From Sphingomonadaceae bacterium (GTDB taxonomy: Bacteria; Pseudomonadota; Alphaproteobacteria; Sphingomonadales; Sphingomonadaceae), in contig JAJUHA010000002.1 of NCBI GenBank assembly GCA_029268145.1, positions 124,001 through 188,000 on the forward strand: 64,000 nucleotides of DNA, given 5' to 3'. The notes beneath the pieces are model-generated. The model was not told where the DNA came from. It did no database searches and saw only the letters and a list, made by a program, of their open reading frames with translations. Positions within the stretch are counted from its first letter, which is position 1, and every line of letters starts with the position of its first letter. Positions 1 to 64,000 of this stretch are shown here, piece by piece. The translations under genes and the position numbers were made by a program.

Positions 1-71
1 GCGCTCGCCCGTTCAACGGCATCGAGGAAGGCCGAGGCCTGGCCGACGAGCTGGGTCGGTTTCGCGGGCAC
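1..71 (-). CDS. pspF: PspF, sigma-54 enhancer-binding activator (5' end only)
   Basis: Only the first 23 codons are in the window; the gene runs off the left edge. Reading from a GTG at 71, the protein begins VPAKPTQLVGQASAFLDAVE, which lines up with the E. coli PspF N-terminus (a 'LLGEANSFLEVLEQVS'-type stretch ahead of the AAA+ domain). PspF is the dedicated activator of psp promoters; it lacks a receiver domain and is held inactive by PspA. Its divergent placement opposite a sigma-54 promoter and pspA is the canonical arrangement. The identification rests on a short match plus very strong context. Confidence 0.75.
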   Translation of the reverse strand, partial: MPAKPTQLVGQASAFLDAVERAS

Positions 72-101
72 CGGCCTCTGCTAGCAGGGGTGGGAAGTTT
101 C

Positions 102-114
102 GCCAAGTCTTGGC
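102..114. promoter_or_regulatory. Candidate PspF enhancer (UAS) palindrome
   Basis: GCCAAG-T-CTTGGC is a perfect 6+1+6 palindrome in the pspF-pspA intergenic region. Its centre is about 98 bp upstream of the transcription start expected from the sigma-54 promoter, which is the normal distance for an enhancer-binding protein. The sequence shows the palindrome directly; its assignment to PspF is an inference from position. Confidence 0.5.
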
Positions 115-148
115 AAAATCTTCGGCCCTTTCGACCTTCGCTTCATCC

Positions 149-161
149 TAACCCGTTGAAT
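149..161 (-). promoter_or_regulatory. Possible IHF site between enhancer and promoter
   Basis: Read on the minus strand the site is ATTCAA-CGGG-TTA, one mismatch from the IHF consensus WATCAA-N4-TTR. It lies between the enhancer palindrome and the -24 element, where DNA bending would help activator-polymerase contact. The motif is degenerate, so this is only a candidate. Confidence 0.3.
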
Positions 162-179
162 TTTCGCGTGCGTCCCGGT

Positions 180-195
180 TGGCACGGCGCTTGCA
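180..195 (+). promoter_or_regulatory. Sigma-54 (-24/-12) promoter of the psp operon
   Basis: TGGCACG-GCGC-TTGCA is a perfect match to the sigma-54 consensus TGGCACG-N4-TTGCW, with the invariant GG and GC at the required spacing. Transcription should start near position 206 and read into pspA. Together with pspF upstream this defines a PspF/RpoN-dependent operon. Confidence 0.9.
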
Positions 196-225
196 AGGTG
201 CCTGTCGCCACAGGACAGGACGACA

Positions 226-471
226 ATGACCAACCCCCACGACGACCCCTTCGCGATCGACCTTCCGGCCGACGCCTGGGGCAGTTCCGTTGAACCCGCC
301 GGCTCCGCCCGCCGCCAGTCCCCGGAGCATGCTCCGATGCGGGCGGCGCCTCGGGCCCGGGCAGACTTTCAGCCCCTCTCGACGCGGATCACCCCCGCGG
401 CTGCCCGGGCCCCCTTTTCTTCCGCCAGCGAAGGGCGCACCTTCGCTGCCAGCATCCAGGAGGTCATCCCC
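226..471 (+). other. Leader open frame fused in frame to pspA
   Basis: An ATG at 226 follows an AGGA ribosome site by five bases and lies about 20 nt after the predicted transcription start. The frame runs without a stop into PspA, which would give an 82-residue N-terminal extension beginning MTNPHDDPFAIDLPADAW. No domain is recognised, and ordinary PspA proteins lack it. The leader also holds a perfect palindrome at 323-336 and a long inverted repeat at 353-412. It may be a real alternative PspA N-terminus, a translated leader controlling pspA, or fortuitous. Confidence 0.4.
353..412 (+). terminator. Hairpin in the pspA leader, attenuator-like
   Basis: GGGCCCGGGCAG (353-364) pairs perfectly with CTGCCCGGGCCC (401-412) across a 36-nt loop, and is followed by a pyrimidine run containing TTTT. 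The structure lies between the leader start and the pspA ribosome site. It could act as an attenuator or as an mRNA-stability element. The long loop makes a classical terminator uncertain. Confidence 0.25.
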
Positions 472-1146
472 ATGGGAATCTTCTCCCGCGCCCGCGACAT
501 CATCCAGGCCAATGTGTCCGATCTGCTCGAACGCGCCGAGGATCCGGCCAAGACCATCCGTCTCGTCATCATGGAGATGGAGGAGACGCTGGTCGAGGTC
601 CGCGCCTCGGCGGCGCGGACCATCGCCGACCAGAAGGAGATGCGCCGTACCATCATCCGGCTCGAGCAGGCCCAGGAAGGCTGGGCCGAGAAGGCCGAGC
701 TTGCGCTTTCAAAGGGCCGCGAGGATCTTGCCGCTGCCGCGCTCACCGAGAAGCAGAAGGTGAAGGCCATGGCCGACCAGATGAAGGCCGAGCTCGACCT
801 TCTCGCCGAGCAGCTGAGCGGCCACGAGGACGACATCCTGAAGCTCGAGGCCAAGCTGCGCGAGGCCCGCGCCCGCCAGACTGCGCTCATGGCCCGGCTC
901 GAAACGGCGCAGAACCGCGCCCGCGTGCGGGCCATGACCCGCGGCCAGCGGGTCGAGGAGGCCTTCTCGCGCTTCGAGATCCTCGAGCGCCGGGTCGATC
1001 TCGCCGAGGGCCGCGCCGAGAGCTACGATCTCGGCGCGCCGCGCAAGTCGCTCGACGAGGAGATCGCCGAGCTCCGGACCTCGGATGCCGTCCGGGCCGA
1101 GCTCGAGGCGATGAAGCGGCGCATCGCCGCAGCGAAGGAGGGCTGA
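472..1146 (+). CDS. pspA: Phage shock protein A (PspA/IM30 family)
   Basis: This 224-residue, almost wholly alpha-helical coiled-coil protein starts MGIFSRARDIIQANVSDLLE, the hallmark PspA/Vipp1 opening with an amphipathic helix. It then continues with 'DPAKTIRLVIMEMEETL' and long Glu/Arg/Ala-rich helices. PspA binds stressed inner membrane and restrains PspF. The start at 472 has a strong AGGAGG eight bases upstream and gives the usual family length; an in-frame upstream ATG at 226 would add 82 residues. It is first in an operon with pspB, four bases after its stop, and pspC. Confidence 0.93.
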   Translation: MGIFSRARDIIQANVSDLLERAEDPAKTIRLVIMEMEETLVEVRASAARTIADQKEMRRTIIRLEQAQEGWAEKAELALSKGREDLAAAALTEKQKVKAMADQMKAELDLLAEQLSGHEDDILKLEAKLREARARQTALMARLETAQNRARVRAMTRGQRVEEAFSRFEILERRVDLAEGRAESYDLGAPRKSLDEEIAELRTSDAVRAELEAMKRRIAAAKEG

Positions 1147-1150
1147 GGCC

Positions 1151-1432
1151 ATGGACGGGCTCGAGATGCTCATCCCGCTGACGGCGATCCTTGCGATCTT
1201 CGTCGGCCTCCCCTGGCTCGTCTTCCACTACATCACCAAGTGGAAGCAGGCGAAGTCGCTCACGCTGGAGGACGAGAATCTGCTCGACGAGCTGCACGAT
1301 CTCGCCCGCAAGCTCGACGAGCGCATGACCTCGATCGAGCGGATCCACGCCGCCGACCGCGCGCTCAGCGCGCCGGCCGAGCCCACCAGCGTCGCTGCCA
1401 TCCGGCCGCGCGCCCTTGGAAAGGATGTCTGA
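1151..1432 (+). CDS. pspB: Phage shock protein B
   Basis: A 93-residue inner-membrane protein with one N-terminal membrane helix (about residues 5-25, ending WLVFHYITKWK) and a soluble coiled coil with 'LDERMTSIERI'. This matches PspB, which works with PspC to sense envelope stress and release PspF from PspA. It starts five bases after the pspA stop. It is somewhat longer than E. coli PspB because of a short Ala/Pro-rich C-terminal tail. Confidence 0.88.
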   Translation: MDGLEMLIPLTAILAIFVGLPWLVFHYITKWKQAKSLTLEDENLLDELHDLARKLDERMTSIERIHAADRALSAPAEPTSVAAIRPRALGKDV

Positions 1433-1823
1433 CATGGCCCGCCGCACCGGCTTCTACCTCGACAAGCGCAACGGGAAGTTCATGGGCGTCTGTGCCGGCA
1501 TCGCCGACTATACCGGCTTCGACGTGCTCTGGGTCCGGATCTTCATGGTTGCCGGCACGCTGCTCGGCGCCGGCTTCCTCATCCTCCTCTACCTCGTGAT
1601 CGGCTTCATGGCCGAGCCCAAGCCGGCCGAGCTCTACGCCGGCGAGGTGAACCCGGAGGATCGCGCCTTCTGGCAGAAGACCCGCGCCGCCCCCGGCCGG
1701 AGCATCCGCGAGGTCCGCTCCTCCTTCCGGGACATCGACCGCCGGCTGCGCGACATCGAGGCGAGCGTCACCTCGCAGAACAGCCGCCTGGCGCGCGAGA
1801 TCGACGATCTTCGCCACAGCTGA
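1425..1823 (+). CDS. pspC: Phage shock protein C (PspC domain)
   Basis: About 132 residues. The PspC domain appears as 'LDKRNGKFMGVCAGIADYTG' followed by a long hydrophobic helix (VRIFMVAGTLLGAGFLILLYLVIG). PspC is the envelope-stress sensor partner of PspB. The start at 1425 overlaps the pspB stop and has GGAAAGG just upstream; an ATG at 1434 is possible. Unlike E. coli PspC, the C-terminus carries 'RRLRDIEASVTSQNSRLAREI', which aligns residue for residue with the tails of the next three small proteins. Confidence 0.9.
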   Translation: MSDMARRTGFYLDKRNGKFMGVCAGIADYTGFDVLWVRIFMVAGTLLGAGFLILLYLVIGFMAEPKPAELYAGEVNPEDRAFWQKTRAAPGRSIREVRSSFRDIDRRLRDIEASVTSQNSRLAREIDDLRHS

Positions 1824-1862
1824 CCGGCTCGGACACAATCACCAGAAGGAGGGACTGGCACC

Positions 1863-2114
1863 ATGGTCCGCGAACTCGGGGTCCTCATCCCCATCATCGC
1901 GCTCCTCATTCCCATCGTTGCCATCACCATGCGTCACTGGAAGAGCGTGAAGATGCGCGAGCTCGACCTGCTCGAGCAGTCCCGCAACAGCCTCGACGGC
2001 GAGGCCCGCCAGCGGCTCGAGCGGCTCGAGGAACGGGTCCGCGTGCTCGAGCGCATCGCCACCGACCGGCGGCTCGATCTCGCCGACGAAATCAAGCGTC
2101 TCGACGAAAGGTAA
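1863..2114 (+). CDS. Small membrane protein with PspB-like coiled-coil tail (psp operon)
   Basis: An 83-residue protein with one N-terminal membrane helix (residues 3-23, Ile/Leu/Ala) and a charged helical tail containing 'RLEERVRVLERIATD' and 'LADEIKRLDER'. The start has AGGAGG nine bases upstream. The topology (single helix then cytoplasmic coiled coil) and the 'RV..LERI' segment resemble PspB. No exact family is recognised. Its place after pspC argues for a role in the same membrane stress complex, which is an inference. Confidence 0.8.
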   Translation: MVRELGVLIPIIALLIPIVAITMRHWKSVKMRELDLLEQSRNSLDGEARQRLERLEERVRVLERIATDRRLDLADEIKRLDER

Positions 2115-2119
2115 GCCAG

Positions 2120-2425
2120 ATGGAGCTGCTGCACATCATCGGAGGCCCCGGGATCGTCGGGATCGTCGTCGCCGCCAGCGCCGCCTGGGTCTTCACGACC
2201 TGGCTCAAGGTCCGCCACGGCTACCCGCTCGAAGGCAGCTGGGGGCAGGCCCTGAAGCCCGTCGTCAACAGCGAGCATGTCGAACGGATCCGCCTGCTCA
2301 CCGCCGAGAATGCGCAGATGGCCGCCGAGCTTGCCGCCATCAAGGAGCGGCTCGTCACCCTCGAGCGAATCGCGACCGACTCCGGCTCGCGGCTTGCCCA
2401 CGAGATCGACAAGCTGAAGCACTGA
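2120..2425 (+). CDS. Small membrane protein with PspB-like coiled-coil tail (psp operon)
   Basis: A 101-residue protein with an N-terminal membrane helix (GIVGIVVAASAAWVFTTWL), then a helical region 'HVERIRLLTAENAQMAAELAAI' and the shared tail 'RLVTLERIATDSGSRLAHEI'. Its ribosome site AAAGGTAAG overlaps the stop of the preceding gene, so the two are translationally linked. It is a paralogue of the genes on both sides. No named family is recognised. Confidence 0.8.
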   Translation: MELLHIIGGPGIVGIVVAASAAWVFTTWLKVRHGYPLEGSWGQALKPVVNSEHVERIRLLTAENAQMAAELAAIKERLVTLERIATDSGSRLAHEIDKLKH

Positions 2426-2452
2426 CGCCCGCCACGGGGGAGGAGACGGAAG

Positions 2453-2752
2453 GTGGACATCAACATCTTCGAAGCCGCAGTCATCATCACCATCGCCTGG
2501 ATGGTCTGGAACGTGATGAAGGGCGGCCGCTGGAACCGCGAGACGCGGCGCTGGGAGCGCCACTCCCCCGACAACCCCTATGTGAAGGCCGGGACTGCGC
2601 TTGGCGAAGATCTGCGCGCGCGCAAGGAGATCGAGGATCTCCGCCAGCGGGTCGCCACGCTCGAACGGCTCGTCACCGATCCTGCCGTCCGCCTCGAAGC
2701 CGAGATCGCGAAGCTTCGCGACACGCCCGGGGACCCGCCCGCGCGACCCTGA
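2453..2752 (+). CDS. Small membrane protein with PspB-like coiled-coil tail (psp operon)
   Basis: A 99-residue protein starting at GTG with GGAGGAG upstream. It has a single membrane helix (about residues 5-22, AAVIITIAWMVWNVM), then 'GRWNRETRRWERH' and the shared tail 'LRQRVATLERLVTD..VRLEAEIAKL'. It is the last of three consecutive paralogues and probably the end of the psp operon. It ends in a short Pro-rich stretch. The function is unknown; a link to Psp signalling follows from position and the shared tail. Confidence 0.78.
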   Translation: MDINIFEAAVIITIAWMVWNVMKGGRWNRETRRWERHSPDNPYVKAGTALGEDLRARKEIEDLRQRVATLERLVTDPAVRLEAEIAKLRDTPGDPPARP

Positions 2753-2796
2753 ACGCCCCTTGGCCAGCCGCGCCTCCAGCAGCTAGGGCAGGCGCC

Positions 2797-3201
2797 ATGA
2801 CCTTTGCCGACTTCGAATCCGAGTGGGAGGCCGCACTCGACACCGAGGATCGCTACCGGGCGCTGATCGCCTTCGGGGAGAGCCTCCCGCCGATGGACCC
2901 GGCGCTCAAGACGGCGAGCACGAAGGTGCCCGGCTGCTCGGCGAATGTCTGGGTCTATCCCGTCAGCGAGGGCGGGCGGCTGCGCTTCCAGGCCGACAGC
3001 GACGCCGCCATCACGAGGGGAATCGTCGCCGTCATCGTCGCGCTCGCCGACGGCAAGACCCCAGCCGAAGTGCTTTCGACCGATTTCGAGGGCGTCATCG
3101 CCCGTCTCGGACTGCGCAGCCATCTCTCCTCCAACCGCACCCAGGGTCTTCCCAACATGATCGCCCGGGTCCGCGAGGCCGCGACAAGGCTGGCGGCATG
3201 A
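2797..3201 (+). CDS. sufE: SufE-family cysteine desulfuration protein
   Basis: A 134-residue protein matching SufE along its length. The active-site loop 'KVPGCSANVWV' holds the sulfur-accepting cysteine. SufE takes persulfide sulfur from a SufS-type desulfurase and passes it to the Fe-S cluster scaffold. No other suf genes are in the window, as is common for the alphaproteobacterial standalone sufE. It overlaps the next gene by ATGA and may be co-transcribed with the two thioesterases. Confidence 0.9.
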   Translation: MTFADFESEWEAALDTEDRYRALIAFGESLPPMDPALKTASTKVPGCSANVWVYPVSEGGRLRFQADSDAAITRGIVAVIVALADGKTPAEVLSTDFEGVIARLGLRSHLSSNRTQGLPNMIARVREAATRLAA

Positions 3202-3641
3202 GCGAGGCGGAGCGGGCGGAGGGCCGGCACAAGGCCTTCATCGGCCGGTTTCTCGGCCATGTGCCCCATCTTGCCGCGCTTGGCATCCGCTACCGGGCCC
3301 ACGGACCGGACTGGGCCGAACTCGAGATGCCCTATGCCCCGCATCTCGTCGCCTATCCGGAAACGGGGGTCATCGCGTCGGGTGCCATCTTCTCGCTCAT
3401 GGACACGGCGTCGGGGCTTGCCGTCGTGATGCGCATGGCCGAATTCCAGCCGCACGCCACGCTCGACCTGCGCTGCGACTATCTCCGCCCCGCCGAGCCG
3501 GGCCGGACCGTCATTGGCCGCGCCGAGTGCCTCAAGATGACCCGCCGGGTCGCCTTCGTCCGCGGCATCGCCCATGATGGCGACCCCGGCCATCCGGTCG
3601 CGCATGTCGCCGGCACCTTCATGCTGACGGCCGCGGCCTGA
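3198..3641 (+). CDS. PaaI-type hotdog thioesterase (first copy)
   Basis: A 147-residue hotdog-fold protein. 'GVIASGAIFSLMDTASGLAV' is the helix-capping active-site region of the PaaI family (usually HGG..aLaD; here the His-Gly pair is replaced by Ala-Ser-Gly). It is followed by 'ATLDLRCDYLRPAEPG', the conserved beta strand. It would hydrolyse acyl-CoA thioesters; the substrate cannot be told. It overlaps sufE by ATGA and is followed three bases on by a second family member. Confidence 0.8.
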   Translation: MSEAERAEGRHKAFIGRFLGHVPHLAALGIRYRAHGPDWAELEMPYAPHLVAYPETGVIASGAIFSLMDTASGLAVVMRMAEFQPHATLDLRCDYLRPAEPGRTVIGRAECLKMTRRVAFVRGIAHDGDPGHPVAHVAGTFMLTAAA

Positions 3642-3644
3642 GCC

Positions 3645-4031
3645 ATGCTCCCCGCGCTCCCGCCCTATGCCGCAACGCTTGGCCTTGTCGCCAACCCGGA
3701 CGGCAGCCTCACCATGCCCTTCCAGCCCTCCCTCATCGGCGCTCCCGGGCGGCTCCATGGCGGCGCGCTCGCCGGCCTTCTCGAACTGGCGGCGCTGCGC
3801 GCCGTGCTCGCTGCCCTCGAGCCAGGCGCGACGGCCAAGCCCATCAACGTGACGGTCGACTATCTGCGCGAGGGCCGCATGGAAGACACCCATGCCCGGG
3901 CCAGCATCACCCGCCTCGGCCGCCGGGTCGCCAATGTCCGCGCCGAGGCCTGGCAGGACAGCCCCGAGCGCCTCGTGGTTGCCGCCCGCCTCAACATCCT
4001 CCTGGACCGGCCGGCGCCCGCGGCCCGTTGA
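3645..4031 (+). CDS. PaaI-type hotdog thioesterase (second copy)
   Basis: A 128-residue hotdog protein with the classic 'GRLHGGALAGLLELAALRAV' active-site helix, keeping His-Gly-Gly, and 'PINVTVDYLREG'. It is adjacent to a divergent family member, and the two may form a heteromeric thioesterase. Acyl-CoA hydrolysis follows from the family; the substrate is unknown. Confidence 0.8.
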   Translation: MLPALPPYAATLGLVANPDGSLTMPFQPSLIGAPGRLHGGALAGLLELAALRAVLAALEPGATAKPINVTVDYLREGRMEDTHARASITRLGRRVANVRAEAWQDSPERLVVAARLNILLDRPAPAAR

Positions 4032-4040
4032 AGCGGGAAG

Positions 4041-5612
4041 GTGACAGATTTATCGCAGATCGGGATGGACGGTCTGGAAGTGGAGCTGAAGGCCGGGCTG
4101 GCCCCGGCCGAACTCGCCCGCCTCGCCCGCCGGGTGAGGCGCGCCGGCGGGCAGGCGGGCCGGCCGGTGCTGCTGGTTACCCGCTATCTCGACACCGCCG
4201 ATGGCCGCCTTGCGGCCGCAGATGTCGCCGTCCGGCTGCGCAGCGCCGGCGGCCGCCACCTGCTCTCGGTCAAGTCGGCGAGAGCCACCGTGGGCGGGTT
4301 CCAGCAGGCGCGCGAGACCGAAGTGCCGCTCGCCCGGCCTCGCCTGGACCTCGCCGCCATCCCGGACCGGGCGCTTGCCGCCCGCCTTGCCGCGCTCGCC
4401 GGCAGTGCGCCGCTTGCGCCCCGCTTCGAAACCCGGGTCTCCCGCCAGCAGGTCCGTCTGAGCCGCCCGCACGGCCTCATCGATGTCGCGCTCGACCGGG
4501 GCGAGATCCGGGCCGGCGGGCGCGCCGAACCGGTCGCGGAAGCTGAGTTCGAGCTTGCCGCCGGATCGCCCGAGGCCATCTTCGAGGCGGCCGAAGCGCT
4601 CCTCGCCGACCTGCCCGCCCGGCTCGATCTGCCCAGCAAGGCGGCGCGCGGCGAGGCGCTGGCGCGCGGTGCACCGCTCCCTGCGGCGCCGCTTGCAGCC
4701 AAGCCCCCCGCGCCTCCCCGGGGCTGCCCGGCCGGCGAGGCCTTCGGCCTGCGCCTTGCCCAACTCGCCCCGGCAATCGCCCGCGCGCTCCACGCCACCC
4801 TGACCGAGACGTCGCCCGAAGGGCCCCACCAGCTCCGCGTCGCGCTGCGGCGCCTGCGGGTCGCGCTCCGCCTGTTCCGCCCCATCCTGGAACCAGCCGA
4901 AGCCCGCGCCCTTGCCGAGCGCGCGCGTGACCTCGGCCGGCTGGTCTCGCCGCTGCGCGATGCCGACGTGCTGGTCACGGACCTGCTCCTGCCTGCCGCC
5001 CGCACCGAGGATCCCGGCCTCGCCGCCGCGCTGGAGGCCTGGCACGCGGCCACGCGCGATGCCGTCCGGGCCCGGCTGCGCGCTGCGGGCGCCACCGGTT
5101 TCGCCATCCGGCTGCTGCGCCACGCCGCGCTTGGTGGCTGGCAGCGGCCAGGCGCGCGCGCCCGGCTTGCTGCGCCCTTCGAGACGATGCTCGGCCCCGG
5201 TCTCGACCGGCTGTGGAAGACCATCCGCCATCGCGCCGCCCGGCTCGCCGAACTCGACCCCGAGGAGCGGCACGAGCTGCGCAAGGATCTGAAGAAGCTC
5301 CGATACGGCACCGAACTCGCAGGCAGCCGGGCAAGCGCCAGGCCCTTCCTCGGCGCGCTCAAGCGGCTGCAGGAGGATCTTGGCGCCATCAACGACCTCG
5401 CCGTCCTCGAAGGCTTCGCGCCCGACCTTGCCGCTGCGGAGCGTGCCCGCCTCGCGGAGCTGGTGCGCCGCCTCGGCAGGCGCGATCAGGCCCGCGCCGA
5501 TACGCTCATGGGCCGCGCCTGCCGCCACTGGCGGGCGCTGGCCCAGGTCACGCCCTGGTGGCGGGCGGAGGCACCGGAACCGCTGCCCGCGCTGGCGGAA
5601 CCGAGTCCGTGA
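4041..5612 (+). CDS. CYTH-CHAD domain protein (triphosphatase/polyphosphate binding)
   Basis: A 523-residue fusion. The N-terminal CYTH domain shows the 'EVELKAGL' signature (the ExExK motif of triphosphate tunnel enzymes), 'TRYLDTADGRL' and 'FETRVSRQQV'. The C-terminal CHAD domain is His-rich: 'GPHQLRVALRRLRVALRLFR', 'RHELRKDLKKLRYGTEL' and 'LGAINDL'. CYTH domains hydrolyse triphosphates and CHAD domains bind polyphosphate. A GTG at 4041 is used here; an ATG at 4065 just before the CYTH motif is an alternative. The 3' end overlaps the convergent gene by 65 bp. Confidence 0.85.
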   Translation: MTDLSQIGMDGLEVELKAGLAPAELARLARRVRRAGGQAGRPVLLVTRYLDTADGRLAAADVAVRLRSAGGRHLLSVKSARATVGGFQQARETEVPLARPRLDLAAIPDRALAARLAALAGSAPLAPRFETRVSRQQVRLSRPHGLIDVALDRGEIRAGGRAEPVAEAEFELAAGSPEAIFEAAEALLADLPARLDLPSKAARGEALARGAPLPAAPLAAKPPAPPRGCPAGEAFGLRLAQLAPAIARALHATLTETSPEGPHQLRVALRRLRVALRLFRPILEPAEARALAERARDLGRLVSPLRDADVLVTDLLLPAARTEDPGLAAALEAWHAATRDAVRARLRAAGATGFAIRLLRHAALGGWQRPGARARLAAPFETMLGPGLDRLWKTIRHRAARLAELDPEERHELRKDLKKLRYGTELAGSRASARPFLGALKRLQEDLGAINDLAVLEGFAPDLAAAERARLAELVRRLGRRDQARADTLMGRACRHWRALAQVTPWWRAEAPEPLPALAEPSP

Positions 5613-6639
5613 ACAGGCCGTCGATGCCCGCGGCGAGGAAGGCACGGATCTCGCCCTCGAGGTCGCCGCGGTCGGCGGGGCCGCCGGGCCCCTTGAGCCC
5701 CGCGGGAAGGAAGAAGTTCTCGGGCCGGAAGGTCCAGGCGTGCACGGCGAGCCCCGCGGCATGGGCGCGGGCGACGAGGCCGGTCGGCGCCGAAAGCCGC
5801 CCGTCCACACCGCGCGGCACCACCAGCGCCTTCTCGACTCCGATGGCATCGGCGTAGGCGCGGATGGACTTCAGCCCGGCATCGGTCAGCATGTCGGCGT
5901 AGCGCATGCCCGGCCGGTCGGCCGGCCCGCCGGCGGATGCCAGGAGCTGCACGAGCGGAAGTCGCGTCAGGGCCCGCAGCCGCTCGAGACTGCCGACCTC
6001 GAAGCTCTGGATGAAGACCCGGTCCCGCGCCTCGGCCCAGCCGGCTTCGGCCAGAACGCGGATCAACGCCTCCTCCATGGGCAGGCCCAGCTGGCGGAAA
6101 TGGCTGGGGTGCTTGGTTTCCGGGTAGACGCCGACGGGCCGGGGCGCCGCCTTCGCCAGCGCCACCACCTCGGCAAAGGTCGGGATCGGCTCCTGCCCGT
6201 CAAAGGCGCGGTTGGCGGAGCGCAGGTCCGGCAGCCGCTCGCGGGCCCGGAGCCGCCTCAGCTCCTCGAGGGTGAAGTCCTCGGTGAACCAGCCCGTCAC
6301 CGCCTCGCCGTCGATCGTCCTGGTGGTCCGCCGGCCGGCGAACTCGGGCCAGTTGGCGACATCCGTCGTGCCCGAGATCTCGTTCTCGTGGCGGGCGACG
6401 AGCACGCCGTCCTTCGTCATCACCAGGTCGGGCTCGATGAAGTCGGCACCCTGCGCGATTGCCAGCGCATAGGCGGCCAGCGTGTGCTCGGGCCGCTCGG
6501 CCGAGGCGCCGCGATGGGCGATGACGAGCGGGCGTGTCCCGGCCGGGCGGGGAAGGGCAGAGGCCATGGCCCCCGATGCCAGCGGCAGGAGGCTCGCGCC
6601 AGCAGCGAAGGCCCGGCGCGAAAGCCCGGCCTGCGCCAT
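5548..6639 (-). CDS. glpQ: Glycerophosphodiester phosphodiesterase, Tat-exported
   Basis: A 363-residue protein with a twin-arginine signal (SRRAFAAGASLLPLASG) and the GDPD TIM-barrel motifs 'LVIAHRGASAERPEHT' and 'ADFIEPDLVMTKDGVLVARHE'. It releases glycerol-3-phosphate from glycerophosphodiesters in the periplasm, matching GlpQ-type enzymes. The ATG overlaps the stop of the upstream TonB receptor gene (TGATG), so the two are translationally coupled. The C-terminus is Ala/Pro-rich and overlaps the CHAD gene. Confidence 0.88.
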   Translation of the reverse strand: MAQAGLSRRAFAAGASLLPLASGAMASALPRPAGTRPLVIAHRGASAERPEHTLAAYALAIAQGADFIEPDLVMTKDGVLVARHENEISGTTDVANWPEFAGRRTTRTIDGEAVTGWFTEDFTLEELRRLRARERLPDLRSANRAFDGQEPIPTFAEVVALAKAAPRPVGVYPETKHPSHFRQLGLPMEEALIRVLAEAGWAEARDRVFIQSFEVGSLERLRALTRLPLVQLLASAGGPADRPGMRYADMLTDAGLKSIRAYADAIGVEKALVVPRGVDGRLSAPTGLVARAHAAGLAVHAWTFRPENFFLPAGLKGPGGPADRGDLEGEIRAFLAAGIDGLFTDSVPPARAAVPVPPPATRA

Positions 6640-8948
6640 CAGCCGAAGCGCTTGCGCAGCGTCAGGAACCACTGCCGCGGGGCGCCTGCGAGCAGCGTCT
6701 GGTTGTCGCCGCTGTTGCCGAAGCCGTTGGAGCCGATGGTCGCGACATAGCGCTTGTCGAACAGGTTGGTGACGGCGACCATCGCCTCCAGCCCTTCGAG
6801 CACACCGCCCTCGGGCCCGAACCGCCAGCCGGCCGAGGCATCGACCAGCACGCGGCCCGGGACCGACTGGTCGTTGGTGTAGGTGAAGAAGCGCCGCGAG
6901 GCATGGTTGATTCCGATCAGGCCGAACGGACCTTGCGCGGCATCCCAGGCGACGTCCAGCTTGAAGAGGTGCTTGGGCGTGTCGACCGTCTGCTTGCCGG
7001 CGATCTCGGCGAGCACCACTCCGGCGGCGTTCACCACGTCGTCGCGGTAGGTGGAGCTGTTGAAGGCGTAGCTGCCGTAGATGGCGAGATCGCCCAGCGG
7101 GTTCCAGGCCGCCGCGGCCTCGAACCCGGTGGAGCGCACCCGGCCGACATTCTGCAGCACGACCGGGTTGCCGACGATGCCGGCGCCGGTGGTGATGCCG
7201 AGCAGCCGGTCGCGGAAATTGACGAGATAGGCTGCCAGCACGCCCTGCACGTCGCCGAAGCCGAAGCGCCAGCCGCCTTCGAGCGTCTTCGAGGTCTCGG
7301 GCTTCAGCGTGTCGCGGATGGCGTCGAAGCCGGCCTGGGTGGTGGCGAACGGGGAGACCCCGGTGGCCGCCGAGGTGAAGGCGCGCCGGTTCCCGGTGTA
7401 GCTCAGGAACAGCTCCTGCCGCTCCGCTGCCCGCCAGAGCAGGCCGGCCTGGGGCAGGAACCAGTCGGCGCTCTCGATCTCCCCTTCCGCCGGCGAAGTT
7501 CCCGGCACCAGCCGCTCCGAACTGTTCCGCACGCGGTTGCCCTTGAAGCCGGCCGTGACCGAAAGAGAGTCGCTGAGTTCGAAGCGGTCCTGCAGGTAGA
7601 TCTGCACCGTCCTGGTGTTGAAGTCGAACCGCCACTGGGTGAGGAACGGGTCCACCTTGAACTTGAGGCTCTGTCGCGAGGGCCTGCCGGTCGTGGCGTC
7701 GAGGCCGTAGAAGCGCCGGCCCTGCACGAAGTCATTGTCCTCCACCCACAGCCCGGCGGAGAGCTGGTGGGCGCCGAGTGCGAGGCCGAGATCCGCGAGA
7801 AGGCCGAAGCGCTGGATGTCATATTCGGTCGTGCGCACCGAGATGGGCGCGCCGCCCGGCGTGCGGACATAGGGCGTGTACCAGATGCCCTGGCCGTCAT
7901 TCTGGTGCCAGTAGGGGCGCAGCGTGAGCGTGGCGGGCTCGAGGTCGAACGCCAGCGCAACGCTTGCCAGCCAGTCGCGCCTGAGGCCGGCGGCGTCGTA
8001 ATAGCTGTCGTCGACCGAGGCGATGGGGGCCGGATAGACGGTGCCGGCAGCCGGGTTGGACGGGCCACCGCCGACATCGCCGCGGTTCTGGGCGATCTGG
8101 GCGACGCGGACGGCGAGATCCCAGTCGGGGGCGAAATTGTCCCAGTCATAGCCCAGCCGCTGGATCATCCCGAGCGAAAGATCCTGATAGTCGTTCTCGC
8201 GCCGGTCGGAGAAATGGAGGAAGCCCGAGGCAGTGAGACGCTCGCCGAGCTTCGCGACCACCTTGAGATTGGCCTGGTGATGGCGCTGGGCGCCATCGCC
8301 CTTCCACTTGCCCGCGTCGAGCACCGCGTAGGAGAGCGAGGCCGAGACAGGGCCCAGCCGACCGGTGTCGACGCGGCCGAACAGGCGCAGGGTGTTCGAG
8401 GCGCCATAGGCCGCGTTGACGTCGACCGCGAGGTCCTCGCCGGGGTCGCGCGAGATGAACTCGATGGTGCCCCCGAGGTTGGAGGTGCTTGCCGTGGTCA
8501 GCGCGCCTGCGCCCTGCGAGACCCGGGTGACGGCGATGTTCTCCGAGATGATCGCCCGGCTGATGTGAAGGCCATTGGTGTTGCCGTAGCTCATGTCGCC
8601 GAGCGGCACGCCGTCGAGCGTGAAGCCGAGCTGGTTCTGGCTGAAGCCCCGGAGCGTGATCCGGGTGGACCATTCGTAGGTGCCGAACGGGTCGGCCGAG
8701 TGGAAGTTGACACCCGGGAGCCGTTCGATCGCCTTGAACGGCGAGGCGCCGGGGACTTCCAGCCGCATCACCTCCTGCCCCACCTCCGTCACCTGCCGGA
8801 CTTCGCCGGCGCCGAAGACAATGATCTCGCCAGGCGCCGCGGCAGGCGCTGCGGGCGACTCGGCGGCGCGGGCGGGCACTGGGGCGAACTGCAGCAGCGG
8901 CAGGAGCCCGGCAGCCGCGAATATTGCGGAACGGCAGAATCTTGTCAT
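6639..8948 (-). CDS. TonB-dependent outer-membrane receptor (coupled to glycerophosphodiesterase)
   Basis: A 769-residue protein with a signal peptide (MTRFCRSAIFAAAGLLPLLQFAPVPARA), a TonB-box-like 'EIIVFGAGEV', a plug domain ('RLPGVNFHS', 'ITLRGFSQNQLGFTLDGVPLG', 'LGGTIEFIS') and a beta-barrel ending in 'QWFLTLRKRFG', typical of the C-terminal barrel strand. An upstream in-frame ATG would add about 20 residues, but 8948 gives a proper signal peptide. Coupling to the phosphodiesterase suggests uptake of a phosphorylated organic substrate, which is an inference. Confidence 0.88.
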   Translation of the reverse strand: MTRFCRSAIFAAAGLLPLLQFAPVPARAAESPAAPAAAPGEIIVFGAGEVRQVTEVGQEVMRLEVPGASPFKAIERLPGVNFHSADPFGTYEWSTRITLRGFSQNQLGFTLDGVPLGDMSYGNTNGLHISRAIISENIAVTRVSQGAGALTTASTSNLGGTIEFISRDPGEDLAVDVNAAYGASNTLRLFGRVDTGRLGPVSASLSYAVLDAGKWKGDGAQRHHQANLKVVAKLGERLTASGFLHFSDRRENDYQDLSLGMIQRLGYDWDNFAPDWDLAVRVAQIAQNRGDVGGGPSNPAAGTVYPAPIASVDDSYYDAAGLRRDWLASVALAFDLEPATLTLRPYWHQNDGQGIWYTPYVRTPGGAPISVRTTEYDIQRFGLLADLGLALGAHQLSAGLWVEDNDFVQGRRFYGLDATTGRPSRQSLKFKVDPFLTQWRFDFNTRTVQIYLQDRFELSDSLSVTAGFKGNRVRNSSERLVPGTSPAEGEIESADWFLPQAGLLWRAAERQELFLSYTGNRRAFTSAATGVSPFATTQAGFDAIRDTLKPETSKTLEGGWRFGFGDVQGVLAAYLVNFRDRLLGITTGAGIVGNPVVLQNVGRVRSTGFEAAAAWNPLGDLAIYGSYAFNSSTYRDDVVNAAGVVLAEIAGKQTVDTPKHLFKLDVAWDAAQGPFGLIGINHASRRFFTYTNDQSVPGRVLVDASAGWRFGPEGGVLEGLEAMVAVTNLFDKRYVATIGSNGFGNSGDNQTLLAGAPRQWFLTLRKRFG

Positions 8949-9062
8949 GGAAACCCCTTGGCCACCTTTTCGTTGTGGCCGAGCCGCTGCCACCACAACA
9001 TGACTGCGCAATGACGGGTGTGTGAACCTGTCGCGACGAAGGGGGGAGCGCCGGCGGGCGCC

Positions 9063-9755
9063 TCAGGCAGACCCCTCGGGCCGGCCCGTCTCGACGAGGC
9101 GGCGCGCCGCCCGGCTGAAGGCTTCGGCCTCCTCTTCGCTCATGGTCTCACGCACCGGTTCGGGCACCGCGAGGCCCCGCTGCACGGCCGGCCGGGCCTC
9201 GATGGCCTCGTGCCAGCGGGTCAGGTGGACGAAGGGCTCGGGGTCCACGCCCGACCAGCGCGCCGTCCGCGTCCAGCACCAGGTCGCGATATCGGCAATC
9301 GAATAGTCCCCGGCCAGATACTCATGGTCTGCCAGCTGGCGGTCAAGGACGCCGAACAGCCGCCGGACCTCGCCCTGGTAGCGGTCGATCGCCGGCTTGA
9401 TCTTCTCCGGGAAGTAGCGGAAGAAGACATTGGCTTGGCCCATCATGGGTCCGATGCCGCTCATCTGGAACATGAGCCACTGGAGCACGCGCGAGCGGCC
9501 CTTGGGGTCGGCCGGCATGAGCATGCCCGTCTTCTCGGCAAGGTAGACGAGGATGGCGCCGCTCTCGAACACGGGAAAGCCATCGTCCTCGATGGCAGGT
9601 ATCCGGCCGTTGGGGCAGATCCTCAGGAACCACTCCTGTTTCTGCTCGCCCTTCATGAGGTCGAGCGCACGCACCTCATAGGGAAGGCCCATCTCCTCCA
9701 GCGCAACCGAGACCTTGTGGCCGTTGGGGGTGGCGGCGGTGTAGAGCGTGATCAT
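9063..9755 (-). CDS. Glutathione S-transferase family protein
   Basis: A 230-residue protein. The N-terminal thioredoxin-like domain has '[21 protein letters not shown]' and '[12 protein letters not shown]' (the cis-Pro loop that binds glutathione) with '[14 protein letters not shown]' (the Glu-Ser pair that contacts the gamma-glutamyl group). The C-terminal helical domain has '[10 protein letters not shown]', the N-capping box. This is the Ure2p/YfcG-like group, often a disulfide-bond reductase or detoxifying enzyme. It lies alone between the receptor and the PEP-CTERM gene. Confidence 0.88.
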
Positions 9756-9799
9756 GGCGCCTCCGGCTTCCTGTGCCGGAGCGGTGTAGCGCAAGGGAA

Positions 9800-9842
9800 G
9801 GGGCCCGCCACCCCTCCGGCTGGGGAGGAGAGGGCGGGCCCC
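9800..9842 (-). terminator. Hairpin downstream of the PEP-CTERM gene
   Basis: GGGGCCCGCC (9800-9809) pairs perfectly with GGCGGGCCCC (9833-9842) just past the PEP-CTERM stop codon. The minus-strand sequence after the stem is only weakly T-rich (CTTCCCTTG). It is a likely intrinsic terminator in GC-rich DNA. Confidence 0.5.
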
Positions 9843-9858
9843 CTGTGGCCCTGCCGTC

Positions 9859-10464
9859 TCAGGCCGGCACGATCCGCGCGCGGCGGCGCATCGCAAGGCC
9901 GACCAGGCCAAAGCCTGCAATCAGCATCGCCCAGGTGCCGGGCTCGGGAACGGCGCCCGGGTTCAGCACCAGCTGGAAGCGGTCACCCGCGGCGAGAAGG
10001 CCCGGCGCGATCAGGAAGTCGACGCCCGTGCCGGCGGGCGAGCCCAGTTCGAGGCCGAACCCCTCGCCCTCGGGCAGGAAGCGGATGCCCACCGCATTCT
10101 GCCCCGGGGCGACCGTCACATCGGCCGTGGAGAAGAAGGCCGTGACGTCGCCCACCGTCGCGAAGGTCGGCCCGCCAACCAGGGAAACCCCGAGATAGCC
10201 GAGATTGGCCCCGAGCGTCACGCCGGTGAACACGTCGACAACAGCGTCGAAGCCGATGCCATTGGCATCGCCCGCCTCGATCTCGAGATCGAAGGTGACG
10301 GGGGCAAAGGCGTTCAGCGCGACATCGATCTGGAGGACGCCCGGCCCGGCGGCGAAGACGCCAGCCACATTGCCACCCGGTGTGGCGATGCCGACGACCT
10401 GGACAGCGGCAGCGGGCGCTGCCGAGATGGCTGCCGCAACAGCCAGGAGGAAAGTTCTGGTCAT
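9859..10464 (-). CDS. Secreted protein with PEPxxWA-CTERM sorting signal
   Basis: A 201-residue protein with a signal peptide ([20 protein letters not shown]), a beta-rich Val/Gly/Asp domain of unknown fold, and a C-terminus '[20 protein letters not shown]' followed by an Arg cluster. That is the PEPxxWA-CTERM sorting tag of Sphingomonadales, cut by an exosortase/archaeosortase-type enzyme. No function can be assigned to the body. It ends with a hairpin terminator. Confidence 0.85.
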
Positions 10465-10522
10465 GGTCTGGTCCCCATGTTGAGGGGGCAGGGCGGCCGA
10501 GTGCCGCCCTGCCCGGCGTGGT

Positions 10523-12106
10523 TCAGAGGTTGCCGAGGCCCCAGGGCCCGGTGATGGCGAAGGTGATACCCGGCGAGAAGTTGTTGACGTAGAGCGTCCG
10601 GCCGGAAGCGTCGAAGCAGGCGCCTGCGAACTCGTTGTCCCGGTAGTCGCCGGGCGCGAACTGGCCGGTGCGGCCCATGGCGGCAATGTCGGCCGCGTCA
10701 AGGATGACGTTGCTCTTGCAGAAGATGTAGGCAAGCCCAACCGAGTTGTAGCCCATCAGACGGTTGCCGGCACCATAGGCATCGACCACGGCTGCACCGT
10801 CGTCGCAGGTGAGGATGCCGCCGCGCGGGCTGATGCAGATGTTGTCGATGTTGTTGCCCGCGATCCGCGCTGCCGCTGCGTAGACGAGGGTAAGCGTGCC
10901 CCGGTCAGGGTTGGTGCGGCTGGGCGTGTAGCGCCAGATGCACCCCAGACCCCGGCCGGCGCGCCGCGCACCGCCGCTCTCGTAGCCGAAGCTGGTGTCG
11001 GCGATGAACATCGACTGGGTCCGGTTGTCCCACCAGATGCCCTCGCCACGGCTCATCCTGAGCGCGCCGGCTTCGCGCGCCTGCCGGAACGGGCCGGAGA
11101 CGGTGCGGGTTCCGGTGTCGGGGTTGTTCGCGCCCGTCTCGGTGTAGCTGCCGGGGCTCGCATCGGGGTCGGCGATGTCCACCCATTCGATCTGGAGCGT
11201 CTGGCCCACGGTCTGCACATCGCTCGGACGCACGCCTTCGAGCGCCAGCAGATTGGCCCGCTCCACACCGACCACCTTGGCCGCCTGCAGCCGGCCGCCG
11301 GCGAACAGGGCGCCATAGCGCCGCGACCGGTCGTTCGGGATGAAGCGGTAGAAGCCCGCCTCGTTCCGCGCATCCTCGGTCTCGTAGATGTAGCCGGTCA
11401 CCGGATCGAAGCAGACGGCCTCGTGCGAGAAGCGTCCCATGTCGACGATCGGGGTCGCGTCCATCTGCATCGGGTCAGCAGGAACGTCGAACACATAGCC
11501 GTGCCGCTTGCCGCCAGAGGCGGTCAGGTCGGTTTCGGTTTCCTCGCAGGTCAGCCAGCTTCCCCAGAGCGAGTTGCCGCCGGCACAGTTGCGGATGGTG
11601 CCGCCCTGCACATTCGCGTGGGAGACGAGCTGGCCGTTGCGCACCCGGAGAACCGTGCAGCCACCACCAATCGGGCCGCCCGAGACCAGTCCCGTGTCAT
11701 AGACGGCGTCAGCGTTGCCCGGCACTTCCATCCTGGTGCCGCCGGTCAGCTCGTGATTGCGGATCAGCACCGTCTCGAGCGTCCGGCCGCGCAGCTCCTG
11801 CACCACGGCCATCCCGTCATGTGCGGCGGGCACGCGGTTGCCGTCGCTCATCAGGTCGCCCCGCCAGGAGAAGGAGCGGTAGCTGAACCCGCGCGGCAGC
11901 TTCAGGAGGAAGAGACCGGTCGAAAGGTCGCGCACGTCATAGAGCGGGCCATAGGGGCTCGCAGCCGGTGCGAGCTGCTCGCCAAGGCCGTTGGTGGAGG
12001 CATGGGCCTCGTTGGCGATGAAGGCCGCGAAGGGCCCGGCCATGGCGGCCGTGAGCGCGCTGCCCTTCAGCAGGCCGCGGCGGTTGAGCGACACCATTTC
12101 GTTCAT
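10523..12106 (-). CDS. PhoX-family (DUF839) alkaline phosphatase-like protein, Tat-exported
   Basis: A 527-residue protein with a twin-arginine signal (LNRRGLLKGSALTAAMAG) and PhoX-family motifs: 'RNHEL', 'CAGGNSLWGSWLTCEE', 'GRFSHEAVCFDPVTGYIYETED' and 'NICISPRGGILTCDDG'. PhoX enzymes are Ca2+/Fe3+-dependent periplasmic phosphomonoesterases. The ATG is preceded by GGGGAGCC. With the Tat-exported phosphodiesterase about 4 kb away it suggests organic phosphate scavenging. Confidence 0.85.
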   Translation of the reverse strand: MNEMVSLNRRGLLKGSALTAAMAGPFAAFIANEAHASTNGLGEQLAPAASPYGPLYDVRDLSTGLFLLKLPRGFSYRSFSWRGDLMSDGNRVPAAHDGMAVVQELRGRTLETVLIRNHELTGGTRMEVPGNADAVYDTGLVSGGPIGGGCTVLRVRNGQLVSHANVQGGTIRNCAGGNSLWGSWLTCEETETDLTASGGKRHGYVFDVPADPMQMDATPIVDMGRFSHEAVCFDPVTGYIYETEDARNEAGFYRFIPNDRSRRYGALFAGGRLQAAKVVGVERANLLALEGVRPSDVQTVGQTLQIEWVDIADPDASPGSYTETGANNPDTGTRTVSGPFRQAREAGALRMSRGEGIWWDNRTQSMFIADTSFGYESGGARRAGRGLGCIWRYTPSRTNPDRGTLTLVYAAAARIAGNNIDNICISPRGGILTCDDGAAVVDAYGAGNRLMGYNSVGLAYIFCKSNVILDAADIAAMGRTGQFAPGDYRDNEFAGACFDASGRTLYVNNFSPGITFAITGPWGLGNL

Positions 12107-12238
12107 GTGAAAGGCTCCCCTCGAGGAGGCCCGGCGAATCCGGGCTCCGGCGGCCAAGGGGTAGAAGCGCGGGATTTCAGCGCGACGAAGCGGGGGTGTC
12201 AGTTTGGTTAACGAGGTGTTTCAGCTGTGGACAAATCT

Positions 12239-12255
12239 CTGTCGGGAACTGTCAT
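12239..12255. promoter_or_regulatory. PHO-box-like repeat upstream of the PhoX gene
   Basis: CTGTC (12239-12243) and CTGTCAT (12249-12255) form a direct repeat upstream of the PhoX-family gene. The PHO-box half-site is CTGTCAT, but the period here is 10 rather than the usual 11 bp, so the match is imperfect. Confidence 0.25.
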
Positions 12256-12306
12256 CTTCGAATCTCGAACAGAGACTGCGATGCGTTTGCAAAGGCCATC
12301 GAGCGT

Positions 12307-14241
12307 TCATCCCGTCGGATGAAAATGCTGCCACACGGCCTCGGCCGTCGCCCGGCTGATCCCCGGTGCCTTGAGCAGATCCTCGAGGCTCGCGCCCTTG
12401 ACTGCCCGCGCCGTTCCGAAATGCATGAGGAGCGCCTTCTTGCGCGCCGGTCCAACTCCCGGAACCTCGTCGAGCGTCGAGACCGTCATCGCCTTCGTCC
12501 GCTTCGCCCGATGCGCGCCGATCGCGAAGCGGTGCGCCTCGTCGCGCAGCCGCTGGAGGTGAAAGAGCAGGGGATCGTTGGGCGGGAGGGTCAGCTCGCG
12601 CCCGTCGGGCAGGTGGAAGACCTCGCGTCCGGCATTGCGGTCGGGGCCCTTGGCAATCCCCACCACCGGCACATCCTCGACGCCCAGCTCCGCCAGCGCC
12701 GCAACCGCTGCCGAGACCTGGCCACGGCCGCCATCGATGAGGAGAAGATCGGGCCAGTCCTCTCCCGCTCCGTCCGCCCCCTCCTCGAGCGCCCGCCGGA
12801 ACCGCCGCGTCAGAAGGCTTCGCATCATCGCGAAGTCATCCCCGGGCCTGACGTCGCCGGGCTTCATGTTGAACTTGCGATAGCCGCCCTTCACGAACCC
12901 GTCCGGCCCCGCCACCACCATCGCGCCGAGCGCGTTCGTGCCGCTCACATGGCTGTTGTCGTAGATCTCGATCCGCCGCGGAACCTCGGGAAGGGCGAAC
13001 AGCTCGGCGAGGCGGGCCAGATGGGCGGCCTGGGTGCTCCGCTCGGCCAGCCGACGCGCCACGGCCTCGGCCGCGTTGCGCCGCGCCTGGTCGACCAGCG
13101 CCTTCAGCCGGCCCCGGCTGGGCACGGCCAGCACCACCCTGTGGCCGGCCCGGGCCGCGAGCGCCTCGGCGATCACCTCGGCATCGGGCAGCGCCCGGTC
13201 AAGCAGGATGCGCCGCGGGGGGACCAGCTCGCCGTAGAACTGGCCGAGGAACGCGGCGAGCACGTCCTCCTCGCCGACGTCGCCCGCCTGGGCCGGAAAC
13301 AGCGCGCGGTGGCCCCAGTTCTGCCCGCCGCGGATGAAGAAGACCTGGACGCTGGTTACGCCCTGGTCGCGCGCCAGCGCAATGACGTCCGCATCGAGCC
13401 GCGTGTCTCCGGCATGGATCGCCTGGCTGCCCTGGATGTAGGTGAGCGCCTTGAGCCGGTCGCGATAGACGGCCGCCCGCTCGTAGTCGCGCGCGGCGGC
13501 GGCCGCCTGCATGGCCGCCCCGAGCCGACCCTGCACGTCGGCCGAGCGCCCGGAGAGGAAGGCCCGCGCATCGGCCACCAATGCGGCATAGCTCTCCCGG
13601 TCGATCCGTCCGACGCAGGGGCCCGAGCAGCGCCGGATCTGGTAGAGCAGGCAGGGGCGGCTGCGGTTGGCCATGAAGCTGTCGGTGCAGCTTCGCAGCA
13701 GGAAGACCTTCTGCAGCGCGTTGAGCGTGGCATTGACAGCACCAGCACCCGCGAAGGGCCCGAAGTGGAGCACGCCCTCCCGCCGCGCGCCCCGGTGCTT
13801 GGCCAGCCGGGGAAAATCGTGCCTCAGGTCGAGCGCGATGAAGGGGAAGCTCTTGTCGTCGCGCAGCAGGACGTTGAAGGGCGGCCGGTGGCGCTTGATG
13901 AGCTGGCTTTCGAGCAGCAGGGCCTCCGCTTCGGAGGCGGTGGTGACCACCACCATGCCGCGGGTGAGCGCCACCATGCGCCTGAGGCGCTGCGGCAGCC
14001 GATCGACCTGCGCATAGGTCGAAACCCGGTTCCTGAGCGCCCGCGCCTTGCCGATGTAGAGGATCTCGCCCGCGGCATCGACCATCCGATAGACTCCCGG
14101 CTGGCGGCCGAGCGTCTGCACCGTGTCGCGGATTGCAGCCACGCCGGCCTCGAGGTCGGGAACGCCGCGCGCGAGCGCCGCGGTCTGCGCGGCTTCGGCG
14201 AAGCGGTCGGGGCTGTCGGGCAGTTCGGGCACGCATGCCAT
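12307..14241 (-). CDS. uvrC: Excinuclease ABC subunit C
   Basis: A 644-residue UvrC. It has the N-terminal GIY-YIG nuclease ('GVYRMVDAAGEILYIGKAR'), a Cys cluster ('RPCLLYQIRRCSGPC'), a UVR helical pair ('AAAARDYERAAVYRDRL'), an RNase H-like nuclease ('RIEIYDNSHVSGTNALGAMV', 'DLLLIDGGRGQ') and a C-terminal helix-hairpin-helix ('VPGVGPARKKALLMHFGT'). It makes both incisions in nucleotide excision repair with UvrAB. Length and domain order are normal. Confidence 0.97.
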   Translation of the reverse strand: MACVPELPDSPDRFAEAAQTAALARGVPDLEAGVAAIRDTVQTLGRQPGVYRMVDAAGEILYIGKARALRNRVSTYAQVDRLPQRLRRMVALTRGMVVVTTASEAEALLLESQLIKRHRPPFNVLLRDDKSFPFIALDLRHDFPRLAKHRGARREGVLHFGPFAGAGAVNATLNALQKVFLLRSCTDSFMANRSRPCLLYQIRRCSGPCVGRIDRESYAALVADARAFLSGRSADVQGRLGAAMQAAAAARDYERAAVYRDRLKALTYIQGSQAIHAGDTRLDADVIALARDQGVTSVQVFFIRGGQNWGHRALFPAQAGDVGEEDVLAAFLGQFYGELVPPRRILLDRALPDAEVIAEALAARAGHRVVLAVPSRGRLKALVDQARRNAAEAVARRLAERSTQAAHLARLAELFALPEVPRRIEIYDNSHVSGTNALGAMVVAGPDGFVKGGYRKFNMKPGDVRPGDDFAMMRSLLTRRFRRALEEGADGAGEDWPDLLLIDGGRGQVSAAVAALAELGVEDVPVVGIAKGPDRNAGREVFHLPDGRELTLPPNDPLLFHLQRLRDEAHRFAIGAHRAKRTKAMTVSTLDEVPGVGPARKKALLMHFGTARAVKGASLEDLLKAPGISRATAEAVWQHFHPTG

Positions 14242-14270
14242 CTGGCGCGCGCCGGCGCGCCCCTCAAGCC

Positions 14271-15098
14271 CTACTCCCGGAGGAGCGTCACCGACATCCG
14301 CCGGTTCCGCGGATCGGCCGGGTTCTCGGGCACCAGCGGCTCGGTATCGGCCAGACCCTCGAGCCGGCTGAACCGCTCCTCGCCGAGCCCGCTTCTCGCG
14401 AGCACCGCCCGGGTCGCCTCGGCACGGTAGGTCGAAAGCGTCCAGTTGTTCATGCCGTTGGCGCCCGAGAAGGGCACGCTGTCGGTGTGGCCGCGCACCG
14501 CAAGCCGGTTCGGCATGTCGCGCACGGCTTCGGCCACCACGCCGAGCACGGCGCGCGCACGCGGGTCCATCTCCGCCGTGCCCGAGCGGAACATCGAATA
14601 GTCCTCCTTGTCGATGAGCTCGATCCGGAGGCCCTCGTCGGTCACCGTCATCCGGATCTGGTCGCCGAGATCGCGCAGGCCGGGATCGGCCTCGACCCTC
14701 TTGCGAATGCGTTCGGCCACCTCGCGCATCGCGTCCGCCTCGGCCTTCCCGGCTCCGCCCTTGGCGGTCTGGAAGGGAAGCGCGGGCTGCGGGCCGGACA
14801 GCTGCGGGTAGGGCGCATTGCCTTCGGGTTCCTGGAGCGACCGCCCGCCCATCACGCCGTTCGAACCGCCGGAACGCTCCATCGGGAGGATGGTGGGCGC
14901 GAAATAGTCGGCAATCCCCCTGCGCTTCTCCTCGTCGGTTGCGCCCAGCAGCCACATCAGGAGGAAGAAGGCCATCATTGCGGTCACGAAATCGGCATAG
15001 GCCACCTTCCACGCCCCGCCATGGTGCGCGGCGTGCCGGCGGCCCCGCACCTTCTTGACGAGGATTTCCGGCTCGGGCGCCGGGCCCATGGCAGTCAC
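14271..15098 (-). CDS. motB: Flagellar motor stator protein MotB
   Basis: A 275-residue protein with one N-terminal membrane helix carrying the proton-binding Asp ('VAYADFVTAMMAFFLLMWLL'), a plug/linker, and a C-terminal OmpA-like peptidoglycan-binding domain ('RLAVRGHTDSVPFSG', 'STYRAEATRAVL'). With MotA it forms the ion-driven stator. It overlaps motA by ATGA. The Asp and MotB-like sequence point to proton rather than sodium coupling, which is an inference. Confidence 0.95.
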   Translation of the reverse strand: MTAMGPAPEPEILVKKVRGRRHAAHHGGAWKVAYADFVTAMMAFFLLMWLLGATDEEKRRGIADYFAPTILPMERSGGSNGVMGGRSLQEPEGNAPYPQLSGPQPALPFQTAKGGAGKAEADAMREVAERIRKRVEADPGLRDLGDQIRMTVTDEGLRIELIDKEDYSMFRSGTAEMDPRARAVLGVVAEAVRDMPNRLAVRGHTDSVPFSGANGMNNWTLSTYRAEATRAVLARSGLGEERFSRLEGLADTEPLVPENPADPRNRRMSVTLLRE

Positions 15099-15958
15099 TT
15101 CGCCCGCGCCCCCTCGAACACCTCGGTGAAGCTCGGCTGCAGGTCGGGCGAGATGGCGGTGCGCGCCTGTTCAAGGACGATCGGCTGCGGCTGGTTCCTG
15201 AGCGAGGCGAGGATGACGCGGCGGACCACCTGGTAGATCTGGGCGTCGGCCTCCTCGATCTGCCGGAGCCGGCTGGAGAGCGGCCCGACCAGACCATAGG
15301 CGAGGAAGACGCCGAGGAAGGTGCCGACCAGCGCCGACCCGATCATTGCGCCAAGGATGGGCGGTGGCTGGTCAATGGCGCCCATCGTCTTGATGACACC
15401 GAGCACGGCGGCCACGATCCCGAGCGCCGGGAGCGCATCCGCCAGGGTCTGCAGCGCATCCGCCGGCTTGGAGGCATGGTGGTGGTGGGTCTCGATCGCG
15501 GTGTCGAGAACATCCTCGATGGCCACGCTCGAGACGGTTCCGGTCGAGACGACGAGGAGCCGCAGCGTGTCGGTGACGAGATGGACGAAGAAATGGTCCG
15601 CCCTGAGCTTCGGATACTCGCCCCAGATCGACGAGCTCTCCGGAGTCTCGACATGCGGCTCGACGGCGACCGCGCCCTCGCTCTTGAGGAGCCGCATCAG
15701 CTTGACCGTCAGCGCGATCGCGCCGAGATAATCCTCCTTGGCGAAGCGCGGACCCTTGAGCACTCGCGCCACGCCCTTGCCCACCTCCTTGAGGAGGCCG
15801 ATCGAGTTGCCGATGATGAGCGCGCCGGTCGCAGCCCCGCCGATGATCATCATCTCCGCCGGCAGGGCCGCCAGCACCGGCACGAGATTGCCGCCGGCAA
15901 GCAGGAAGCCGCCGAAGACCATCACCAGCAGCACGACCAGTCCGACAATGGCCATCAT
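15095..15958 (-). CDS. motA: Flagellar motor stator protein MotA
   Basis: A 287-residue inner-membrane protein with four membrane helices: two N-terminal (GLVVLLVMVFGGFLLAGG; ALPAEMMIIGGAATGALI) and two C-terminal ('ALPALGIVAAVLGVIKTM', 'ALVGTFLGVFLAYGLVGPL'), with the large cytoplasmic loop between. The Pro-rich 'QPPPILGAMIG' before helix four is the conserved MotA region. It forms the stator with MotB. It precedes motB and follows the flg operon, with a possible sigma-28 promoter in the 91-bp gap. Confidence 0.95.
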   Translation of the reverse strand: MMAIVGLVVLLVMVFGGFLLAGGNLVPVLAALPAEMMIIGGAATGALIIGNSIGLLKEVGKGVARVLKGPRFAKEDYLGAIALTVKLMRLLKSEGAVAVEPHVETPESSSIWGEYPKLRADHFFVHLVTDTLRLLVVSTGTVSSVAIEDVLDTAIETHHHHASKPADALQTLADALPALGIVAAVLGVIKTMGAIDQPPPILGAMIGSALVGTFLGVFLAYGLVGPLSSRLRQIEEADAQIYQVVRRVILASLRNQPQPIVLEQARTAISPDLQPSFTEVFEGARAK

Positions 15959-15997
15959 GCGGCCGGCACTCCTCCGGGAGACGGGAGACTTCCCGCA

Positions 15998-16024
15998 TTT
16001 ACGCGGCCCCGGCGCCGCCCTTTA
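15998..16024 (-). promoter_or_regulatory. Weak sigma-28-like promoter upstream of motA
   Basis: On the minus strand TAAA is followed after 15 nt by CGCGTAAA (consensus TAAA-N15-GCCGATAA). The -35 is perfect and the -10 matches only in half its positions. It shares the NNCGT core and exact spacing with the two better candidates before flgM and the flagellin gene. Confidence 0.35.
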
Positions 16025-16049
16025 GCTGCCCGGCCTGCCGGCCGCCGCC

Positions 16050-16958
16050 TCAGCCCAGCCGGTCGAACAGGCTCTCGCCGTGAACCCGCTGGAACAGCTG
16101 CTGGGAGGCCGAGAGCGTGAGCCGGAGGGCCTCCAGCTCGGAGAGGGCCGCCGCGAGATCGAGCCCCTTCACGCTGGCAAGGCCGCGCGCCACCTCGAGC
16201 CGCCCGGCCGCGACGCGCTCTGTCTCGCTCTCGAGCCGGGCGAGCGCCGTGCCGATCAGGGCCTGGCCCGCCATCAGCCGGTCGTGGGCCGTGACCAGGT
16301 CGGCCACCGAACTTTCGAGGAGCGCCTGGCGCGCGGCGCCATCGGGCTCGGCGAGGCCCTCGAGCAGCCGGTCGAGGATGGCGAAGGCGCCTTCCTCGTC
16401 GGTCCCGAACAGGGCTGGTCCGGGCGGAGGGCCGAGCCCCTCGAGCCCGGCAGCCTCGGCGCCCGCCGCTTCGCCAAAACCCTCGTAGAGCACGCGCCCT
16501 TCGGTGTCAGCGGCATAGGCGGGAAACCCGTCGCGGGCGCCGGCGAAGAGGAAGCGCCCGGTCTCGTCGCGCATGTTGGCCAGCGCGATGAGCTGGTCCT
16601 TGAGGCCGCGCACTTCGGCCGCGATGACGGCCCGGTCGGGCTCGGCCGTGGTGCCATTGGCCGCGAGCAGCGCCAGCTCGCGCGCCCGGATCAGCACCGC
16701 TCCGGAATCGGCCACTGCGGTTTCGGCAAGCGCCAGGCGCCCGCTCGCCCGGTCGATGCCGCGCTGCTCGGCGAGAAGGCGCGCATCGAGCCGCGCCAGC
16801 GCCGAGGCCCGCAGCTGCCCGGCCGGATCCTCGGCGGGCTCGGTGAAGCGCTCGCCGCGCGCGATCCTGCCTTCCAGCCGCGTGATCCGGCTCTCGATCG
16901 CCACCATCCGCTCGGCTGCCGTCGAGGCCACCTGCCGCCCGTTCACCAGCACGAACAT
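16050..16958 (-). CDS. flgL: Flagellar hook-filament junction protein FlgL
   Basis: A 302-residue flagellin-like protein. The N-terminal flagellin domain has 'RITRLEGRIARGERFTEPAEDPAGQLRA', the C-terminal one 'GLDLAAALSELEALRLTLSASQQLFQRV'. FlgL (HAP3) joins hook to filament. It lies directly after flgK in the flg operon, 11 bp apart. Confidence 0.9.
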   Translation of the reverse strand: MFVLVNGRQVASTAAERMVAIESRITRLEGRIARGERFTEPAEDPAGQLRASALARLDARLLAEQRGIDRASGRLALAETAVADSGAVLIRARELALLAANGTTAEPDRAVIAAEVRGLKDQLIALANMRDETGRFLFAGARDGFPAYAADTEGRVLYEGFGEAAGAEAAGLEGLGPPPGPALFGTDEEGAFAILDRLLEGLAEPDGAARQALLESSVADLVTAHDRLMAGQALIGTALARLESETERVAAGRLEVARGLASVKGLDLAAALSELEALRLTLSASQQLFQRVHGESLFDRLG

Positions 16959-16969
16959 CGCCCGTCTCC

Positions 16970-18847
16970 CTATCCGCCGACCGACTGGAGCAGCGCGGCA
17001 AACGTCTCCCGCGCGGTCTGGATGATCCGCGCATTGGCCTGATAGGCCTGCTGGAACTGGAGCATCTCGGCGGCCTCGCGGTTGAGGTCCACGCCGCTCG
17101 CCTCCGCCAGCGCCTCGGCGGCAGCGTCCCGGTTGGCACGCGCTGCCTCCTCGCGCGTCCGGGCCTCCGCAAGCGGCACGGCGATTCCTGCGACCAGCCG
17201 GTCGTGGCTGTCCTCGATCGTCCCGAGCGGACCGCGCGCCTCCCTGAGGGCCAGCATGAGGGCGGCATTGCCATTGCCGCCCTGGCCGGCCTCGGTCAGG
17301 CGGATGCGGAACCGGTCGTCCTCGACCGGCTCACCGGTCACGCGGATCTCGAACCCGTCGCCGGCGAGCCAGTCGCCGACGGCACCGCTTGCGACCACCA
17401 CGTCAGCGGAGTCGCGCAGCTCGAGGAGGCCCCCGGCCAGCGCATGGACGGTGAACGGCGGCACCAGCGGCGGCACTGGCGGCGGATCGAGCAGCGGGGC
17501 CCGCCGGATCTCGGCCTGCGCCACGCCCTGGTTGCCCGCCGCCGCGTCGGCCAGCCAGCGCGGGGCGGCGGCCACCTCGGCCGGCGCGATCGGCCTCAGC
17601 GCAATCCCCGCAGCACCCGCGCGCGGCGTGAGCACGAAGAGGTCGCCGTCGCGCGGGGACCCCGCCGTCTCGACCGTGACGCCATCAAGCGCGAGCGGCA
17701 TGGGCCCCGTGACGGAGGCGCTCTCGTCGGCGCGCTCCAGGGTCCACTCGCCGCTCGTCGCATCGAAGGCGAGCGTCATCGGCCCCGGTGCCGCGCCGTC
17801 GGCGAGCGACACGAAGACTCGGGCATCGCCGCCATTGCCGGCGGCGGGCTCGGCCATCACCCGCAGCGTCGAGAACAGCGGCTGGCCGTCGGCCCCGAAG
17901 CTGTCGGCGCCCGCCATGTGCGCGTCGTTGAAGTCCGCGGCCACCCGGTCGGCCAGCGCATCGAGCCGGTTTCCCGCCTCGATGAGCAGGCTGCGCGCGA
18001 CCGAAAGCCCGGCCAGGGTTCCGCCGAGCAGGGGCGCGACCTCGTCGCTTCCCTGCGGACCGAGCCGGAGCGTCAGCCCGCCATCGGGCGCCCGCTCGAC
18101 CCTGGCCGCTTCCGAGCCCGTCCCGTCGACCAGGAGCGGCCCGCCGGCATCGCCGACACGCACGATCGCCATGCCGCGGGGATCGAGCCGGACGTCGATG
18201 GTCGCGATCTGGCCGATTTCCCCGAGCAGCTTGTCCCGGCGGTCCGCGAGGCCCGCGGCAGCACCGCTTCCGGGCGTGGCGCGCCGGATCTGCAGGTTCA
18301 CCTCGGCGAGCGCCCGCCCGAGCGAGGTGAGGCGCATGGCCTCCACGTCGGCATCGGCCTTGAGGTCCCCCTCAAGCCGGCGAAGATCCTCGGCGCTGGC
18401 GCTGAACCGCTCGGCAAGCGCGTCGGCGCGCGAGAGGAAGGTGGCACGCACGGCGATCGAGGTCGGGTCCGAGGCGAGGTCGGCGAGCGCGGCGAACATG
18501 TCGGAGATGGGCTGGGCCAGCGAGGCGGGCCCGGTCAGGCTGGACTGCACCAGCGAAAGCCAGCGCTCCGAGGCGCCGAGCATGGCGACATCGCCTTCGG
18601 TGCGGCGAAGGCTGTCCTGGCGGATGAGGTCGGCCGCGCGCGCGATCCCGCGCACCTCGACGCCGCCGGCGCCCACCCGGTCGCGCTCGAAGGGCGAGAG
18701 CGAGGCCGGCGGAAGGAGCGACGCCACCTGCACGCTGCGGCGCACATGCCCGGGTGTCGCTGCATTCGCCACATTGTCGGCGATCTGCTCGAGCGCCAGG
18801 CGCGTCGACCGCACGCCTGAGAGGGCAAGGCCGAGGATGTCACTCAT
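16970..18847 (-). CDS. flgK: Flagellar hook-associated protein FlgK
   Basis: A 625-residue protein starting 'MSDILGLALSGVRSTRLALEQIADNVANAATPGHVR', the conserved axial-protein N-terminal helix, and ending 'GVDLNREAAEMLQFQQAYQANARIIQTARETF', the conserved C-terminal helix. FlgK (HAP1) is the first junction protein above the hook. A longer frame exists upstream, but the start at 18847 matches the family. It overlaps flgJ by 8 bp. Confidence 0.94.
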   Translation of the reverse strand: MSDILGLALSGVRSTRLALEQIADNVANAATPGHVRRSVQVASLLPPASLSPFERDRVGAGGVEVRGIARAADLIRQDSLRRTEGDVAMLGASERWLSLVQSSLTGPASLAQPISDMFAALADLASDPTSIAVRATFLSRADALAERFSASAEDLRRLEGDLKADADVEAMRLTSLGRALAEVNLQIRRATPGSGAAAGLADRRDKLLGEIGQIATIDVRLDPRGMAIVRVGDAGGPLLVDGTGSEAARVERAPDGGLTLRLGPQGSDEVAPLLGGTLAGLSVARSLLIEAGNRLDALADRVAADFNDAHMAGADSFGADGQPLFSTLRVMAEPAAGNGGDARVFVSLADGAAPGPMTLAFDATSGEWTLERADESASVTGPMPLALDGVTVETAGSPRDGDLFVLTPRAGAAGIALRPIAPAEVAAAPRWLADAAAGNQGVAQAEIRRAPLLDPPPVPPLVPPFTVHALAGGLLELRDSADVVVASGAVGDWLAGDGFEIRVTGEPVEDDRFRIRLTEAGQGGNGNAALMLALREARGPLGTIEDSHDRLVAGIAVPLAEARTREEAARANRDAAAEALAEASGVDLNREAAEMLQFQQAYQANARIIQTARETFAALLQSVGG

Positions 18848-19169
18848 GGCCCGGCTCCAGCGGCGTCGGCGCGTCCGCCCAGGCCCCGCCCGTGCCGGCA
18901 ACCGCCGCGCCAAGCTGCGCGGCGAGACCGAAGGGAGCGCCGGCGGCGATCAGCCGGGCGAGATGGCGGTCGAGAAGGTCCTGCCAGTCGCCGGCGCCGC
19001 CCGAGAGGGCACCGGCAAACCCCTCCGCCTTCAGCCCCTTCGGCCGGGCTGCCTTCAGCATCGCCTGCACCACCAGTGCCTCGAAGCCCTCGAGCGCGGC
19101 CCGCGCCTCGCGCGGCACTGGCTCGGCGGCGAGCGCCGCAAGCGCGGGAGCGGCAACCGGCCCCGGCAT
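18840..19169 (-). CDS. flgJ: Flagellar rod-binding protein FlgJ (single domain)
   Basis: A 109-residue protein with 'FEALVVQAMLKAAR', the conserved FlgJ N-terminal rod-scaffold motif. It lacks the C-terminal glucosaminidase domain of enteric FlgJ, as in many alphaproteobacteria, so rod passage through peptidoglycan must use a separate enzyme. It sits between flgI (sharing one base) and flgK (overlapping). Confidence 0.8.
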   Translation of the reverse strand: MPGPVAAPALAALAAEPVPREARAALEGFEALVVQAMLKAARPKGLKAEGFAGALSGGAGDWQDLLDRHLARLIAAGAPFGLAAQLGAAVAGTGGAWADAPTPLEPGHE

Positions 19170-20275
19170 CAGATGACCACCAGCTCGGCCCGCAGCGCGC
19201 CGGCCTCGCGCAGCGCCTCGAGGATGGCCACGAGATCGCCGGGTGCGGCCCCCAGCGCGTTCACGGCGTCCACCAGGTCCTGGAGGCGCGGGCCGGGAGC
19301 CAGCACGGCCATGCGCGCGGTTTCCTCGCTTGCGGCAACGTCCGACTGCGGGGTCACCACCGTCTGCCCCTGCCGCGCGAACGGCGCCGGCTGCGAGGCC
19401 GTGAAGGTCTCCGTCACGGCCACGGTGAGGTTGCCATGGGCGACGGCGGCCGGAAGGAGCCGGACATTACCGCCGATGACGACCGTGCCGGTCCGGGCAT
19501 TGACCACCACCCGCGCCGGTGGCGCGCTTCCTTCCACCTCCAGCGCCTCGATCCGCGCGGCAAGGCGCACCCGCGCGGCCGAATCGGCCGGCGCGCGCAC
19601 CTCGACCGACACCGCGTCCCGCGCCTCCGCGATCGGCGCGCCCTCGGCCGCGTTGATCGCCTCGGCGACCGCCTGCGCCATCGAGAAGCTGGGCGCGAGC
19701 AGGTCGAGGACCAGCGGCGCCGGCTCGCCTGCTCCCGGGGCCGCGAAGGGCAGGGCGACCGCCCGCTCCACCACCGCACCGCCGGGGATCCGCCCCGAGG
19801 TCGGGGTGTTGACGACGATCCGGGAGCCGTCGGCCCCTTCCGCGCCGAATCCGCCGACCGTGAGCGAGCCCTGCGCAAGCGCATAGGTCTCGCCGTCCGG
19901 CCCCCTGAGCTCGGCGAGCAGCAGCATGCCGCCGCGCAGGGACTTGGCCCGCCCCAGCGCCGAGACGGTCACGTCGATCCGCTGGCCCGGCTTGGCGAAG
20001 GGCGGCAGCTCGGCCGTGATCATCACGGCCGCGCTGTTCTTGAGCTGGGCATTGGCATTGGGCGGCACGTTCACGCCGAGCGCTGCCGCCGCCGAGCGCA
20101 TCGACTGGAGGGTGAAGACCAGATTGTCGTCACCCGTGCCCGGAAGCCCGACGACCAGCCCGTAGCCGACGAGCGGGTTGCCGCGCACGCCCTGGAAGCG
20201 GGCGACATCCTTCACCCGCTCGGCGGCGGCCGGGAGCGCTGCAAGGAGCAGCAGGAGGGCGGCGAGCCACCGCAT
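19169..20275 (-). CDS. flgI: Flagellar P-ring protein FlgI
   Basis: A 368-residue periplasmic protein with a signal peptide (MRWLAALLLLLAALPAAAE) and FlgI motifs: 'RVKDVARFQGVRGNPLVGYGLVVGL', 'KNSAAVMITAELPPF', 'GQRIDVTVSALG', and a C-terminal 'LQDLVDAVNALGAAPGDLVAIL'. It builds the P ring around the rod in the peptidoglycan layer. It is coupled to flgH (TGATG). Confidence 0.97.
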   Translation of the reverse strand: MRWLAALLLLLAALPAAAERVKDVARFQGVRGNPLVGYGLVVGLPGTGDDNLVFTLQSMRSAAAALGVNVPPNANAQLKNSAAVMITAELPPFAKPGQRIDVTVSALGRAKSLRGGMLLLAELRGPDGETYALAQGSLTVGGFGAEGADGSRIVVNTPTSGRIPGGAVVERAVALPFAAPGAGEPAPLVLDLLAPSFSMAQAVAEAINAAEGAPIAEARDAVSVEVRAPADSAARVRLAARIEALEVEGSAPPARVVVNARTGTVVIGGNVRLLPAAVAHGNLTVAVTETFTASQPAPFARQGQTVVTPQSDVAASEETARMAVLAPGPRLQDLVDAVNALGAAPGDLVAILEALREAGALRAELVVI

Positions 20276-20943
20276 CAGTAGGGCGTGATCCGGTCGAAGA
20301 AGCGGGCGAACCAGCCCTGCCGCGCCTGCGCGGCCACTTCCCCCGTGCCCGAGTAGCGGATGCTGGCATCAGCGACCCGGGTGGACGGCACCCGGTTGCC
20401 GGGCCCTATGTCTTCCGGGCGCACCAGGCCCGTGATCTGGATCTGCTCCTCGCCGCGGGTCAGGAACAGCCGCCGGTCACCGGCAATGCGGAGCGCGCCG
20501 TTGGGCAGCACCTCGGTCACCGTCACCGTGATCTCGCCGGACAGGCGGTTCGACTGCTGGGTCGCGCCCCGGCCCTGGAAGCTCGAGTCCGAACCGCCGG
20601 ACAGCGCCTGTTCGGCCGCAGCCGTTGCCGGAAGGCCCGAGATGTCGATCGTGCGCTGCGACTGGCGCTGGGAGGTCTGGGCCGCTGCCTTCTCGGCGAT
20701 GGTGCGCTCGACAAGGAGGATGGTGAGGAGATCGCCCACCCGGGCCGCCCGCCGGTCGGTGCCGAGCGCCAGGCGGTAGGTCGAGGTCGCCCAGATGCTT
20801 CCCGTCACCGGCCGGGCCTCGGGCGGCGGCTGGGGCGCGGGCGGGGCAGGGGGGATGTAGGCCACCTGCTCGCGCAGCCGGTCGGCCTTGCACGCGCCCA
20901 GCGCCACGAGCAGGATCAGCGCCTTACACCGACTGGTTGACAT
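20275..20943 (-). CDS. flgH: Flagellar L-ring lipoprotein FlgH
   Basis: A 222-residue lipoprotein: signal peptide with lipobox 'LVALGAC', a Pro-rich linker, the FlgH 'TGSIWA' motif and 'RVGDLLTILLVERT', 'GRGATQQSNRLSGEITVTVTEVLPNG', 'NRVPSTRVADASIRYSGTGEV'. It forms the L ring in the outer membrane. Its 5' end overlaps the flgG end by 20 bp. Confidence 0.96.
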   Translation of the reverse strand: MSTSRCKALILLVALGACKADRLREQVAYIPPAPPAPQPPPEARPVTGSIWATSTYRLALGTDRRAARVGDLLTILLVERTIAEKAAAQTSQRQSQRTIDISGLPATAAAEQALSGGSDSSFQGRGATQQSNRLSGEITVTVTEVLPNGALRIAGDRRLFLTRGEEQIQITGLVRPEDIGPGNRVPSTRVADASIRYSGTGEVAAQARQGWFARFFDRITPY

Positions 20944-21709
20944 AGCGCATCATCTCGTCGGCGGCCTGGATCACCTTGGCGTTGATCTCGTAGGCGCGCT
21001 GGGTCTCGATCATGTCGACGAGTTCCTGCACCGTCGAGACGTTGGAGGCCTCGAGCGCGCCCTGGCGGATCCGCCCCACGCCCTGCTCGCCTGGATTTCC
21101 CACCGTCGGCGCGCCGGATGCGACCGTCTCGCGGAACAGATTCTCGCCCACCGGCTCGAGCCCGGCGGGGTTGATGAAGGTGGCAAGGGTGATCCGGCCC
21201 AGTTCCGCCGGTTCGGTCTCGCCGGGGTTGAGCGCGGAGACCGTGCCGTCGGCGGCAATGGTGATGCCCGTGGCGCCTTCGGGGATCTGGATCTCGGGGA
21301 CGAGCCGATAGCCCTGCGGCGTGACGATCCGGCCCTCGCCGTCGCGGGTGAGGGCGCCGGCCCGGGTATAGGCCGAGGTGCCGTCGGGCAGCTGCACCTC
21401 GAACAGCCCCTCGCCGTCGACGGCGAGGTCGAGCGCATTGCCCGTGAGCGTGAAGGCACCCTGCGCATGGACCCGCTCGGCCCCGGCGACGCGCACGCCC
21501 GCGCCCGTCGCAAGGCCCATGCCGAAGCGGTTGTCGGCGCCGGCCGGCGCGCCGGCCGGCCGCTCGGTCTGGTAGAGCAGCGTCTCGAACGCCGCCCGGT
21601 CGCGCTTGAACCCCACCGTGTTGGCATTGGCGAGATTGTTCGAGATGGTCCTGAGGCGCGCATCCAGCGCCTCGAGCCCGGAACGGGCGATGTGCAGCGA
21701 TCCCGGCAT
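20924..21709 (-). CDS. flgG: Flagellar distal rod protein FlgG
   Basis: A 261-residue axial protein: N-terminal 'RTISNNLANANTVGFKRDRAAFE', central 'GLFEVQLPDGTSAYTRAGALTRDGEGRIVTPQGY', C-terminal 'ALEASNVSTVQELVDMIETQRAYEINAKVIQAADEM'. All match FlgG of the distal rod. The start at 21709 is 11 bp after flgF. Confidence 0.97.
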   Translation of the reverse strand: MPGSLHIARSGLEALDARLRTISNNLANANTVGFKRDRAAFETLLYQTERPAGAPAGADNRFGMGLATGAGVRVAGAERVHAQGAFTLTGNALDLAVDGEGLFEVQLPDGTSAYTRAGALTRDGEGRIVTPQGYRLVPEIQIPEGATGITIAADGTVSALNPGETEPAELGRITLATFINPAGLEPVGENLFRETVASGAPTVGNPGEQGVGRIRQGALEASNVSTVQELVDMIETQRAYEINAKVIQAADEMMRYVNQSV

Positions 21710-21719
21710 GTCCGTCCTC

Positions 21720-22469
21720 CTATCCGCCGATCCGCATCAGGCGCGCCGCGCCCTCGTCCATTTCCCTGGCGGCAGAGAGCAGCCGGGTCTGGATCTCGAA
21801 CCCCCGCGACTGCTCGACCAGCTCGACGAGCACGCTCGCGGCATCCACGTTGCTCAGCTCCATCGCGCCCGGCCGCACCCGTGCCAGCGGGTCGGCCGCA
21901 ACCGGCGCCGCGGTGCGGAACAGCCCGTCGGGACCGCGCGCGAGCGCGCCCGGATCGGGCGACACCAGCTTGAGACGGGCCACCTCGACCCAGGGCTGGT
22001 CCTCGGCCAGCCGCGTCTCGACTGCGCCATCCGGGGCGATCCGCACGGCGCCCGCGCCCGCTGCCACCACGATCGGGACGCCATCGGCGCCGAGCACCGG
22101 CTCCCCCGCCCCGGTCAGCAGCCGGCCGTCCGCATCGAAGTGGAGGTCGCCGCGCCGCGTGTAGGCTTCGGCACCCCGGCCATCGGCCACGGCGAGCCAG
22201 GCGCCGCCCTCCATCATGAGATCGAGCGGCCGGCCGGTCACCACCGTGCGGCCCGTGCGCAGCAGGTCGTGCACCATCTCGCCTCCGGCCTGCACCCGGG
22301 TCGAGAGCGCGGCGCCATCGGTCGGCGCGACGAGATAGCCCTGCTGCATCACCGAGAGCTCGCGGCGGAAGCCGGGCGTCTCGATGTTGGCCAGATTGTG
22401 CGCGGTCACCGCCTGGCGCTCGGTCGCGCGCTGCATGGCGGTGAGCGCCGTGTAGATCAGCCGGTCCAT
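21720..22469 (-). CDS. flgF: Flagellar proximal rod protein FlgF
   Basis: A 249-residue rod protein beginning 'MDRLIYTALTAMQRATERQAVTAHNLANIETPGFRRE', with 'AYTRRGDLHFDADGRLLTGAGEPVLG' in the middle and 'ELSNVDAASVLVELVEQSRGFEIQTRLL' at the C-terminus. FlgF is a proximal rod subunit; family and position between flgE and flgG agree. Start and flgE stop share one base. Confidence 0.95.
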   Translation of the reverse strand: MDRLIYTALTAMQRATERQAVTAHNLANIETPGFRRELSVMQQGYLVAPTDGAALSTRVQAGGEMVHDLLRTGRTVVTGRPLDLMMEGGAWLAVADGRGAEAYTRRGDLHFDADGRLLTGAGEPVLGADGVPIVVAAGAGAVRIAPDGAVETRLAEDQPWVEVARLKLVSPDPGALARGPDGLFRTAAPVAADPLARVRPGAMELSNVDAASVLVELVEQSRGFEIQTRLLSAAREMDEGAARLMRIGG

Positions 22470-23704
22470 CAGCTGTTCCGGAGGTTGACGATCGTCTGCA
22501 GCAGCGACGAGGCGGTGTCGATCGCCTTGGCATTGGCCTGGAAGGTGCGCTGGGCGTTGATGAGGCCCACCAGTTCCTCGGTGAGATCGACGTTCGACCG
22601 CTCCAGCGAGCCGGCCGCGATCGTGCCGAACCCGTCCTGCCCGGCCTGGCCCACCTCGAGCGGCCCGGAGGATTGCGAGAGGGTCCAGCTGGCGTTGCCG
22701 TTCTGCTTCAGCCCCTGCGGATTGGGCACATTGCCCATGGCGAGCTTGCCGATCGCGATCACCTCGCCGTTGGAGAAGCTGGCGCGGACCACGCCGCGCA
22801 GGTCGACCCCGACGCCCTCGAGGCGGCCCGGCGCATAGCCATCCTGCTCGGTGAAGGAGACGTTGAAGGGCTCGGCCAGCTGGGTCGAGCCCGAATGGTC
22901 GATCGAGAAGCCACCGGAGAAGGGGACCGGCCCGATCGGCGAGAGCAGCACGCCATCGGCATCGAACACCAGCTGCATCGGCGCCGGAGTCGGCACGATC
23001 TCGGCGTCGCCCCGGAAGGCGCGCACCTCCCAGATCTTGTCGGTGGAGGTGGGCACCGGGTTCTCGACCCGGCGATAGTAGACCGTCACCGGGCTCGCCC
23101 GGCCCTCGCTGTCATAGACGGTGGTCGAGGTGGCGGCGTTGTAGCTTGCCGGATTGTCCCGGTCGAAGCTCGGAACGGGCACTTCGGCGGTGGCGGGCAG
23201 GTTGGCGATGAACCGCACCGCCGTCGTCGCCTGGGGGATGCCCGAGGTGGTCGGGATCTGGAGCGCCTGCAGCGCCGAGAGGCCGATCGCGGTCGGCGAG
23301 CCGTCCGGCGTGACCGGGAGCACCTGGAGCCGGCGGCCCTCGTTGTCGACGACGAAGCGGTCCGCATCGACCTGGAAGGCGCCGTTGCGGGAGAGGGCGA
23401 GCGAATCGGCCTGGTCGCCGCCGCCCTTGACCAGGAAGAAGCCGGGCCCGCCGATCGCGAGGTCGAGCGCCGAGGAGGTGGTCTGCACGCCCCCTTGCGC
23501 GAACTGCTGGGTGACCGCGCCGATCGCGACGCCGGCGCCATTCACCCGGTTGGCGGCCTGGGTCGGCGAGCGGTTGACGATGTCGGCGAACTCGACGCGC
23601 GAGCGCTTGAAGCCGGTCGTGTTCACGTTGGCGATGTTGTTGGAAAGCGCCGAAAGCTCGGTCTGCGCGGCGTTCAGTCCGGTGAGCGAGATGAAGAAGG
23701 ACAT
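22469..23704 (-). CDS. flgE: Flagellar hook protein FlgE
   Basis: A 411-residue hook subunit. The N-terminus is 'ALSNNIANVNTTGFKRSRVEFADIV', the centre has the FlgE D2 region ('YDSEGRASPVTVYYRRV') and the C-terminus has 'RSNVDLTEELVGLINAQRTFQANAKAIDTASSLLQTIV'. It polymerises into the hook under control of the FlgD cap. Confidence 0.97.
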   Translation of the reverse strand: MSFFISLTGLNAAQTELSALSNNIANVNTTGFKRSRVEFADIVNRSPTQAANRVNGAGVAIGAVTQQFAQGGVQTTSSALDLAIGGPGFFLVKGGGDQADSLALSRNGAFQVDADRFVVDNEGRRLQVLPVTPDGSPTAIGLSALQALQIPTTSGIPQATTAVRFIANLPATAEVPVPSFDRDNPASYNAATSTTVYDSEGRASPVTVYYRRVENPVPTSTDKIWEVRAFRGDAEIVPTPAPMQLVFDADGVLLSPIGPVPFSGGFSIDHSGSTQLAEPFNVSFTEQDGYAPGRLEGVGVDLRGVVRASFSNGEVIAIGKLAMGNVPNPQGLKQNGNASWTLSQSSGPLEVGQAGQDGFGTIAAGSLERSNVDLTEELVGLINAQRTFQANAKAIDTASSLLQTIVNLRNS

Positions 23705-23725
23705 GGGGCTCTCCCTTTCCTGGGC

Positions 23726-24133
23726 TCAGGCGACGAACCTGGCGTCGCGCATGGGCAGCTGGCGGCCGTCGGTCAGCACCAGCACATGGTTGCCGCCGGC
23801 ATCGAGATTGACCTGTGCCACCAGGCCCTCCGCCCCGTCGGGCCCGGCGACCACGCGGCCCAGCCAGAGCGGGGCGGCGTTGCGCGTGTCGCCTTCGAGC
23901 GTGGTCGCCAGGCGGTTGAGCCCCACCGACATCTCGGTCACCCCCGAGACGGTCGCGAACTGGGCGAGCTGAGCCACGAACTGGCTGTTGTCCATGGTTG
24001 ACAGCGGGTCCTGCGCCTTGAGCTGGGTGGTCAGCAGGAGCAGGAAATCCTCCTGCCCCAGCTGGCGAGGACCGGTGGTCGCGGCCGTCTCCGGCGCCGG
24101 CGCCGTCAGCCCGGGGATCGTGAGCGCGGTCAC
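23726..24133 (-). CDS. flgD: Flagellar hook-cap scaffold FlgD (short form)
   Basis: A 135-residue protein with the conserved FlgD N-terminal domain ('QEDFLLLLTTQLKAQDPLSTMDNSQFVAQLAQFA') and a short tail ('LGRVVAGPDGAEG..AQVNLDAGG'). Typical FlgD has over 200 residues because of an Ig/Tudor-like C-terminal module that seems mostly absent here. It overlaps flgC by ATGA. The frame looks intact, so this is a short form rather than a broken gene. Confidence 0.85.
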   Translation of the reverse strand: MTALTIPGLTAPAPETAATTGPRQLGQEDFLLLLTTQLKAQDPLSTMDNSQFVAQLAQFATVSGVTEMSVGLNRLATTLEGDTRNAAPLWLGRVVAGPDGAEGLVAQVNLDAGGNHVLVLTDGRQLPMRDARFVA

Positions 24134-24537
24134 CGGCCCAGCCTCAGCGTCTCGAGGGCCAGCGACTTGCCGGTTTCCAGAACCTCGATGTTGTTCTGAT
24201 ACTGGCGCGCGGTCTCGACCAGCTCGACCAGTTCGGCATTGGGATCGACCGCTGCGACATGGACATAGCCCTCGGCATCGGCGAGCGGATGGCCCGGCTC
24301 GTGCCGGCGGCCGGGCTCGAGGGCCGCCGTCACCACGCCGGCAACGCCCACCGTCGCCTTGCCGGTCGCGCCTTCGTAGAGGGTCTGGAACACCGGCTTC
24401 AGCGCCCGGAACGCGCCCTCGCGCGTGGCCGAGACCGAGCCGGCGTTGGCAAGGTTCGAGGCCGTGGTGTTCATCCGCACGAGGAGCGCGCTCATCGAGC
24501 GGCCGGCGATGTCGAACAGGCTGAGCGACTGGGACAT
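24130..24537 (-). CDS. flgC: Flagellar proximal rod protein FlgC
   Basis: A 135-residue rod protein with 'MNTTASNLANAGSVSATREGAFRALKPVFQ' at the N-terminus and 'DPNAELVELVETARQYQNNIEVLETGKSLALETLRLG' at the C-terminus, the conserved FlgC ends. It lies between flgB and flgD. Confidence 0.95.
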   Translation of the reverse strand: MSQSLSLFDIAGRSMSALLVRMNTTASNLANAGSVSATREGAFRALKPVFQTLYEGATGKATVGVAGVVTAALEPGRRHEPGHPLADAEGYVHVAAVDPNAELVELVETARQYQNNIEVLETGKSLALETLRLGR

Positions 24538-24550
24538 TGGCGCCTCTCCC

Positions 24551-24943
24551 CTATTCGATCCGCATGGCCGCCTTGAGCGACCCGATCCGGGCGTCAAGGA
24601 AGGCAAGGCTGGTGCGGTAGCGCAGCGCCGTCTCGGCGAACTGGACCTGCTCGGTCGCAAGCTCGACCGTGTTGCCGTCCATCGACCCCTGGACCGGCTT
24701 GCGGAACCTGAGCGGCGGCTCGGCCGGCGCCGCGGTGGGGTCGATGTGAGCGGACGCGGTCCGCGCAAGCGGCATTCGGCCCTCCGCTCCGCTGGCGGCG
24801 AGGACGGCGGCGAAGTCGAGGTCGCGCGCCCGGTAGCCCGGCGTCGCCGCGTTGGCGATGTTCGAGGCCAGCACCGCCATGCGCTGGCTCCGGAGCCCGA
24901 GCGCCTGGCCCGAGATCCCGAAGAAGCGGTCGAGGCGATCCAT
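24551..24943 (-). CDS. flgB: Flagellar proximal rod protein FlgB
   Basis: A 130-residue rod protein beginning 'MDRLDRFFGISGQALGLRSQRMAVLASNIANAATPGYRARDLDF', with C-terminal 'ATEQVQFAETALRYRTSLAFLDARIGSLKAAMR'. It is the first gene of the minus-strand flg operon. Its ATG lies about 60 nt after the transcription start expected from a perfect sigma-54 promoter at 25016-25031. Confidence 0.95.
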   Translation of the reverse strand: MDRLDRFFGISGQALGLRSQRMAVLASNIANAATPGYRARDLDFAAVLAASGAEGRMPLARTASAHIDPTAAPAEPPLRFRKPVQGSMDGNTVELATEQVQFAETALRYRTSLAFLDARIGSLKAAMRIE

Positions 24944-25015
24944 CCACGTCTCCCTGCACGGTGGCGGGTCGGGATCCCTGGCCCGGCTGGCCGCGGACCC
25001 CGCCCTGGCCACCGA

Positions 25016-25031
25016 AGCAAGAAGCGTGCCA
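25016..25031 (-). promoter_or_regulatory. Sigma-54 promoter of the flgB operon
   Basis: On the minus strand TGGCACG (31 to 25), CTTC, TTGCT (20 to 16) is a perfect TGGCACG-N4-TTGCW match. It points at flgB, with transcription expected to start near 25005. It implies that rod, ring and hook genes are RpoN-controlled, as in the Caulobacter-type hierarchy. Confidence 0.88.
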
Positions 25032-25190
25032 ACATTGCCGCAAGCCTTGCCGCAAGGCGTGAAGGGGGCCGCATCCGCCGTCCCCGCGGCACATGCGCCG
25101 GCACGCCTGTGCCGCTCCGCCGGACCGGAGGTGCCGGCCGCGGCCGGAGCCGGGCAGGCCTTCATGACGCTGCGCGAGGATACGGCCGGA
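25032..25190. promoter_or_regulatory. Divergent flgB/flgA control region with repeated motifs
   Basis: The 159 bp between the two divergent sigma-54 promoters hold no gene. Visible elements are a tandem TTGCCGCAAG repeat (25035-25044 and 25047-25056, the second inside the palindrome CCTTGC-C-GCAAGG) and a perfect inverted repeat CGGCAC-GCCT-GTGCCG (25099-25114). Either could bind a FlbD/FleQ-type enhancer-binding activator; which one is unknown. Confidence 0.45.
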
Positions 25191-25206
25191 TGGCACGAAG
25201 CTTGCA
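25191..25206 (+). promoter_or_regulatory. Sigma-54 promoter of flgA
   Basis: TGGCACG-AAGC-TTGCA is a perfect sigma-54 match, with transcription expected near 25217, about 36 nt before the flgA start. It is divergent from the flgB promoter, so a shared enhancer region between them is likely. Confidence 0.88.
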
Positions 25207-25252
25207 GGGCCTGGTGCGTCCGTACCGTCCGTCCGCAGGAGCCTTTGCCGTG

Positions 25253-25843
25253 ATGCCGCAAGCCCCCTCCCGATCGACCGAAGCCGGGCTCCTCCCGGCG
25301 GCTGCCCTGCTCGTGCTTCTGCCTGCGCTTCCTGGCCTTGCCTCCTCCGGCAGCAGCGCCAGCGCGCTCCGAGCCGAGGCGGAGGCAATCGTGGGCGCGC
25401 CCGTCGCCATCGATCCGCGGCTCCGCGTTCCCGACTGCCCCGGCGGCTTCCGCTTCACCCCCGCTGCCGAGGGCCGGACGCTCCGCATGGCCTGCCCGGC
25501 CACGGGCTGGCAGGCCGTGGCGCCGCTGGCCGGTCCCGCGATGGCCGGTGCCGCGATGGCCGGTCCCGCGATGGCCGGTCCCGCGATGGCCGGGGCAGCG
25601 GTGGCGGGACTCGAGGCGGCGGCTCCGGGCCGTCCGCTGGCGGCGAGCGCGGCACCCGCCGTCCGCCGGGGCGATCTGGTCACCGTCGGCTATGACGGTC
25701 CCGGCTTCCGCGTCACCGTCGAGGCGATAGCCGAGGCGAGCGCTGCCCCCGGCGAGCGGGTGATGCTGCGGAACCGCGTCACCGGCCAGCGCTTTCCGGC
25801 AACCGTGGCGGACGACGGCACGCACGCTCTGCTTCGCCGCTAA
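25253..25843 (+). CDS. flgA: Flagellar P-ring chaperone FlgA
   Basis: A 196-residue exported protein with a hydrophobic N-terminus (GLLPAAALLVLLPALPGLASS) and a C-terminal SAF-like domain ('AVRRGDLVTVGYDGPGFRVTVEAIAEASAAPGERVMLRN', ending 'GTHALLRR'), which is the FlgA signature region. It helps FlgI assemble the P ring. CAGGAGCC lies upstream of GTG-ATG (25250/25253). The centre has a variable 15-bp tandem repeat coding for Gly-Pro-Ala-Met-Ala units. A perfect sigma-54 promoter lies upstream. Confidence 0.85.
   Translation: MPQAPSRSTEAGLLPAAALLVLLPALPGLASSGSSASALRAEAEAIVGAPVAIDPRLRVPDCPGGFRFTPAAEGRTLRMACPATGWQAVAPLAGPAMAGAAMAGPAMAGPAMAGAAVAGLEAAAPGRPLAASAAPAVRRGDLVTVGYDGPGFRVTVEAIAEASAAPGERVMLRNRVTGQRFPATVADDGTHALLRR
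25532..25606 (+). repeat. 15-bp tandem repeat inside flgA
   Basis: Four near-perfect copies of GGTCCCGCGATGGCC (25532, 25547, 25562, 25577) are followed by a degenerate fifth. The unit is a multiple of three and encodes GPAMA or GAAMA, so copy-number changes would keep the frame and alter the length of a linker before the SAF domain. Confidence 0.92.
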
Positions 25844-25867
25844 ACCCTCCCGTCCTTCTGCCGTATC
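25841..25867 (+). promoter_or_regulatory. Sigma-28 (FliA) promoter candidate for flgM
   Basis: TAAA (overlapping the flgA stop) is followed after exactly 15 nt by GCCGTATC; the consensus is TAAA-N15-GCCGATAA. The -35 is perfect and the GCCG half of the -10 is kept. A sigma-28 promoter for flgM just after flgA matches the known enteric arrangement. Confidence 0.5.
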
Positions 25868-25920
25868 GGGGCGCAGGGGAGTCCGATCCGGGCTCCCGCT
25901 GCGGACGATCGAGACGGACA

Positions 25921-26274
25921 ATGGTTGACGGCATCAAGGGCTCCAAGGGCCAGCCTTTCCAGCGCCTCGCCGGCAATGATCCGGCGCGGTCGGCCGCAGG
26001 CACGGGCGGAACGGCCCCGCTGTCGCGCGCCGGCGCGCTGGGTCGGCCCACCCTCTCCGGCGGCCGCGAGCCGTTCGACCCTGCCGGGATCACGGGCATT
26101 TCTGGCCTCAAGGGCATCGCCCGCGATCTCGCCATCCGCCCTCCGGTCGATGCCCAGCGCGTCGCCGACGTGAAGCTCGCCATCCAGGCAGGGAGCTATC
26201 GGCCCGACGCGGAGGCGATCGCCTCCGCCATGATCGCGCAGGAAGCCTCGCTTCTCGCCAGCCGTCGCGGCTGA
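25921..26274 (+). CDS. flgM: Anti-sigma-28 factor FlgM
   Basis: A 117-residue protein with a long disordered Gly/Pro N-terminus and a C-terminal 'PVDAQRVADVKLAIQAGSYRPDAEAIASAMI', the conserved FlgM sigma-28-binding helices. FlgM blocks FliA until the hook is finished and is then exported. It lies downstream of flgA and next to a sigma-28-type promoter, as expected for autoregulation. Confidence 0.85.
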   Translation: MVDGIKGSKGQPFQRLAGNDPARSAAGTGGTAPLSRAGALGRPTLSGGREPFDPAGITGISGLKGIARDLAIRPPVDAQRVADVKLAIQAGSYRPDAEAIASAMIAQEASLLASRRG

Positions 26275-26282
26275 TCGCACAC

Positions 26283-26942
26283 TCAGACCGGGTCGAAGCC
26301 CAGGTTCCGGAACCGCTCCGGAAGCGGGGCGCGCACCTCCATGCGGCGCCCGGCGGCATCGGGAAAGGCGAGCGCGGCAGCGTGCAGCATCAGCCCGCCC
26401 GGGTCTCCTCGGCCATAGACCGGGTCGCCCAGGATTGCGGCGCTCCGCGCCAGCAGCGTCGCGTGCACCCGGAGCTGGTGGGTGCGCCCCGTCTCCGGCC
26501 GGAACCGCACCAGCGCGCCCGCAGGAGCCCGCGCCTCGACCTGCCAGTGCGTCACGGCCGGCTGGCCGTCGTTCGCCACCGCGATCCACCAGCCCCGCGC
26601 ACGCGACGAGCGCCTGGCGAGCGGCGCATCGATGCGGCCTGCGTCAGCCTCCGGCGGCGGCGCCACCACGGCCAGGTAGCTTTTCTCGATCATGCGCCCG
26701 GCGAATGCGGCCTGCAGCCGCCGGAGCGCGGCCGGCCGCTTGGCCAACAGGAGGCAGCCGCTGGTGTCCCGGTCCAGCCGGTGGACGGGGCGCCACCGGC
26801 ACCCCGCCGCCGCGAGCCGCGTCTCGAGCGAGTCGCGCGTGCGGGGCCCCGGGTGCACGGCAAGCCCCGGCGGCTTGTCGATGACCGCGCAGTCCGGGTC
26901 CTCGAGGAGAATCGCCACGCCGGGAGGCCGTCCGCGCGTCAT
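26283..26942 (-). CDS. RluA-family pseudouridine synthase
   Basis: A 219-residue RluA-type catalytic domain: 'CAVIDKPPGLAVHPG', 'PVHRLDRDTSGCLLLAK' with the catalytic Asp in HRLDRDTSG, 'MIEKSYLAVV', 'RPETGRTHQLRVHATLL' and 'ILGDPVYG'. It lacks an S4 domain, as in RluA/TruC-like enzymes acting on rRNA or tRNA; the target site is unknown. Convergent with flgM; the ATG at 26942 is preferred over an upstream GTG that would overlap the flagellin promoter. Confidence 0.88.
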   Translation of the reverse strand: MTRGRPPGVAILLEDPDCAVIDKPPGLAVHPGPRTRDSLETRLAAAGCRWRPVHRLDRDTSGCLLLAKRPAALRRLQAAFAGRMIEKSYLAVVAPPPEADAGRIDAPLARRSSRARGWWIAVANDGQPAVTHWQVEARAPAGALVRFRPETGRTHQLRVHATLLARSAAILGDPVYGRGDPGGLMLHAAALAFPDAAGRRMEVRAPLPERFRNLGFDPV

Positions 26943-26956
26943 GTCAATAGCCAGCC

Positions 26957-26983
26957 TTAAGCGAATCCCCGTCAAGCCGTGAA
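26957..26983 (+). promoter_or_regulatory. Sigma-28 (FliA) promoter of the flagellin gene
   Basis: TTAA is followed by exactly 15 nt and then GCCGTGAA, matching TAAA-N15-GCCGATAA at three of four and six of eight positions. It lies about 55 bp before the flagellin ATG, as expected for a late flagellar gene. Confidence 0.7.
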
Positions 26984-27037
26984 GGGCGCCGAGGCTTCGC
27001 GTCCTGCGGGCCCGACCACGGACAAGGAAATGGGAAC

Positions 27038-29230
27038 ATGAGCGTCATCAACACCAATCTCGGTGCGCTGAAGGCCCAGAACGGTGGCCGGATGGCCCAG
27101 CTGGACCTCGGCCGCGCCATGGAGCGTCTGTCGACGGGTCTCAGGATCAACAGCGCCAAGGACGACGCGGCCGGCCTCGCCATCGCCCAGCGCATGACCG
27201 CCGACGTGCGCGGTCTTGCCATGGCGATGCGCAATGCCGGCGATGGCATCAGCCTCGCCCAGACGGCGGAAACCGCCATGGGCGAGATCACCAACATGCT
27301 CCAGCGGATGCGCGAGCTGGCGGTGCAGTCCGCCAACGCCACCTTCTCCGCCGAGGACCGCGCGGCGCTCCAGGCCGAAGTCAGCCAGCTTGTCGGCGAG
27401 ATCGAGAATGTCGCAACGCGGACCAGCTTCAACGGCATCCGCCTGCTCGACGGGTCGTCGAAGTCGCTGACGCTCCAGACCGGCGCCCGGGCCGGCGAGA
27501 TTGTCCGCCTCGGCATCAACTCGACCCGCACGTCCGACCTCGGCACCGGCGAGGTGCCCGGCCTCACGGCGACTGGCGCCTTCGCGGCGTCGGGCTTCTC
27601 CGCCGCCCAGACGCTCCAGGCCAATGACCTCGTCATCAACGGCGTGGCGATCGGCGCCTCGAAGGCCGCCGATGACAGCCTGTCCTTCTCCTCGAAGGAA
27701 GCTTCCGCGATCGCCAAGGCTGCCGCGATCAACGCCAAGACGGCCGAGACGGGCGTGCGTGCCGTCGTCGGCCAGACGGTGATGACCGGCACGGCGATGA
27801 CTGCGGCGGCGCTGACCGGCACGGTCACCATCAACGGGGTCACCACGGGCTCGATCACCACCACCACCAACGCGGCTGCGTCGCGCACGGCGGTGGTCGA
27901 TGCGATCAACCTCATCTCGGGCCAGACCGGCGTGACGGCGATCGACACGGGGGACTCGAACCTCGGCATCAAGCTGGTGGCCGCCGATGGCCGCAACATC
28001 GAAGTGTCGCTCACCACGCTGACGGAAGCGGCAACCGGCCTCAAGGCCGGCACGCAATCCGGCGCCTTCTCGCTGGTCTCGACCAATGGCGGGCCGATCA
28101 GCGTCTCGACCATCGGCGGCGGCAGCCTCGCAAGGGCCGGCCTCGCCGCCGGGACCTTCGAGCGCGGCGTCTCGGCCACCACCACCGACTTCCGCGCCGT
28201 CGCAGCCGGCGCCGGCAGCGCCCGGGTGCTCAACACCGGCGACCTTGTCGTCAACGGCGTTGCCATCCGCGCCTCGCGGGCGGCTGACGACACCGTGTCG
28301 GATACCCGCGCGTCGAACAGCCAGAAGGCCGCATCGGCGATCTCCATTGCCGCGGCCATCAACGAGAGCACGGCCCAGACCGGCGTCACAGCCCGCGCCC
28401 TCGCGGTCCGGATCGACGGCACCACGACCGATGTCGCCGCCTTCTCCGGCACCGCCGAGCTCTACATCAATGGCGTGCAGATCAACATCGCCATGGCCAC
28501 GACCGACAGCGCATCCCAGCGCCGGGAGAATGTGGTCACCGCCATCAACAACAACAGCGGCGCGACGGGCGTGACCGCAACCGACAACGGCCGCGGCGGC
28601 ATCTCGCTGACTGCTGCCGATGGCCGCAACGTCTCGGTCTGGTTCGAGACGGCCGTCGGCCTGACCGCCGGCCATTTCGGCCTCGGCTCCGCGACGGTTG
28701 CGGGGACCTCCTCGACCTACACGGTGACGAGCGCGGTCAACGGTGCATCGCTGACCACGGCGGAAGCCGATGCCGTCAACGTCGCCTTCGGCCAGGTGGC
28801 GCTCGAGAGCGCCAAGGCGTTCACCGTCTCGGCCGGAAGCCTCGGCTTCGGCGCAACCGCCAACTTCACGGCGCTCGGCTTCGAGGAGAACAGCTATGGC
28901 GCCGAGACGGGCGGCCTCAAGATCAAGGACGTGAACATCGCGACCCAGCAGGGCGCGCAGGAAGCGCTCACCTCGATCGACGAGGCGCTCCAGTCGATCG
29001 CCATCAACCGCGCCGAACTCGGTGCGGTCCAGAACCGGCTCGAGGCGACCATCAACAACCTGACCTCGACCAGCACCAACACGGTCGCCAGCCGCAGCCG
29101 CATCCAGGACGCGGACTTCGCGGCCGAGACGACCAACCTCGCCCGCAGCCAGATCCTCCAGCAGGCCGCGCAGGCGATGCTGGCCCAGGCGAACCAGCAG
29201 CAGCAGTCGATCCTCCAGCTGCTGCAGTAA
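27038..29230 (+). CDS. fliC: Flagellin, large form (730 residues)
   Basis: The N-terminal D0/D1 domain is standard ('[14 protein letters not shown]', '[24 protein letters not shown]', '[19 protein letters not shown]'). So is the C-terminal one ('[19 protein letters not shown]', '[44 protein letters not shown]'). The roughly 450-residue centre is expanded and repetitive: '[19 protein letters not shown]' recurs as '[19 protein letters not shown]', and an 'INGV..VVDAIN..SG.TGVTA.D' block recurs about 220 residues on. The extra domains would stand out on the filament surface. AAGGA lies upstream, and the promoter is a sigma-28 type. Confidence 0.95.
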
Positions 29231-29257
29231 GGCAGGATCCGGTTCTGGCCGGACAGG

Positions 29258-29285
29258 AAGGGCGAGGGGGCAACCCCTCGCCCTT
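29258..29285. terminator. Terminator hairpin after the flagellin gene
   Basis: AAGGGCGAGGGG (29258-29269), a 4-nt loop GCAA, and CCCCTCGCCCTT (29274-29285) form a perfect 12-bp stem. It sits between the flagellin gene and a convergent gene and can act in both directions. There is no long T tract, as is common in GC-rich genomes. Confidence 0.7.
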
Positions 29286-29317
29286 CTCGCGTCGGCGCTC
29301 CGCCCGCTTTCCCCTTG

Positions 29318-29587
29318 TCAGGCCGAGAAGCGCTTCCGCCCGCGGCACAACATCCAGAGAAGCGCGAGGTTGACGGCGGGCGCCAGCGCAGCAATCCACG
29401 GCAGCAGCGGTTGCGGCAGGCCGCCGGCGAGGCGGTTCCAGGGCAGGCCGAGGGGCAACAGGAACAGGCCGGAAAGCGGATCGGGCTCGGACCCGAACCA
29501 GCCGAAGGCGCCGATCAGGAAGAGGACCAGCGCAGCAAGCCAGAGCGCGGCAAACCCCAAGACGAAGATCGGGCAGAGCGACCGCAT
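29318..29587 (-). CDS. Small membrane protein of unknown function
   Basis: An 89-residue protein with two hydrophobic segments (about residues 7-27, FVLGFAALWLAALVLFLIG, and 62-80, ALAPAVNLALLWML) and a basic end 'CRGRKRFSA'. It lies seven bases after the preceding minus-strand gene and is probably co-transcribed with it. No family is recognised. A longer frame exists upstream, but the ATG at 29587 fits the operon. Confidence 0.55.
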   Translation of the reverse strand: MRSLCPIFVLGFAALWLAALVLFLIGAFGWFGSEPDPLSGLFLLPLGLPWNRLAGGLPQPLLPWIAALAPAVNLALLWMLCRGRKRFSA

Positions 29588-29594
29588 CGCCCCT

Positions 29595-30284
29595 TCAGCC
29601 ACCGAAGACCAGCGCGTCGGGAATCTCATAGACCTCGACCGTCCCGATCCTGAGCACACTCGTGTCCCCCCGCCGCTCGACACGGATGCCGGCCTCGGAG
29701 TCGCTCGAAACCGCCCGGCCGCTGCGGAAGGCGATGATCCGGCTGCCGCCATCGGGGGTAGAGATGTGAACCGTGGCATTGCCCTGGCCGGCGCGCTTCA
29801 CGCCTGCGGCGCACATGGTCATGGGCTTGTCCGGCTCGGCGACACAGCGGATCTGCGCAGTCGCATGGAAATCGGTGCCTGGCACCTTCGCGTCGGAGCT
29901 GCCTGCCGCTGGTCGCCCGGTGACACCCACGCTCAGCGCATAGGTCGCGACCTCGCCTCGCCGGCCCGTCGCCCGCATCTGATAGACCCGGGTGGTTGTG
30001 TCGCCGTCCGCGGTCACGGGACCGCGAAAGCCGTTGCCATCGCGGGAGCCGACGAAGTTCGCCTCGTCGGACGATCCCGGCGGAAGGACATTGAAGAACG
30101 CCCGGCCATCGGGATTGGCGAGGGAGACGGAGAGTGTCTGCCCACGGCGCGCGTTGACCCTGTCGTCGCGAGACTGGTCGCCCGTGATGCTGCCCTTGAC
30201 GGTGGCGGCCGTCGCGCCCCGGGCGAACTGGATGGCGGACGTCTGCTCCGCCGCCGCGCGCGCTCCATGGCGCGCCGCTATCAC
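29595..30284 (-). CDS. Periplasmic-type conserved protein, N-terminus uncertain
   Basis: The body reads 'FARGATAATVKGSITGD', 'LSVSLANPDGRAFFNVLPPGSSDEANFVGS', 'GDTTTRVYQMRATGRRGEVATYALSV', a beta-rich pattern I associate with exported proteins in proteobacteria. A normal gene would start with a signal peptide. Here the only plausible start is a GTG at 30284 giving VIAARHGARAAAEQT, with no good ribosome site. 'GARAAA' looks like the tail of a signal peptide, so the 5' end may have been lost next to the Rieske gene. Confidence 0.55.
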   Translation of the reverse strand: MIAARHGARAAAEQTSAIQFARGATAATVKGSITGDQSRDDRVNARRGQTLSVSLANPDGRAFFNVLPPGSSDEANFVGSRDGNGFRGPVTADGDTTTRVYQMRATGRRGEVATYALSVGVTGRPAAGSSDAKVPGTDFHATAQIRCVAEPDKPMTMCAAGVKRAGQGNATVHISTPDGGSRIIAFRSGRAVSSDSEAGIRVERRGDTSVLRIGTVEVYEIPDALVFGG

Positions 30285-30350
30285 CGTTGTCAGATGACGG
30301 AAAAGTGACGCCGCCCTACGCTGGTCACAAAAAGGAAGAAGGAGATCCGC

Positions 30351-31691
30351 ATGGCAACCGTCGCTTCCCAGCCGCAGGTCTCTAGGCCGCTCGCCGACGT
30401 GTCGAAGCTTCGCGAGCCCGAATTCCGCAACACACCGATCACATCCGAACGCTATTTCTCGAAGGAATGGGCCGACCGGGAGTGGGAGAAGCTGTGGACA
30501 CGCACCTGGCAGATCGCCGGCATGTCTGCCCAGCTGCCGAACCGGGGAGACTGGATCACGGCCGACTTCGGCCCGGAGACGATTCTGTGCATTCGCGGCG
30601 ACGATGGCCGGGTGCGCGCCTTCTACAATGTCTGTCAGCATCGCGGCATGCCCGTGGTCTCGGGCGAACAGGGGAACGCCCGCCGCCTGGTCTGCCCCTA
30701 TCATGGCTGGGCCTATGACCTTGCCGGAACGCTTCGGACCGTGCCTGACGAGGCGGATTTCCTCCAGGGCTCGCCCTGCGGCAAGCGGAACCTCGTCGAG
30801 ATCCCGTGCGAGCTCTGGGCCGGGTTCGTGTGGATCAACATGGACCCGAATGCCGTGCCGCTTCGCACCTATCTCGGGCCCATCGTGCCGCAGATCGAAA
30901 CCTATCCGATGGAGAAGATGGTGCGCACCCACTGGGTCACCATCGAGGGGAACTTCAACTGGAAGCTCATCCAGGACAATTTCAACGAGAGCTACCACGT
31001 CCCGTTCGTGCATCCGCAGACCAAGTTCGTGATGGAATATTCCCATCATTACTGCCAGTTCGATCTGTATCCGGAAGGGCACGCGCGGATGTTCATGCCG
31101 GGCGCAGGACCAACCCGCCAGCTCCAGGGCGGCGAGAACGAGACGCTCGCCTCTCTGGCCGAGGAGCTCGCCTTCTGGGAGCTCGACCCGGAGCAGTTCC
31201 GGGGCGGGAAGACGCGGGAGATCCGCGCCGCGCTGCAGAAGGCCAAGCGCGAGAAGGGCGCCGCGAAGGGCTTCGACTTCTCGTCCTACCGCGACGACCA
31301 GCTCACCGACCACTGGCACTACACCATCTTCCCTAATCTCTCCTTCAGCCTGAAGCCGGACGGAAACATCTGGCTGCGCGCCCGGCCGCACGAGCGCGAC
31401 CCGGAAAAATGCTATTTCGACATGTGGTACCTGACCCTCTTTCCCGAGGGCACCGAGCGCTACTACTCGCAGAGCATGGCCGAATGGGTCGACATCTCGG
31501 TGCCCGCCCCCCATGTGCAGGGCAAGGCAGGGGAGGTCTCGTGTGGCCCGGGGATCGACCAGGACGTGGCGGTCTGGGAGTCGCAGCAGCGCGGGCTGAA
31601 GTCCCGCGGCTATCGCCGCGAGTATCTCGCCTGGCAGGAGCGGCGGGTCCGCTTCTTACACGAGAACCTCGAGAAGTGGATGGCGGACTGA
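30351..31691 (+). CDS. Rieske [2Fe-2S] aromatic ring-hydroxylating oxygenase, alpha subunit
   Basis: A 446-residue protein. The N-terminal Rieske domain has Cys95-x-His97 (CQHRG) and Cys115-x2-His118 (CPYHGW). The catalytic domain has the mononuclear iron site 'QDNFNESYHVPFVH' (Asp209, His216, His221). It would add molecular oxygen to an aromatic or other cyclic substrate using electrons from a reductase not present here. AAGGAGAT lies upstream. It is convergent with a second Rieske operon. Confidence 0.9.
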   Translation: MATVASQPQVSRPLADVSKLREPEFRNTPITSERYFSKEWADREWEKLWTRTWQIAGMSAQLPNRGDWITADFGPETILCIRGDDGRVRAFYNVCQHRGMPVVSGEQGNARRLVCPYHGWAYDLAGTLRTVPDEADFLQGSPCGKRNLVEIPCELWAGFVWINMDPNAVPLRTYLGPIVPQIETYPMEKMVRTHWVTIEGNFNWKLIQDNFNESYHVPFVHPQTKFVMEYSHHYCQFDLYPEGHARMFMPGAGPTRQLQGGENETLASLAEELAFWELDPEQFRGGKTREIRAALQKAKREKGAAKGFDFSSYRDDQLTDHWHYTIFPNLSFSLKPDGNIWLRARPHERDPEKCYFDMWYLTLFPEGTERYYSQSMAEWVDISVPAPHVQGKAGEVSCGPGIDQDVAVWESQQRGLKSRGYRREYLAWQERRVRFLHENLEKWMAD

Positions 31692-31740
31692 GAGGGACAG
31701 TCGGGCCACGCCATCCGGAGTCCGGCGGCCGGCCCGGAGT

Positions 31741-31785
31741 GGTCAGGGGAGGGCATGCCGGCTCCAGGGGCGAGGATCCCTGACC
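31741..31785. terminator. Inverted repeat between convergent Rieske and SnoaL genes
   Basis: GGTCAGGG (31741-31748) and CCCTGACC (31778-31785) are perfect inverted repeats about 50 bp after the Rieske stop, in the 199-bp gap between convergent operons. The loop is 29 nt and there is no T tract, so the terminator role is tentative. Nothing else is evident in the gap. Confidence 0.3.
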
Positions 31786-31890
31786 AGGCTCTGCCGCCGA
31801 TCGGCTCCGCCGCGGCCCGGACGTCGCCGGCCTGGTCCGGTTCCGTCGCGGCGAAGGGCCCCGAGCCCGCCGAGCGGGGTCATCGCGGCA

Positions 31891-32415
31891 TCAGCGCGCG
31901 CCGAAGTGGGCGTAGGAGGGATCGTCCCGTCCGCGCATGCCGAAGGCATGGTCCTTCAGGCTCGCGCGGTCCCAGATGTCGGATGAGGGGGCGCTGCTGC
32001 TCCAGTCGTAGACGGCGTGCCGGTGCGCGATCTTCCACGCGCCGTCGCGGCGGGTGAAGCGGTCGAGGTAGCGGCCGGCCGCCACCATGAAGGTCTCGCC
32101 GGCTTCGCCAGGCAGGACATGGTGGGCGATGAAGTAGCTCTCGCCACGGGCCTCGTCGCCGTTCACCTCGATGAGGATGTTGCCGATGACATGCTGGGTG
32201 CGGATCATGCCGGCCAGCACCTCCATCACCCAGGGCACGAAGGCGGCGGCCGTGCCGCGGAAGAGCCCGTGATCGTCGGTGGCATCCGGGTGGAAGACGC
32301 TCCTGACCAGGTCCGCGTCGCAGCGGTCGATCCCGCGCGCGAGGCGGTGGACGAGATCTCGGCAGGCCTCGCGGTCGAGAAGCGCCTGCACGCGGGGGTC
32401 GAGCAGCTCGGCCAT
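31891..32415 (-). CDS. SnoaL-like (NTF2-fold) protein, copy 1
   Basis: A 174-residue SnoaL_4-type protein: 'LARGIDRCDADLVRSVFHPDATDDHG', 'RTQHVIGNILIEVNGDEARGESYF', 'AAGRYLDRFTRRDGAWKIAHRHAVYDW'. This NTF2-like fold includes dehydratases, isomerases and oxygenase beta-subunit-like proteins. It is the last of three tandem paralogues behind a Rieske oxygenase, one base after copy 2. The exact reaction is unknown. Confidence 0.8.
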   Translation of the reverse strand: MAELLDPRVQALLDREACRDLVHRLARGIDRCDADLVRSVFHPDATDDHGLFRGTAAAFVPWVMEVLAGMIRTQHVIGNILIEVNGDEARGESYFIAHHVLPGEAGETFMVAAGRYLDRFTRRDGAWKIAHRHAVYDWSSSAPSSDIWDRASLKDHAFGMRGRDDPSYAHFGAR

Positions 32416-32416
32416 G

Positions 32417-32920
32417 TCAGGCTCCGGTGTGGAGGGGGTCGTCGGGCGCGCGCGCCCCGCGCCGGGTGAGGGTGCCGTAGAGCGGCCCGTCCCACCGGCA
32501 GGTGGAGGGGCCGTTCCGGTTCCAGTCCATCACGTAGCGGCGGTGGAGGATCCGCCACGCGCCTTCGCGCTTCTCGAGGCGGTCGAGGTAGCGGCCGCCC
32601 ACTTCCATCTCCTGCGCACCCTCCGGCCCAGGCACCTCGTGGTAGGCGCGGCAGTAGGTCTCGGCCGTGGCGCTGTTGCCCTCGACCTCGATCAGCATGT
32701 TGCCGAGGAAGTGCTGGGTGCGCAGCATCTGCCGGAGCGCCGCTATGGTCGCCTCGGACCAGTCGGCGGCCGGCACCGGCCCGCTGCCATAGTCGCAGAG
32801 GGCCTCAGGCCACCAGACGCCTGCAAGGAGCGGGAGGTCGCAGCGGTCGATCGCCCGGGCGTAGCGGGCGAGCACGTCGGCAATCGCGAGCCGGTCGGCA
32901 AGCGGATCGCGCCCGCTCAT
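32417..32920 (-). CDS. SnoaL-like (NTF2-fold) protein, copy 2
   Basis: A 167-residue paralogue: 'YARAIDRCDLPLLAGVWWPEALCDYG', 'RTQHFLGNMLIEVEGNSATAETY', 'VGGRYLDRLEKREGAWRILHRRYVMDW'. It keeps the His of 'TQH' and the D-x-G pair near residue 55 seen in copy 1, but has Trp-Trp where copies 1 and 3 have Phe-His. It overlaps copy 3 by ATGA. Probably a lyase or isomerase of the catabolic operon; substrate unknown. Confidence 0.8.
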   Translation of the reverse strand: MSGRDPLADRLAIADVLARYARAIDRCDLPLLAGVWWPEALCDYGSGPVPAADWSEATIAALRQMLRTQHFLGNMLIEVEGNSATAETYCRAYHEVPGPEGAQEMEVGGRYLDRLEKREGAWRILHRRYVMDWNRNGPSTCRWDGPLYGTLTRRGARAPDDPLHTGA

Positions 32921-33447
32921 CGCGTCCTGAGCTCCGCGCGGCGGCAGCTGAGGTCATGAGGCGCACGTGCGCCCATCGGGAACCCGGGCTGGCGGCGCAG
33001 GATGTCGTCTGCGGCCGGCTCCGTCCGCACCCAGTCCACGAGCTCGCTGCGGTGCGCGATCTTCCAGACACCCGCGCGCCGCTCGTAGCGGTCGACGTAG
33101 CGGCCGGCCACGAAAAGGTCCTTCGGCCCGCCCTCCTCCTCGACCCGGTGGAAGGCCTGGAAATAGACTTCGCCGAAGGCGAGATCGTCGCCTTCGAACT
33201 CGATCCGCATCTGGCCGATCATGTGGTGGTTGGCAGCGTGGCTCGAGAGCACCCCGTGCGCGAAGGCGATGAAACCGTCGACATCGCCGCGCCAGCCCGC
33301 GCCATAGTCGGTGGTCGCATCGTCGTGAAACACCGAACGGGTGAGCGAGAGGTCGAGCCGGTCGAGCCCGCGCATGTAGGTGCTGGCGAGATCCTGGATG
33401 GCGTTTCGGCTCTCCAGCCGGTCGAGACGGGCGGCAAGGTCAGTCAC
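32917..33447 (-). CDS. SnoaL-like (NTF2-fold) protein, copy 3
   Basis: A 176-residue paralogue: 'YMRGLDRLDLSLTRSVFHDDATTDYG', 'NHHMIGQMRIEFEGDDLAFGEVYFQAFH', 'VAGRYVDRYERRAGVWKIAHRSELVDW'. It is the first of three after the Rieske gene, overlapping its 3' end by 8 bp. Its size and position would also suit an oxygenase beta subunit, which has the same fold, but the sequence favours the SnoaL_4 group. Confidence 0.8.
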   Translation of the reverse strand: MTDLAARLDRLESRNAIQDLASTYMRGLDRLDLSLTRSVFHDDATTDYGAGWRGDVDGFIAFAHGVLSSHAANHHMIGQMRIEFEGDDLAFGEVYFQAFHRVEEEGGPKDLFVAGRYVDRYERRAGVWKIAHRSELVDWVRTEPAADDILRRQPGFPMGARAPHDLSCRRAELRTR

Positions 33448-34816
33448 CGGCGAGGATCCTGTCGAGGGTCATGTGGAACCGGCGGATGCGGGCTTCTTGG
33501 TAGTTGCCGAGCGTCTGCCCGCGCTTGCGCGAGGCCTGGAAGCCCCGCCACTGGGCGGCAAGATTGTCGGTGTCCTGGTCGTAGACAGCGCCGAGGCCGG
33601 GATCCATGCCAGGCGCGCTGGCGTAGGATTCGCCGGCGGCCACGAAGTGCGGCTCGGGCGGGTAGGAAAGGCCGGTGCCCTCGGGTACGAGCTTCAGGAA
33701 GACGAGGTCGAAGAGGGTGCGCCCCGGGTCCATGCCGACCGGCCGGAAGCGGTAGATCATGGGAAGCGACACGCCCGGGAACAGGCACATGTTGGGGAAG
33801 AGGTGATACTCGATCGAGTCGATCATCTCGCTGTCAGACCATTCGGAGAGGTCGACTCCCCAGGCCGCGCCGAGCTCGGCCCGGAGCTTCTCGGCCGCGA
33901 TCGCGCGGGCGGTGCGCCCTTCCGGCACGACGGCACCATCGAGGCGCATGCGGTCGAGGATCTCCTGCTCGCTGAGCTGCCCCTCGAAGTGCGGGCTCGG
34001 CGTGCCGATGGTGTGGACGAAGCGGGTGACGTAGTCCGAGAAGATGTCGTAGCAGGCGTTGGCGTCGCCAGCCGTCGCCAGAGCCTGGGCGTGCGTCTCG
34101 ACCACATGGTAGGCCTCGAGAAAGGCCTCCTGCGCGGCCTTCCAGTTGGTGGGAAGCTCCTTCCGGATGTGGAGCGCGATCCGGCGCTTCGAGAGATCCC
34201 AGCGGCCGGAGAAATGGTCCGCGAGCGGACCGAGTTGCTCCTCGAGCGGCTGGGCGCCCGGGTCCATGTTGATGAAGACGAAGCCGCCCCACAGCGCCAC
34301 CTTCACTTGCGGAAGGGCGAAGGCGTCATCGGTGACGTGGGGGAAGTCCCAGCGGCATGGCACGTGGGCCAGCGCGCCCTCGAGCGTCCAGCGCCAGCCG
34401 TGGAAGGGGCAGCGCAGCTCGTGCGCGAACCCGCTCGTCCCGGGGGGTCTGAGCTGCGTGCCCCGGTGGAGACAGGCGTTGATGAAGCCGCGGATCACGC
34501 CATCCGCCCCGCGCACGAGAAGCACGGAATGGCGGCCGACGTCGTAGACCAGCCAGTCCCCCGGCTCGGGCAGATGCTCCTCGCGGCAGGCCCATTGCCA
34601 CACCCGCGGCCAGAGGTGCGTCATCTCCCGCTCGAAGACGGCCGGCGAGGTATAGCGGTCATAGGAGATGTCGGAGTCGCCAATGAAGGCGTAGCGCTCG
34701 GCGAGAAGGGCATCGGGCACCGGACAGCCGTCCGCCCGGATGATGTCGCGCGCGGAAGGCCCGGGGCAGCGCGCCTCGCCAGGGGCCTCGCCGGGGGCCG
34801 GATCATCAAGAGCCAT
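33440..34816 (-). CDS. Rieske [2Fe-2S] oxygenase, alpha subunit (second, divergent copy)
   Basis: A 458-residue protein with Rieske ligands Cys115-x-His117 (CLHRG) and Cys136-x2-His139 (CPFHGW) and a catalytic site 'AAQEAFLEAYHVVETH' (His237, His242). The N-terminal 35 residues are Pro/Gly/Asp-rich and not part of the Rieske fold. It shares the oxygenase architecture of the gene at 30351 but only limited sequence. It lies between a TonB receptor and three SnoaL proteins in one operon. No ferredoxin or reductase is nearby. Confidence 0.9.
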   Translation of the reverse strand: MALDDPAPGEAPGEARCPGPSARDIIRADGCPVPDALLAERYAFIGDSDISYDRYTSPAVFEREMTHLWPRVWQWACREEHLPEPGDWLVYDVGRHSVLLVRGADGVIRGFINACLHRGTQLRPPGTSGFAHELRCPFHGWRWTLEGALAHVPCRWDFPHVTDDAFALPQVKVALWGGFVFINMDPGAQPLEEQLGPLADHFSGRWDLSKRRIALHIRKELPTNWKAAQEAFLEAYHVVETHAQALATAGDANACYDIFSDYVTRFVHTIGTPSPHFEGQLSEQEILDRMRLDGAVVPEGRTARAIAAEKLRAELGAAWGVDLSEWSDSEMIDSIEYHLFPNMCLFPGVSLPMIYRFRPVGMDPGRTLFDLVFLKLVPEGTGLSYPPEPHFVAAGESYASAPGMDPGLGAVYDQDTDNLAAQWRGFQASRKRGQTLGNYQEARIRRFHMTLDRILAGD

Positions 34817-34840
34817 CGGGCATTCTCCCCTCGCTCGTCA

Positions 34841-37294
34841 TCAGAAGCGGACCGCTGCGCGCACCTGGACCGTCCGTGGCGCTGCGCCATAGCCCAGGAT
34901 ATCCCCCGGAATGGCGGTGGGAAGGCCGGTATTGGCACCCGTGAGCGGCGCCGGGCCGCCGCCCAGCGCATAGAATTCGTTGCCGAGGTTCTTGCCGATG
35001 AGCGCCAGCTCCCAGCGGTCGTCGATGCTCGCCAGGCGCACGCCGGCATCGATCACCATGTAGGCGGGCTGGCGCGTGCGTTCGTCGCCGAAGGTCGAGG
35101 TGATGTAGGAGTCGCTGAACCGCCAGTCGAAATTGGCCCCGAGCTTGAGCGTCCTGGAGATCTCGGTGTCGTAGGCGATGCCGAGGTTCGCAGTGACGCG
35201 GGGCGCCATGGCAGTCGGGCGGCCGCTCAGGTCCTGGAAGGGCACCCCACCAACGAAGCGGGTGCAGCCTTCGGCCGGGCTCTGGCCGGCAAAGCAGGGG
35301 GCCTCGAAGTTCTCGTAGCGCGCGACATTGTAGTTGACCGATCCGTTGAAGAGGAGACCAGGCGCCGAGGCGGGGGCGAAGCTCACTTCGGTCTCGACGC
35401 CCTTCGAACGCGCCTGGCCCGCATTGTAGGTCACGAAGGCGAAGACCTCGGGGTTGAAATAGTCCACCTGGAGGTCGGTGAAACGGAAGTTGTAACCCGT
35501 GACGTTCACCCGCAGGGTCCGGTCGAGGAACTCGGTGCGCACGCCGAGCTCAAAGCCCTTGCCCTTCTCGGGATCGAACAGCATGTCCCCAGCGGGATCG
35601 TTCGAAAGCGCGGAGTTGATCGCGCTGTTCGAGAATCCGCCCGACTTGTAGGCCGAGCGGTAGGCGCCATAGACGAGGAAACCCTCCTTGGGCTTCCAGC
35701 TTGCCGTGAACTCCGGCGACCAGTCGTTGAAGGTCTGGTCTCCGAAGACGGTGCCGTTGACGGGTGCCGACTGCGGCCGGAAGATGCCAGTCAGGAAGGC
35801 GTTGACATAGGGCTGGGTGAAGAAGCTCACCTTCGTCTCGTGGATGTAGCGGACGCCCGCGGTGATCTCGACGGCGGGGATGACCTTCCAGATCAGCTGG
35901 CCATAGGCCGAGACCGTCTCGCCATCGGTCTCGGACAGCTTGGAGTAGGAGATGAAGCGATTCTCGGGCGCGGCACGCGAGTCCTCCGAGCCGGCGAACA
36001 CGACGGCCTGGAAGAAATCCCGACCGGACTTCTGGTAGAGACCGCCCAGCATCAGGTTCAGCGGGCCCTCGAGCGTCGTCAGCCCGCGCACCTCCTGGCT
36101 GAAGGACCAGAAGCTCGAATCCTCGGTTGCCCAGACGCCGGCGCCCAGGAAGTCGCAGTCGCAGCCGAAGCGGTTGTTGTTCCAGTTGTAGTTGGTGACC
36201 GACGTGAGGGTGAGGCGCTCTGCCGCCCAGGTCACGCCACCGGTGACCTGCCATGAGCGATAGCGGTTGTAGAGCTGCCCGTCGGCCCGGGCAAACGGCA
36301 GGCTGTTCGCCAGCGCCTGCGGAAAGTCGTTCTGGAAGATCACGAAGTCGCGCTGGCAGGGATATGTGGGGTTGTTGGTCTGGAAGCCGCCGACACAGTT
36401 GACCGCCGCATAGTTCCAGCCGTTGCCGATGGTGAAGTTGTTCGCGCCCGACCCCTTCACCGTGATCGACAGCTGCTCCGTCGGCTCCCACTTCAGGGTT
36501 GCCCGGCCGATCAGCTCTTCCTCCTGCGGCTGCTCCCGCGCGGCCGCTGGCGCGACATGGGCCGTCGTCTGGAAGGTTGCGGCGTCGATGGTCGTGTAGA
36601 CCGCATCCGCGGCGCGGTTCTCATAAGTGCCGCCCCACATCTTGGAGCCGCGGAAGGCGAGGCGGATACCGAACCGGTCGGTCACGGGCAGCGAGACGAT
36701 GGTCTCGCCGACGAGCTGGCGTGCCTCGAACTCGTAGCCCATGCGGGCGATGATTTCCCGCTCCGGGCCCGGATCGGCGGTGGTCAGCGAGACGACGCCC
36801 GCGGTTGCGTTCTTGCCATAGAAGAGCGATTGCGGACCCTTGAGCACCTCGACCCGCTGGAGGTCGAAGAAGCCTTCGTTGATGATGCGCCCCTGGCCGT
36901 AGTAGACATTGTCGACCACGATCGCGACCGACTGCTCGATCCCGATCGACGTCGCCGACGAACCCACCCCGCGCATGGTGAGCTGCGCGCCGGCCCCGTT
37001 GGACGCCCGGCCCACAGTGAACTGCGGCGTCGCTGCGGCGATCCGCTCGAGCGAGGTGAGGTTGCGGCGGTCGATGAGCTCGTTCCCGAAGGCCTGGATG
37101 GCAACGGGAATGTCCTGGAGGCTCTCCTCGCGCCGGCGGGCCGTCACCACGATGTCGGCAAGGCCGACCACCTCGGCCACGCCGGTCTGCGGCGATGATG
37201 CGATGCTGCCGCTCTGCGCAAGAAGCGGAGCAGTCGTCGCGAAGGTCGCGGCCGCGCCAAGCAGGCGCGCCGCCCCAAGGGCACGTCGTGCCAT
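34841..37294 (-). CDS. TonB-dependent receptor of the Rieske/SnoaL operon
   Basis: An 817-residue outer-membrane protein with a signal peptide, a TonB box and N-terminal signature 'DIVVTARRREESLQDIPVAIQAF', a plug ('RGVGSSATSIGIEQSVAIVVDNVYYG', 'RVEVLKGPQSLFYGKNATAGVVSL') and a barrel ending 'RTVQVRAAVRF'. This large sphingomonad type typically takes up plant- or steroid-like organics rather than iron. It is 24 bp upstream of the Rieske gene and probably imports its substrate, which is an inference. Confidence 0.9.
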   Translation of the reverse strand: MARRALGAARLLGAAATFATTAPLLAQSGSIASSPQTGVAEVVGLADIVVTARRREESLQDIPVAIQAFGNELIDRRNLTSLERIAAATPQFTVGRASNGAGAQLTMRGVGSSATSIGIEQSVAIVVDNVYYGQGRIINEGFFDLQRVEVLKGPQSLFYGKNATAGVVSLTTADPGPEREIIARMGYEFEARQLVGETIVSLPVTDRFGIRLAFRGSKMWGGTYENRAADAVYTTIDAATFQTTAHVAPAAAREQPQEEELIGRATLKWEPTEQLSITVKGSGANNFTIGNGWNYAAVNCVGGFQTNNPTYPCQRDFVIFQNDFPQALANSLPFARADGQLYNRYRSWQVTGGVTWAAERLTLTSVTNYNWNNNRFGCDCDFLGAGVWATEDSSFWSFSQEVRGLTTLEGPLNLMLGGLYQKSGRDFFQAVVFAGSEDSRAAPENRFISYSKLSETDGETVSAYGQLIWKVIPAVEITAGVRYIHETKVSFFTQPYVNAFLTGIFRPQSAPVNGTVFGDQTFNDWSPEFTASWKPKEGFLVYGAYRSAYKSGGFSNSAINSALSNDPAGDMLFDPEKGKGFELGVRTEFLDRTLRVNVTGYNFRFTDLQVDYFNPEVFAFVTYNAGQARSKGVETEVSFAPASAPGLLFNGSVNYNVARYENFEAPCFAGQSPAEGCTRFVGGVPFQDLSGRPTAMAPRVTANLGIAYDTEISRTLKLGANFDWRFSDSYITSTFGDERTRQPAYMVIDAGVRLASIDDRWELALIGKNLGNEFYALGGGPAPLTGANTGLPTAIPGDILGYGAAPRTVQVRAAVRF

Positions 37295-37403
37295 GTCTTC
37301 CTCCCATTCCTGTGCTCGGGTTGGTTCCCGGCCGTCTCGGGCTTTCCGCGGCGCTGCCGGAAGAAAACCGCCCTCTCCATTAATCTATTGGCAGCGTGCG
37401 GGC

Positions 37404-37437
37404 GGAGCGCCTGCCCATTTCGCCGGGGTCAGGCGCC
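37404..37437. repeat. REP-like palindrome, copy 1
   Basis: A 34-nt imperfect hairpin: arm GGAGCGCCTGCCC, short centre, arm GGGGTCAGGCGCC. It is a near-copy of the element at 37470-37504, 66 bp away in the same orientation, in the 201-bp gap between a TonB receptor gene and a DUF389 gene. It resembles dispersed REP elements. Confidence 0.75.
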
Positions 37438-37469
37438 AGGTGCGTGTCGGGCACCGATGCGCCCTGGCT

Positions 37470-37504
37470 GGAGCGCCTGTCCCTTTCTGCAGGGGTCAGG
37501 CGCC
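37470..37504. repeat. REP-like palindrome, copy 2 (supplies a stop codon)
   Basis: A 35-nt imperfect hairpin, arms GGAGCGCCTGTCCC and GGGGTCAGGCGCC, nearly identical to copy 1. Its right arm contains the TGA stop and the last codons of the DUF389 gene (stop at 37496-37498), so the element overlaps a coding end. Confidence 0.75.
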
Positions 37505-39073
37505 GGCGACGACGGTCGCCGTGCGCTGGGCGGCACGGCCCTCCTCCCGCTCGCGCGCGGCGGTGCCCGATGGCGCGGCCACGGCGCTTGCCGTCACCCC
37601 GCTGCGGGCCAGCCCTTCCGCAACTGCCCGCGCCCGCGCCAGGGCGAGATCGGCCGATTCGCCGGACGCTGCGCGGCCCTCGATCCGCACCTCCGGGATG
37701 CTCCATCGGGCCAGCGCCCAGCCGATCATGTCCACCGCCTCCGCGTCCGGCTCGGCGCTGCCTTCCGGAAAGCGCAGGGGAGGAAGCGGGGCGAGGGGCG
37801 GGACCAGCCGCACCTCCCAGTCCGGGTAGCGGGCAGCGAACCGGCGCTCGAGGCGGTGGATCTCGGCGAGCGGGAGCGTCTGGCCGACCGGAAGGCGGAC
37901 AAGCGCCCCGCTTCGGTCGCGGTCGATGGTGATGTCGCTCGCCCCCGTGGCCAGGGCAAGCTGGTCCCGGAGGGTGGCTGCGGCCAGCTCGGCGGGGCCT
38001 GGCCGGACGGCCTCGCCAAGCGGGGGCCTGAGCGTGCGGGGATCCTGGTCGAGGACCACCTGGTGCAGGCTGAGCGCGAACGGAATGCCGACCCGGCCCT
38101 CGAGCCCGCTGGAGATCTTTCCCGCTGCATCTTCCCGGAAGGCCGGGGTCAGCACGACGGCCCGCACTTCAACCGGCGCAGTGCCGAACTCCGGCTCGAG
38201 CGAGTCGATTCGGGCCTCCTTGCCGAACTCCGCCAGGATGGCGTCCCGCACGGTGCGCGTGAAGAGCGTCTCGCTGGCGATCTGGCGCAGCGAAAGGCCG
38301 AGCGGCAGGGCAAGCGCCACGAAAACCGCCAACAGGCCCCAGCCCTGGGCACGCGTCTGGTCGGGCGAGAGATGCGCGCCGAAGCCGTAGAAGCGCGCGA
38401 CCACGGTGGCCGAGAGCGCGATGGCGACGAAGTTGGTGACGAAGAGCGCAAGCGCGCCCGTGAAGACCGGCCAGTCGGCAGTGGCAAGCCCGAAGCCGAC
38501 CACGGCGAGCGGCGGCATGAGCGCGGTCGCGATGGCCACGCCCACGATCGTCTCGCCACGCCCGCGGACCGTGGCATAGCCGCCCGCCAGCGCCGAGAAG
38601 ACGGCAACCAGAAGGTCGAAGAGATTGGGCCGGGTGCGGGCGAGGATCTCGGGCGTGCGCTCGGTGAGCGGCGAGACGAACACGTTGGCGGCAGCGAACA
38701 GGACCGCGAGCAGGCTGCCGACGGCAAGCGCAGTCAGGCTCTTCCGGACTTCGGCGAGATCGAACACGGCAATCGCGAAGCCGAGCCCGATGATGGGGCC
38801 CATGAGGGGCGAGACCAGCATCGCGCCGATGATGACTGCCGGCGAGGAGAGGAGGAGCCCGAGGATCGCGATCCCGGCCGACATGAGGACCATGAAGGCG
38901 TAGCGATTGGACCAGCCGGCCTCGGCCTCGACCCGGGCGAGGATCGCGGCGTGGTCAACTTCGCGAACGGCGTCGTCGCGGCGGACGAAGGCGAAGAGTC
39001 GCCCGGCAAGCCGATGCAGCCGGGCCGCGAGCGAACCATCCGGCGGCGGCCTCAAGGGAAGCTCGGCGGTCAC
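37496..39073 (-). CDS. DUF389 membrane protein with OmpA-like tail
   Basis: A 525-residue protein. The N-terminal DUF389 core has 'AILGLLLSSPAVIIGAMLVSPLMGPIIGLGFAIAVFD', 'SLTALAVGSLLAVLFA' and 'VGVAIATALMPPLAVVGFGLATADWPVFTGALALFVTNFVAIALSA', about six membrane helices. The C-terminal soluble part has 'MIGWALARWSIPEVRIEGRAASGESADLALARARAVAEGL', an OmpA-like arrangement. The role is unknown. Start is a GTG at 39073; no earlier in-frame start follows the preceding gene. Confidence 0.75.
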   Translation of the reverse strand: MTAELPLRPPPDGSLAARLHRLAGRLFAFVRRDDAVREVDHAAILARVEAEAGWSNRYAFMVLMSAGIAILGLLLSSPAVIIGAMLVSPLMGPIIGLGFAIAVFDLAEVRKSLTALAVGSLLAVLFAAANVFVSPLTERTPEILARTRPNLFDLLVAVFSALAGGYATVRGRGETIVGVAIATALMPPLAVVGFGLATADWPVFTGALALFVTNFVAIALSATVVARFYGFGAHLSPDQTRAQGWGLLAVFVALALPLGLSLRQIASETLFTRTVRDAILAEFGKEARIDSLEPEFGTAPVEVRAVVLTPAFREDAAGKISSGLEGRVGIPFALSLHQVVLDQDPRTLRPPLGEAVRPGPAELAAATLRDQLALATGASDITIDRDRSGALVRLPVGQTLPLAEIHRLERRFAARYPDWEVRLVPPLAPLPPLRFPEGSAEPDAEAVDMIGWALARWSIPEVRIEGRAASGESADLALARARAVAEGLARSGVTASAVAAPSGTAAREREEGRAAQRTATVVAGA

Positions 39074-39090
39074 TGCTGGCCGGGCGCCGG

Positions 39091-40359
39091 TCAGGGCTCG
39101 CAGTCTTCCTGCGGCTTCTGGCGGCCGATGGCGCGGCCGAGACCACGGCCGAAGCCCCCGGCGATTGCGCCACCGATTCCGCCTGCCACCTCCTCGCTGG
39201 CCGAAGGCTTGCACTTCGGCTTGCCGCTGCGCGATGTCGCCCCCGTCGGCATGTCCATGCCGGCCAGGGCCCCGGCGCGCGAGGCGAACCGGGCCTTGAC
39301 CGCCCACTCCTGCACCCAGGGGGTCCTGGGGTCCTGCGGGCGCGGCGGGTGGATGATGTTCACTTCCGGGCCGTGCGTGACCATGGTGACCAGCGCGCCC
39401 TCGGCGGCGGCCATCACCTCCCTGGGCACCGTGCAGGTCGTGGTGGACGGCGCCAGCAGCTGCCTGCGGGTGACCAGCCGCGCCGCCTCGGCCGGGGCGA
39501 TGTAGTCGGCGAGGCCGGACAGGAAGGTCTGGACCTCGGAGGAGGACCAGAAGACGACCGTGCCCTCGTTCCGCTCGCTGCCACCGAACAGCTGGACGAA
39601 ATGACCGGTGGCACCGGGCACGCCATTCCAGTCGAGCCGAAGCGCTCCGGTCGGAAGCCTTGTCTGCCTCAGCACCAGGGGCGCCATCCAGTCCTGCTGG
39701 AGCGCGAAGGCGATCTCGGGGAAGGCGGCACCGGTGACGCGGTGGTCACCGACAAGCGAGGCATTGGCCGGGATCCCCCGCCGGCTCGGCGGATCGTCAT
39801 TGGGCCACCCGCCATAGGTGGGGAAGCGCGAGGCCGACGGCGGGTTCGCAATGCGGACCGTCTCCGCCGTGAACAGGCCCGGCGGCACCTGGCCCTGCGC
39901 CATCCTTTCGAAATCGAAGAGGACCGGCTGGCCCGGCCGGGCGCTCTCGCCGCAGCCCCAGAACAGCAGGAGCCGGCCCTTGGGCGGGTCGAAGCTTGGC
40001 AGGCTGTCGTCCCGCGGAGATGCGGGCGGCAGCTTCGGCGGCGCCTTGAGGAGCAGCGAGGCGCCCATGGCCATGCCGGGCGGAATCGCATGGGTTCCCG
40101 TTGGCGCGCCCTTGGGTGGCAGCCGGGACCCGAGATCGAGCCGGAGCAGCCGGACGGCACCGCCCCCGCCACCCATCGCCATCCGCATCATCGCGCCCAT
40201 GTCCGGGGCGGCGCCAGGCGACAGGGAGAAGCCCGACTGGGTCGCGGCCGAAAGCCAGTAGTGGGTGGGAGCCGGCACCACCTTCTGCACGGGCCTCTGC
40301 TGGGCAGCCGCCGCCGCAGCGGCAAGCATGGCAAGCGCGGCACTGGACAGTCGCAGCAT
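39091..40359 (-). CDS. Secreted protein of unknown function (422 residues)
   Basis: A signal peptide (MLRLSSAALAMLAAAAAAAQ) is followed by Pro- and Gly-rich regions. 'YWLSAATQSGFSL', 'GRLLLFWGCGE', 'YGGWPNDDPPSRRGIPANASLVGDHRV' and 'GHFVQLFGGSERNEGTVVFWSSSEV' look conserved but suggest no named domain. The C-terminus carries a glycine-zipper-like 'GGIGGAIAGGFGRGLGRAIG', which may insert in or associate with a membrane. It lies 17 bp before the DUF389 gene and is probably its operon partner. Confidence 0.65.
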   Translation of the reverse strand: MLRLSSAALAMLAAAAAAAQQRPVQKVVPAPTHYWLSAATQSGFSLSPGAAPDMGAMMRMAMGGGGGAVRLLRLDLGSRLPPKGAPTGTHAIPPGMAMGASLLLKAPPKLPPASPRDDSLPSFDPPKGRLLLFWGCGESARPGQPVLFDFERMAQGQVPPGLFTAETVRIANPPSASRFPTYGGWPNDDPPSRRGIPANASLVGDHRVTGAAFPEIAFALQQDWMAPLVLRQTRLPTGALRLDWNGVPGATGHFVQLFGGSERNEGTVVFWSSSEVQTFLSGLADYIAPAEAARLVTRRQLLAPSTTTCTVPREVMAAAEGALVTMVTHGPEVNIIHPPRPQDPRTPWVQEWAVKARFASRAGALAGMDMPTGATSRSGKPKCKPSASEEVAGGIGGAIAGGFGRGLGRAIGRQKPQEDCEP

Positions 40360-40599
40360 GTTGGCCCTCTCCTGCCGGGCCAGACTATGGCCCCGGTCAG
40401 CGAAGGGCAAGGCTGCCGTTGACGGCCTGGCGCCGGCAGGCGAGGGGGACGGGGATGCGCCAAGGCCCGGCCTCAGCCCGTGCATGCCCTTCCCGCGCCG
40501 CGCGGGCGGCCAGTGGCGGCGCCCGCTGCGCCAGGCGGCCTACTCCCTGCGCCCGCCGTCGCAGCGCGGTCCCGTTGCCCTGATGGGCGGGTGCAGGGC

Positions 40600-41022
40600 G
40601 TGAGTGCCACCCTCATCTCGGCCCTCGGGCTTGCGCCGCACCCGGAGAGCGGCTGGTATCGGGAGACGCTCCGGGTTCCCGACCCCGCCGGTGGACGGGA
40701 TCTCGTCACGGCCATCCACTTCCTGCTCGAGGCCGGGCAGGAATCGCGCTGGCACCGGGTGGATGCCACCGAGATCTGGTGCTGGCACGCCGGCGCCGCG
40801 CTCGCGCTTCGCCAGGCGCAAGGGGAGGGCGGACCCGTGCACACCCTTCGGCTTGGCGGCGACGTGCTGGCCGGCGAGGCCGTCCACGCCGTGGTGCCCG
40901 CGGGCTGGTGGCAGGCGGCGCGGCCGATCGGCGGCTGGGTGCTCGTCTCCTGCATCGTGGCACCCGGCTTCCGCTTCGCCGGCTTCGAGCTCGCGCCGCC
41001 CGGCTGGGAACCGGGCGGCTGA
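40600..41022 (+). CDS. Cupin-fold protein (DUF985 / cupin_5)
   Basis: A 140-residue single-domain cupin beginning 'SATLISALGLAPHPESGWYRETLRV', then 'TAIHFLLEAGQESRWHRVDATEIWCWHAGA', the DUF985 signature with His residues that could bind metal, and 'VVPAGWWQAARP'. Function unknown; some relatives are sugar epimerase-like. Start is a GTG at 40600; a longer frame from 40480 adds low-complexity Pro/Ala. The 240 bp upstream, back to 40360, hold no recognised gene or promoter. Confidence 0.75.
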   Translation: MSATLISALGLAPHPESGWYRETLRVPDPAGGRDLVTAIHFLLEAGQESRWHRVDATEIWCWHAGAALALRQAQGEGGPVHTLRLGGDVLAGEAVHAVVPAGWWQAARPIGGWVLVSCIVAPGFRFAGFELAPPGWEPGG

Positions 41023-41045
41023 GCGGGCGTTTCCCGAAGCTTGCG

Positions 41046-41615
41046 TCAGGCGAAGGCGGGCTGGCGGCGGCGCATCGCCCTGCCGACCAGGCCGAAGCCG
41101 GCGATCAGCAGCGCCCAGCTCGCCGGCTCGGGCACGGCGCCGATCTGGCCGCGGATCTCGCCGCCGGGAAAGCGGCTGGTGTGCAGGTTGAAATAGGCGG
41201 TCTCGCTGCCGAAGGCGTCCAGCAGCCGGGCCCGGGCGAGGTCCACCGTCCCGCCGCTGCCGGCGATGAAGGCGGCGCGGTAGGTGCTGGCGAGCGACAG
41301 GTCGAACACCCGGGTGAAGCTCCCCGAGAGCGTGGTGGGCAGCGGGATCATGTCGAGATCGACGGCAACGCCGGCGTTGGTGCCGGCCGGCACGCAGCAG
41401 TGGATGTGGGCGATGGTGAGCGGCGCCAGCAGGTTGGCGTAGGCAATCTCGACCGTCATGACATCGCCCGCAATGGCGATGGTGCCGTAGCCGGCCGCCG
41501 GAGTGGCGGCTGGCGGCACTTCCTGCGCTCCGCTGAGATGCGCGAAGAAATCGACGGCGCGCGCCGGCGCCGCCCCGAGGATGGCACAGACCAGTGCTGG
41601 AACCACGAGCTTCAT
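41046..41615 (-). CDS. CHRD-domain secreted protein with PEPxxWA-CTERM signal
   Basis: A 189-residue protein with a signal peptide (MKLVVPALVCAILGAAPARA), a CHRD domain ('FFAHLSGAQEVPPAATPAAGYGTIAI', 'IAHIHCCVPAGTNAGVAVDL', 'YFNLHTSRFPGGEIRGQIG') and a C-terminal '[20 protein letters not shown]' plus Arg cluster. That is the sorting tag also seen in the protein at 9859-10464. CHRD domains are of unknown function and found in secreted proteins. Confidence 0.88.
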   Translation of the reverse strand: MKLVVPALVCAILGAAPARAVDFFAHLSGAQEVPPAATPAAGYGTIAIAGDVMTVEIAYANLLAPLTIAHIHCCVPAGTNAGVAVDLDMIPLPTTLSGSFTRVFDLSLASTYRAAFIAGSGGTVDLARARLLDAFGSETAYFNLHTSRFPGGEIRGQIGAVPEPASWALLIAGFGLVGRAMRRRQPAFA

Positions 41616-41749
41616 GGGAACCCTCCTCCAGGAGACCGGCACCCCCGCCGGCCTCTCCGGATACGGGCTCTACCCGTTCCCGGTTTCAGATGCATGGAGG
41701 CCTGCGCCGAAATCTCCGGCCGCGGGCGAGGGCAGAGGCCCGCGCGGCC

Positions 41750-43750
<2,001 letters not shown>

Positions 43751-43831
43751 GGGACCGCCACGTGGTAGAGCAGGGGGCAGGGGGACGCAAGCGCAGTTGC
43801 GCCCGCCGGCGGCAGCGGGCAGGTGACGGCC

Positions 43832-44713
43832 ATGACGATGCTGGGGCACGAGGAGCCGTGGGCGGAATTCCTGGCGGCGGAAGCGGCCGGAAGGCTCCAC
43901 CATGCCTGGCTGCTGGCGGGCCCCCGCGGCATCGGCAAGCGCAGCTTCGCCAACGCGGTGGCGCAGCGCCTGCTCGGGCAGGGGTCGGCGGCCTCGCTGG
44001 TCGCCTCCGGCGCGCACCCCGACCTGCGGGTGCTGGCCCCCGATCCCGACAGGCCGGCAAGCGGGATCGGGATCGATGCCGTCCGCAGCCTCTCCACCCT
44101 GCTGCGCAGCCATGCCGCCATGGGCGGCCGCAGGGTGGTCATCATCGACGCTGCCGACGACCTCAACGTCAACGCGGCCAATGCGCTCCTCAAGGGCCTG
44201 GAGGAGCCGGGCAGCGGGCTCCTGTTCCTCCTCGTCGCCCACGCGCCGGGCCGGCTGCCGGCGACCATCCGGTCGCGCTGCCGGACTCTGCGCTTCCGGC
44301 CGCTCGGCGAGGCCGGGATGGAGAGCTTCCTGGCCGACCGCGCACCGGAGCTTTCGCCGCGCGAGCGGGCGCGCATCGCAGCGCTTGCCGGAGGCGCCCC
44401 CGGCGAGGCGCTCCGCCTGCTGGAGGCCGGGGCCGGCGCGATCCTGTCCGGCCTCGAGACCGAGACGCCCGAGCAGTTCGCCGAGCGGCTGGGCGGCCGG
44501 GGCCCGAGCGATGGCTACGCCCTCTTGTGCGCGCTTGCGCCGCGGCTCGCCGCGCGCGCCGCAAGGGAAAGGCCGAGCGCCGAACGGCTCGAGACCTTCG
44601 CTGCCGTGGCGGCGCTGGCGCGCGATGCGCTGCGCCCCGGCGAGGACAGGGTGCAGATGGCGCACGCGCTCGCCATGCGCCTGCAGCCGCAACTCCGCGA
44701 GGCACGCGCATGA
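43832..44713 (+). CDS. holB: DNA polymerase III subunit delta'
   Basis: A 293-residue clamp-loader subunit: 'RLHHAWLLAGPRGIGKRSFANAVAQRLL' (a Walker-A-like loop), 'VVIIDAADDLNVNAANALLKGLEEPG' (Walker B and sensor 1, the delta' SRC-type region), 'RLPATIRSRCRTLRF' with Ser-Arg-Cys. It assembles the sliding clamp with tau and delta. The ATG at 43832 fits relatives; a GTG at 43823 is possible. It overlaps metG by ATGA. Confidence 0.9.
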   Translation: MTMLGHEEPWAEFLAAEAAGRLHHAWLLAGPRGIGKRSFANAVAQRLLGQGSAASLVASGAHPDLRVLAPDPDRPASGIGIDAVRSLSTLLRSHAAMGGRRVVIIDAADDLNVNAANALLKGLEEPGSGLLFLLVAHAPGRLPATIRSRCRTLRFRPLGEAGMESFLADRAPELSPRERARIAALAGGAPGEALRLLEAGAGAILSGLETETPEQFAERLGGRGPSDGYALLCALAPRLAARAARERPSAERLETFAAVAALARDALRPGEDRVQMAHALAMRLQPQLREARA

Positions 44714-46257
44714 GCCGCTACTATGTGACGACCGCGATCAACTATCCCAACGGCGCCCCGCACATCGGCCATGCCTATGAGGCGGTCGCCACCGACTGGC
44801 TCGCCCGCTTCGCCCGGCTCGACGGTCGCGACGTCCGGTTCCTGACGGGAACCGACGAGCATGGGCTGAAGATCGCCCAGGCGGCGCGGGCCGCGGGGCT
44901 CACGCCGCGCGCCTATGTCGACGGGATGGTCGCGCGGTTCGTCGCCATGGCCGACGCGCTCGCCATCTCCCGGGACCGGTTCATCCGGACCACCGACCCC
45001 GACCATGCCCGTGCCTGCCAGGCGCTCTGGCAGCGGATGGCCGACGCGGGCGACCTCTATCTCGACCGCTACGCCGGCTGGTACTCGGTGAGGGACGAGG
45101 CCTTCTACGCCGAGGAGGAGACCACCGTCCTCGCCGACGGAACGCGGGTGGGCCCCACGGGCACGCCCGTCGCCTGGGTGGAGGAGGAGAGCTGGTTCTT
45201 CCGCCTCTCCCGCTTCACGAGGCCGCTCCTCGATCTCTATGCACGCCAGCCGGACTTCGTGCAGCCCGCAAGCCGTCTCAACGAGATGCGGGCGTTCGTC
45301 GAGAGGGGGTTGAAGGATCTCTCGGTCAGCCGGACCAGCTTCGACTGGGGCATTCCCGTGCCCGGCTCGCCCGGCCATGTCATGTATGTCTGGGTTGACG
45401 CGCTCGCCAACTATCTGACCGGCGCGGGCTTCCCCGAACCCGGCTGCGCGCGCTGGTGGCCGGCCGACCTGCACGTGATCGGGAAGGACGTGGTCCGGTT
45501 CCACGCGGTCTACTGGCCGGCCTTCCTCATGTCGGCCGGGCTGCCGCTCCCGGCCCGGGTGTTCGGCCACGGCTTCATCCTCAACCGCGGCGAGAAGATG
45601 TCGAAGTCGGCCGGCAATGTCGTCGAGCCGGTGGCCCTTGCCGCGCGCTACGGGGTGGACCCGTTCCGCTACTTCCTGCTTCGCGCCATCGCCTTCGGCC
45701 AGGACGGCGAGTGGAGCCACGAGGCGATCGCCGCCCGGCTGAACGCGGATCTCGCCAACGATCTCGGCAATCTCGCCCAGCGGACGCTGGCGATGATCGC
45801 GAAGGCCGGCGGCCGCGTGCCGGCACGAGGGGAGGGCGGGGAGGCCGAGGCCCGCCTTCTCGCGCAGGCTGATGCGCTCCCCGCCGCCTGCCGCGAGGCG
45901 CATGCGGCGGTCCGCCCCGACCTTGCGCTCGATGCCATCTTCGCCGTCGTGGCCGCGACCAACCTCTACCTCTCCGAGCGCGCGCCCTGGAGCCTGCGGA
46001 AGTCCGATCCGGCCGCGGCCGATACCGTGCTCTGGCACGCAGCAGAGGTGATCCGCCGGGTCGCCATCCTCCTGCAGCCGGCGATGCCCGAGCGCATGGC
46101 CCGCCTCCTCGACTTTCTTGCCGTGCCCGCCGAGTGCCGGGATTTCGGGTTCCTCGACCGGGCGCTCGAAGGCGGAACCGCGCTGCCGCCGCCCGCGGGC
46201 CTGTTCCCCCGGGTGGAGCCGGATCAGCCCGAGCGGGTCACGAGCCAGACCGTGTAG
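44710..46257 (+). CDS. metG: Methionyl-tRNA synthetase
   Basis: A 515-residue class I synthetase: 'YYVTTAINYPNGAPHIGHAYE' (the HIGH motif), 'FLTGTDEHGLKI', 'MYVWVDALANYLTG', 'ILNRGEKMSKSAGNVV' (the KMSKS motif) and a C-terminal anticodon-binding helical bundle. It is the shorter type without a C-terminal tRNA-binding domain. It overlaps holB and converges with the exchanger gene, with a 34-bp tail-to-tail overlap. Confidence 0.97.
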   Translation: MSRYYVTTAINYPNGAPHIGHAYEAVATDWLARFARLDGRDVRFLTGTDEHGLKIAQAARAAGLTPRAYVDGMVARFVAMADALAISRDRFIRTTDPDHARACQALWQRMADAGDLYLDRYAGWYSVRDEAFYAEEETTVLADGTRVGPTGTPVAWVEEESWFFRLSRFTRPLLDLYARQPDFVQPASRLNEMRAFVERGLKDLSVSRTSFDWGIPVPGSPGHVMYVWVDALANYLTGAGFPEPGCARWWPADLHVIGKDVVRFHAVYWPAFLMSAGLPLPARVFGHGFILNRGEKMSKSAGNVVEPVALAARYGVDPFRYFLLRAIAFGQDGEWSHEAIAARLNADLANDLGNLAQRTLAMIAKAGGRVPARGEGGEAEARLLAQADALPAACREAHAAVRPDLALDAIFAVVAATNLYLSERAPWSLRKSDPAAADTVLWHAAEVIRRVAILLQPAMPERMARLLDFLAVPAECRDFGFLDRALEGGTALPPPAGLFPRVEPDQPERVTSQTV

Positions 46258-47231
46258 GCCACGTAGGCCGCCAGCATCAGGGCTCCTTCCCAGCGCACCA
46301 CCTTCCGGTCCAGCGCCAGAAGGAAGAGGAGGACGGCCGAACCGATCAGGACGAGAAGGTCGGTGCCGAGCATCTCCGGCGGGAAGGCCGTGGGCGCAAT
46401 CAGGCCGACCAGGCCGCCGGTCCCGAGGATGTTGTAGATGTTGGAGCCGAGGACATTGCCGACGGCAATGTCGCTCTGCCGGCGGATCGCCGCGACGACC
46501 GAGGTCACGAATTCGGGCAGTGATGTCCCGACGGCCACGATGGTGAGACCGATGACCGATTCGCTGAGGCCGAGCGCGCGGGCAAGCGCGATGGCAGCCT
46601 CGACCAGGATCCGGCCGCCGAGGATGATGATGGCAAGCCCGCCGAAGGCCATGAGCGCAGGCAGCAGCCAGCCGAGAAGCCCCGGCGCCACGCGGTCGCG
46701 CGGGCGCAGCGCGGGATCGAGCTGTTCGGCAGCCTCGCCCTTGTCGAAGGCGGCGGTGTGTCCGGCGGCTGCCACGCGGGCGACATTTCGTTCCTGCAGA
46801 TAGGCATGGACCACATATCCGACGAGCCCGAGGACGAAGACGATGCCGACGGCGCGGGACAGGCCGATGCTGTGGCCGGCGAGTGCCAGCAGGGCGGAGA
46901 CCAGGATGACGAGCGTGCCATCGCGCCTCAGCGCAGCCGACGACACGGAAAGGGGAAAGAGCAGGGCGGAAAGCCCGAGGATGAGGAGGACGTTGGCGAT
47001 ATTGGAGCCGACGATGTTGCCGATCGCGATTCCGGGCGAGCCCATGCGGGCGGCCTCGACCGACATGACGAGCTCGGGTGTCGACGTGCCGAAGCCGACA
47101 AGCGTCAGACCGATGAGGAGCGGCGAGACTCCGAGCCGCTCGGCGATCCGGACGCTTCCGCGCACGAGAAGCTCGCCGCCGACGACGAGCAGGACAAGGC
47201 CTCCGGCCAGCGAAACGAGGGTGGCAAGCAT
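46224..47231 (-). CDS. Calcium/sodium antiporter (CaCA family)
   Basis: A 335-residue inner-membrane protein with about ten membrane helices. It has the two inverted alpha repeats: 'LVGFGTSTPELVMSV' with 'GNIVGSNIANVLLILG', and 'VAVGTSLPEFVTSVVAAI' with 'GNVLGSNIYNILG'. This is the YrbG/CaxA-type Ca2+/Na+ exchanger family. It stands alone in opposite orientation between metG and tatD. Confidence 0.9.
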   Translation of the reverse strand: MLATLVSLAGGLVLLVVGGELLVRGSVRIAERLGVSPLLIGLTLVGFGTSTPELVMSVEAARMGSPGIAIGNIVGSNIANVLLILGLSALLFPLSVSSAALRRDGTLVILVSALLALAGHSIGLSRAVGIVFVLGLVGYVVHAYLQERNVARVAAAGHTAAFDKGEAAEQLDPALRPRDRVAPGLLGWLLPALMAFGGLAIIILGGRILVEAAIALARALGLSESVIGLTIVAVGTSLPEFVTSVVAAIRRQSDIAVGNVLGSNIYNILGTGGLVGLIAPTAFPPEMLGTDLLVLIGSAVLLFLLALDRKVVRWEGALMLAAYVAYTVWLVTRSG

Positions 47232-47330
47232 CGCGCGGCGCGCTTGCCACGGAGAGGGCCGGTTGCAAGCGAAATCGGACCGCGCCGGTGGGCGATTGCA
47301 CGAAGCGCCCGGCTGCTCCACATGGCGGCC

Positions 47331-48119
47331 ATGCTGATCGACAGCCACTGCCACTTGAACTACCCCGGCCTTGTCGAGGACGAGGCAGGCGTGGTCGCCC
47401 GGGCCCGCGCTGCCGGGGTGACGGCGATGATCTCGATCTCGACGCGCGCGGCCGAATGGGCGGACGTGATCGCGGGCGCCGAGCGCCACCCGGACGTGTT
47501 CGCGACCGTCGGAATCCACCCGCACGAGGCCGACCAGCATCCCGACACCGACACCGACCGGCTGGTCGCGGCGGCGGCCCACCCGCGCGTGGTCGGGATC
47601 GGCGAGACAGGCCTCGACTATCATTACGACAGGTCCGATCGGGCACGGCAGCGGGAGCTGTTCCGCGCCCATGTCGCCGCCGCGCGCGCCACCGGGCTTC
47701 CGCTCGTCGTCCACACGAGGGACGCCGAGGCGGACACGGTGGCGATCCTCGAGGAGGAGACGGGGAAGGGGGCCTTCCCCTTCCTCCTCCACTGCTTCAC
47801 CGGGTCGGCGTGGCTAGCCGGCCGGGCGCTTGCGCTGGGCGGCTGCATCTCGCTGTCCGGGATCGTCACCTTCCGCTCGGCGAGCGCCCTCCAGGACGTC
47901 GCCCGCGCCCTTCCGGCCGACCGGCTGCTGGTCGAGACCGACGCGCCCTTCCTCGCCCCGGTGCCCTTCCGGGGCAAGGTGTGCGAGCCGGCGCATGTCG
48001 CGACCACGGCGACCTTCCTTGCCGGCCTGCGCGGCGAGGATCCCTCCCGCCTCATGGAAGGGACGGCCCGCAACACCCTTTCCCTCTTTCGGAAGATGGG
48101 CGCGTCGTGCGGGTCGTGA
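47331..48119 (+). CDS. tatD: TatD-family metal-dependent deoxyribonuclease
   Basis: A 262-residue TIM-barrel hydrolase with the metal-ligand motifs 'DSHCHLNY', 'TVGIHPHEA', 'GIGETGLDYHYD', 'LVVHTRDAE', 'LLHCFTGS' and 'LVETDAPFLAP'. TatD enzymes are 3'-5' exonucleases in DNA repair. The ATG at 47331 gives the usual start; one at 47322 is possible. It overlaps the next gene. Confidence 0.93.
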   Translation: MLIDSHCHLNYPGLVEDEAGVVARARAAGVTAMISISTRAAEWADVIAGAERHPDVFATVGIHPHEADQHPDTDTDRLVAAAAHPRVVGIGETGLDYHYDRSDRARQRELFRAHVAAARATGLPLVVHTRDAEADTVAILEEETGKGAFPFLLHCFTGSAWLAGRALALGGCISLSGIVTFRSASALQDVARALPADRLLVETDAPFLAPVPFRGKVCEPAHVATTATFLAGLRGEDPSRLMEGTARNTLSLFRKMGASCGS

Positions 48120-48874
48120 TGCTCGGCTGCGGGACGTCTTCGGGCGTTCCCCGGATCGGCGGCAACTGGGGGGCCTGCGACCCGGCCAACCCGCGGAACC
48201 GGCGCCGCCGCGTCTCGATCCTCGTCACGCACGATGACCAGCGCATCCTCGTCGACACCAGCCCCGATCTGCGCGAGCAGCTGCTCGACGCCGGCGTCGC
48301 GCGGCTGTCCGCCGTCTTCTACAGCCACGACCATGCCGACCACAGCCATGGCATCGACGATCTGCGGGGCGTCTTTCATGCCCAGCGCCAGCGGGTGGAC
48401 TGCTACATGGACCCCGCCACCATGGCGACGCTCACCCGTCGGTTCGACTATGTGTTCCACGGTCACGACGGCTATCCGGCCTGCGCGCGGGCACTGCCGA
48501 TGGAGGCAGAGCACCGGTTCGGGGACCTCCTCGTCCGGCCGTTCCGACAGATCCACGGGCCCATCGAGAGCCGGGGATTCCGCTTCGAGGCGGGTGGCAG
48601 GGCGATCGCCTATTCGACGGATCTTTCGGCGATTCCCGAGGAGAGCTGGCCCTTGCTCGAGGGTCTCGACCTCTGGATCGTCGATGCGCTGCGGCGCGAG
48701 CCGCACCCGACCCACAGCCATCTCGCGCGGACGCTCGCGTGGATCGCCCGTGCCCGACCGAAGGCGGCCTGGCTCACCCACATGGACCAGTCGATGGACC
48801 ATGACACGCTCCTGTCCGAGCTTCCCGAAACGGTCTCGCCGGGCTTCGACGGGCGCGTGTGGGACGCGCACTGA
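48107..48874 (+). CDS. MBL-fold metallo-hydrolase
   Basis: A 255-residue metallo-beta-lactamase-fold protein: 'MLGCGTSSGVPRIGGNWGACDP', 'LVDTSPDLREQLL', 'YSHDHADHSHGIDDLRG' (the zinc-binding HxHxDH), 'AYSTDLSAIP' and 'PTHSHLARTL'. It belongs to the PhnP-like group often placed after tatD. The GTG at 48107 reproduces the family N-terminus and overlaps the end of tatD. The substrate is probably a cyclic phosphate or nucleotide; this is inferred. Confidence 0.9.
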   Translation: MRVVMLGCGTSSGVPRIGGNWGACDPANPRNRRRRVSILVTHDDQRILVDTSPDLREQLLDAGVARLSAVFYSHDHADHSHGIDDLRGVFHAQRQRVDCYMDPATMATLTRRFDYVFHGHDGYPACARALPMEAEHRFGDLLVRPFRQIHGPIESRGFRFEAGGRAIAYSTDLSAIPEESWPLLEGLDLWIVDALRREPHPTHSHLARTLAWIARARPKAAWLTHMDQSMDHDTLLSELPETVSPGFDGRVWDAH

Positions 48875-49041
48875 TGGCGCTCCCGCTCGTCTCGCTTCTT
48901 CTCGCGCTTCTGCTCCTGCTCGCCTTCAGTCGCGGCATCCTCGTCCGGCTCGGCTTCGGGCGGTCGCTCCGGCTGCTGCTGCTTTGGGGCGTGATCCTTG
49001 CCGGCGGGGCGCTGACGGTGCGCCTCCTTGGCCTCGCCTGA
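48874..49041 (+). CDS. Small two-helix membrane protein
   Basis: A 55-residue protein with two hydrophobic helices (LPLVSLLLALLLLLAFS and SLRLLLLWGVILAGGALTV) joined by a basic loop. Its ATG overlaps the stop of the metallo-hydrolase gene (TGATG), which supports real translation. No family is recognised. Confidence 0.6.
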   Translation: MALPLVSLLLALLLLLAFSRGILVRLGFGRSLRLLLLWGVILAGGALTVRLLGLA

Positions 49042-49046
49042 GCGAT

Positions 49047-49074
49047 ACTTGACATAATACAGATTATCAGACTT
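49047..49074. other. dif: Candidate dif site (XerC/XerD chromosome dimer resolution)
   Basis: A 28-bp site in an AT-rich island of the 113-bp gap. On the minus strand it reads AAGTCTGATAA (XerC arm), TCTGTA (centre), TTATGTCAAGT (XerD arm). The XerD arm matches the proteobacterial TTATGTTAAAT at nine of eleven positions, the arms show inverted symmetry around TTAT/ATAA, and the 11-6-11 spacing is right. KOPS-like octamers nearby mostly point towards it. It does not look like a promoter. Confidence 0.65.
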
Positions 49075-49154
49075 GCTGATGGGTGGGCGGCCGGCTCGCC
49101 CTTCCCGCAGCGACCGGGGTGACAGCCGCCAGCCGCTTCCCCATAAGGCATGCC

Positions 49155-50357
49155 GTGGCCGACCATATGCTCATCGACATGCTCGTCGTGGCCACCGTGC
49201 TTGCCTTCCTGCTCGGCCTCCTCGCCCAGCGCCTGAGGCTCCCGCCACTCGTCGGCTACATGCTCGCCGGCGTGGCCGTCGGGCCCGCAACGCCCGGCTA
49301 TGTCGGCGATCTCGGTCTCGCCCAGGAACTGGCGGAGATCGGCGTCATCCTCCTCATGTTCGGCGTGGGCCTCAAGATCTCGCTCGCCGATCTCTGGAGC
49401 ACCCGCAGGGTCGCCCTGCCGGGGGCCATCGTCCAGATGGCAACCGCCACCATCCTCGGCCTCCTTGTCGGCCGTCACCTCCTCGGGTTCGGATCGAAGG
49501 AGTCCCTCGTCCTTGGCCTGTCCCTCTCGGTGGCCAGCACCGTCGTGCTGCTCCGGGCTCTCGAGGCCCGGCAGATGGTCGACAGCAGTGCCGGCCGGCT
49601 CGTCGTCGGCTGGCTCGTCGTGGAGGACATCGCGATCGTGCTCGCCATCGTCGCCCTGCCCGCCGTTGCGGCCACGCTCGACGCAAGCGGCCCCGTCGCG
49701 CGCGATCTGGGTCCGACGCTTGGCCTCACCTTCCTCAAGATCGCGGCCTTCGTCGGCCTCATGATCCTCGTCGGGTCACGCGTCTTTCCCTGGCTCATCG
49801 TCAAGGTCGCCCACAGCCGCAGCCGCGAACTCCTCTCGCTCGGCTCGCTCGCGCTTTCGCTCGGCATGGCCTGGGTGGCCTATTCCGTCTTCGACGCCTC
49901 CTTCGCGCTCGGCGCCTTCCTCGCCGGGGTGGCGCTGAACGGCACGCGGCTTTCGGCCAGCGTGGCAGAGAATTCCCTGCCGCTGCGCGACACCTTCGCC
50001 GTCCTGTTCTTCGTGGCCGTCGGCATGCTCTTCGACTGGCGCATCCTCGTCGAGCGGCCCGGCAGCATCCTGCTGCTCGTCTCGATCATCGTCATCGGCA
50101 AGGGGCTGGCCGCCTTCGCCATCGCCCGCCTGCTGGGCACGTCCCGCCGGGATTCCTTCCATGCCGCCGCCGCGCTTGGCCAGATCGGCGAATTCTCCTT
50201 CGTGCTGGCGGGCATGGGCCGCGAACTCGGAATCCTCTCGGCCGAGGCCCATGGCCTGGTGCTTGCCTCCGCCCTCCTCTCGATCCTCGTCAACCCGCTG
50301 ATGTTCCATCTCGCGGAGCGTGCCGCGGCGCGCGCCGGCGAAGCGGCGCCGGCATGA
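49155..50357 (+). CDS. Kef/CPA2-type cation:proton antiporter, no RCK domain
   Basis: A 400-residue membrane protein with about twelve helices: 'RLRLPPLVGYMLAGVAVGPATPG', 'EIGVILLMFGVGLKIS', 'GLSLSVASTVVLLRALE', 'GWLVVEDIAIVLAIV', 'FALGAFLAGVALNGT' and 'GQIGEFSFVLAGMG'. It matches the KefB/YbaL transport domain but ends without the cytosolic TrkA-N/RCK regulatory domain. The GTG at 49155 (VADHMLIDML) fits relatives. It overlaps mazG by ATGA. Confidence 0.9.
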   Translation: MADHMLIDMLVVATVLAFLLGLLAQRLRLPPLVGYMLAGVAVGPATPGYVGDLGLAQELAEIGVILLMFGVGLKISLADLWSTRRVALPGAIVQMATATILGLLVGRHLLGFGSKESLVLGLSLSVASTVVLLRALEARQMVDSSAGRLVVGWLVVEDIAIVLAIVALPAVAATLDASGPVARDLGPTLGLTFLKIAAFVGLMILVGSRVFPWLIVKVAHSRSRELLSLGSLALSLGMAWVAYSVFDASFALGAFLAGVALNGTRLSASVAENSLPLRDTFAVLFFVAVGMLFDWRILVERPGSILLLVSIIVIGKGLAAFAIARLLGTSRRDSFHAAAALGQIGEFSFVLAGMGRELGILSAEAHGLVLASALLSILVNPLMFHLAERAAARAGEAAPA

Positions 50358-51133
50358 GCGCGCCCGCCGCAATCGACCGCCTGCTCGCCATCATGGCGCG
50401 GCTGCGCAGCCCCGGGGGCTGCCCGTGGGACCGCGCCCAGACCTTCGCTTCGATCGCCCCCTACACGGTCGAGGAGGCCTATGAGGTCGCCGACGCGATC
50501 GCCCGCAACGACATGGCCGACCTCCGCGACGAGCTTGGTGACCTGCTGCTCCAGGTCGTCTTCCATGCCCGCATGGCCGAGGAGGCTGGCCACTTCGCTT
50601 TCGCCGACGTGGTTGCGGCCATCTGCGCCAAGATGGAGCGGCGCCACCCCCATGTCTTCGGCGATGCGACCGCGGCCTCGCCGGAGGAGGTGGTGACCAG
50701 CTGGGAAGCCATCAAGGCAGCCGAGCGGCAGGGCGACTCCGCGCTCGACGGCGTGGCCCGCGCCCTTCCCGCCCTGCTGCGTGCGGACAAGCTGTCGCGG
50801 CGGGCAGCGCGCACCGGCTTCGACTGGCCGGATGCCGCGGCCGCGCGCGCCAAGCTCCTCGAGGAGATGGCGGAGCTCGACGCGGCACAGGACGAGGCCG
50901 CGCGCACCGAGGAAGCCGGGGACCTGCTGTTCGCCGCGGCCAACTGGCTCCGGAAGCTGGGTGTCGAGCCGGAAGCCGCGCTGCGCGCCGCCTGCGACAA
51001 GTTCGAGCAGCGCTTCCGCGCCATCGAGCAGGCGCCGGGCTTTGCCGAGCTCGACCTCGCCGACAAGGAGAGGCTGTGGCAGGCCGCCAAGGCCGCCGGG
51101 GCCACAAAGTCGGGCCGTCAGAGTGCGCGGTAG
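50354..51133 (+). CDS. mazG: Nucleoside triphosphate pyrophosphohydrolase MazG
   Basis: A 259-residue protein with two MazG domains. The first has 'RLRSPGGCPWDRAQTFASIAPYTVEEAYEVADAI' and 'LRDELGDLLLQVVFHARMAEE' (the EExxE...ExxD metal site); the second has 'KLLEEMAELDAA' and 'EEAGDLLFAAANWLRKLG'. It hydrolyses NTPs, affecting ppGpp and damaged nucleotides. It overlaps the antiporter by ATGA and converges with hflX, overlapping its end by 16 bp. Confidence 0.93.
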   Translation: MSAPAAIDRLLAIMARLRSPGGCPWDRAQTFASIAPYTVEEAYEVADAIARNDMADLRDELGDLLLQVVFHARMAEEAGHFAFADVVAAICAKMERRHPHVFGDATAASPEEVVTSWEAIKAAERQGDSALDGVARALPALLRADKLSRRAARTGFDWPDAAAARAKLLEEMAELDAAQDEAARTEEAGDLLFAAANWLRKLGVEPEAALRAACDKFEQRFRAIEQAPGFAELDLADKERLWQAAKAAGATKSGRQSAR

Positions 51134-52368
51134 CGGGCGCGGGCCGCTTCGCCGAGGCGAACGGTCAGCCTGACCATGCCGTCCTCCTCGGTCTCGGACA
51201 GAATCTCGGCATGGGCATGGAGCCAGGCCCGCCTCCGTCCGTCGGAAGGGTGGAGGGTCAGCGTCTCCGGAGCCCCACCATGAAGCAGCGCGCCGGCCAT
51301 GGCGGCCACGAGCGCCTCCACCCCCTCCCCTGTCCTCGCCGAGACCAGCAGCTGCCCGCCCCGGCCGGCGAGTGCCTCGCGCTCGAGGGGATCGAGCAGG
51401 TCCGCCTTGTTCAGCACCTCGATCACCGGGACCTGGCCGTCGTCGAGCCCCAGCGAGCCGAGGATCGCCCGCACGTCCGCCGCCTGGGCCTCGCTGTCAG
51501 GGTGGGCGACGTCACGGACATGGACGATGAGGTCGGCCTCGGTCACCTCCTCGAGCGTGGCCCGGAAGGCGGCGACCAGCTCGGTCGGCAGGTCGGACAC
51601 GAAGCCGACGGTATCGGACAGCACCGCGGCACCCGCGCCGGGCAGCCGGATCCGCCGGATGGTCGGGTCGAGCGTGGCGAACAGAAGATCCTCAGCTAGC
51701 ACGCGCGAGCCCGTCAACCGATTGAACAGGGTGGACTTTCCGGCATTGGTGTAGCCGACGAGGGCGATCGCAGGTACCGGCGCCTTGCGCCGGCGGGCGC
51801 GGTGCAGGCCGCGGGTCCGGCGTACCTCCTCGAGCTCGCGGCGGATCCGCGCGATCCGGTCGCGCAGCAGCCTCCGGTCCGCCTCGATCTGGGTCTCGCC
51901 CGGCCCGCCCAGGAAGCCGAAGCCACCGCGCTGCCGCTCGAGGTGGGTCCAGGTGCGCACCAGCCGGCCCGCCTGATACTCGAGATGGGCAAGCTCGACC
52001 TGGAGCCGGCCCTCTGCGGTTGCCGCGCGTTCGCCGAAGATCTCGAGGATGAGGCTGGTGCGGTCGATCACCTTGGCGCCCAGCGCGGTCTCGAGATTCT
52101 TCTGCTGGACCGGGGTGATGCGCGAATCGATCACGACCACCTCGGCGCCATGGGCGGCAACCAGGCCGGCCAGCCGCTCGACCTGCCCCTTGCCGAGAAG
52201 AAGCCCGGGGCTCGGCGCGCGCAGGGGAAGGACGAGGGCCTCCCTGATGTCGAGGCGGATGGCGGCCGCAAGGCCACAGATCTCCTCCAGCCGCGCGGCC
52301 GACGAGCGGCCAGGCCCCGGCCGGCCGGCCTGTGCGCCGGCGGCCGGGCGCGCCGCGGCGGGATGCAC
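51118..52368 (-). CDS. hflX: GTPase HflX (start uncertain)
   Basis: At least 416 residues: the N-terminal HflX domain ('LLGKGQVERLAGLVAAHGAEVVVID', 'LTPVQQKNLE'-type 'ITPVQQKNLETALGAKVIDRTSLILEIF'), then a G domain with G1 'GYTNAGKST', G3 'DTVGF' and G4 'NKADLL'. It binds ribosomes and rescues stalled ones. The first possible GTG is at 52368, but homologous-looking residues (GFDADRGTSFGAPAIVV) lie further upstream in the same open frame without a start codon. It lies after hfq, as in the classical hfq-hflX pair. Confidence 0.88.
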   Translation of the reverse strand: MHPAAARPAAGAQAGRPGPGRSSAARLEEICGLAAAIRLDIREALVLPLRAPSPGLLLGKGQVERLAGLVAAHGAEVVVIDSRITPVQQKNLETALGAKVIDRTSLILEIFGERAATAEGRLQVELAHLEYQAGRLVRTWTHLERQRGGFGFLGGPGETQIEADRRLLRDRIARIRRELEEVRRTRGLHRARRRKAPVPAIALVGYTNAGKSTLFNRLTGSRVLAEDLLFATLDPTIRRIRLPGAGAAVLSDTVGFVSDLPTELVAAFRATLEEVTEADLIVHVRDVAHPDSEAQAADVRAILGSLGLDDGQVPVIEVLNKADLLDPLEREALAGRGGQLLVSARTGEGVEALVAAMAGALLHGGAPETLTLHPSDGRRRAWLHAHAEILSETEEDGMVRLTVRLGEAARARYRAL

Positions 52369-52480
52369 GACGATGGCCGGCGCACCGAAGCTGGTGCCCC
52401 GGTCGGCATCGAAGCCGCGAAGGGTGCGCCTGCGTCCCTCGAGCGGAACGGCTTCCGCCCCGGGCCGGTCACCGGGCCGG

Positions 52481-52744
52481 TCAGTCGTCGTCGTCGGATT
52501 TCTCCGGCTCGAAGAGCTGGACCGGAACCGCCGGCATCACGGTTGAGATGGCGTGCTTGTAGACCAGCTGCGAATGGCCGTCGCGCCGCAGCAGGACGGA
52601 GAAATTGTCGAACCAGGTGACCACGCCCTGCAGCTTCACGCCGTTGATGAGGAACATCGTGACAGGCGCCTTCTGCTTGCGGATGGCATTCAGGAACACA
52701 TCCTGGAGGTTGTTGGCGCGGTCGGCCATGAGCAGGTCCTTCAT
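52481..52744 (-). CDS. hfq: RNA-binding protein Hfq
   Basis: An 87-residue Sm-like protein: '[42 protein letters not shown]' (Sm1) and '[12 protein letters not shown]' (Sm2, the YKHA motif), then an acidic tail EKSDDDD. It is a hexameric sRNA chaperone. It lies between ntrX and hflX on the same strand. Confidence 0.97.
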
Positions 52745-52841
52745 TCTTGGCGCCGGAGCCTCTTCCCCCTGCGCACCGCCAACTTAGGGTGCAGCCGGCA
52801 GGGAGACAACCGGGGCCGGGCGCGCAGGCGAAGCGTCGGGG

Positions 52842-54250
<1,409 letters not shown>

Positions 54251-54251
<1 letters not shown>

Positions 54252-56638
54252 CAGCGGGCAACCTTCGCTGCTGTCTCGGCCGTCGGCACGGGTTCGGCTG
54301 CGGCCGGCACCCCTGGCAGGGGCGCCGGCCCCACCTTGGCGGCGAGGGCGGCAAGGTCGAACTCCATCCGGGCAACGGCGCCCGGCCGGCCCGGCCTGCC
54401 GTGCGTGCCCGGCACGAGCTCGAGATGGCCATGATGATCCTCCACGATCCGCTTGACGATGGCGAGCCCGAGGCCGGTTCCACGCCGCCGCGTGGTGACA
54501 TAGGGCTCGAACAGCCGGTCCCTGAGCGCCTCGGGCACCCCGCAGCCGGTGTCGGCGATGGTGACGATCATCCGCCCGTCCCGCGCCGCCAGCGTCACGT
54601 CGATGGCGTCCTCTCCCGCATCCGCCGCGCCAGCCTCGGGCGCCGGACAGGCGCTGATCGCCTCGATCGCATTCTTGAGAAGGTTGGTGAAGGCCTGGCC
54701 GATCTGCCGCCGGTCGCACACCATCCGCACCGGACCCGGTGCGGCCTCGAGCCGGAAGCGCACTTGCGGCGCGGCGACCTCGGCGAGGAAGATCGCCTGC
54801 CGGGCGATCTCGGCGAGATTCTCCTCGCGGAAGGTCGGCCCCGGCATGCGCGCGAAGGCCGAGAACTCGTCGACCATGCGCCGAAGATCCTCGACCTGGC
54901 GGATGATCGTCGCGGTCAGGTCGTCGAAGGTCTGGCGGCCGTCGGCGATCTGGCCGGCAAACCGGCGCTGGAGCCGCTCGGCCGACAGCACGATCGGCGT
55001 CAGCGGGTTCTTGATCTCGTGGGCAATCCGCCGGGCCACGTCCGACCAGGCGGCGCGGCGCTGGTCGGCCACCTGCTGGGTGATGTCGTCGAAGGTGAGG
55101 ATGTAGCCCTTGCCCTGCCCCGGGTCGGCCGTGAGCCGCACGGCAAAGGTCCGCATCTGGGTGCCGATCTCGAGCGTCACCTCGGTGTCGACGGTGCCAT
55201 CGCTCCGGGCCCGCTCCAGGAGGAGCTCGAAGTCGGGAACGGCGTCGGCAAGCGGCCGGCCGACGAGATCGTCGCGGTCGAGCAAAAGCATGGCCGAGCG
55301 ATTGGCAAGGCGGACCCTGCCGTCGGGGTCGATCGCGAGCACGCCCGCCGACACGCCCGAGAGGATGGCCTCGAGGATCCGCCGCCGGGCCTCGGCGTCC
55401 GCCGACGCCGCCCGCAGGGCCGTCTGCTGGGCCTCGATCTGGCCGGTCATCCGGTTGAAGGCGCGGGCCAGCATCTGGATTTCCTCGCCGCCGCCCCGGG
55501 GCTCCACCCGCGCATCGAAATCGCCGCGGCCGATCCGTTCGGCGGCCTCGGCCATGCGCGACAGCGGCGCGACGATGCGCGTGGCCAGCCGGAGCGCGAG
55601 CCAGATGGCGATCGCAACCGTCAAGAGCGACACGAACAGGAGGATGAGGTTGAACCGCCACTGCAGGATCCGGCTGCGCTCGGTGAGCGCCCGGTAGTCC
55701 GAAAGCGCCGACTGGGTCCGCGCCACCTGCTCGAGCACGCGCGCCTCGACCTTGCGGCTGACATAGACGAACCGCGGCACCGTGCCCGGAAGCCGCACGA
55801 CCGCCTCGACCCGGTCCCTCGCCGTGCCGATGACTTCGGTCCGCCCCGCCTCGATCGCCGCGATGTCGAGGCCGCGGATCCGCTCGGGAAGCGGCGGCCC
55901 GCTCATCGCGGTCTCGGCCAGCGCGACCGGCCTGCCGCCGTCGAGCTCGAACACCACCGCCTCGGACAGGCCGCGGGCCGCGACCTGGAAGGCCAGCCCC
56001 TCGGCAAAGCGCGCCGAAGGCAGGCCGAACTCCGCAGCATAGCCGCCGAGGTCCCCGGCCATGGCCAGGATGTCATCGAGGATCCGCGCCTTGTTCTCCT
56101 CGACATAGGCCTGGGCGACGCGGTCGGCATTGTCGAGCACGGTGCGCGCCCGCTCCGAGAACCAGAACTGCACGCCATACTGGAACAGCAGCGAGGCGAA
56201 GATGACGACAAGCACCGTCGGCACCGCGGCAAGCGCCGCGAACAGCGAGACGAGGCGCACATGGAGATGCGCGCCCGCGATGCCGGCGCGGCGGTTGGCC
56301 AGAAGCAGCGCGAACCGGCGCGCGATCAGCACGAGGAGCGCGATCAGGGGCACGAGGTTGATGACCAGAAGGCCGGTGACCACCGGGGGCGCAAGGCCGG
56401 TCGCCGGAACCTGGCCCCGGGTCAGCAGCGCATAGGACCCCAGCCCGATGGCAAGGGCGAGCAGGGCAAGGCCCAGCTCGATCGCGGCCACCCGCCCCGG
56501 GTTCGCGACCAGCCGGGCAAGACCGGACCGGCTTCCCGCCGGGCCCGGATCCCCGGCCTCCGCCGGCTGCTCCGCGCGTGCCGGATCTCCGGCCAACAGG
56601 GAAACACCCGCTTCAGGATGCGATCGCGATGCGCTCAC
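54251..56638 (-). CDS. ntrY: Sensor histidine kinase NtrY
   Basis: A 795-residue membrane kinase: about three N-terminal helices, a periplasmic segment, a further helix ('LILLFVSLLTVAIAIWLALRLA'), HAMP ('RIVAPLSRMAEAAERIGRGDFDARV'), PAS ('ILSGVSAGVLAIDPDGRVRLAN'), the HisKA box 'RRIAHEIKNPLTPI' with the phospho-His, and the HATPase 'NLLKNAIEAI' and 'DTGCGVPEALRDRLFEPYVTTRRRGTGLGLAIVKRI'. It signals to NtrX. The 89 bp between it and ntrC probably hold its promoter. Confidence 0.95.
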
Positions 56639-56727
56639 CCGGCCGCTCTAGCAAAGCGTCGTGGCAAAAGGAACACATGGTGTGCTGGAAACCGTTGCAC
56701 TGCCGCGACAAGCGCGCCGGTCTTCGC

Positions 56728-58215
56728 TCAGCCGCGCCCCGGGCGCGGATCGACGCCGCGCATCGTGAGCATCTTGCGCAGGGTGTTGCGGTTGAGGCCG
56801 AGCAGCCGGGCCGCGCGCAGCTGGTTGCCTCCGGTCAGCGCCAGCGCGGTCTCGAGAAGCGGCCGTTCGAACTGTGCCAGCAGCCGGTCGTAGAGCCCGT
56901 CGGCGGGCAGGTCGGAGCGGCTGGCGACATGCGTCTCCAGCCACTGCGCCACCACCTGTTCCAGCGTCTGGCCGCCGCTGCGCGCGGACTCCGGGTGCAG
57001 GACCGAAGCGCTTTCTGCGCCGTCGCTGCCCCGGTCCATCGCCTGGTCGATGTGGAGCGCGCAGCCGGCCGCCGTCACCACCTCGTCGCGCGACAGCGCG
57101 GCGAGCCGCCGCATCGCATTCTCGAGCTCGCGGACGTTGCCCGGCCAGGGCCGCGCCCGCAGCCACTCCACCGCCGAGGGATCGAGGGTGCGCCGGGGCA
57201 GGCCCTCGCGCGCCGCGGCCTCGAGGAAATGGTGGGCCAGCTCCGGAATGTCCTCGGTGCGGGCGCGCAGCGGCGGCAGCCGGATCGGGACCACGTTGAG
57301 CCGGTAGTAGAGATCCTCCCGGAACAGGCCCGCCTCGATGAGCCGGCGGAGATCCTTGTGGGTCGCAGCCACGATCCGGACATCGGCGCGGATGGTGCGT
57401 GCCCCGCCGACGGGCGTGAACTCGCCCGACTGGAGAACCCGGAGCAGCCGGGTCTGGGCATCGGCCGGCATGTCCCCGATCTCGTCGAGGAACAGGGTTC
57501 CGCCCTGCGCCTGCTCGAACCGGCCGGTGGCGCGGGACTGGGCGCCGGTGAAGGCGCCGCGCTCGTGGCCGAACAGCTCGGTCTCGATCAGCTCGCGCGG
57601 GATCGCCGCCATGTTGATCGCGACGAACGGGCCGGTCCGGCGCGGACCGAGATCGTGCAGCGCGCGTGCCACCAGCTCCTTGCCGGTGCCCGATTCGCCG
57701 AGCACCATGACCGTAAGATCGGTCGGCACCACGCGGGCAATGGTGCGGTACACCTCCTGCATCGCCTGGGACCGGCCGATCATCGGAAGCGAGTCGGCGA
57801 CGGGGGGTTTCGCCGGCACCGGGGCGCTGCGCCGGCGGCCTTCGAGCGCGCTTCGAACGGCGCGCGCCAGCTCCTTGAGATCGAACGGCTTCGGCAGATA
57901 GTCGAAGGCCCCCTTCTCGGTCGCCTTGACGGCGGTCGAGAGCGTGTTCTGGGCGCTCATCACGATGACGGGCAGGTCGGGGCGCCGCTCGGCCACCAGC
58001 GGCAGGAGGTCGAGTCCGTCGGCGTCCGGCAGGAGGACATCGGTGACCATCACGTCCCCGATCCCCTCGTCCACGAGCTTCCACAGCCCGGCAGCGGAAT
58101 CGGCGGTGCGGACGCTGAGGCCGGCGCGCACCAGCGCCTGCCGCACGACCGTGCGGATGCCGGCGTCGTCATCGACGACGATCACCGTTCCCGTCGGTGG
58201 CGCCTCGCTCGCCAC
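56728..58215 (-). CDS. ntrC: Nitrogen regulator NtrC (NR-I)
   Basis: A 495-residue sigma-54 activator: a receiver domain with Asp59 ('MVTDVLLPDADGL'), an AAA+ domain with Walker A 'GESGTGKE', the intact 'GAFTGA' loop ('FGHERGAFTGA'), 'GTLFLDEIGDMP', and a C-terminal Fis-type DNA-binding helix ('GNQLRAARLLGLNRNTLRKML'). It activates nitrogen-assimilation genes with RpoN. It follows ntrB by two bases. Confidence 0.96.
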   Translation of the reverse strand: MASEAPPTGTVIVVDDDAGIRTVVRQALVRAGLSVRTADSAAGLWKLVDEGIGDVMVTDVLLPDADGLDLLPLVAERRPDLPVIVMSAQNTLSTAVKATEKGAFDYLPKPFDLKELARAVRSALEGRRRSAPVPAKPPVADSLPMIGRSQAMQEVYRTIARVVPTDLTVMVLGESGTGKELVARALHDLGPRRTGPFVAINMAAIPRELIETELFGHERGAFTGAQSRATGRFEQAQGGTLFLDEIGDMPADAQTRLLRVLQSGEFTPVGGARTIRADVRIVAATHKDLRRLIEAGLFREDLYYRLNVVPIRLPPLRARTEDIPELAHHFLEAAAREGLPRRTLDPSAVEWLRARPWPGNVRELENAMRRLAALSRDEVVTAAGCALHIDQAMDRGSDGAESASVLHPESARSGGQTLEQVVAQWLETHVASRSDLPADGLYDRLLAQFERPLLETALALTGGNQLRAARLLGLNRNTLRKMLTMRGVDPRPGRG

Positions 58216-58217
58216 GC

Positions 58218-59336
58218 TCAGGCCTCGGCCGCCGCCGGGAGGCGCGCGTCGGCGCGCGCGCTGACCACGGGCAGGCGCACCCGGAAGCTGGTGCGCCCGT
58301 CGCGACGGTCGAACTCGACCACGCCGCCATGGTCCCCGACAACCTTGGCGACGAGCGCGAGCCCGAGCCCGGTGCCTCCGCGCTTGCTGGTGACGAAGGG
58401 TTCGAACAGATGCTCGGCGACATGGGCCGGCGGGCCGTCTCCCTCGTCGATGACGGCGATCTCGAGCGGAAGCGAGACGCGCGCCGAGGCACCCGCCGGC
58501 CGCACCCGGATGCCGGTGCGGTAGGCGGTCTTGAGCGTGATGGTGCTGCCCGGAGGGGAGGCCTCGGCCGCGTTCTTCACCAGGTTCAGCATGGCCTGGA
58601 TGAGGGCATCCCGGTCCCCGAGGACGAGGGGAAGCGAGGGATCGTAGGTCTCAGCGAACAGATGGTCCCGCCCGAAGCCCGTCTCGGCCACCCGGCGGAC
58701 ATGGGAGAGGATGGCGTGGATGTTCTCGGGCGCGAACCGGCGGGGCCGCTCGTCGGTGAAGCCCTCCATCCGGTCGATGAGCGCGCGGACCCGATCGACC
58801 TCGGCGACGATGAGGTCGGCGAGCTCGCGCGTTCCATCATCGTCGGTGTCCTGCAGCAGCTGGGCTGCGCCGCGGATTCCGGAGAGCGGGTTCTTGATCT
58901 CGTGCGCCAGCATCGCCGCCGCGCTCACCACGGTGCGGGCCGCGGCCGACTGGCCCATCTGCCGCTCGACCAGCGCCGTCACCGCGCGCGGCTGGAAGCT
59001 GACCGTCAGCCAGCGCTCGGGGAGCTGCGCCTGCCCGACGAGGAGGTCGCAGGCCACCTCGCGCCCGGTCGCGAAGGCGACGGGAACGTCATAGGCCTGC
59101 ACGCCCTGTCCGGTCCTTCGGGCCTCGTCCACCAGCGCGACCACGGCGCTGTCCGGCACGAACAGCGCGCGCCAGCCCCGCTCGACCAGATTGGGCTGCG
59201 ACTGGTTCAGGAAGGCTTCGGCGCTGGCATTGGCCAGCAGCACGTTGCCCGCCCCGTCGAGCAGCAGGGTCGGCGCTGGCAGCGCGTTCAGGATCTCGGC
59301 TGCAGGCGGCAGCACCGGTGGGGCAGCGCCGGCCAT
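58218..59336 (-). CDS. ntrB: Nitrogen sensor kinase NtrB (NR-II)
   Basis: A 372-residue soluble kinase with a PAS domain ('ILNALPAPTLLLDGAGNVLLANASAEAFL'), the HisKA box 'MLAHEIKNPLSGIRGAAQLL' and the HATPase 'NLVKNAAEASPPG' and 'GGTGLGLALVAKVV'. It phosphorylates NtrC under nitrogen limitation and is controlled by PII. It sits directly after dusB (2-bp gap), as in most alphaproteobacteria. Confidence 0.95.
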   Translation of the reverse strand: MAGAAPPVLPPAAEILNALPAPTLLLDGAGNVLLANASAEAFLNQSQPNLVERGWRALFVPDSAVVALVDEARRTGQGVQAYDVPVAFATGREVACDLLVGQAQLPERWLTVSFQPRAVTALVERQMGQSAAARTVVSAAAMLAHEIKNPLSGIRGAAQLLQDTDDDGTRELADLIVAEVDRVRALIDRMEGFTDERPRRFAPENIHAILSHVRRVAETGFGRDHLFAETYDPSLPLVLGDRDALIQAMLNLVKNAAEASPPGSTITLKTAYRTGIRVRPAGASARVSLPLEIAVIDEGDGPPAHVAEHLFEPFVTSKRGGTGLGLALVAKVVGDHGGVVEFDRRDGRTSFRVRLPVVSARADARLPAAAEA

Positions 59337-59338
59337 GC

Positions 59339-60382
59339 TCAGGCCGCCTGCGGGAGCGCCCTGCCCCCGTCGCGGTCGAGAACCTCGGCGAAGAAGCGCT
59401 TCAGCGCCGCCACGACGTCGGCCGGGTCGGCCAGCTGGTTCACCCTGTTGCGGAACTCGGCCGAACCCGGAAGACCGCGGGTGTACCAGCCCAGATGCTT
59501 GCGGGCGATGCCCACCCCGGCCTGGCGGCCATGGTGGCGCAGCATCTCCTCATAATGGCCGAGGACGAGCGCGAGCAGCCCGGCGAGATCGGGGGCATGC
59601 GGGCGCGGCGCCCCGGCAAGGTCGGCCATCACCTCGGCGAGCAGCCAGGGCCGGCCATAGGCGCCGCGGCCGATCATCACCCCGTCAGCGCCCGAGGCGG
59701 CGAGCGCGGCGCGGGCATCGGCCGCCGAGCCGATGTCGCCATTGACGATGACCGGAATCGAGACGGCCGCCTTCACCCGCGCCACGAACGCCCAGTCCGC
59801 CGTGCCGGAATACATCTGGTTGCGGGTGCGGCCGTGGACCGTGATCATCCTGATCCCGAGATCCTCGGCGATGCGCGCGAGCTCCGGCGCGTTCAGGCTG
59901 TCGTGGCACCAGCCCATGCGCATCTTGAGCGTGACCGGCACCGAGACGGCCCTGACGGTCGCCCGGATGAGCGCCGCAGCGAGCCCGAGGTCGCGCATCA
60001 GGTGCGAGCCGGCATGGCCGTTCACCACCTTCTTCACCGGGCAGCCCATGTTGATGTCGATGATGGCGGCGCCGCGCGCCTCGTTGAGCTTCGCCGCCTC
60101 GGCCATCACCCGCGGCTCGCAGCCGGCAAGCTGCATCGAGACGGGGTTCTCGCTCGGGTCCCAGTCCGCCTTGGCCAGCGACTGGCGCGTCTCCCGCACC
60201 ATCGCCTCCGATGCGATCATCTCGGTCACCGTGAGCCCGGCGCCGAAGCGCTTGACGAGCGTCCGGAACGGCCGGTCGGTCACGCCGGTCATGGGGGCGA
60301 GGATGACCGGTGCCTCGACGGTCACGGACCCGATCCGCAGCGGGCCCGGGCGGAGGGCCGGGGGAGAGATGGCTGTCGTCAC
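59339..60382 (-). CDS. dusB: tRNA-dihydrouridine synthase (DusB/NifR3)
   Basis: A 347-residue FMN-dependent TIM-barrel: 'VILAPMTGVTDRPFRTL', 'IDINMGCPVKKVVNGHAGSHLMRD' with the catalytic Cys, 'VPVTLKMRMGW', 'ITVHGRTRNQMYSG' and 'VIVNGDIGSAADA'. It reduces uridines in tRNA. The GTG at 60382 (VTTAISPPALRPG) is used; in-frame ATGs at 60412 or further upstream would add 10 or more residues. It heads the dusB-ntrBC unit. Confidence 0.93.
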   Translation of the reverse strand: MTTAISPPALRPGPLRIGSVTVEAPVILAPMTGVTDRPFRTLVKRFGAGLTVTEMIASEAMVRETRQSLAKADWDPSENPVSMQLAGCEPRVMAEAAKLNEARGAAIIDINMGCPVKKVVNGHAGSHLMRDLGLAAALIRATVRAVSVPVTLKMRMGWCHDSLNAPELARIAEDLGIRMITVHGRTRNQMYSGTADWAFVARVKAAVSIPVIVNGDIGSAADARAALAASGADGVMIGRGAYGRPWLLAEVMADLAGAPRPHAPDLAGLLALVLGHYEEMLRHHGRQAGVGIARKHLGWYTRGLPGSAEFRNRVNQLADPADVVAALKRFFAEVLDRDGGRALPQAA

Positions 60383-60450
60383 GGCATTGCCCAAAAAACA
60401 GGCAGGGGCCATAGGGTGTTTCGGGGTTCCCGGCAAGTCTCGCCGGGCCT

Positions 60451-61653
60451 ATGGACGCGCCCATGGACTCGGGGTCTGGAGCAGCGGGCCCGGCGCGGAT
60501 TGCCGCGCTGGTGGTCGCCGCGGGCCGGGGCGTGCGCGCAGGCGGTGACGTGCCCAAGCAATATCGTCCGCTGCTCGGCCGGCCGATGCTCGCCCATGCG
60601 GTCGAGGCCTTCCTCGCCCACCGCTCGGTCGGGCGCGTGCTGCTCGTGGTGGCGCCCGGCGAGGAGGCGCGCGCCCGCGAGGCGCTGCCCGAGGGCGGCG
60701 GGCCGCGGCTTGCGTTCGCCGAGGGTGGTGCAACCCGCCAGCAGTCGGTTCTCCGCGGGCTCGAGGCGCTGGCGGCAGCGGCGCCGCCCGAGCTCGTCCT
60801 CATCCACGATGCCGCGCGGCCCTTCGTGCCCGGCGCGGTGATCGACCGGGTGATCGCGGCGCTCGCCGCAGTGCCGGGCGCCTGCCCTGCCCTTCCCCTC
60901 GTCGACAGCGTCCGCACCGGCGATGCCCTCATCGACGGCGAGGTCGACCGGGCGCGCCTGCATCGGGTGCAGACGCCGCAGGGCTTCCGCTTCGGCCCCA
61001 TCCTCGCCGCCCATCGCACAGCCGCGGCCAGGGGTCTTTCCGCCACCGACGATGTCGCGGTCGCCCGGGCGGCGGGGCTTGACGTTGCGCTCGTGGCCGG
61101 AGACGAGCGAGCGATGAAGGTGACCGAGCCTGCCGATTTCGCCCGCGCCGAGGCGCTGGCGGGGCGCATCCCGATGACGGGCATGGGCTATGACGTCCAC
61201 CGCTTCGGCCCCGGCGACCATGTCTGGCTGTGCGGAGTCCGGGTGCCGCACGGGGCCGGGCTGGTCGGCCATTCCGATGCCGATGTCGGGCTCCACGCGC
61301 TCACCGACGCGGTTCTGGGTGCCATCGGCGATGGCGACATCGGCCGCCACTTTCCGCCTTCCGATCCGCAGTGGAAGGGCGCCTCCTCCGACCGCTTCCT
61401 CGCCCATGCCGCAGCGCGCGTCGCAGCGCTTGGCGGGCGGATCGCCCATGTCGACGTGACGATCATCGCCGAGGCCCCGAAGGTCGGCCCGCACCGCGAG
61501 GCGATGGTGGCGAGGATCGGCGAGATCCTCTCCCCCCACGCGCCGCGGGTGTCGGTCAAGGCGACGACCACCGAGGGTCTCGGCTTTGCCGGGCGGCGCG
61601 AGGGAATCGCCGCCCAGGCGGTCGCGACCGTGCTGCTTCCGGCCGCGCCATGA
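60451..61653 (+). CDS. ispDF: Bifunctional IspD-IspF (MEP isoprenoid pathway)
   Basis: A 400-residue fusion. The N-terminal IspD has 'ALVVAAGRGVRAGGDVPKQYRPLLG', 'LIHDAARPFV' and 'RVQTPQGFR'. From about residue 245 the IspF domain has 'GMGYDVHRFGPGD', 'GHSDADVGLHALTDAVLGAIGDGDIGRHFPPSDP' (metal ligands) and 'KATTTEGLGFAGRREGIAAQAVATV'. It makes CDP-ME and then ME-cPP. The fused form is typical of alphaproteobacteria. It overlaps the next gene by ATGA. Confidence 0.97.
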   Translation: MDAPMDSGSGAAGPARIAALVVAAGRGVRAGGDVPKQYRPLLGRPMLAHAVEAFLAHRSVGRVLLVVAPGEEARAREALPEGGGPRLAFAEGGATRQQSVLRGLEALAAAAPPELVLIHDAARPFVPGAVIDRVIAALAAVPGACPALPLVDSVRTGDALIDGEVDRARLHRVQTPQGFRFGPILAAHRTAAARGLSATDDVAVARAAGLDVALVAGDERAMKVTEPADFARAEALAGRIPMTGMGYDVHRFGPGDHVWLCGVRVPHGAGLVGHSDADVGLHALTDAVLGAIGDGDIGRHFPPSDPQWKGASSDRFLAHAAARVAALGGRIAHVDVTIIAEAPKVGPHREAMVARIGEILSPHAPRVSVKATTTEGLGFAGRREGIAAQAVATVLLPAAP

Positions 61654-62153
61654 TCGACCCTGAGGTCCGCGCGCTTGCCCGGCGGGTGGTGGAGGAGAAT
61701 GCCGCGCGCGGGCGGCGGATTGCCGTTGCCGAAAGCTGCACCGGCGGGCTCGTCTCGGGCGCCATCACGGCGATCCCCGGTGCATCCGACGTGTTCGACT
61801 GCGGCTTCGTGACCTATTCGAACGAGGCCAAGGTCCAGCTTCTCGGCGTCTCCGAGGAGATCCTGGCAACGCTCGGCGCCGTCTCCGAGGCCACCGCCTG
61901 GGCCATGGCGGCAGGCGCCATCGAGCGCAGCCTGGCCGATGTCGCGGTCTCGATCTCGGGGATCGCCGGGCCCGGCGGCGGGACCGAGAAGAAGCCGGTC
62001 GGCACCGTGGTCTTCGCCCGCGCGCTGCGCGGCGCCGACGGCCAGGTGGCCGATGGCGCCCATCTCGCCGACGTGCACGAGCTTGGCGATCTCGGCCGCG
62101 ACGAAATCCGTCGCCAGGCCGTGCTCATTGCGCTGCGGCTTCTGCTCCCCTGA
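61650..62153 (+). CDS. CinA C-terminal family (nicotinamide-nucleotide amidohydrolase, PncC-type)
   Basis: A 167-residue CinA_C domain without the N-terminal part: 'RIAVAESCTGGLVSGAITAIPGASDVFDCGFVTYSNEAKVQLLGV' (the active-site Ser-Cys-Thr region), 'SEATAWAMAAGA' and 'AVSISGIAGPGGGTEKKPVGTVVFA'. It deamidates NMN in the PncC-type pyridine-nucleotide cycle. It starts overlapping ispDF and ends inside the convergent RatA gene, 29 bp tail to tail. Confidence 0.92.
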   Translation: MIDPEVRALARRVVEENAARGRRIAVAESCTGGLVSGAITAIPGASDVFDCGFVTYSNEAKVQLLGVSEEILATLGAVSEATAWAMAAGAIERSLADVAVSISGIAGPGGGTEKKPVGTVVFARALRGADGQVADGAHLADVHELGDLGRDEIRRQAVLIALRLLLP

Positions 62154-62586
62154 CGGGCTCGCCGTAGAGCTTCCTGGCGCGCGCCTCGAACGCGGCCACC
62201 ATGTGGCGGAAGGCCTCGTGGAAGACGGCGCCGGCGAGGCGCTCGAACAGCCGGGAGCGGAAGCTGAAGTCGACGGCGAAGCGCACGCGGGTGCCCTGCC
62301 CTTCCGGCTCGAAGATCCAGTCGTTGGAGAGGTGCCGCAGCGGTCCGCTCACATAGTCGACATGGATCGCCCGGGGCCGGTCGAGCGTGACCCGGCTGGT
62401 GAAGGTCTCGCGGATGGCGCGGAAGCCGACCGACATGTCGGCGAGCATGAACTGCTCGTTCCGCTCGCGAATCCGGGTGGCGGCCACCCAGGGCAGGAAG
62501 CGGGGATAGGCGCCGACATCGGCGACGAGGTCGAACAGCTGCTCGGGCGTGTAGGGAAGGAAGCGCTCCTCCCGGTGGCTAGGCAC
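62125..62586 (-). CDS. RatA/Coq10-type START-fold protein
   Basis: About 153 residues from a GTG at 62586: '[35 protein letters not shown]', '[46 protein letters not shown]' and '[20 protein letters not shown]', the polyketide-cyclase/Coq10 (START) family. Relatives help ubiquinone use or were described as the RatA toxin. Its start overlaps the lipA stop; a longer frame exists but would cover lipA coding sequence. Confidence 0.85.
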
Positions 62587-63502
62587 CGAGAGCGGCCCTG
62601 GCGAAACGCGCCGCGCGCGCGGCCCTGAGGCGGGCGAAGTCCGCTCCGGCATGGTGGCTCGAGCGGGTCAGGGGAGTCGCGGCAACCAGCAGGAAGCCCT
62701 TGGCCTCGGCGACGGTCCGGTAGCTGGCGAAGGTCGCCGGCGGGACGAACTCGACGACGGGCGCGTGGCGCGGCGTGGGCTGGAGATACTGGCCGATGGT
62801 CAGGAAATCGACCCCGGCCGAGCGCATGTCGTCCATCACCTGGTGCATCTCGAGCCGCTGCTCGCCGAGACCCACCATCAGCCCCGACTTGGTGAAGAGC
62901 GACGGGTCGAGCGTCTTCACCCGCTCGAGCAGGCGCAGCGAATGATAGTAGCGCGCGCCCGGGCGGATGGTGGGGTAGAGCCGCGGCACCGTCTCGAGAT
63001 TGTGGTTGTACACATCCGGCCGGGCGGCGACGATCGCCTCAACCGCAGCGTCGGCCTTGTTGCGGAAATCGGGGGTCAGGATTTCGATCGTGGTCGCGGG
63101 CGCGCGGGCGCGGATCGCCTCGATCACCTTCACGAACTGCGAGGCGCCGCCGTCGGGGAGGTCGTCGCGGTCGACCGAGGTGACGACAATGTGGGAGAGG
63201 CCCAGCTCGGCCGCTGCCTCGGCGACATGGACCGGCTCGAGCGGGTCGACCGGCCCCGGCATGCCCGTCTTCACGTTGCAGAAGGCGCAGGCCCGCGTGC
63301 AGGTGTCGCCGAGGATCATCACGGTCGCGTGCTTCTGCTCCCAGCAGGAGCCGATGTTGGGGCAGGCGGCCTCCTCGCACACGGTGTGGAGCCCGAGCCG
63401 GCGCATCAGCCCCTTCGTCTCGCGGAAGGCAGGCGAGGTCGGCGCGCGCACCCGCAGCCACTCGGGCTTGCGTGCGAAGCGGAGGGGGGTGGCGTCGGTC
63501 AC
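62579..63502 (-). CDS. lipA: Lipoyl synthase LipA
   Basis: A 307-residue radical-SAM enzyme: the auxiliary cluster Cys42, Cys47, Cys53 ([12 protein letters not shown]), the radical-SAM cluster Cys68, Cys72, Cys75 (CTRACAFC), '[18 protein letters not shown]', '[19 protein letters not shown]' and 'GLMVGLGE'. It inserts two sulfurs into octanoyl groups. It normally pairs with lipB, which is not seen here. It overlaps the RatA-type gene at its 3' end. Confidence 0.97.
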
Positions 63503-63585
63503 GCGCCGTCACTTAGGCGCGCGCAGCCCGGCCGGCAACCGGATGGCGGGGCCGCGCGAACGCGCCGCATCACCCGAGCAGCACC

Positions 63586-64000
63586 GTGGCCAGGGGATGC
63601 CGGGAAGCTGGGTGCGCGCAGCGCCCTTGCCGAGGTCGGGGCGACAGTTCGGCAACCACGGGCCATGGCGTAGCCGACGAGGCCAGCGATGTCCTCGCCG
63701 TCCTGCGATGGCTTGGGGCGCCGGTCTTCCTCCTCGGCCACTCCTACGGCGCCCTCTGCGCCCTGCTGGCAGCGGCCGAAGCGCCCGATCGCGTGGCGCG
63801 GCTGATCCTCTGCGAACCTCCACGACCGGAGCTTGTCACGCCGGAACTGCGCGAGGCCCTCGAAAGGCTGGCGGCGGGACGGTCGATGCCGGTGCTCCTC
63901 CAGGCGGGCTCGGAGAGCCCGGCGGAACTCTTCCTGACGGATGCTCTGGGCGCTGCGATGCCTTCCGCGCGGGTTGCCCTTCTCGAGGCCCAGGCGCATG
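63586..64000 (+). pseudogene. Alpha/beta-hydrolase fragment (5'-truncated, runs off the edge)
   Basis: The plus frame from a GTG at 63586 encodes 'CRGRGDSSATTGHGVADEASDVLAVLRWLGAPVFLLGHSYGALCALLAAAEAPDRVARLILCEPP', a clear alpha/beta-hydrolase with nucleophile Ser in GHSYG. The usual 50-60 N-terminal residues before the '(D)RRGRGDS' strand are absent: the frame holds only 'VARGCREAGCAQRP' and a TAG at 63514 closes it upstream. No ribosome site is evident. It may be a decayed or 5'-deleted gene; the 3' end lies outside. Confidence 0.6.

Follow-up and report, generated by a model that had tools for sequence, protein, structure and literature searches.

In the window, a stretch of 64,000 nucleotides from a Sphingomonadaceae bacterium (GenBank assembly GCA_029268145.1, contig JAJUHA010000002.1, positions 124,001 to 188,000 of the forward strand), the pspABC genes are followed by three genes for small membrane proteins, here called X1, X2, and X3, that end in the same tail as PspC. 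Judging from sequence, we think it somewhat probable (roughly 55%) that these proteins belong to the Psp complex as further membrane subunits, PspB-like and bearing the PspC-type, PspA-binding tail on different anchors. The first-pass annotation of this DNA had described an expansion of Psp membrane proteins with a PspB-like architecture (membrane helix plus cytoplasmic helix) downstream of pspABC, and this expansion is real. It is a lineage-wide enlargement of the Psp membrane module that family databases do not recognise.

The locus has the layout of a pspFABC system, with a divergent pspF and a sigma54 site followed by pspA, pspB, and pspC in that order (Table 1). The pspF gene, named by its position and its own sequence, is a 337-residue AAA+ reading frame on the minus strand. 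In Sphingomonas parapaucimobilis, pspF is annotated at the equivalent position, the pspFABC layout matches that of the window, and the same genes lie between pspC and the SufE gene, where RefSeq gives them as hypothetical proteins. Rechecking the reading frames and residues in the window showed that the genes, coordinates, and residues first reported for this locus were correct. The GC contents of X1–X3 at the three codon positions (0.68–0.73, 0.35–0.48, and 0.85–0.91) are like those of pspA and sufE. Because of this match with neighbouring genes, X1–X3 are very probably real genes.

Table 1. Features of the psp locus, with positions counted from the first base of the window.
Feature	Position	Strand	Description
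pspF 5' end	1..71	-	sigma54 enhancer-binding protein, divergent; remainder upstream of window (L032:4058-5071)
sigma54 (-24/-12) promoter-like site	180..195	+	TGGCACGGCGCTTGCA; full consensus match
pspA	472..1146	+	ATG preceded by AGGAGG; TIGR02977 259.6 bits vs cut-off 242.95
pspB	1151..1432	+	TIGR02976 71.7 bits vs cut-off 51.7; first half of block only, ERMTSIERI, 1319-1345
pspC	1434..1823	+	TIGR02978 123.1 bits vs cut-off 104; tail block RRLRDIEASVTSQNSRLAREIDDL, 1740-1811
X1	1863..2114	+	83 aa, type A: single membrane helix + tail; block 2031-2102
X2	2120..2425	+	101 aa, type B: membrane helix, GYP..WG segment, long tail-bearing helix; block 2345-2416
X3	2453..2752	+	99 aa, GTG start, type C: membrane helix + tail; block 2645-2716
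sufE	from 2797		directly after X3 in locus order
Whole psp locus	1..2752	.	pspF divergent, sigma54 site, pspA, pspB, pspC, X1, X2, X3

In 67 of the 73 loci of the order, pspA is preceded by a strong sigma54 site (score of at least 15.4 of 17.3); as a background, the 99th percentile of shuffled 450-base stretches is 15.0. The psp locus is presumably read as a single transcript, and X1–X3 are probably co-induced with pspABC from a single sigma54/PspF promoter. Reading frames also occur in the gap between the sigma54 site and pspA. In the window, a frame starting at an ATG at 226 runs in frame into pspA (226–471) and could add 82 residues to the N-terminus of PspA, but the start at 472 is canonical and has its own AGGAGG. 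Most loci of the family have a conserved small frame of about 50 residues in this gap (MYDRRFFQTKLGQAAIASIAAM..FVALSSQ...; L244:2412-2558), which RefSeq gives as a hypothetical protein and which was not seen in the stretch before pspA in the window. In some other families of the order, the gap holds an unlike frame of about 55 residues.

To define the shared tail, we sought the best gapless block of 24 columns at all offsets over PspC, X1, X2, and X3, using sum-of-pairs BLOSUM62 scores. The best block was the C-terminal one noted earlier (RRLRDIEASVTSQNSRLAREIDDL, ERVRVLERIATDRRLDLADEIKRL, ERLVTLERIATDSGSRLAHEIDKL, and QRVATLERLVTDPAVRLEAEIAKL), with a score of 271. By comparison, full shuffles scored 47 ± 13, shuffles that preserved heptad positions (n = 150) scored 73 ± 16 with a maximum of 120, and non-overlapping coiled-coil segments of PspA reached at most 93. 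The alignment is thus better than that of random coiled coils, a comparison that had been set beforehand.

Profile–profile comparison aligned the extra proteins with PspC over 40 gapless columns (E 7.8e-8) and, using hhalign, with PspB over 62 columns that span the membrane helix and the block's first half (E 8.3e-8). PspC and PspB aligned with each other at E 2.4e-5. Thus X1–X3 carry the C-terminal tail block of PspC and are homologous to PspB: their front part resembles PspB and their end resembles PspC. The first-pass annotation had five proteins sharing one tail. This holds for PspC, X1, X2, and X3, which have the full tail, but PspB has the ERM..IERI half without the second half (TD....L..EI..L). 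The further idea that the locus had placed this tail on PspC has to be turned around. The tail is part of standard PspC, reaching the last position (121) of TIGR02978, and Ravi et al. (2024; PMC11237479) had already identified the end of PspC as a divergent PspB domain.

No Pfam or NCBIfam model matched X1–X3 above any cut-off. X1 missed the PspB cut-offs (15.7 versus 25.6 bits for PF06667 in Pfam and 17.7 versus 51.7 bits for TIGR02976 in NCBIfam), X2 and X3 had no match to either PspB model, and X3 matched TIGR02978 at 14.7 bits over PspC positions 41–121, which is far below the cut-off. The weak direct matches of the extras to TIGR02978 end at position 121. The PspC membrane domain PF04024 has no match in X1–X3, and pspC is its sole match in the genome of the window. 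PspD and PspG models were absent from the Pfam and NCBIfam matches, and searching PDB sequences with the extras and with PspC gave chance coiled-coil matches only.

Hydropathy and, for X2, a structure model show a PspB-like layout of one N-terminal membrane helix followed by a second helix, which is placed in the cytoplasm solely by the positive-inside rule. The model of X2 has helices at residues 10–33 (membrane) and 51–100 (mean pLDDT 79.7), and that of PspC has a continuous helix at 91–128 (mean pLDDT 75.7). A helix–break–helix form of the tail, with TD as a helix cap, was rejected because the tail is a single long helix in both models, which are of moderate confidence. The basic residues after the membrane helix suggest that the tail lies inside the cell. 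Against this stands work in E. coli that predicted a periplasmic PspC C-terminus and two possible topologies (PMC3068692).

We ran a tail profile seeded from the window over 74 psp loci of the order, 54 from the same family and 20 from other families. All 54 loci of the family have one to eight extras directly after pspC, with a mean of 4.3; among the 20 loci of other families, 17 have none and three have one. Tail matches at the 74 loci were on the operon strand only, with none on the opposite strand. By similarity, the extras fall into four types, A (71 proteins), B (64), C (52), and D (46), usually in the gene order A-B-(B)-(A)-C-D, and their stop and start codons often overlap by 1–4 bases. 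Between types, the N-terminal parts are more diverged than the tails (27% versus 50% identity), which fits a divergent input with a common output; the N-terminal parts may sense separately. The window has types A, B, and C and no type D, and its genus is poor in extras, with one each in G001 and G004. Orthologues of X1 are present within the same genus and family, X2 is 44–55% identical to type B proteins of other genera with GYP and WG invariant after the membrane helix, and X3 was assigned to type C by all-against-all comparison.

A scan of a named genome collection with type B gave 534 relatives, 80 of which were kept. Every one of these 80 loci has pspA, pspB, and pspC together with three to six extras in the same stretch. 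Wherever their names include a genus or order, it falls within Sphingomonadales (Sphingomonas, Novosphingobium, Sphingobium, Erythrobacter, Sphingopyxis, Sandaracinobacteroides, and others), and a few MAGs are named only as Alphaproteobacteria or Proteobacteria. Sphingobium sp. SYK-6 (L172) has five extras. After pspC, about 724 bases past the start of the pspC reading frame, one locus (L085) encodes a second PspB-like protein ending in MERILDAEVPGWRERLD, which is an ordinary duplicate of PspB and not one of the tail proteins. In the family, many genomes contain at least two PspC-domain matches.

The extras are retained in genomes that have lost PspB. In three genomes of one genus (G147, G184, and G295; L248, L249, and L250), pspB is missing, pspC comes straight after pspA, and three to six tail-bearing frames follow pspC. 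In G068 (L212:2622-3407), the order is pspA, a PspC of 88 residues, a type A extra, and a type C extra. This PspC stops right after its membrane part and has no tail. PspB was not found in the G068 genome, where the best match to TIGR02976 is the type C extra at 23.7 bits. Since the extras are kept where PspB is lost, they seem able to serve there, and their retention in G068 with a tail-less PspC suggests that they seem able, in this one case, to serve for the PspC tail.

Relatives of the extras also occur unlinked to psp. These are single-helix tail proteins of 70–107 residues whose genes lie far from psp, and a genome has between one and three of them. They occur in families of the order other than that of the window, in a further alphaproteobacterial family, and in several families that belong to other classes. 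Matches on chromids of Pseudoalteromonas, Vibrio, and Photobacterium suggest that the families of other classes are Gammaproteobacteria. In one genome of another class (G816), two unlinked tail genes are adjacent, far from psp (L224:2966-3530, minus strand). The genome of the window has a 122-residue frame (L201:1674-2042, minus strand; G000:C12, 19323) with a tail-like block, LRERMDTLERILASHGID (profile E 1.5e-4), which adjoins a methyltransferase-like gene and is also found in a genome of the same genus (L211). It has no obvious membrane helix and was not counted as an extra. A phage search with one unlinked relative gave no match.

We examined co-occurrence with PspC in 348 genomes of the phylum, of which 47 are carriers after removal of three matches (G534, G898, and G901) that have the PspB-like part only. 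The match in G534 adjoins pspA and was read as PspB; those in G898 and G901 (same family) were removed by analogy. Full-length PspC above the cut-off is present in 46 of the 47 carriers, and the remaining one is G068 with its truncated PspC. Apart from G068, none of the 275 genomes without PspC above the cut-off carries a tail protein. With the window's own family left out, PspC is present in 28 of 28 carriers (Fisher p 6e-26, without correction for shared ancestry). Occurrence without pspABC in relatives, which the first-pass annotation had named as evidence against a joint function, was not seen; unlinked relatives were found only in genomes that also encode a PspC. The sample also includes 26 genomes with full-length PspC and no tail protein, so the tail protein is not needed by Psp in general. 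Absence from eight PspC-bearing genomes was confirmed by a recheck that scored every candidate. No tail protein is present in the eight genomes of the order that lack pspA, and members of the window's family without pspA and tails may have lost the whole operon. Only 1 of 30 unlinked tail genes has a sigma54 site. Sigma54 control of these genes was thus not seen, and the unlinked relatives may not be induced along with psp.

In Yersinia, PspB and PspC form a complex in the inner membrane. The cytoplasmic C-terminal domain of Yersinia PspC binds PspA in the on state (PMC5596341), and in E. coli the C-terminal part of PspC, whose topology was debated, is required for interaction with PspA and for induction (PMC3068692). 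The shared block falls within this domain. The simplest model is that X1–X3 are further PspB-like subunits. Sitting in the membrane with PspB and PspC, they would offer more copies of the tail that contacts PspA or PspB, on different anchors; the tail may bind PspA, PspB, or PspC. A wider range of membrane disturbances, or a larger number of binding sites, could then feed one PspA–PspF switch, and the extras can apparently stand in for PspB. The row of small membrane proteins suggests a stress-sensing complex with several interchangeable parts. In support of this model are a tail block above chance that is homologous to the PspC and PspB profiles, the sigma54 site before pspA, the conserved order of the extras, the restriction of unlinked relatives to genomes with PspC, the greater divergence of the N-terminal parts, and the losses of PspB. 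It is weakened by the few extras in the window's genus, the PspC genomes without a tail protein, and the unlinked relatives without sigma54 sites.

The structure models of X2 and PspC cannot discriminate between this model and readings in which the extras compete or act as effectors. The extra tails could buffer or switch off the response, competing with PspC for PspA or PspB so as to set a threshold or end the response without any sensing. Their tail is the same as that of PspC and is made from the pspABC locus, as feedback would have it, and the Yersinia PspC tail meets different partners, to go by the title of Flores-Kim and Darwin (2015), cited in PMC5596341. However, competition needs one extra and not up to eight, of conserved types with differing N-terminal parts in a fixed order, and retention where PspB is lost argues for a positive role. 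We therefore consider buffering unlikely. It is also improbable that the extras are effectors with no part in signalling, which would make the membrane more stable or keep PspA where damage occurs, in the way that PspBC act against secretins. Secretin toxicity is countered by PspBC on their own (PMC5596341), the small effector PspG makes contact with PspC (PMC3068692), and the unlinked relatives, apparently free of sigma54 control, could be standing parts. However, such a role alone explains neither why the regulatory tail of PspC is the most alike part of all types nor why the extras are kept where PspB is lost. Finally, although their Pfam and NCBIfam matches are below the cut-offs and include many weak ones to unrelated coiled coils, it is hardly credible that these are unrelated coiled coils alike by composition, and this is refuted at the sequence level because the heptad-preserving shuffles never came near the observed score, conservation of the types extends over many genera, their occurrence in the phylum follows that of PspC, and the codon-position GC is that of real genes.

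Beyond the reading of X1–X3 as additional Psp subunits, we offer a more speculative proposal that could well be wrong. The unnamed, widespread single-helix family might consist of modular, interchangeable receptors of the Psp switch, with different anchors and a common effector tail, that work unlinked, one to three at a time, in many PspC genomes of the phylum. In Sphingomonadaceae they might have been gathered into the psp operon and multiplied, able to replace PspB and even the PspC tail. Despite long study in two enteric species, the route from membrane damage via PspB and PspC to PspF release has yet to be settled. A family with up to eight PspB-like subunits, relatives without PspB, and the one without a PspC tail are natural variants for dissecting Psp, with which sensing and PspA binding could be assigned to particular pieces and the tail tested for sufficiency by itself. 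Many proteins now called hypothetical would gain a name and a likely pathway.

The extras resemble PspB in having an N-terminal membrane helix, basic residues next to it, a cytoplasmic helix, the first half of the block (L..R...LERI), and a place in the same operon. They differ in that every extra scores below the PspB cut-offs and in carrying the second half of the block, which PspB is without, and types B and C have other juxtamembrane segments. With the C-terminal domain of PspC (TIGR02978, about 81–121) they share the 40 gapless columns, but they are without the PF04024 membrane domain and have the tail on a single, unrelated membrane helix. In their text, Ravi et al. (2024; PMC11237479) report PspB duplicates in some operons and a PspB-like PspC end, with one line and one accession for each. 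This anticipates the core of the idea in the first-pass annotation and corrects its direction, the tail being already that of PspC. The text does not cover arrays of three to eight, types A–D, relatives outside the operon, the strict link to the presence of PspC, or the replacement of PspB, and we found no report of any of these in openly licensed full texts. Like the enteric PspG and PspD, the extras are small additional Psp proteins, and PspG is likewise unlinked and contacts PspC (PMC3068692). PspG is controlled by sigma54, whereas the unlinked tail genes are without such sites.
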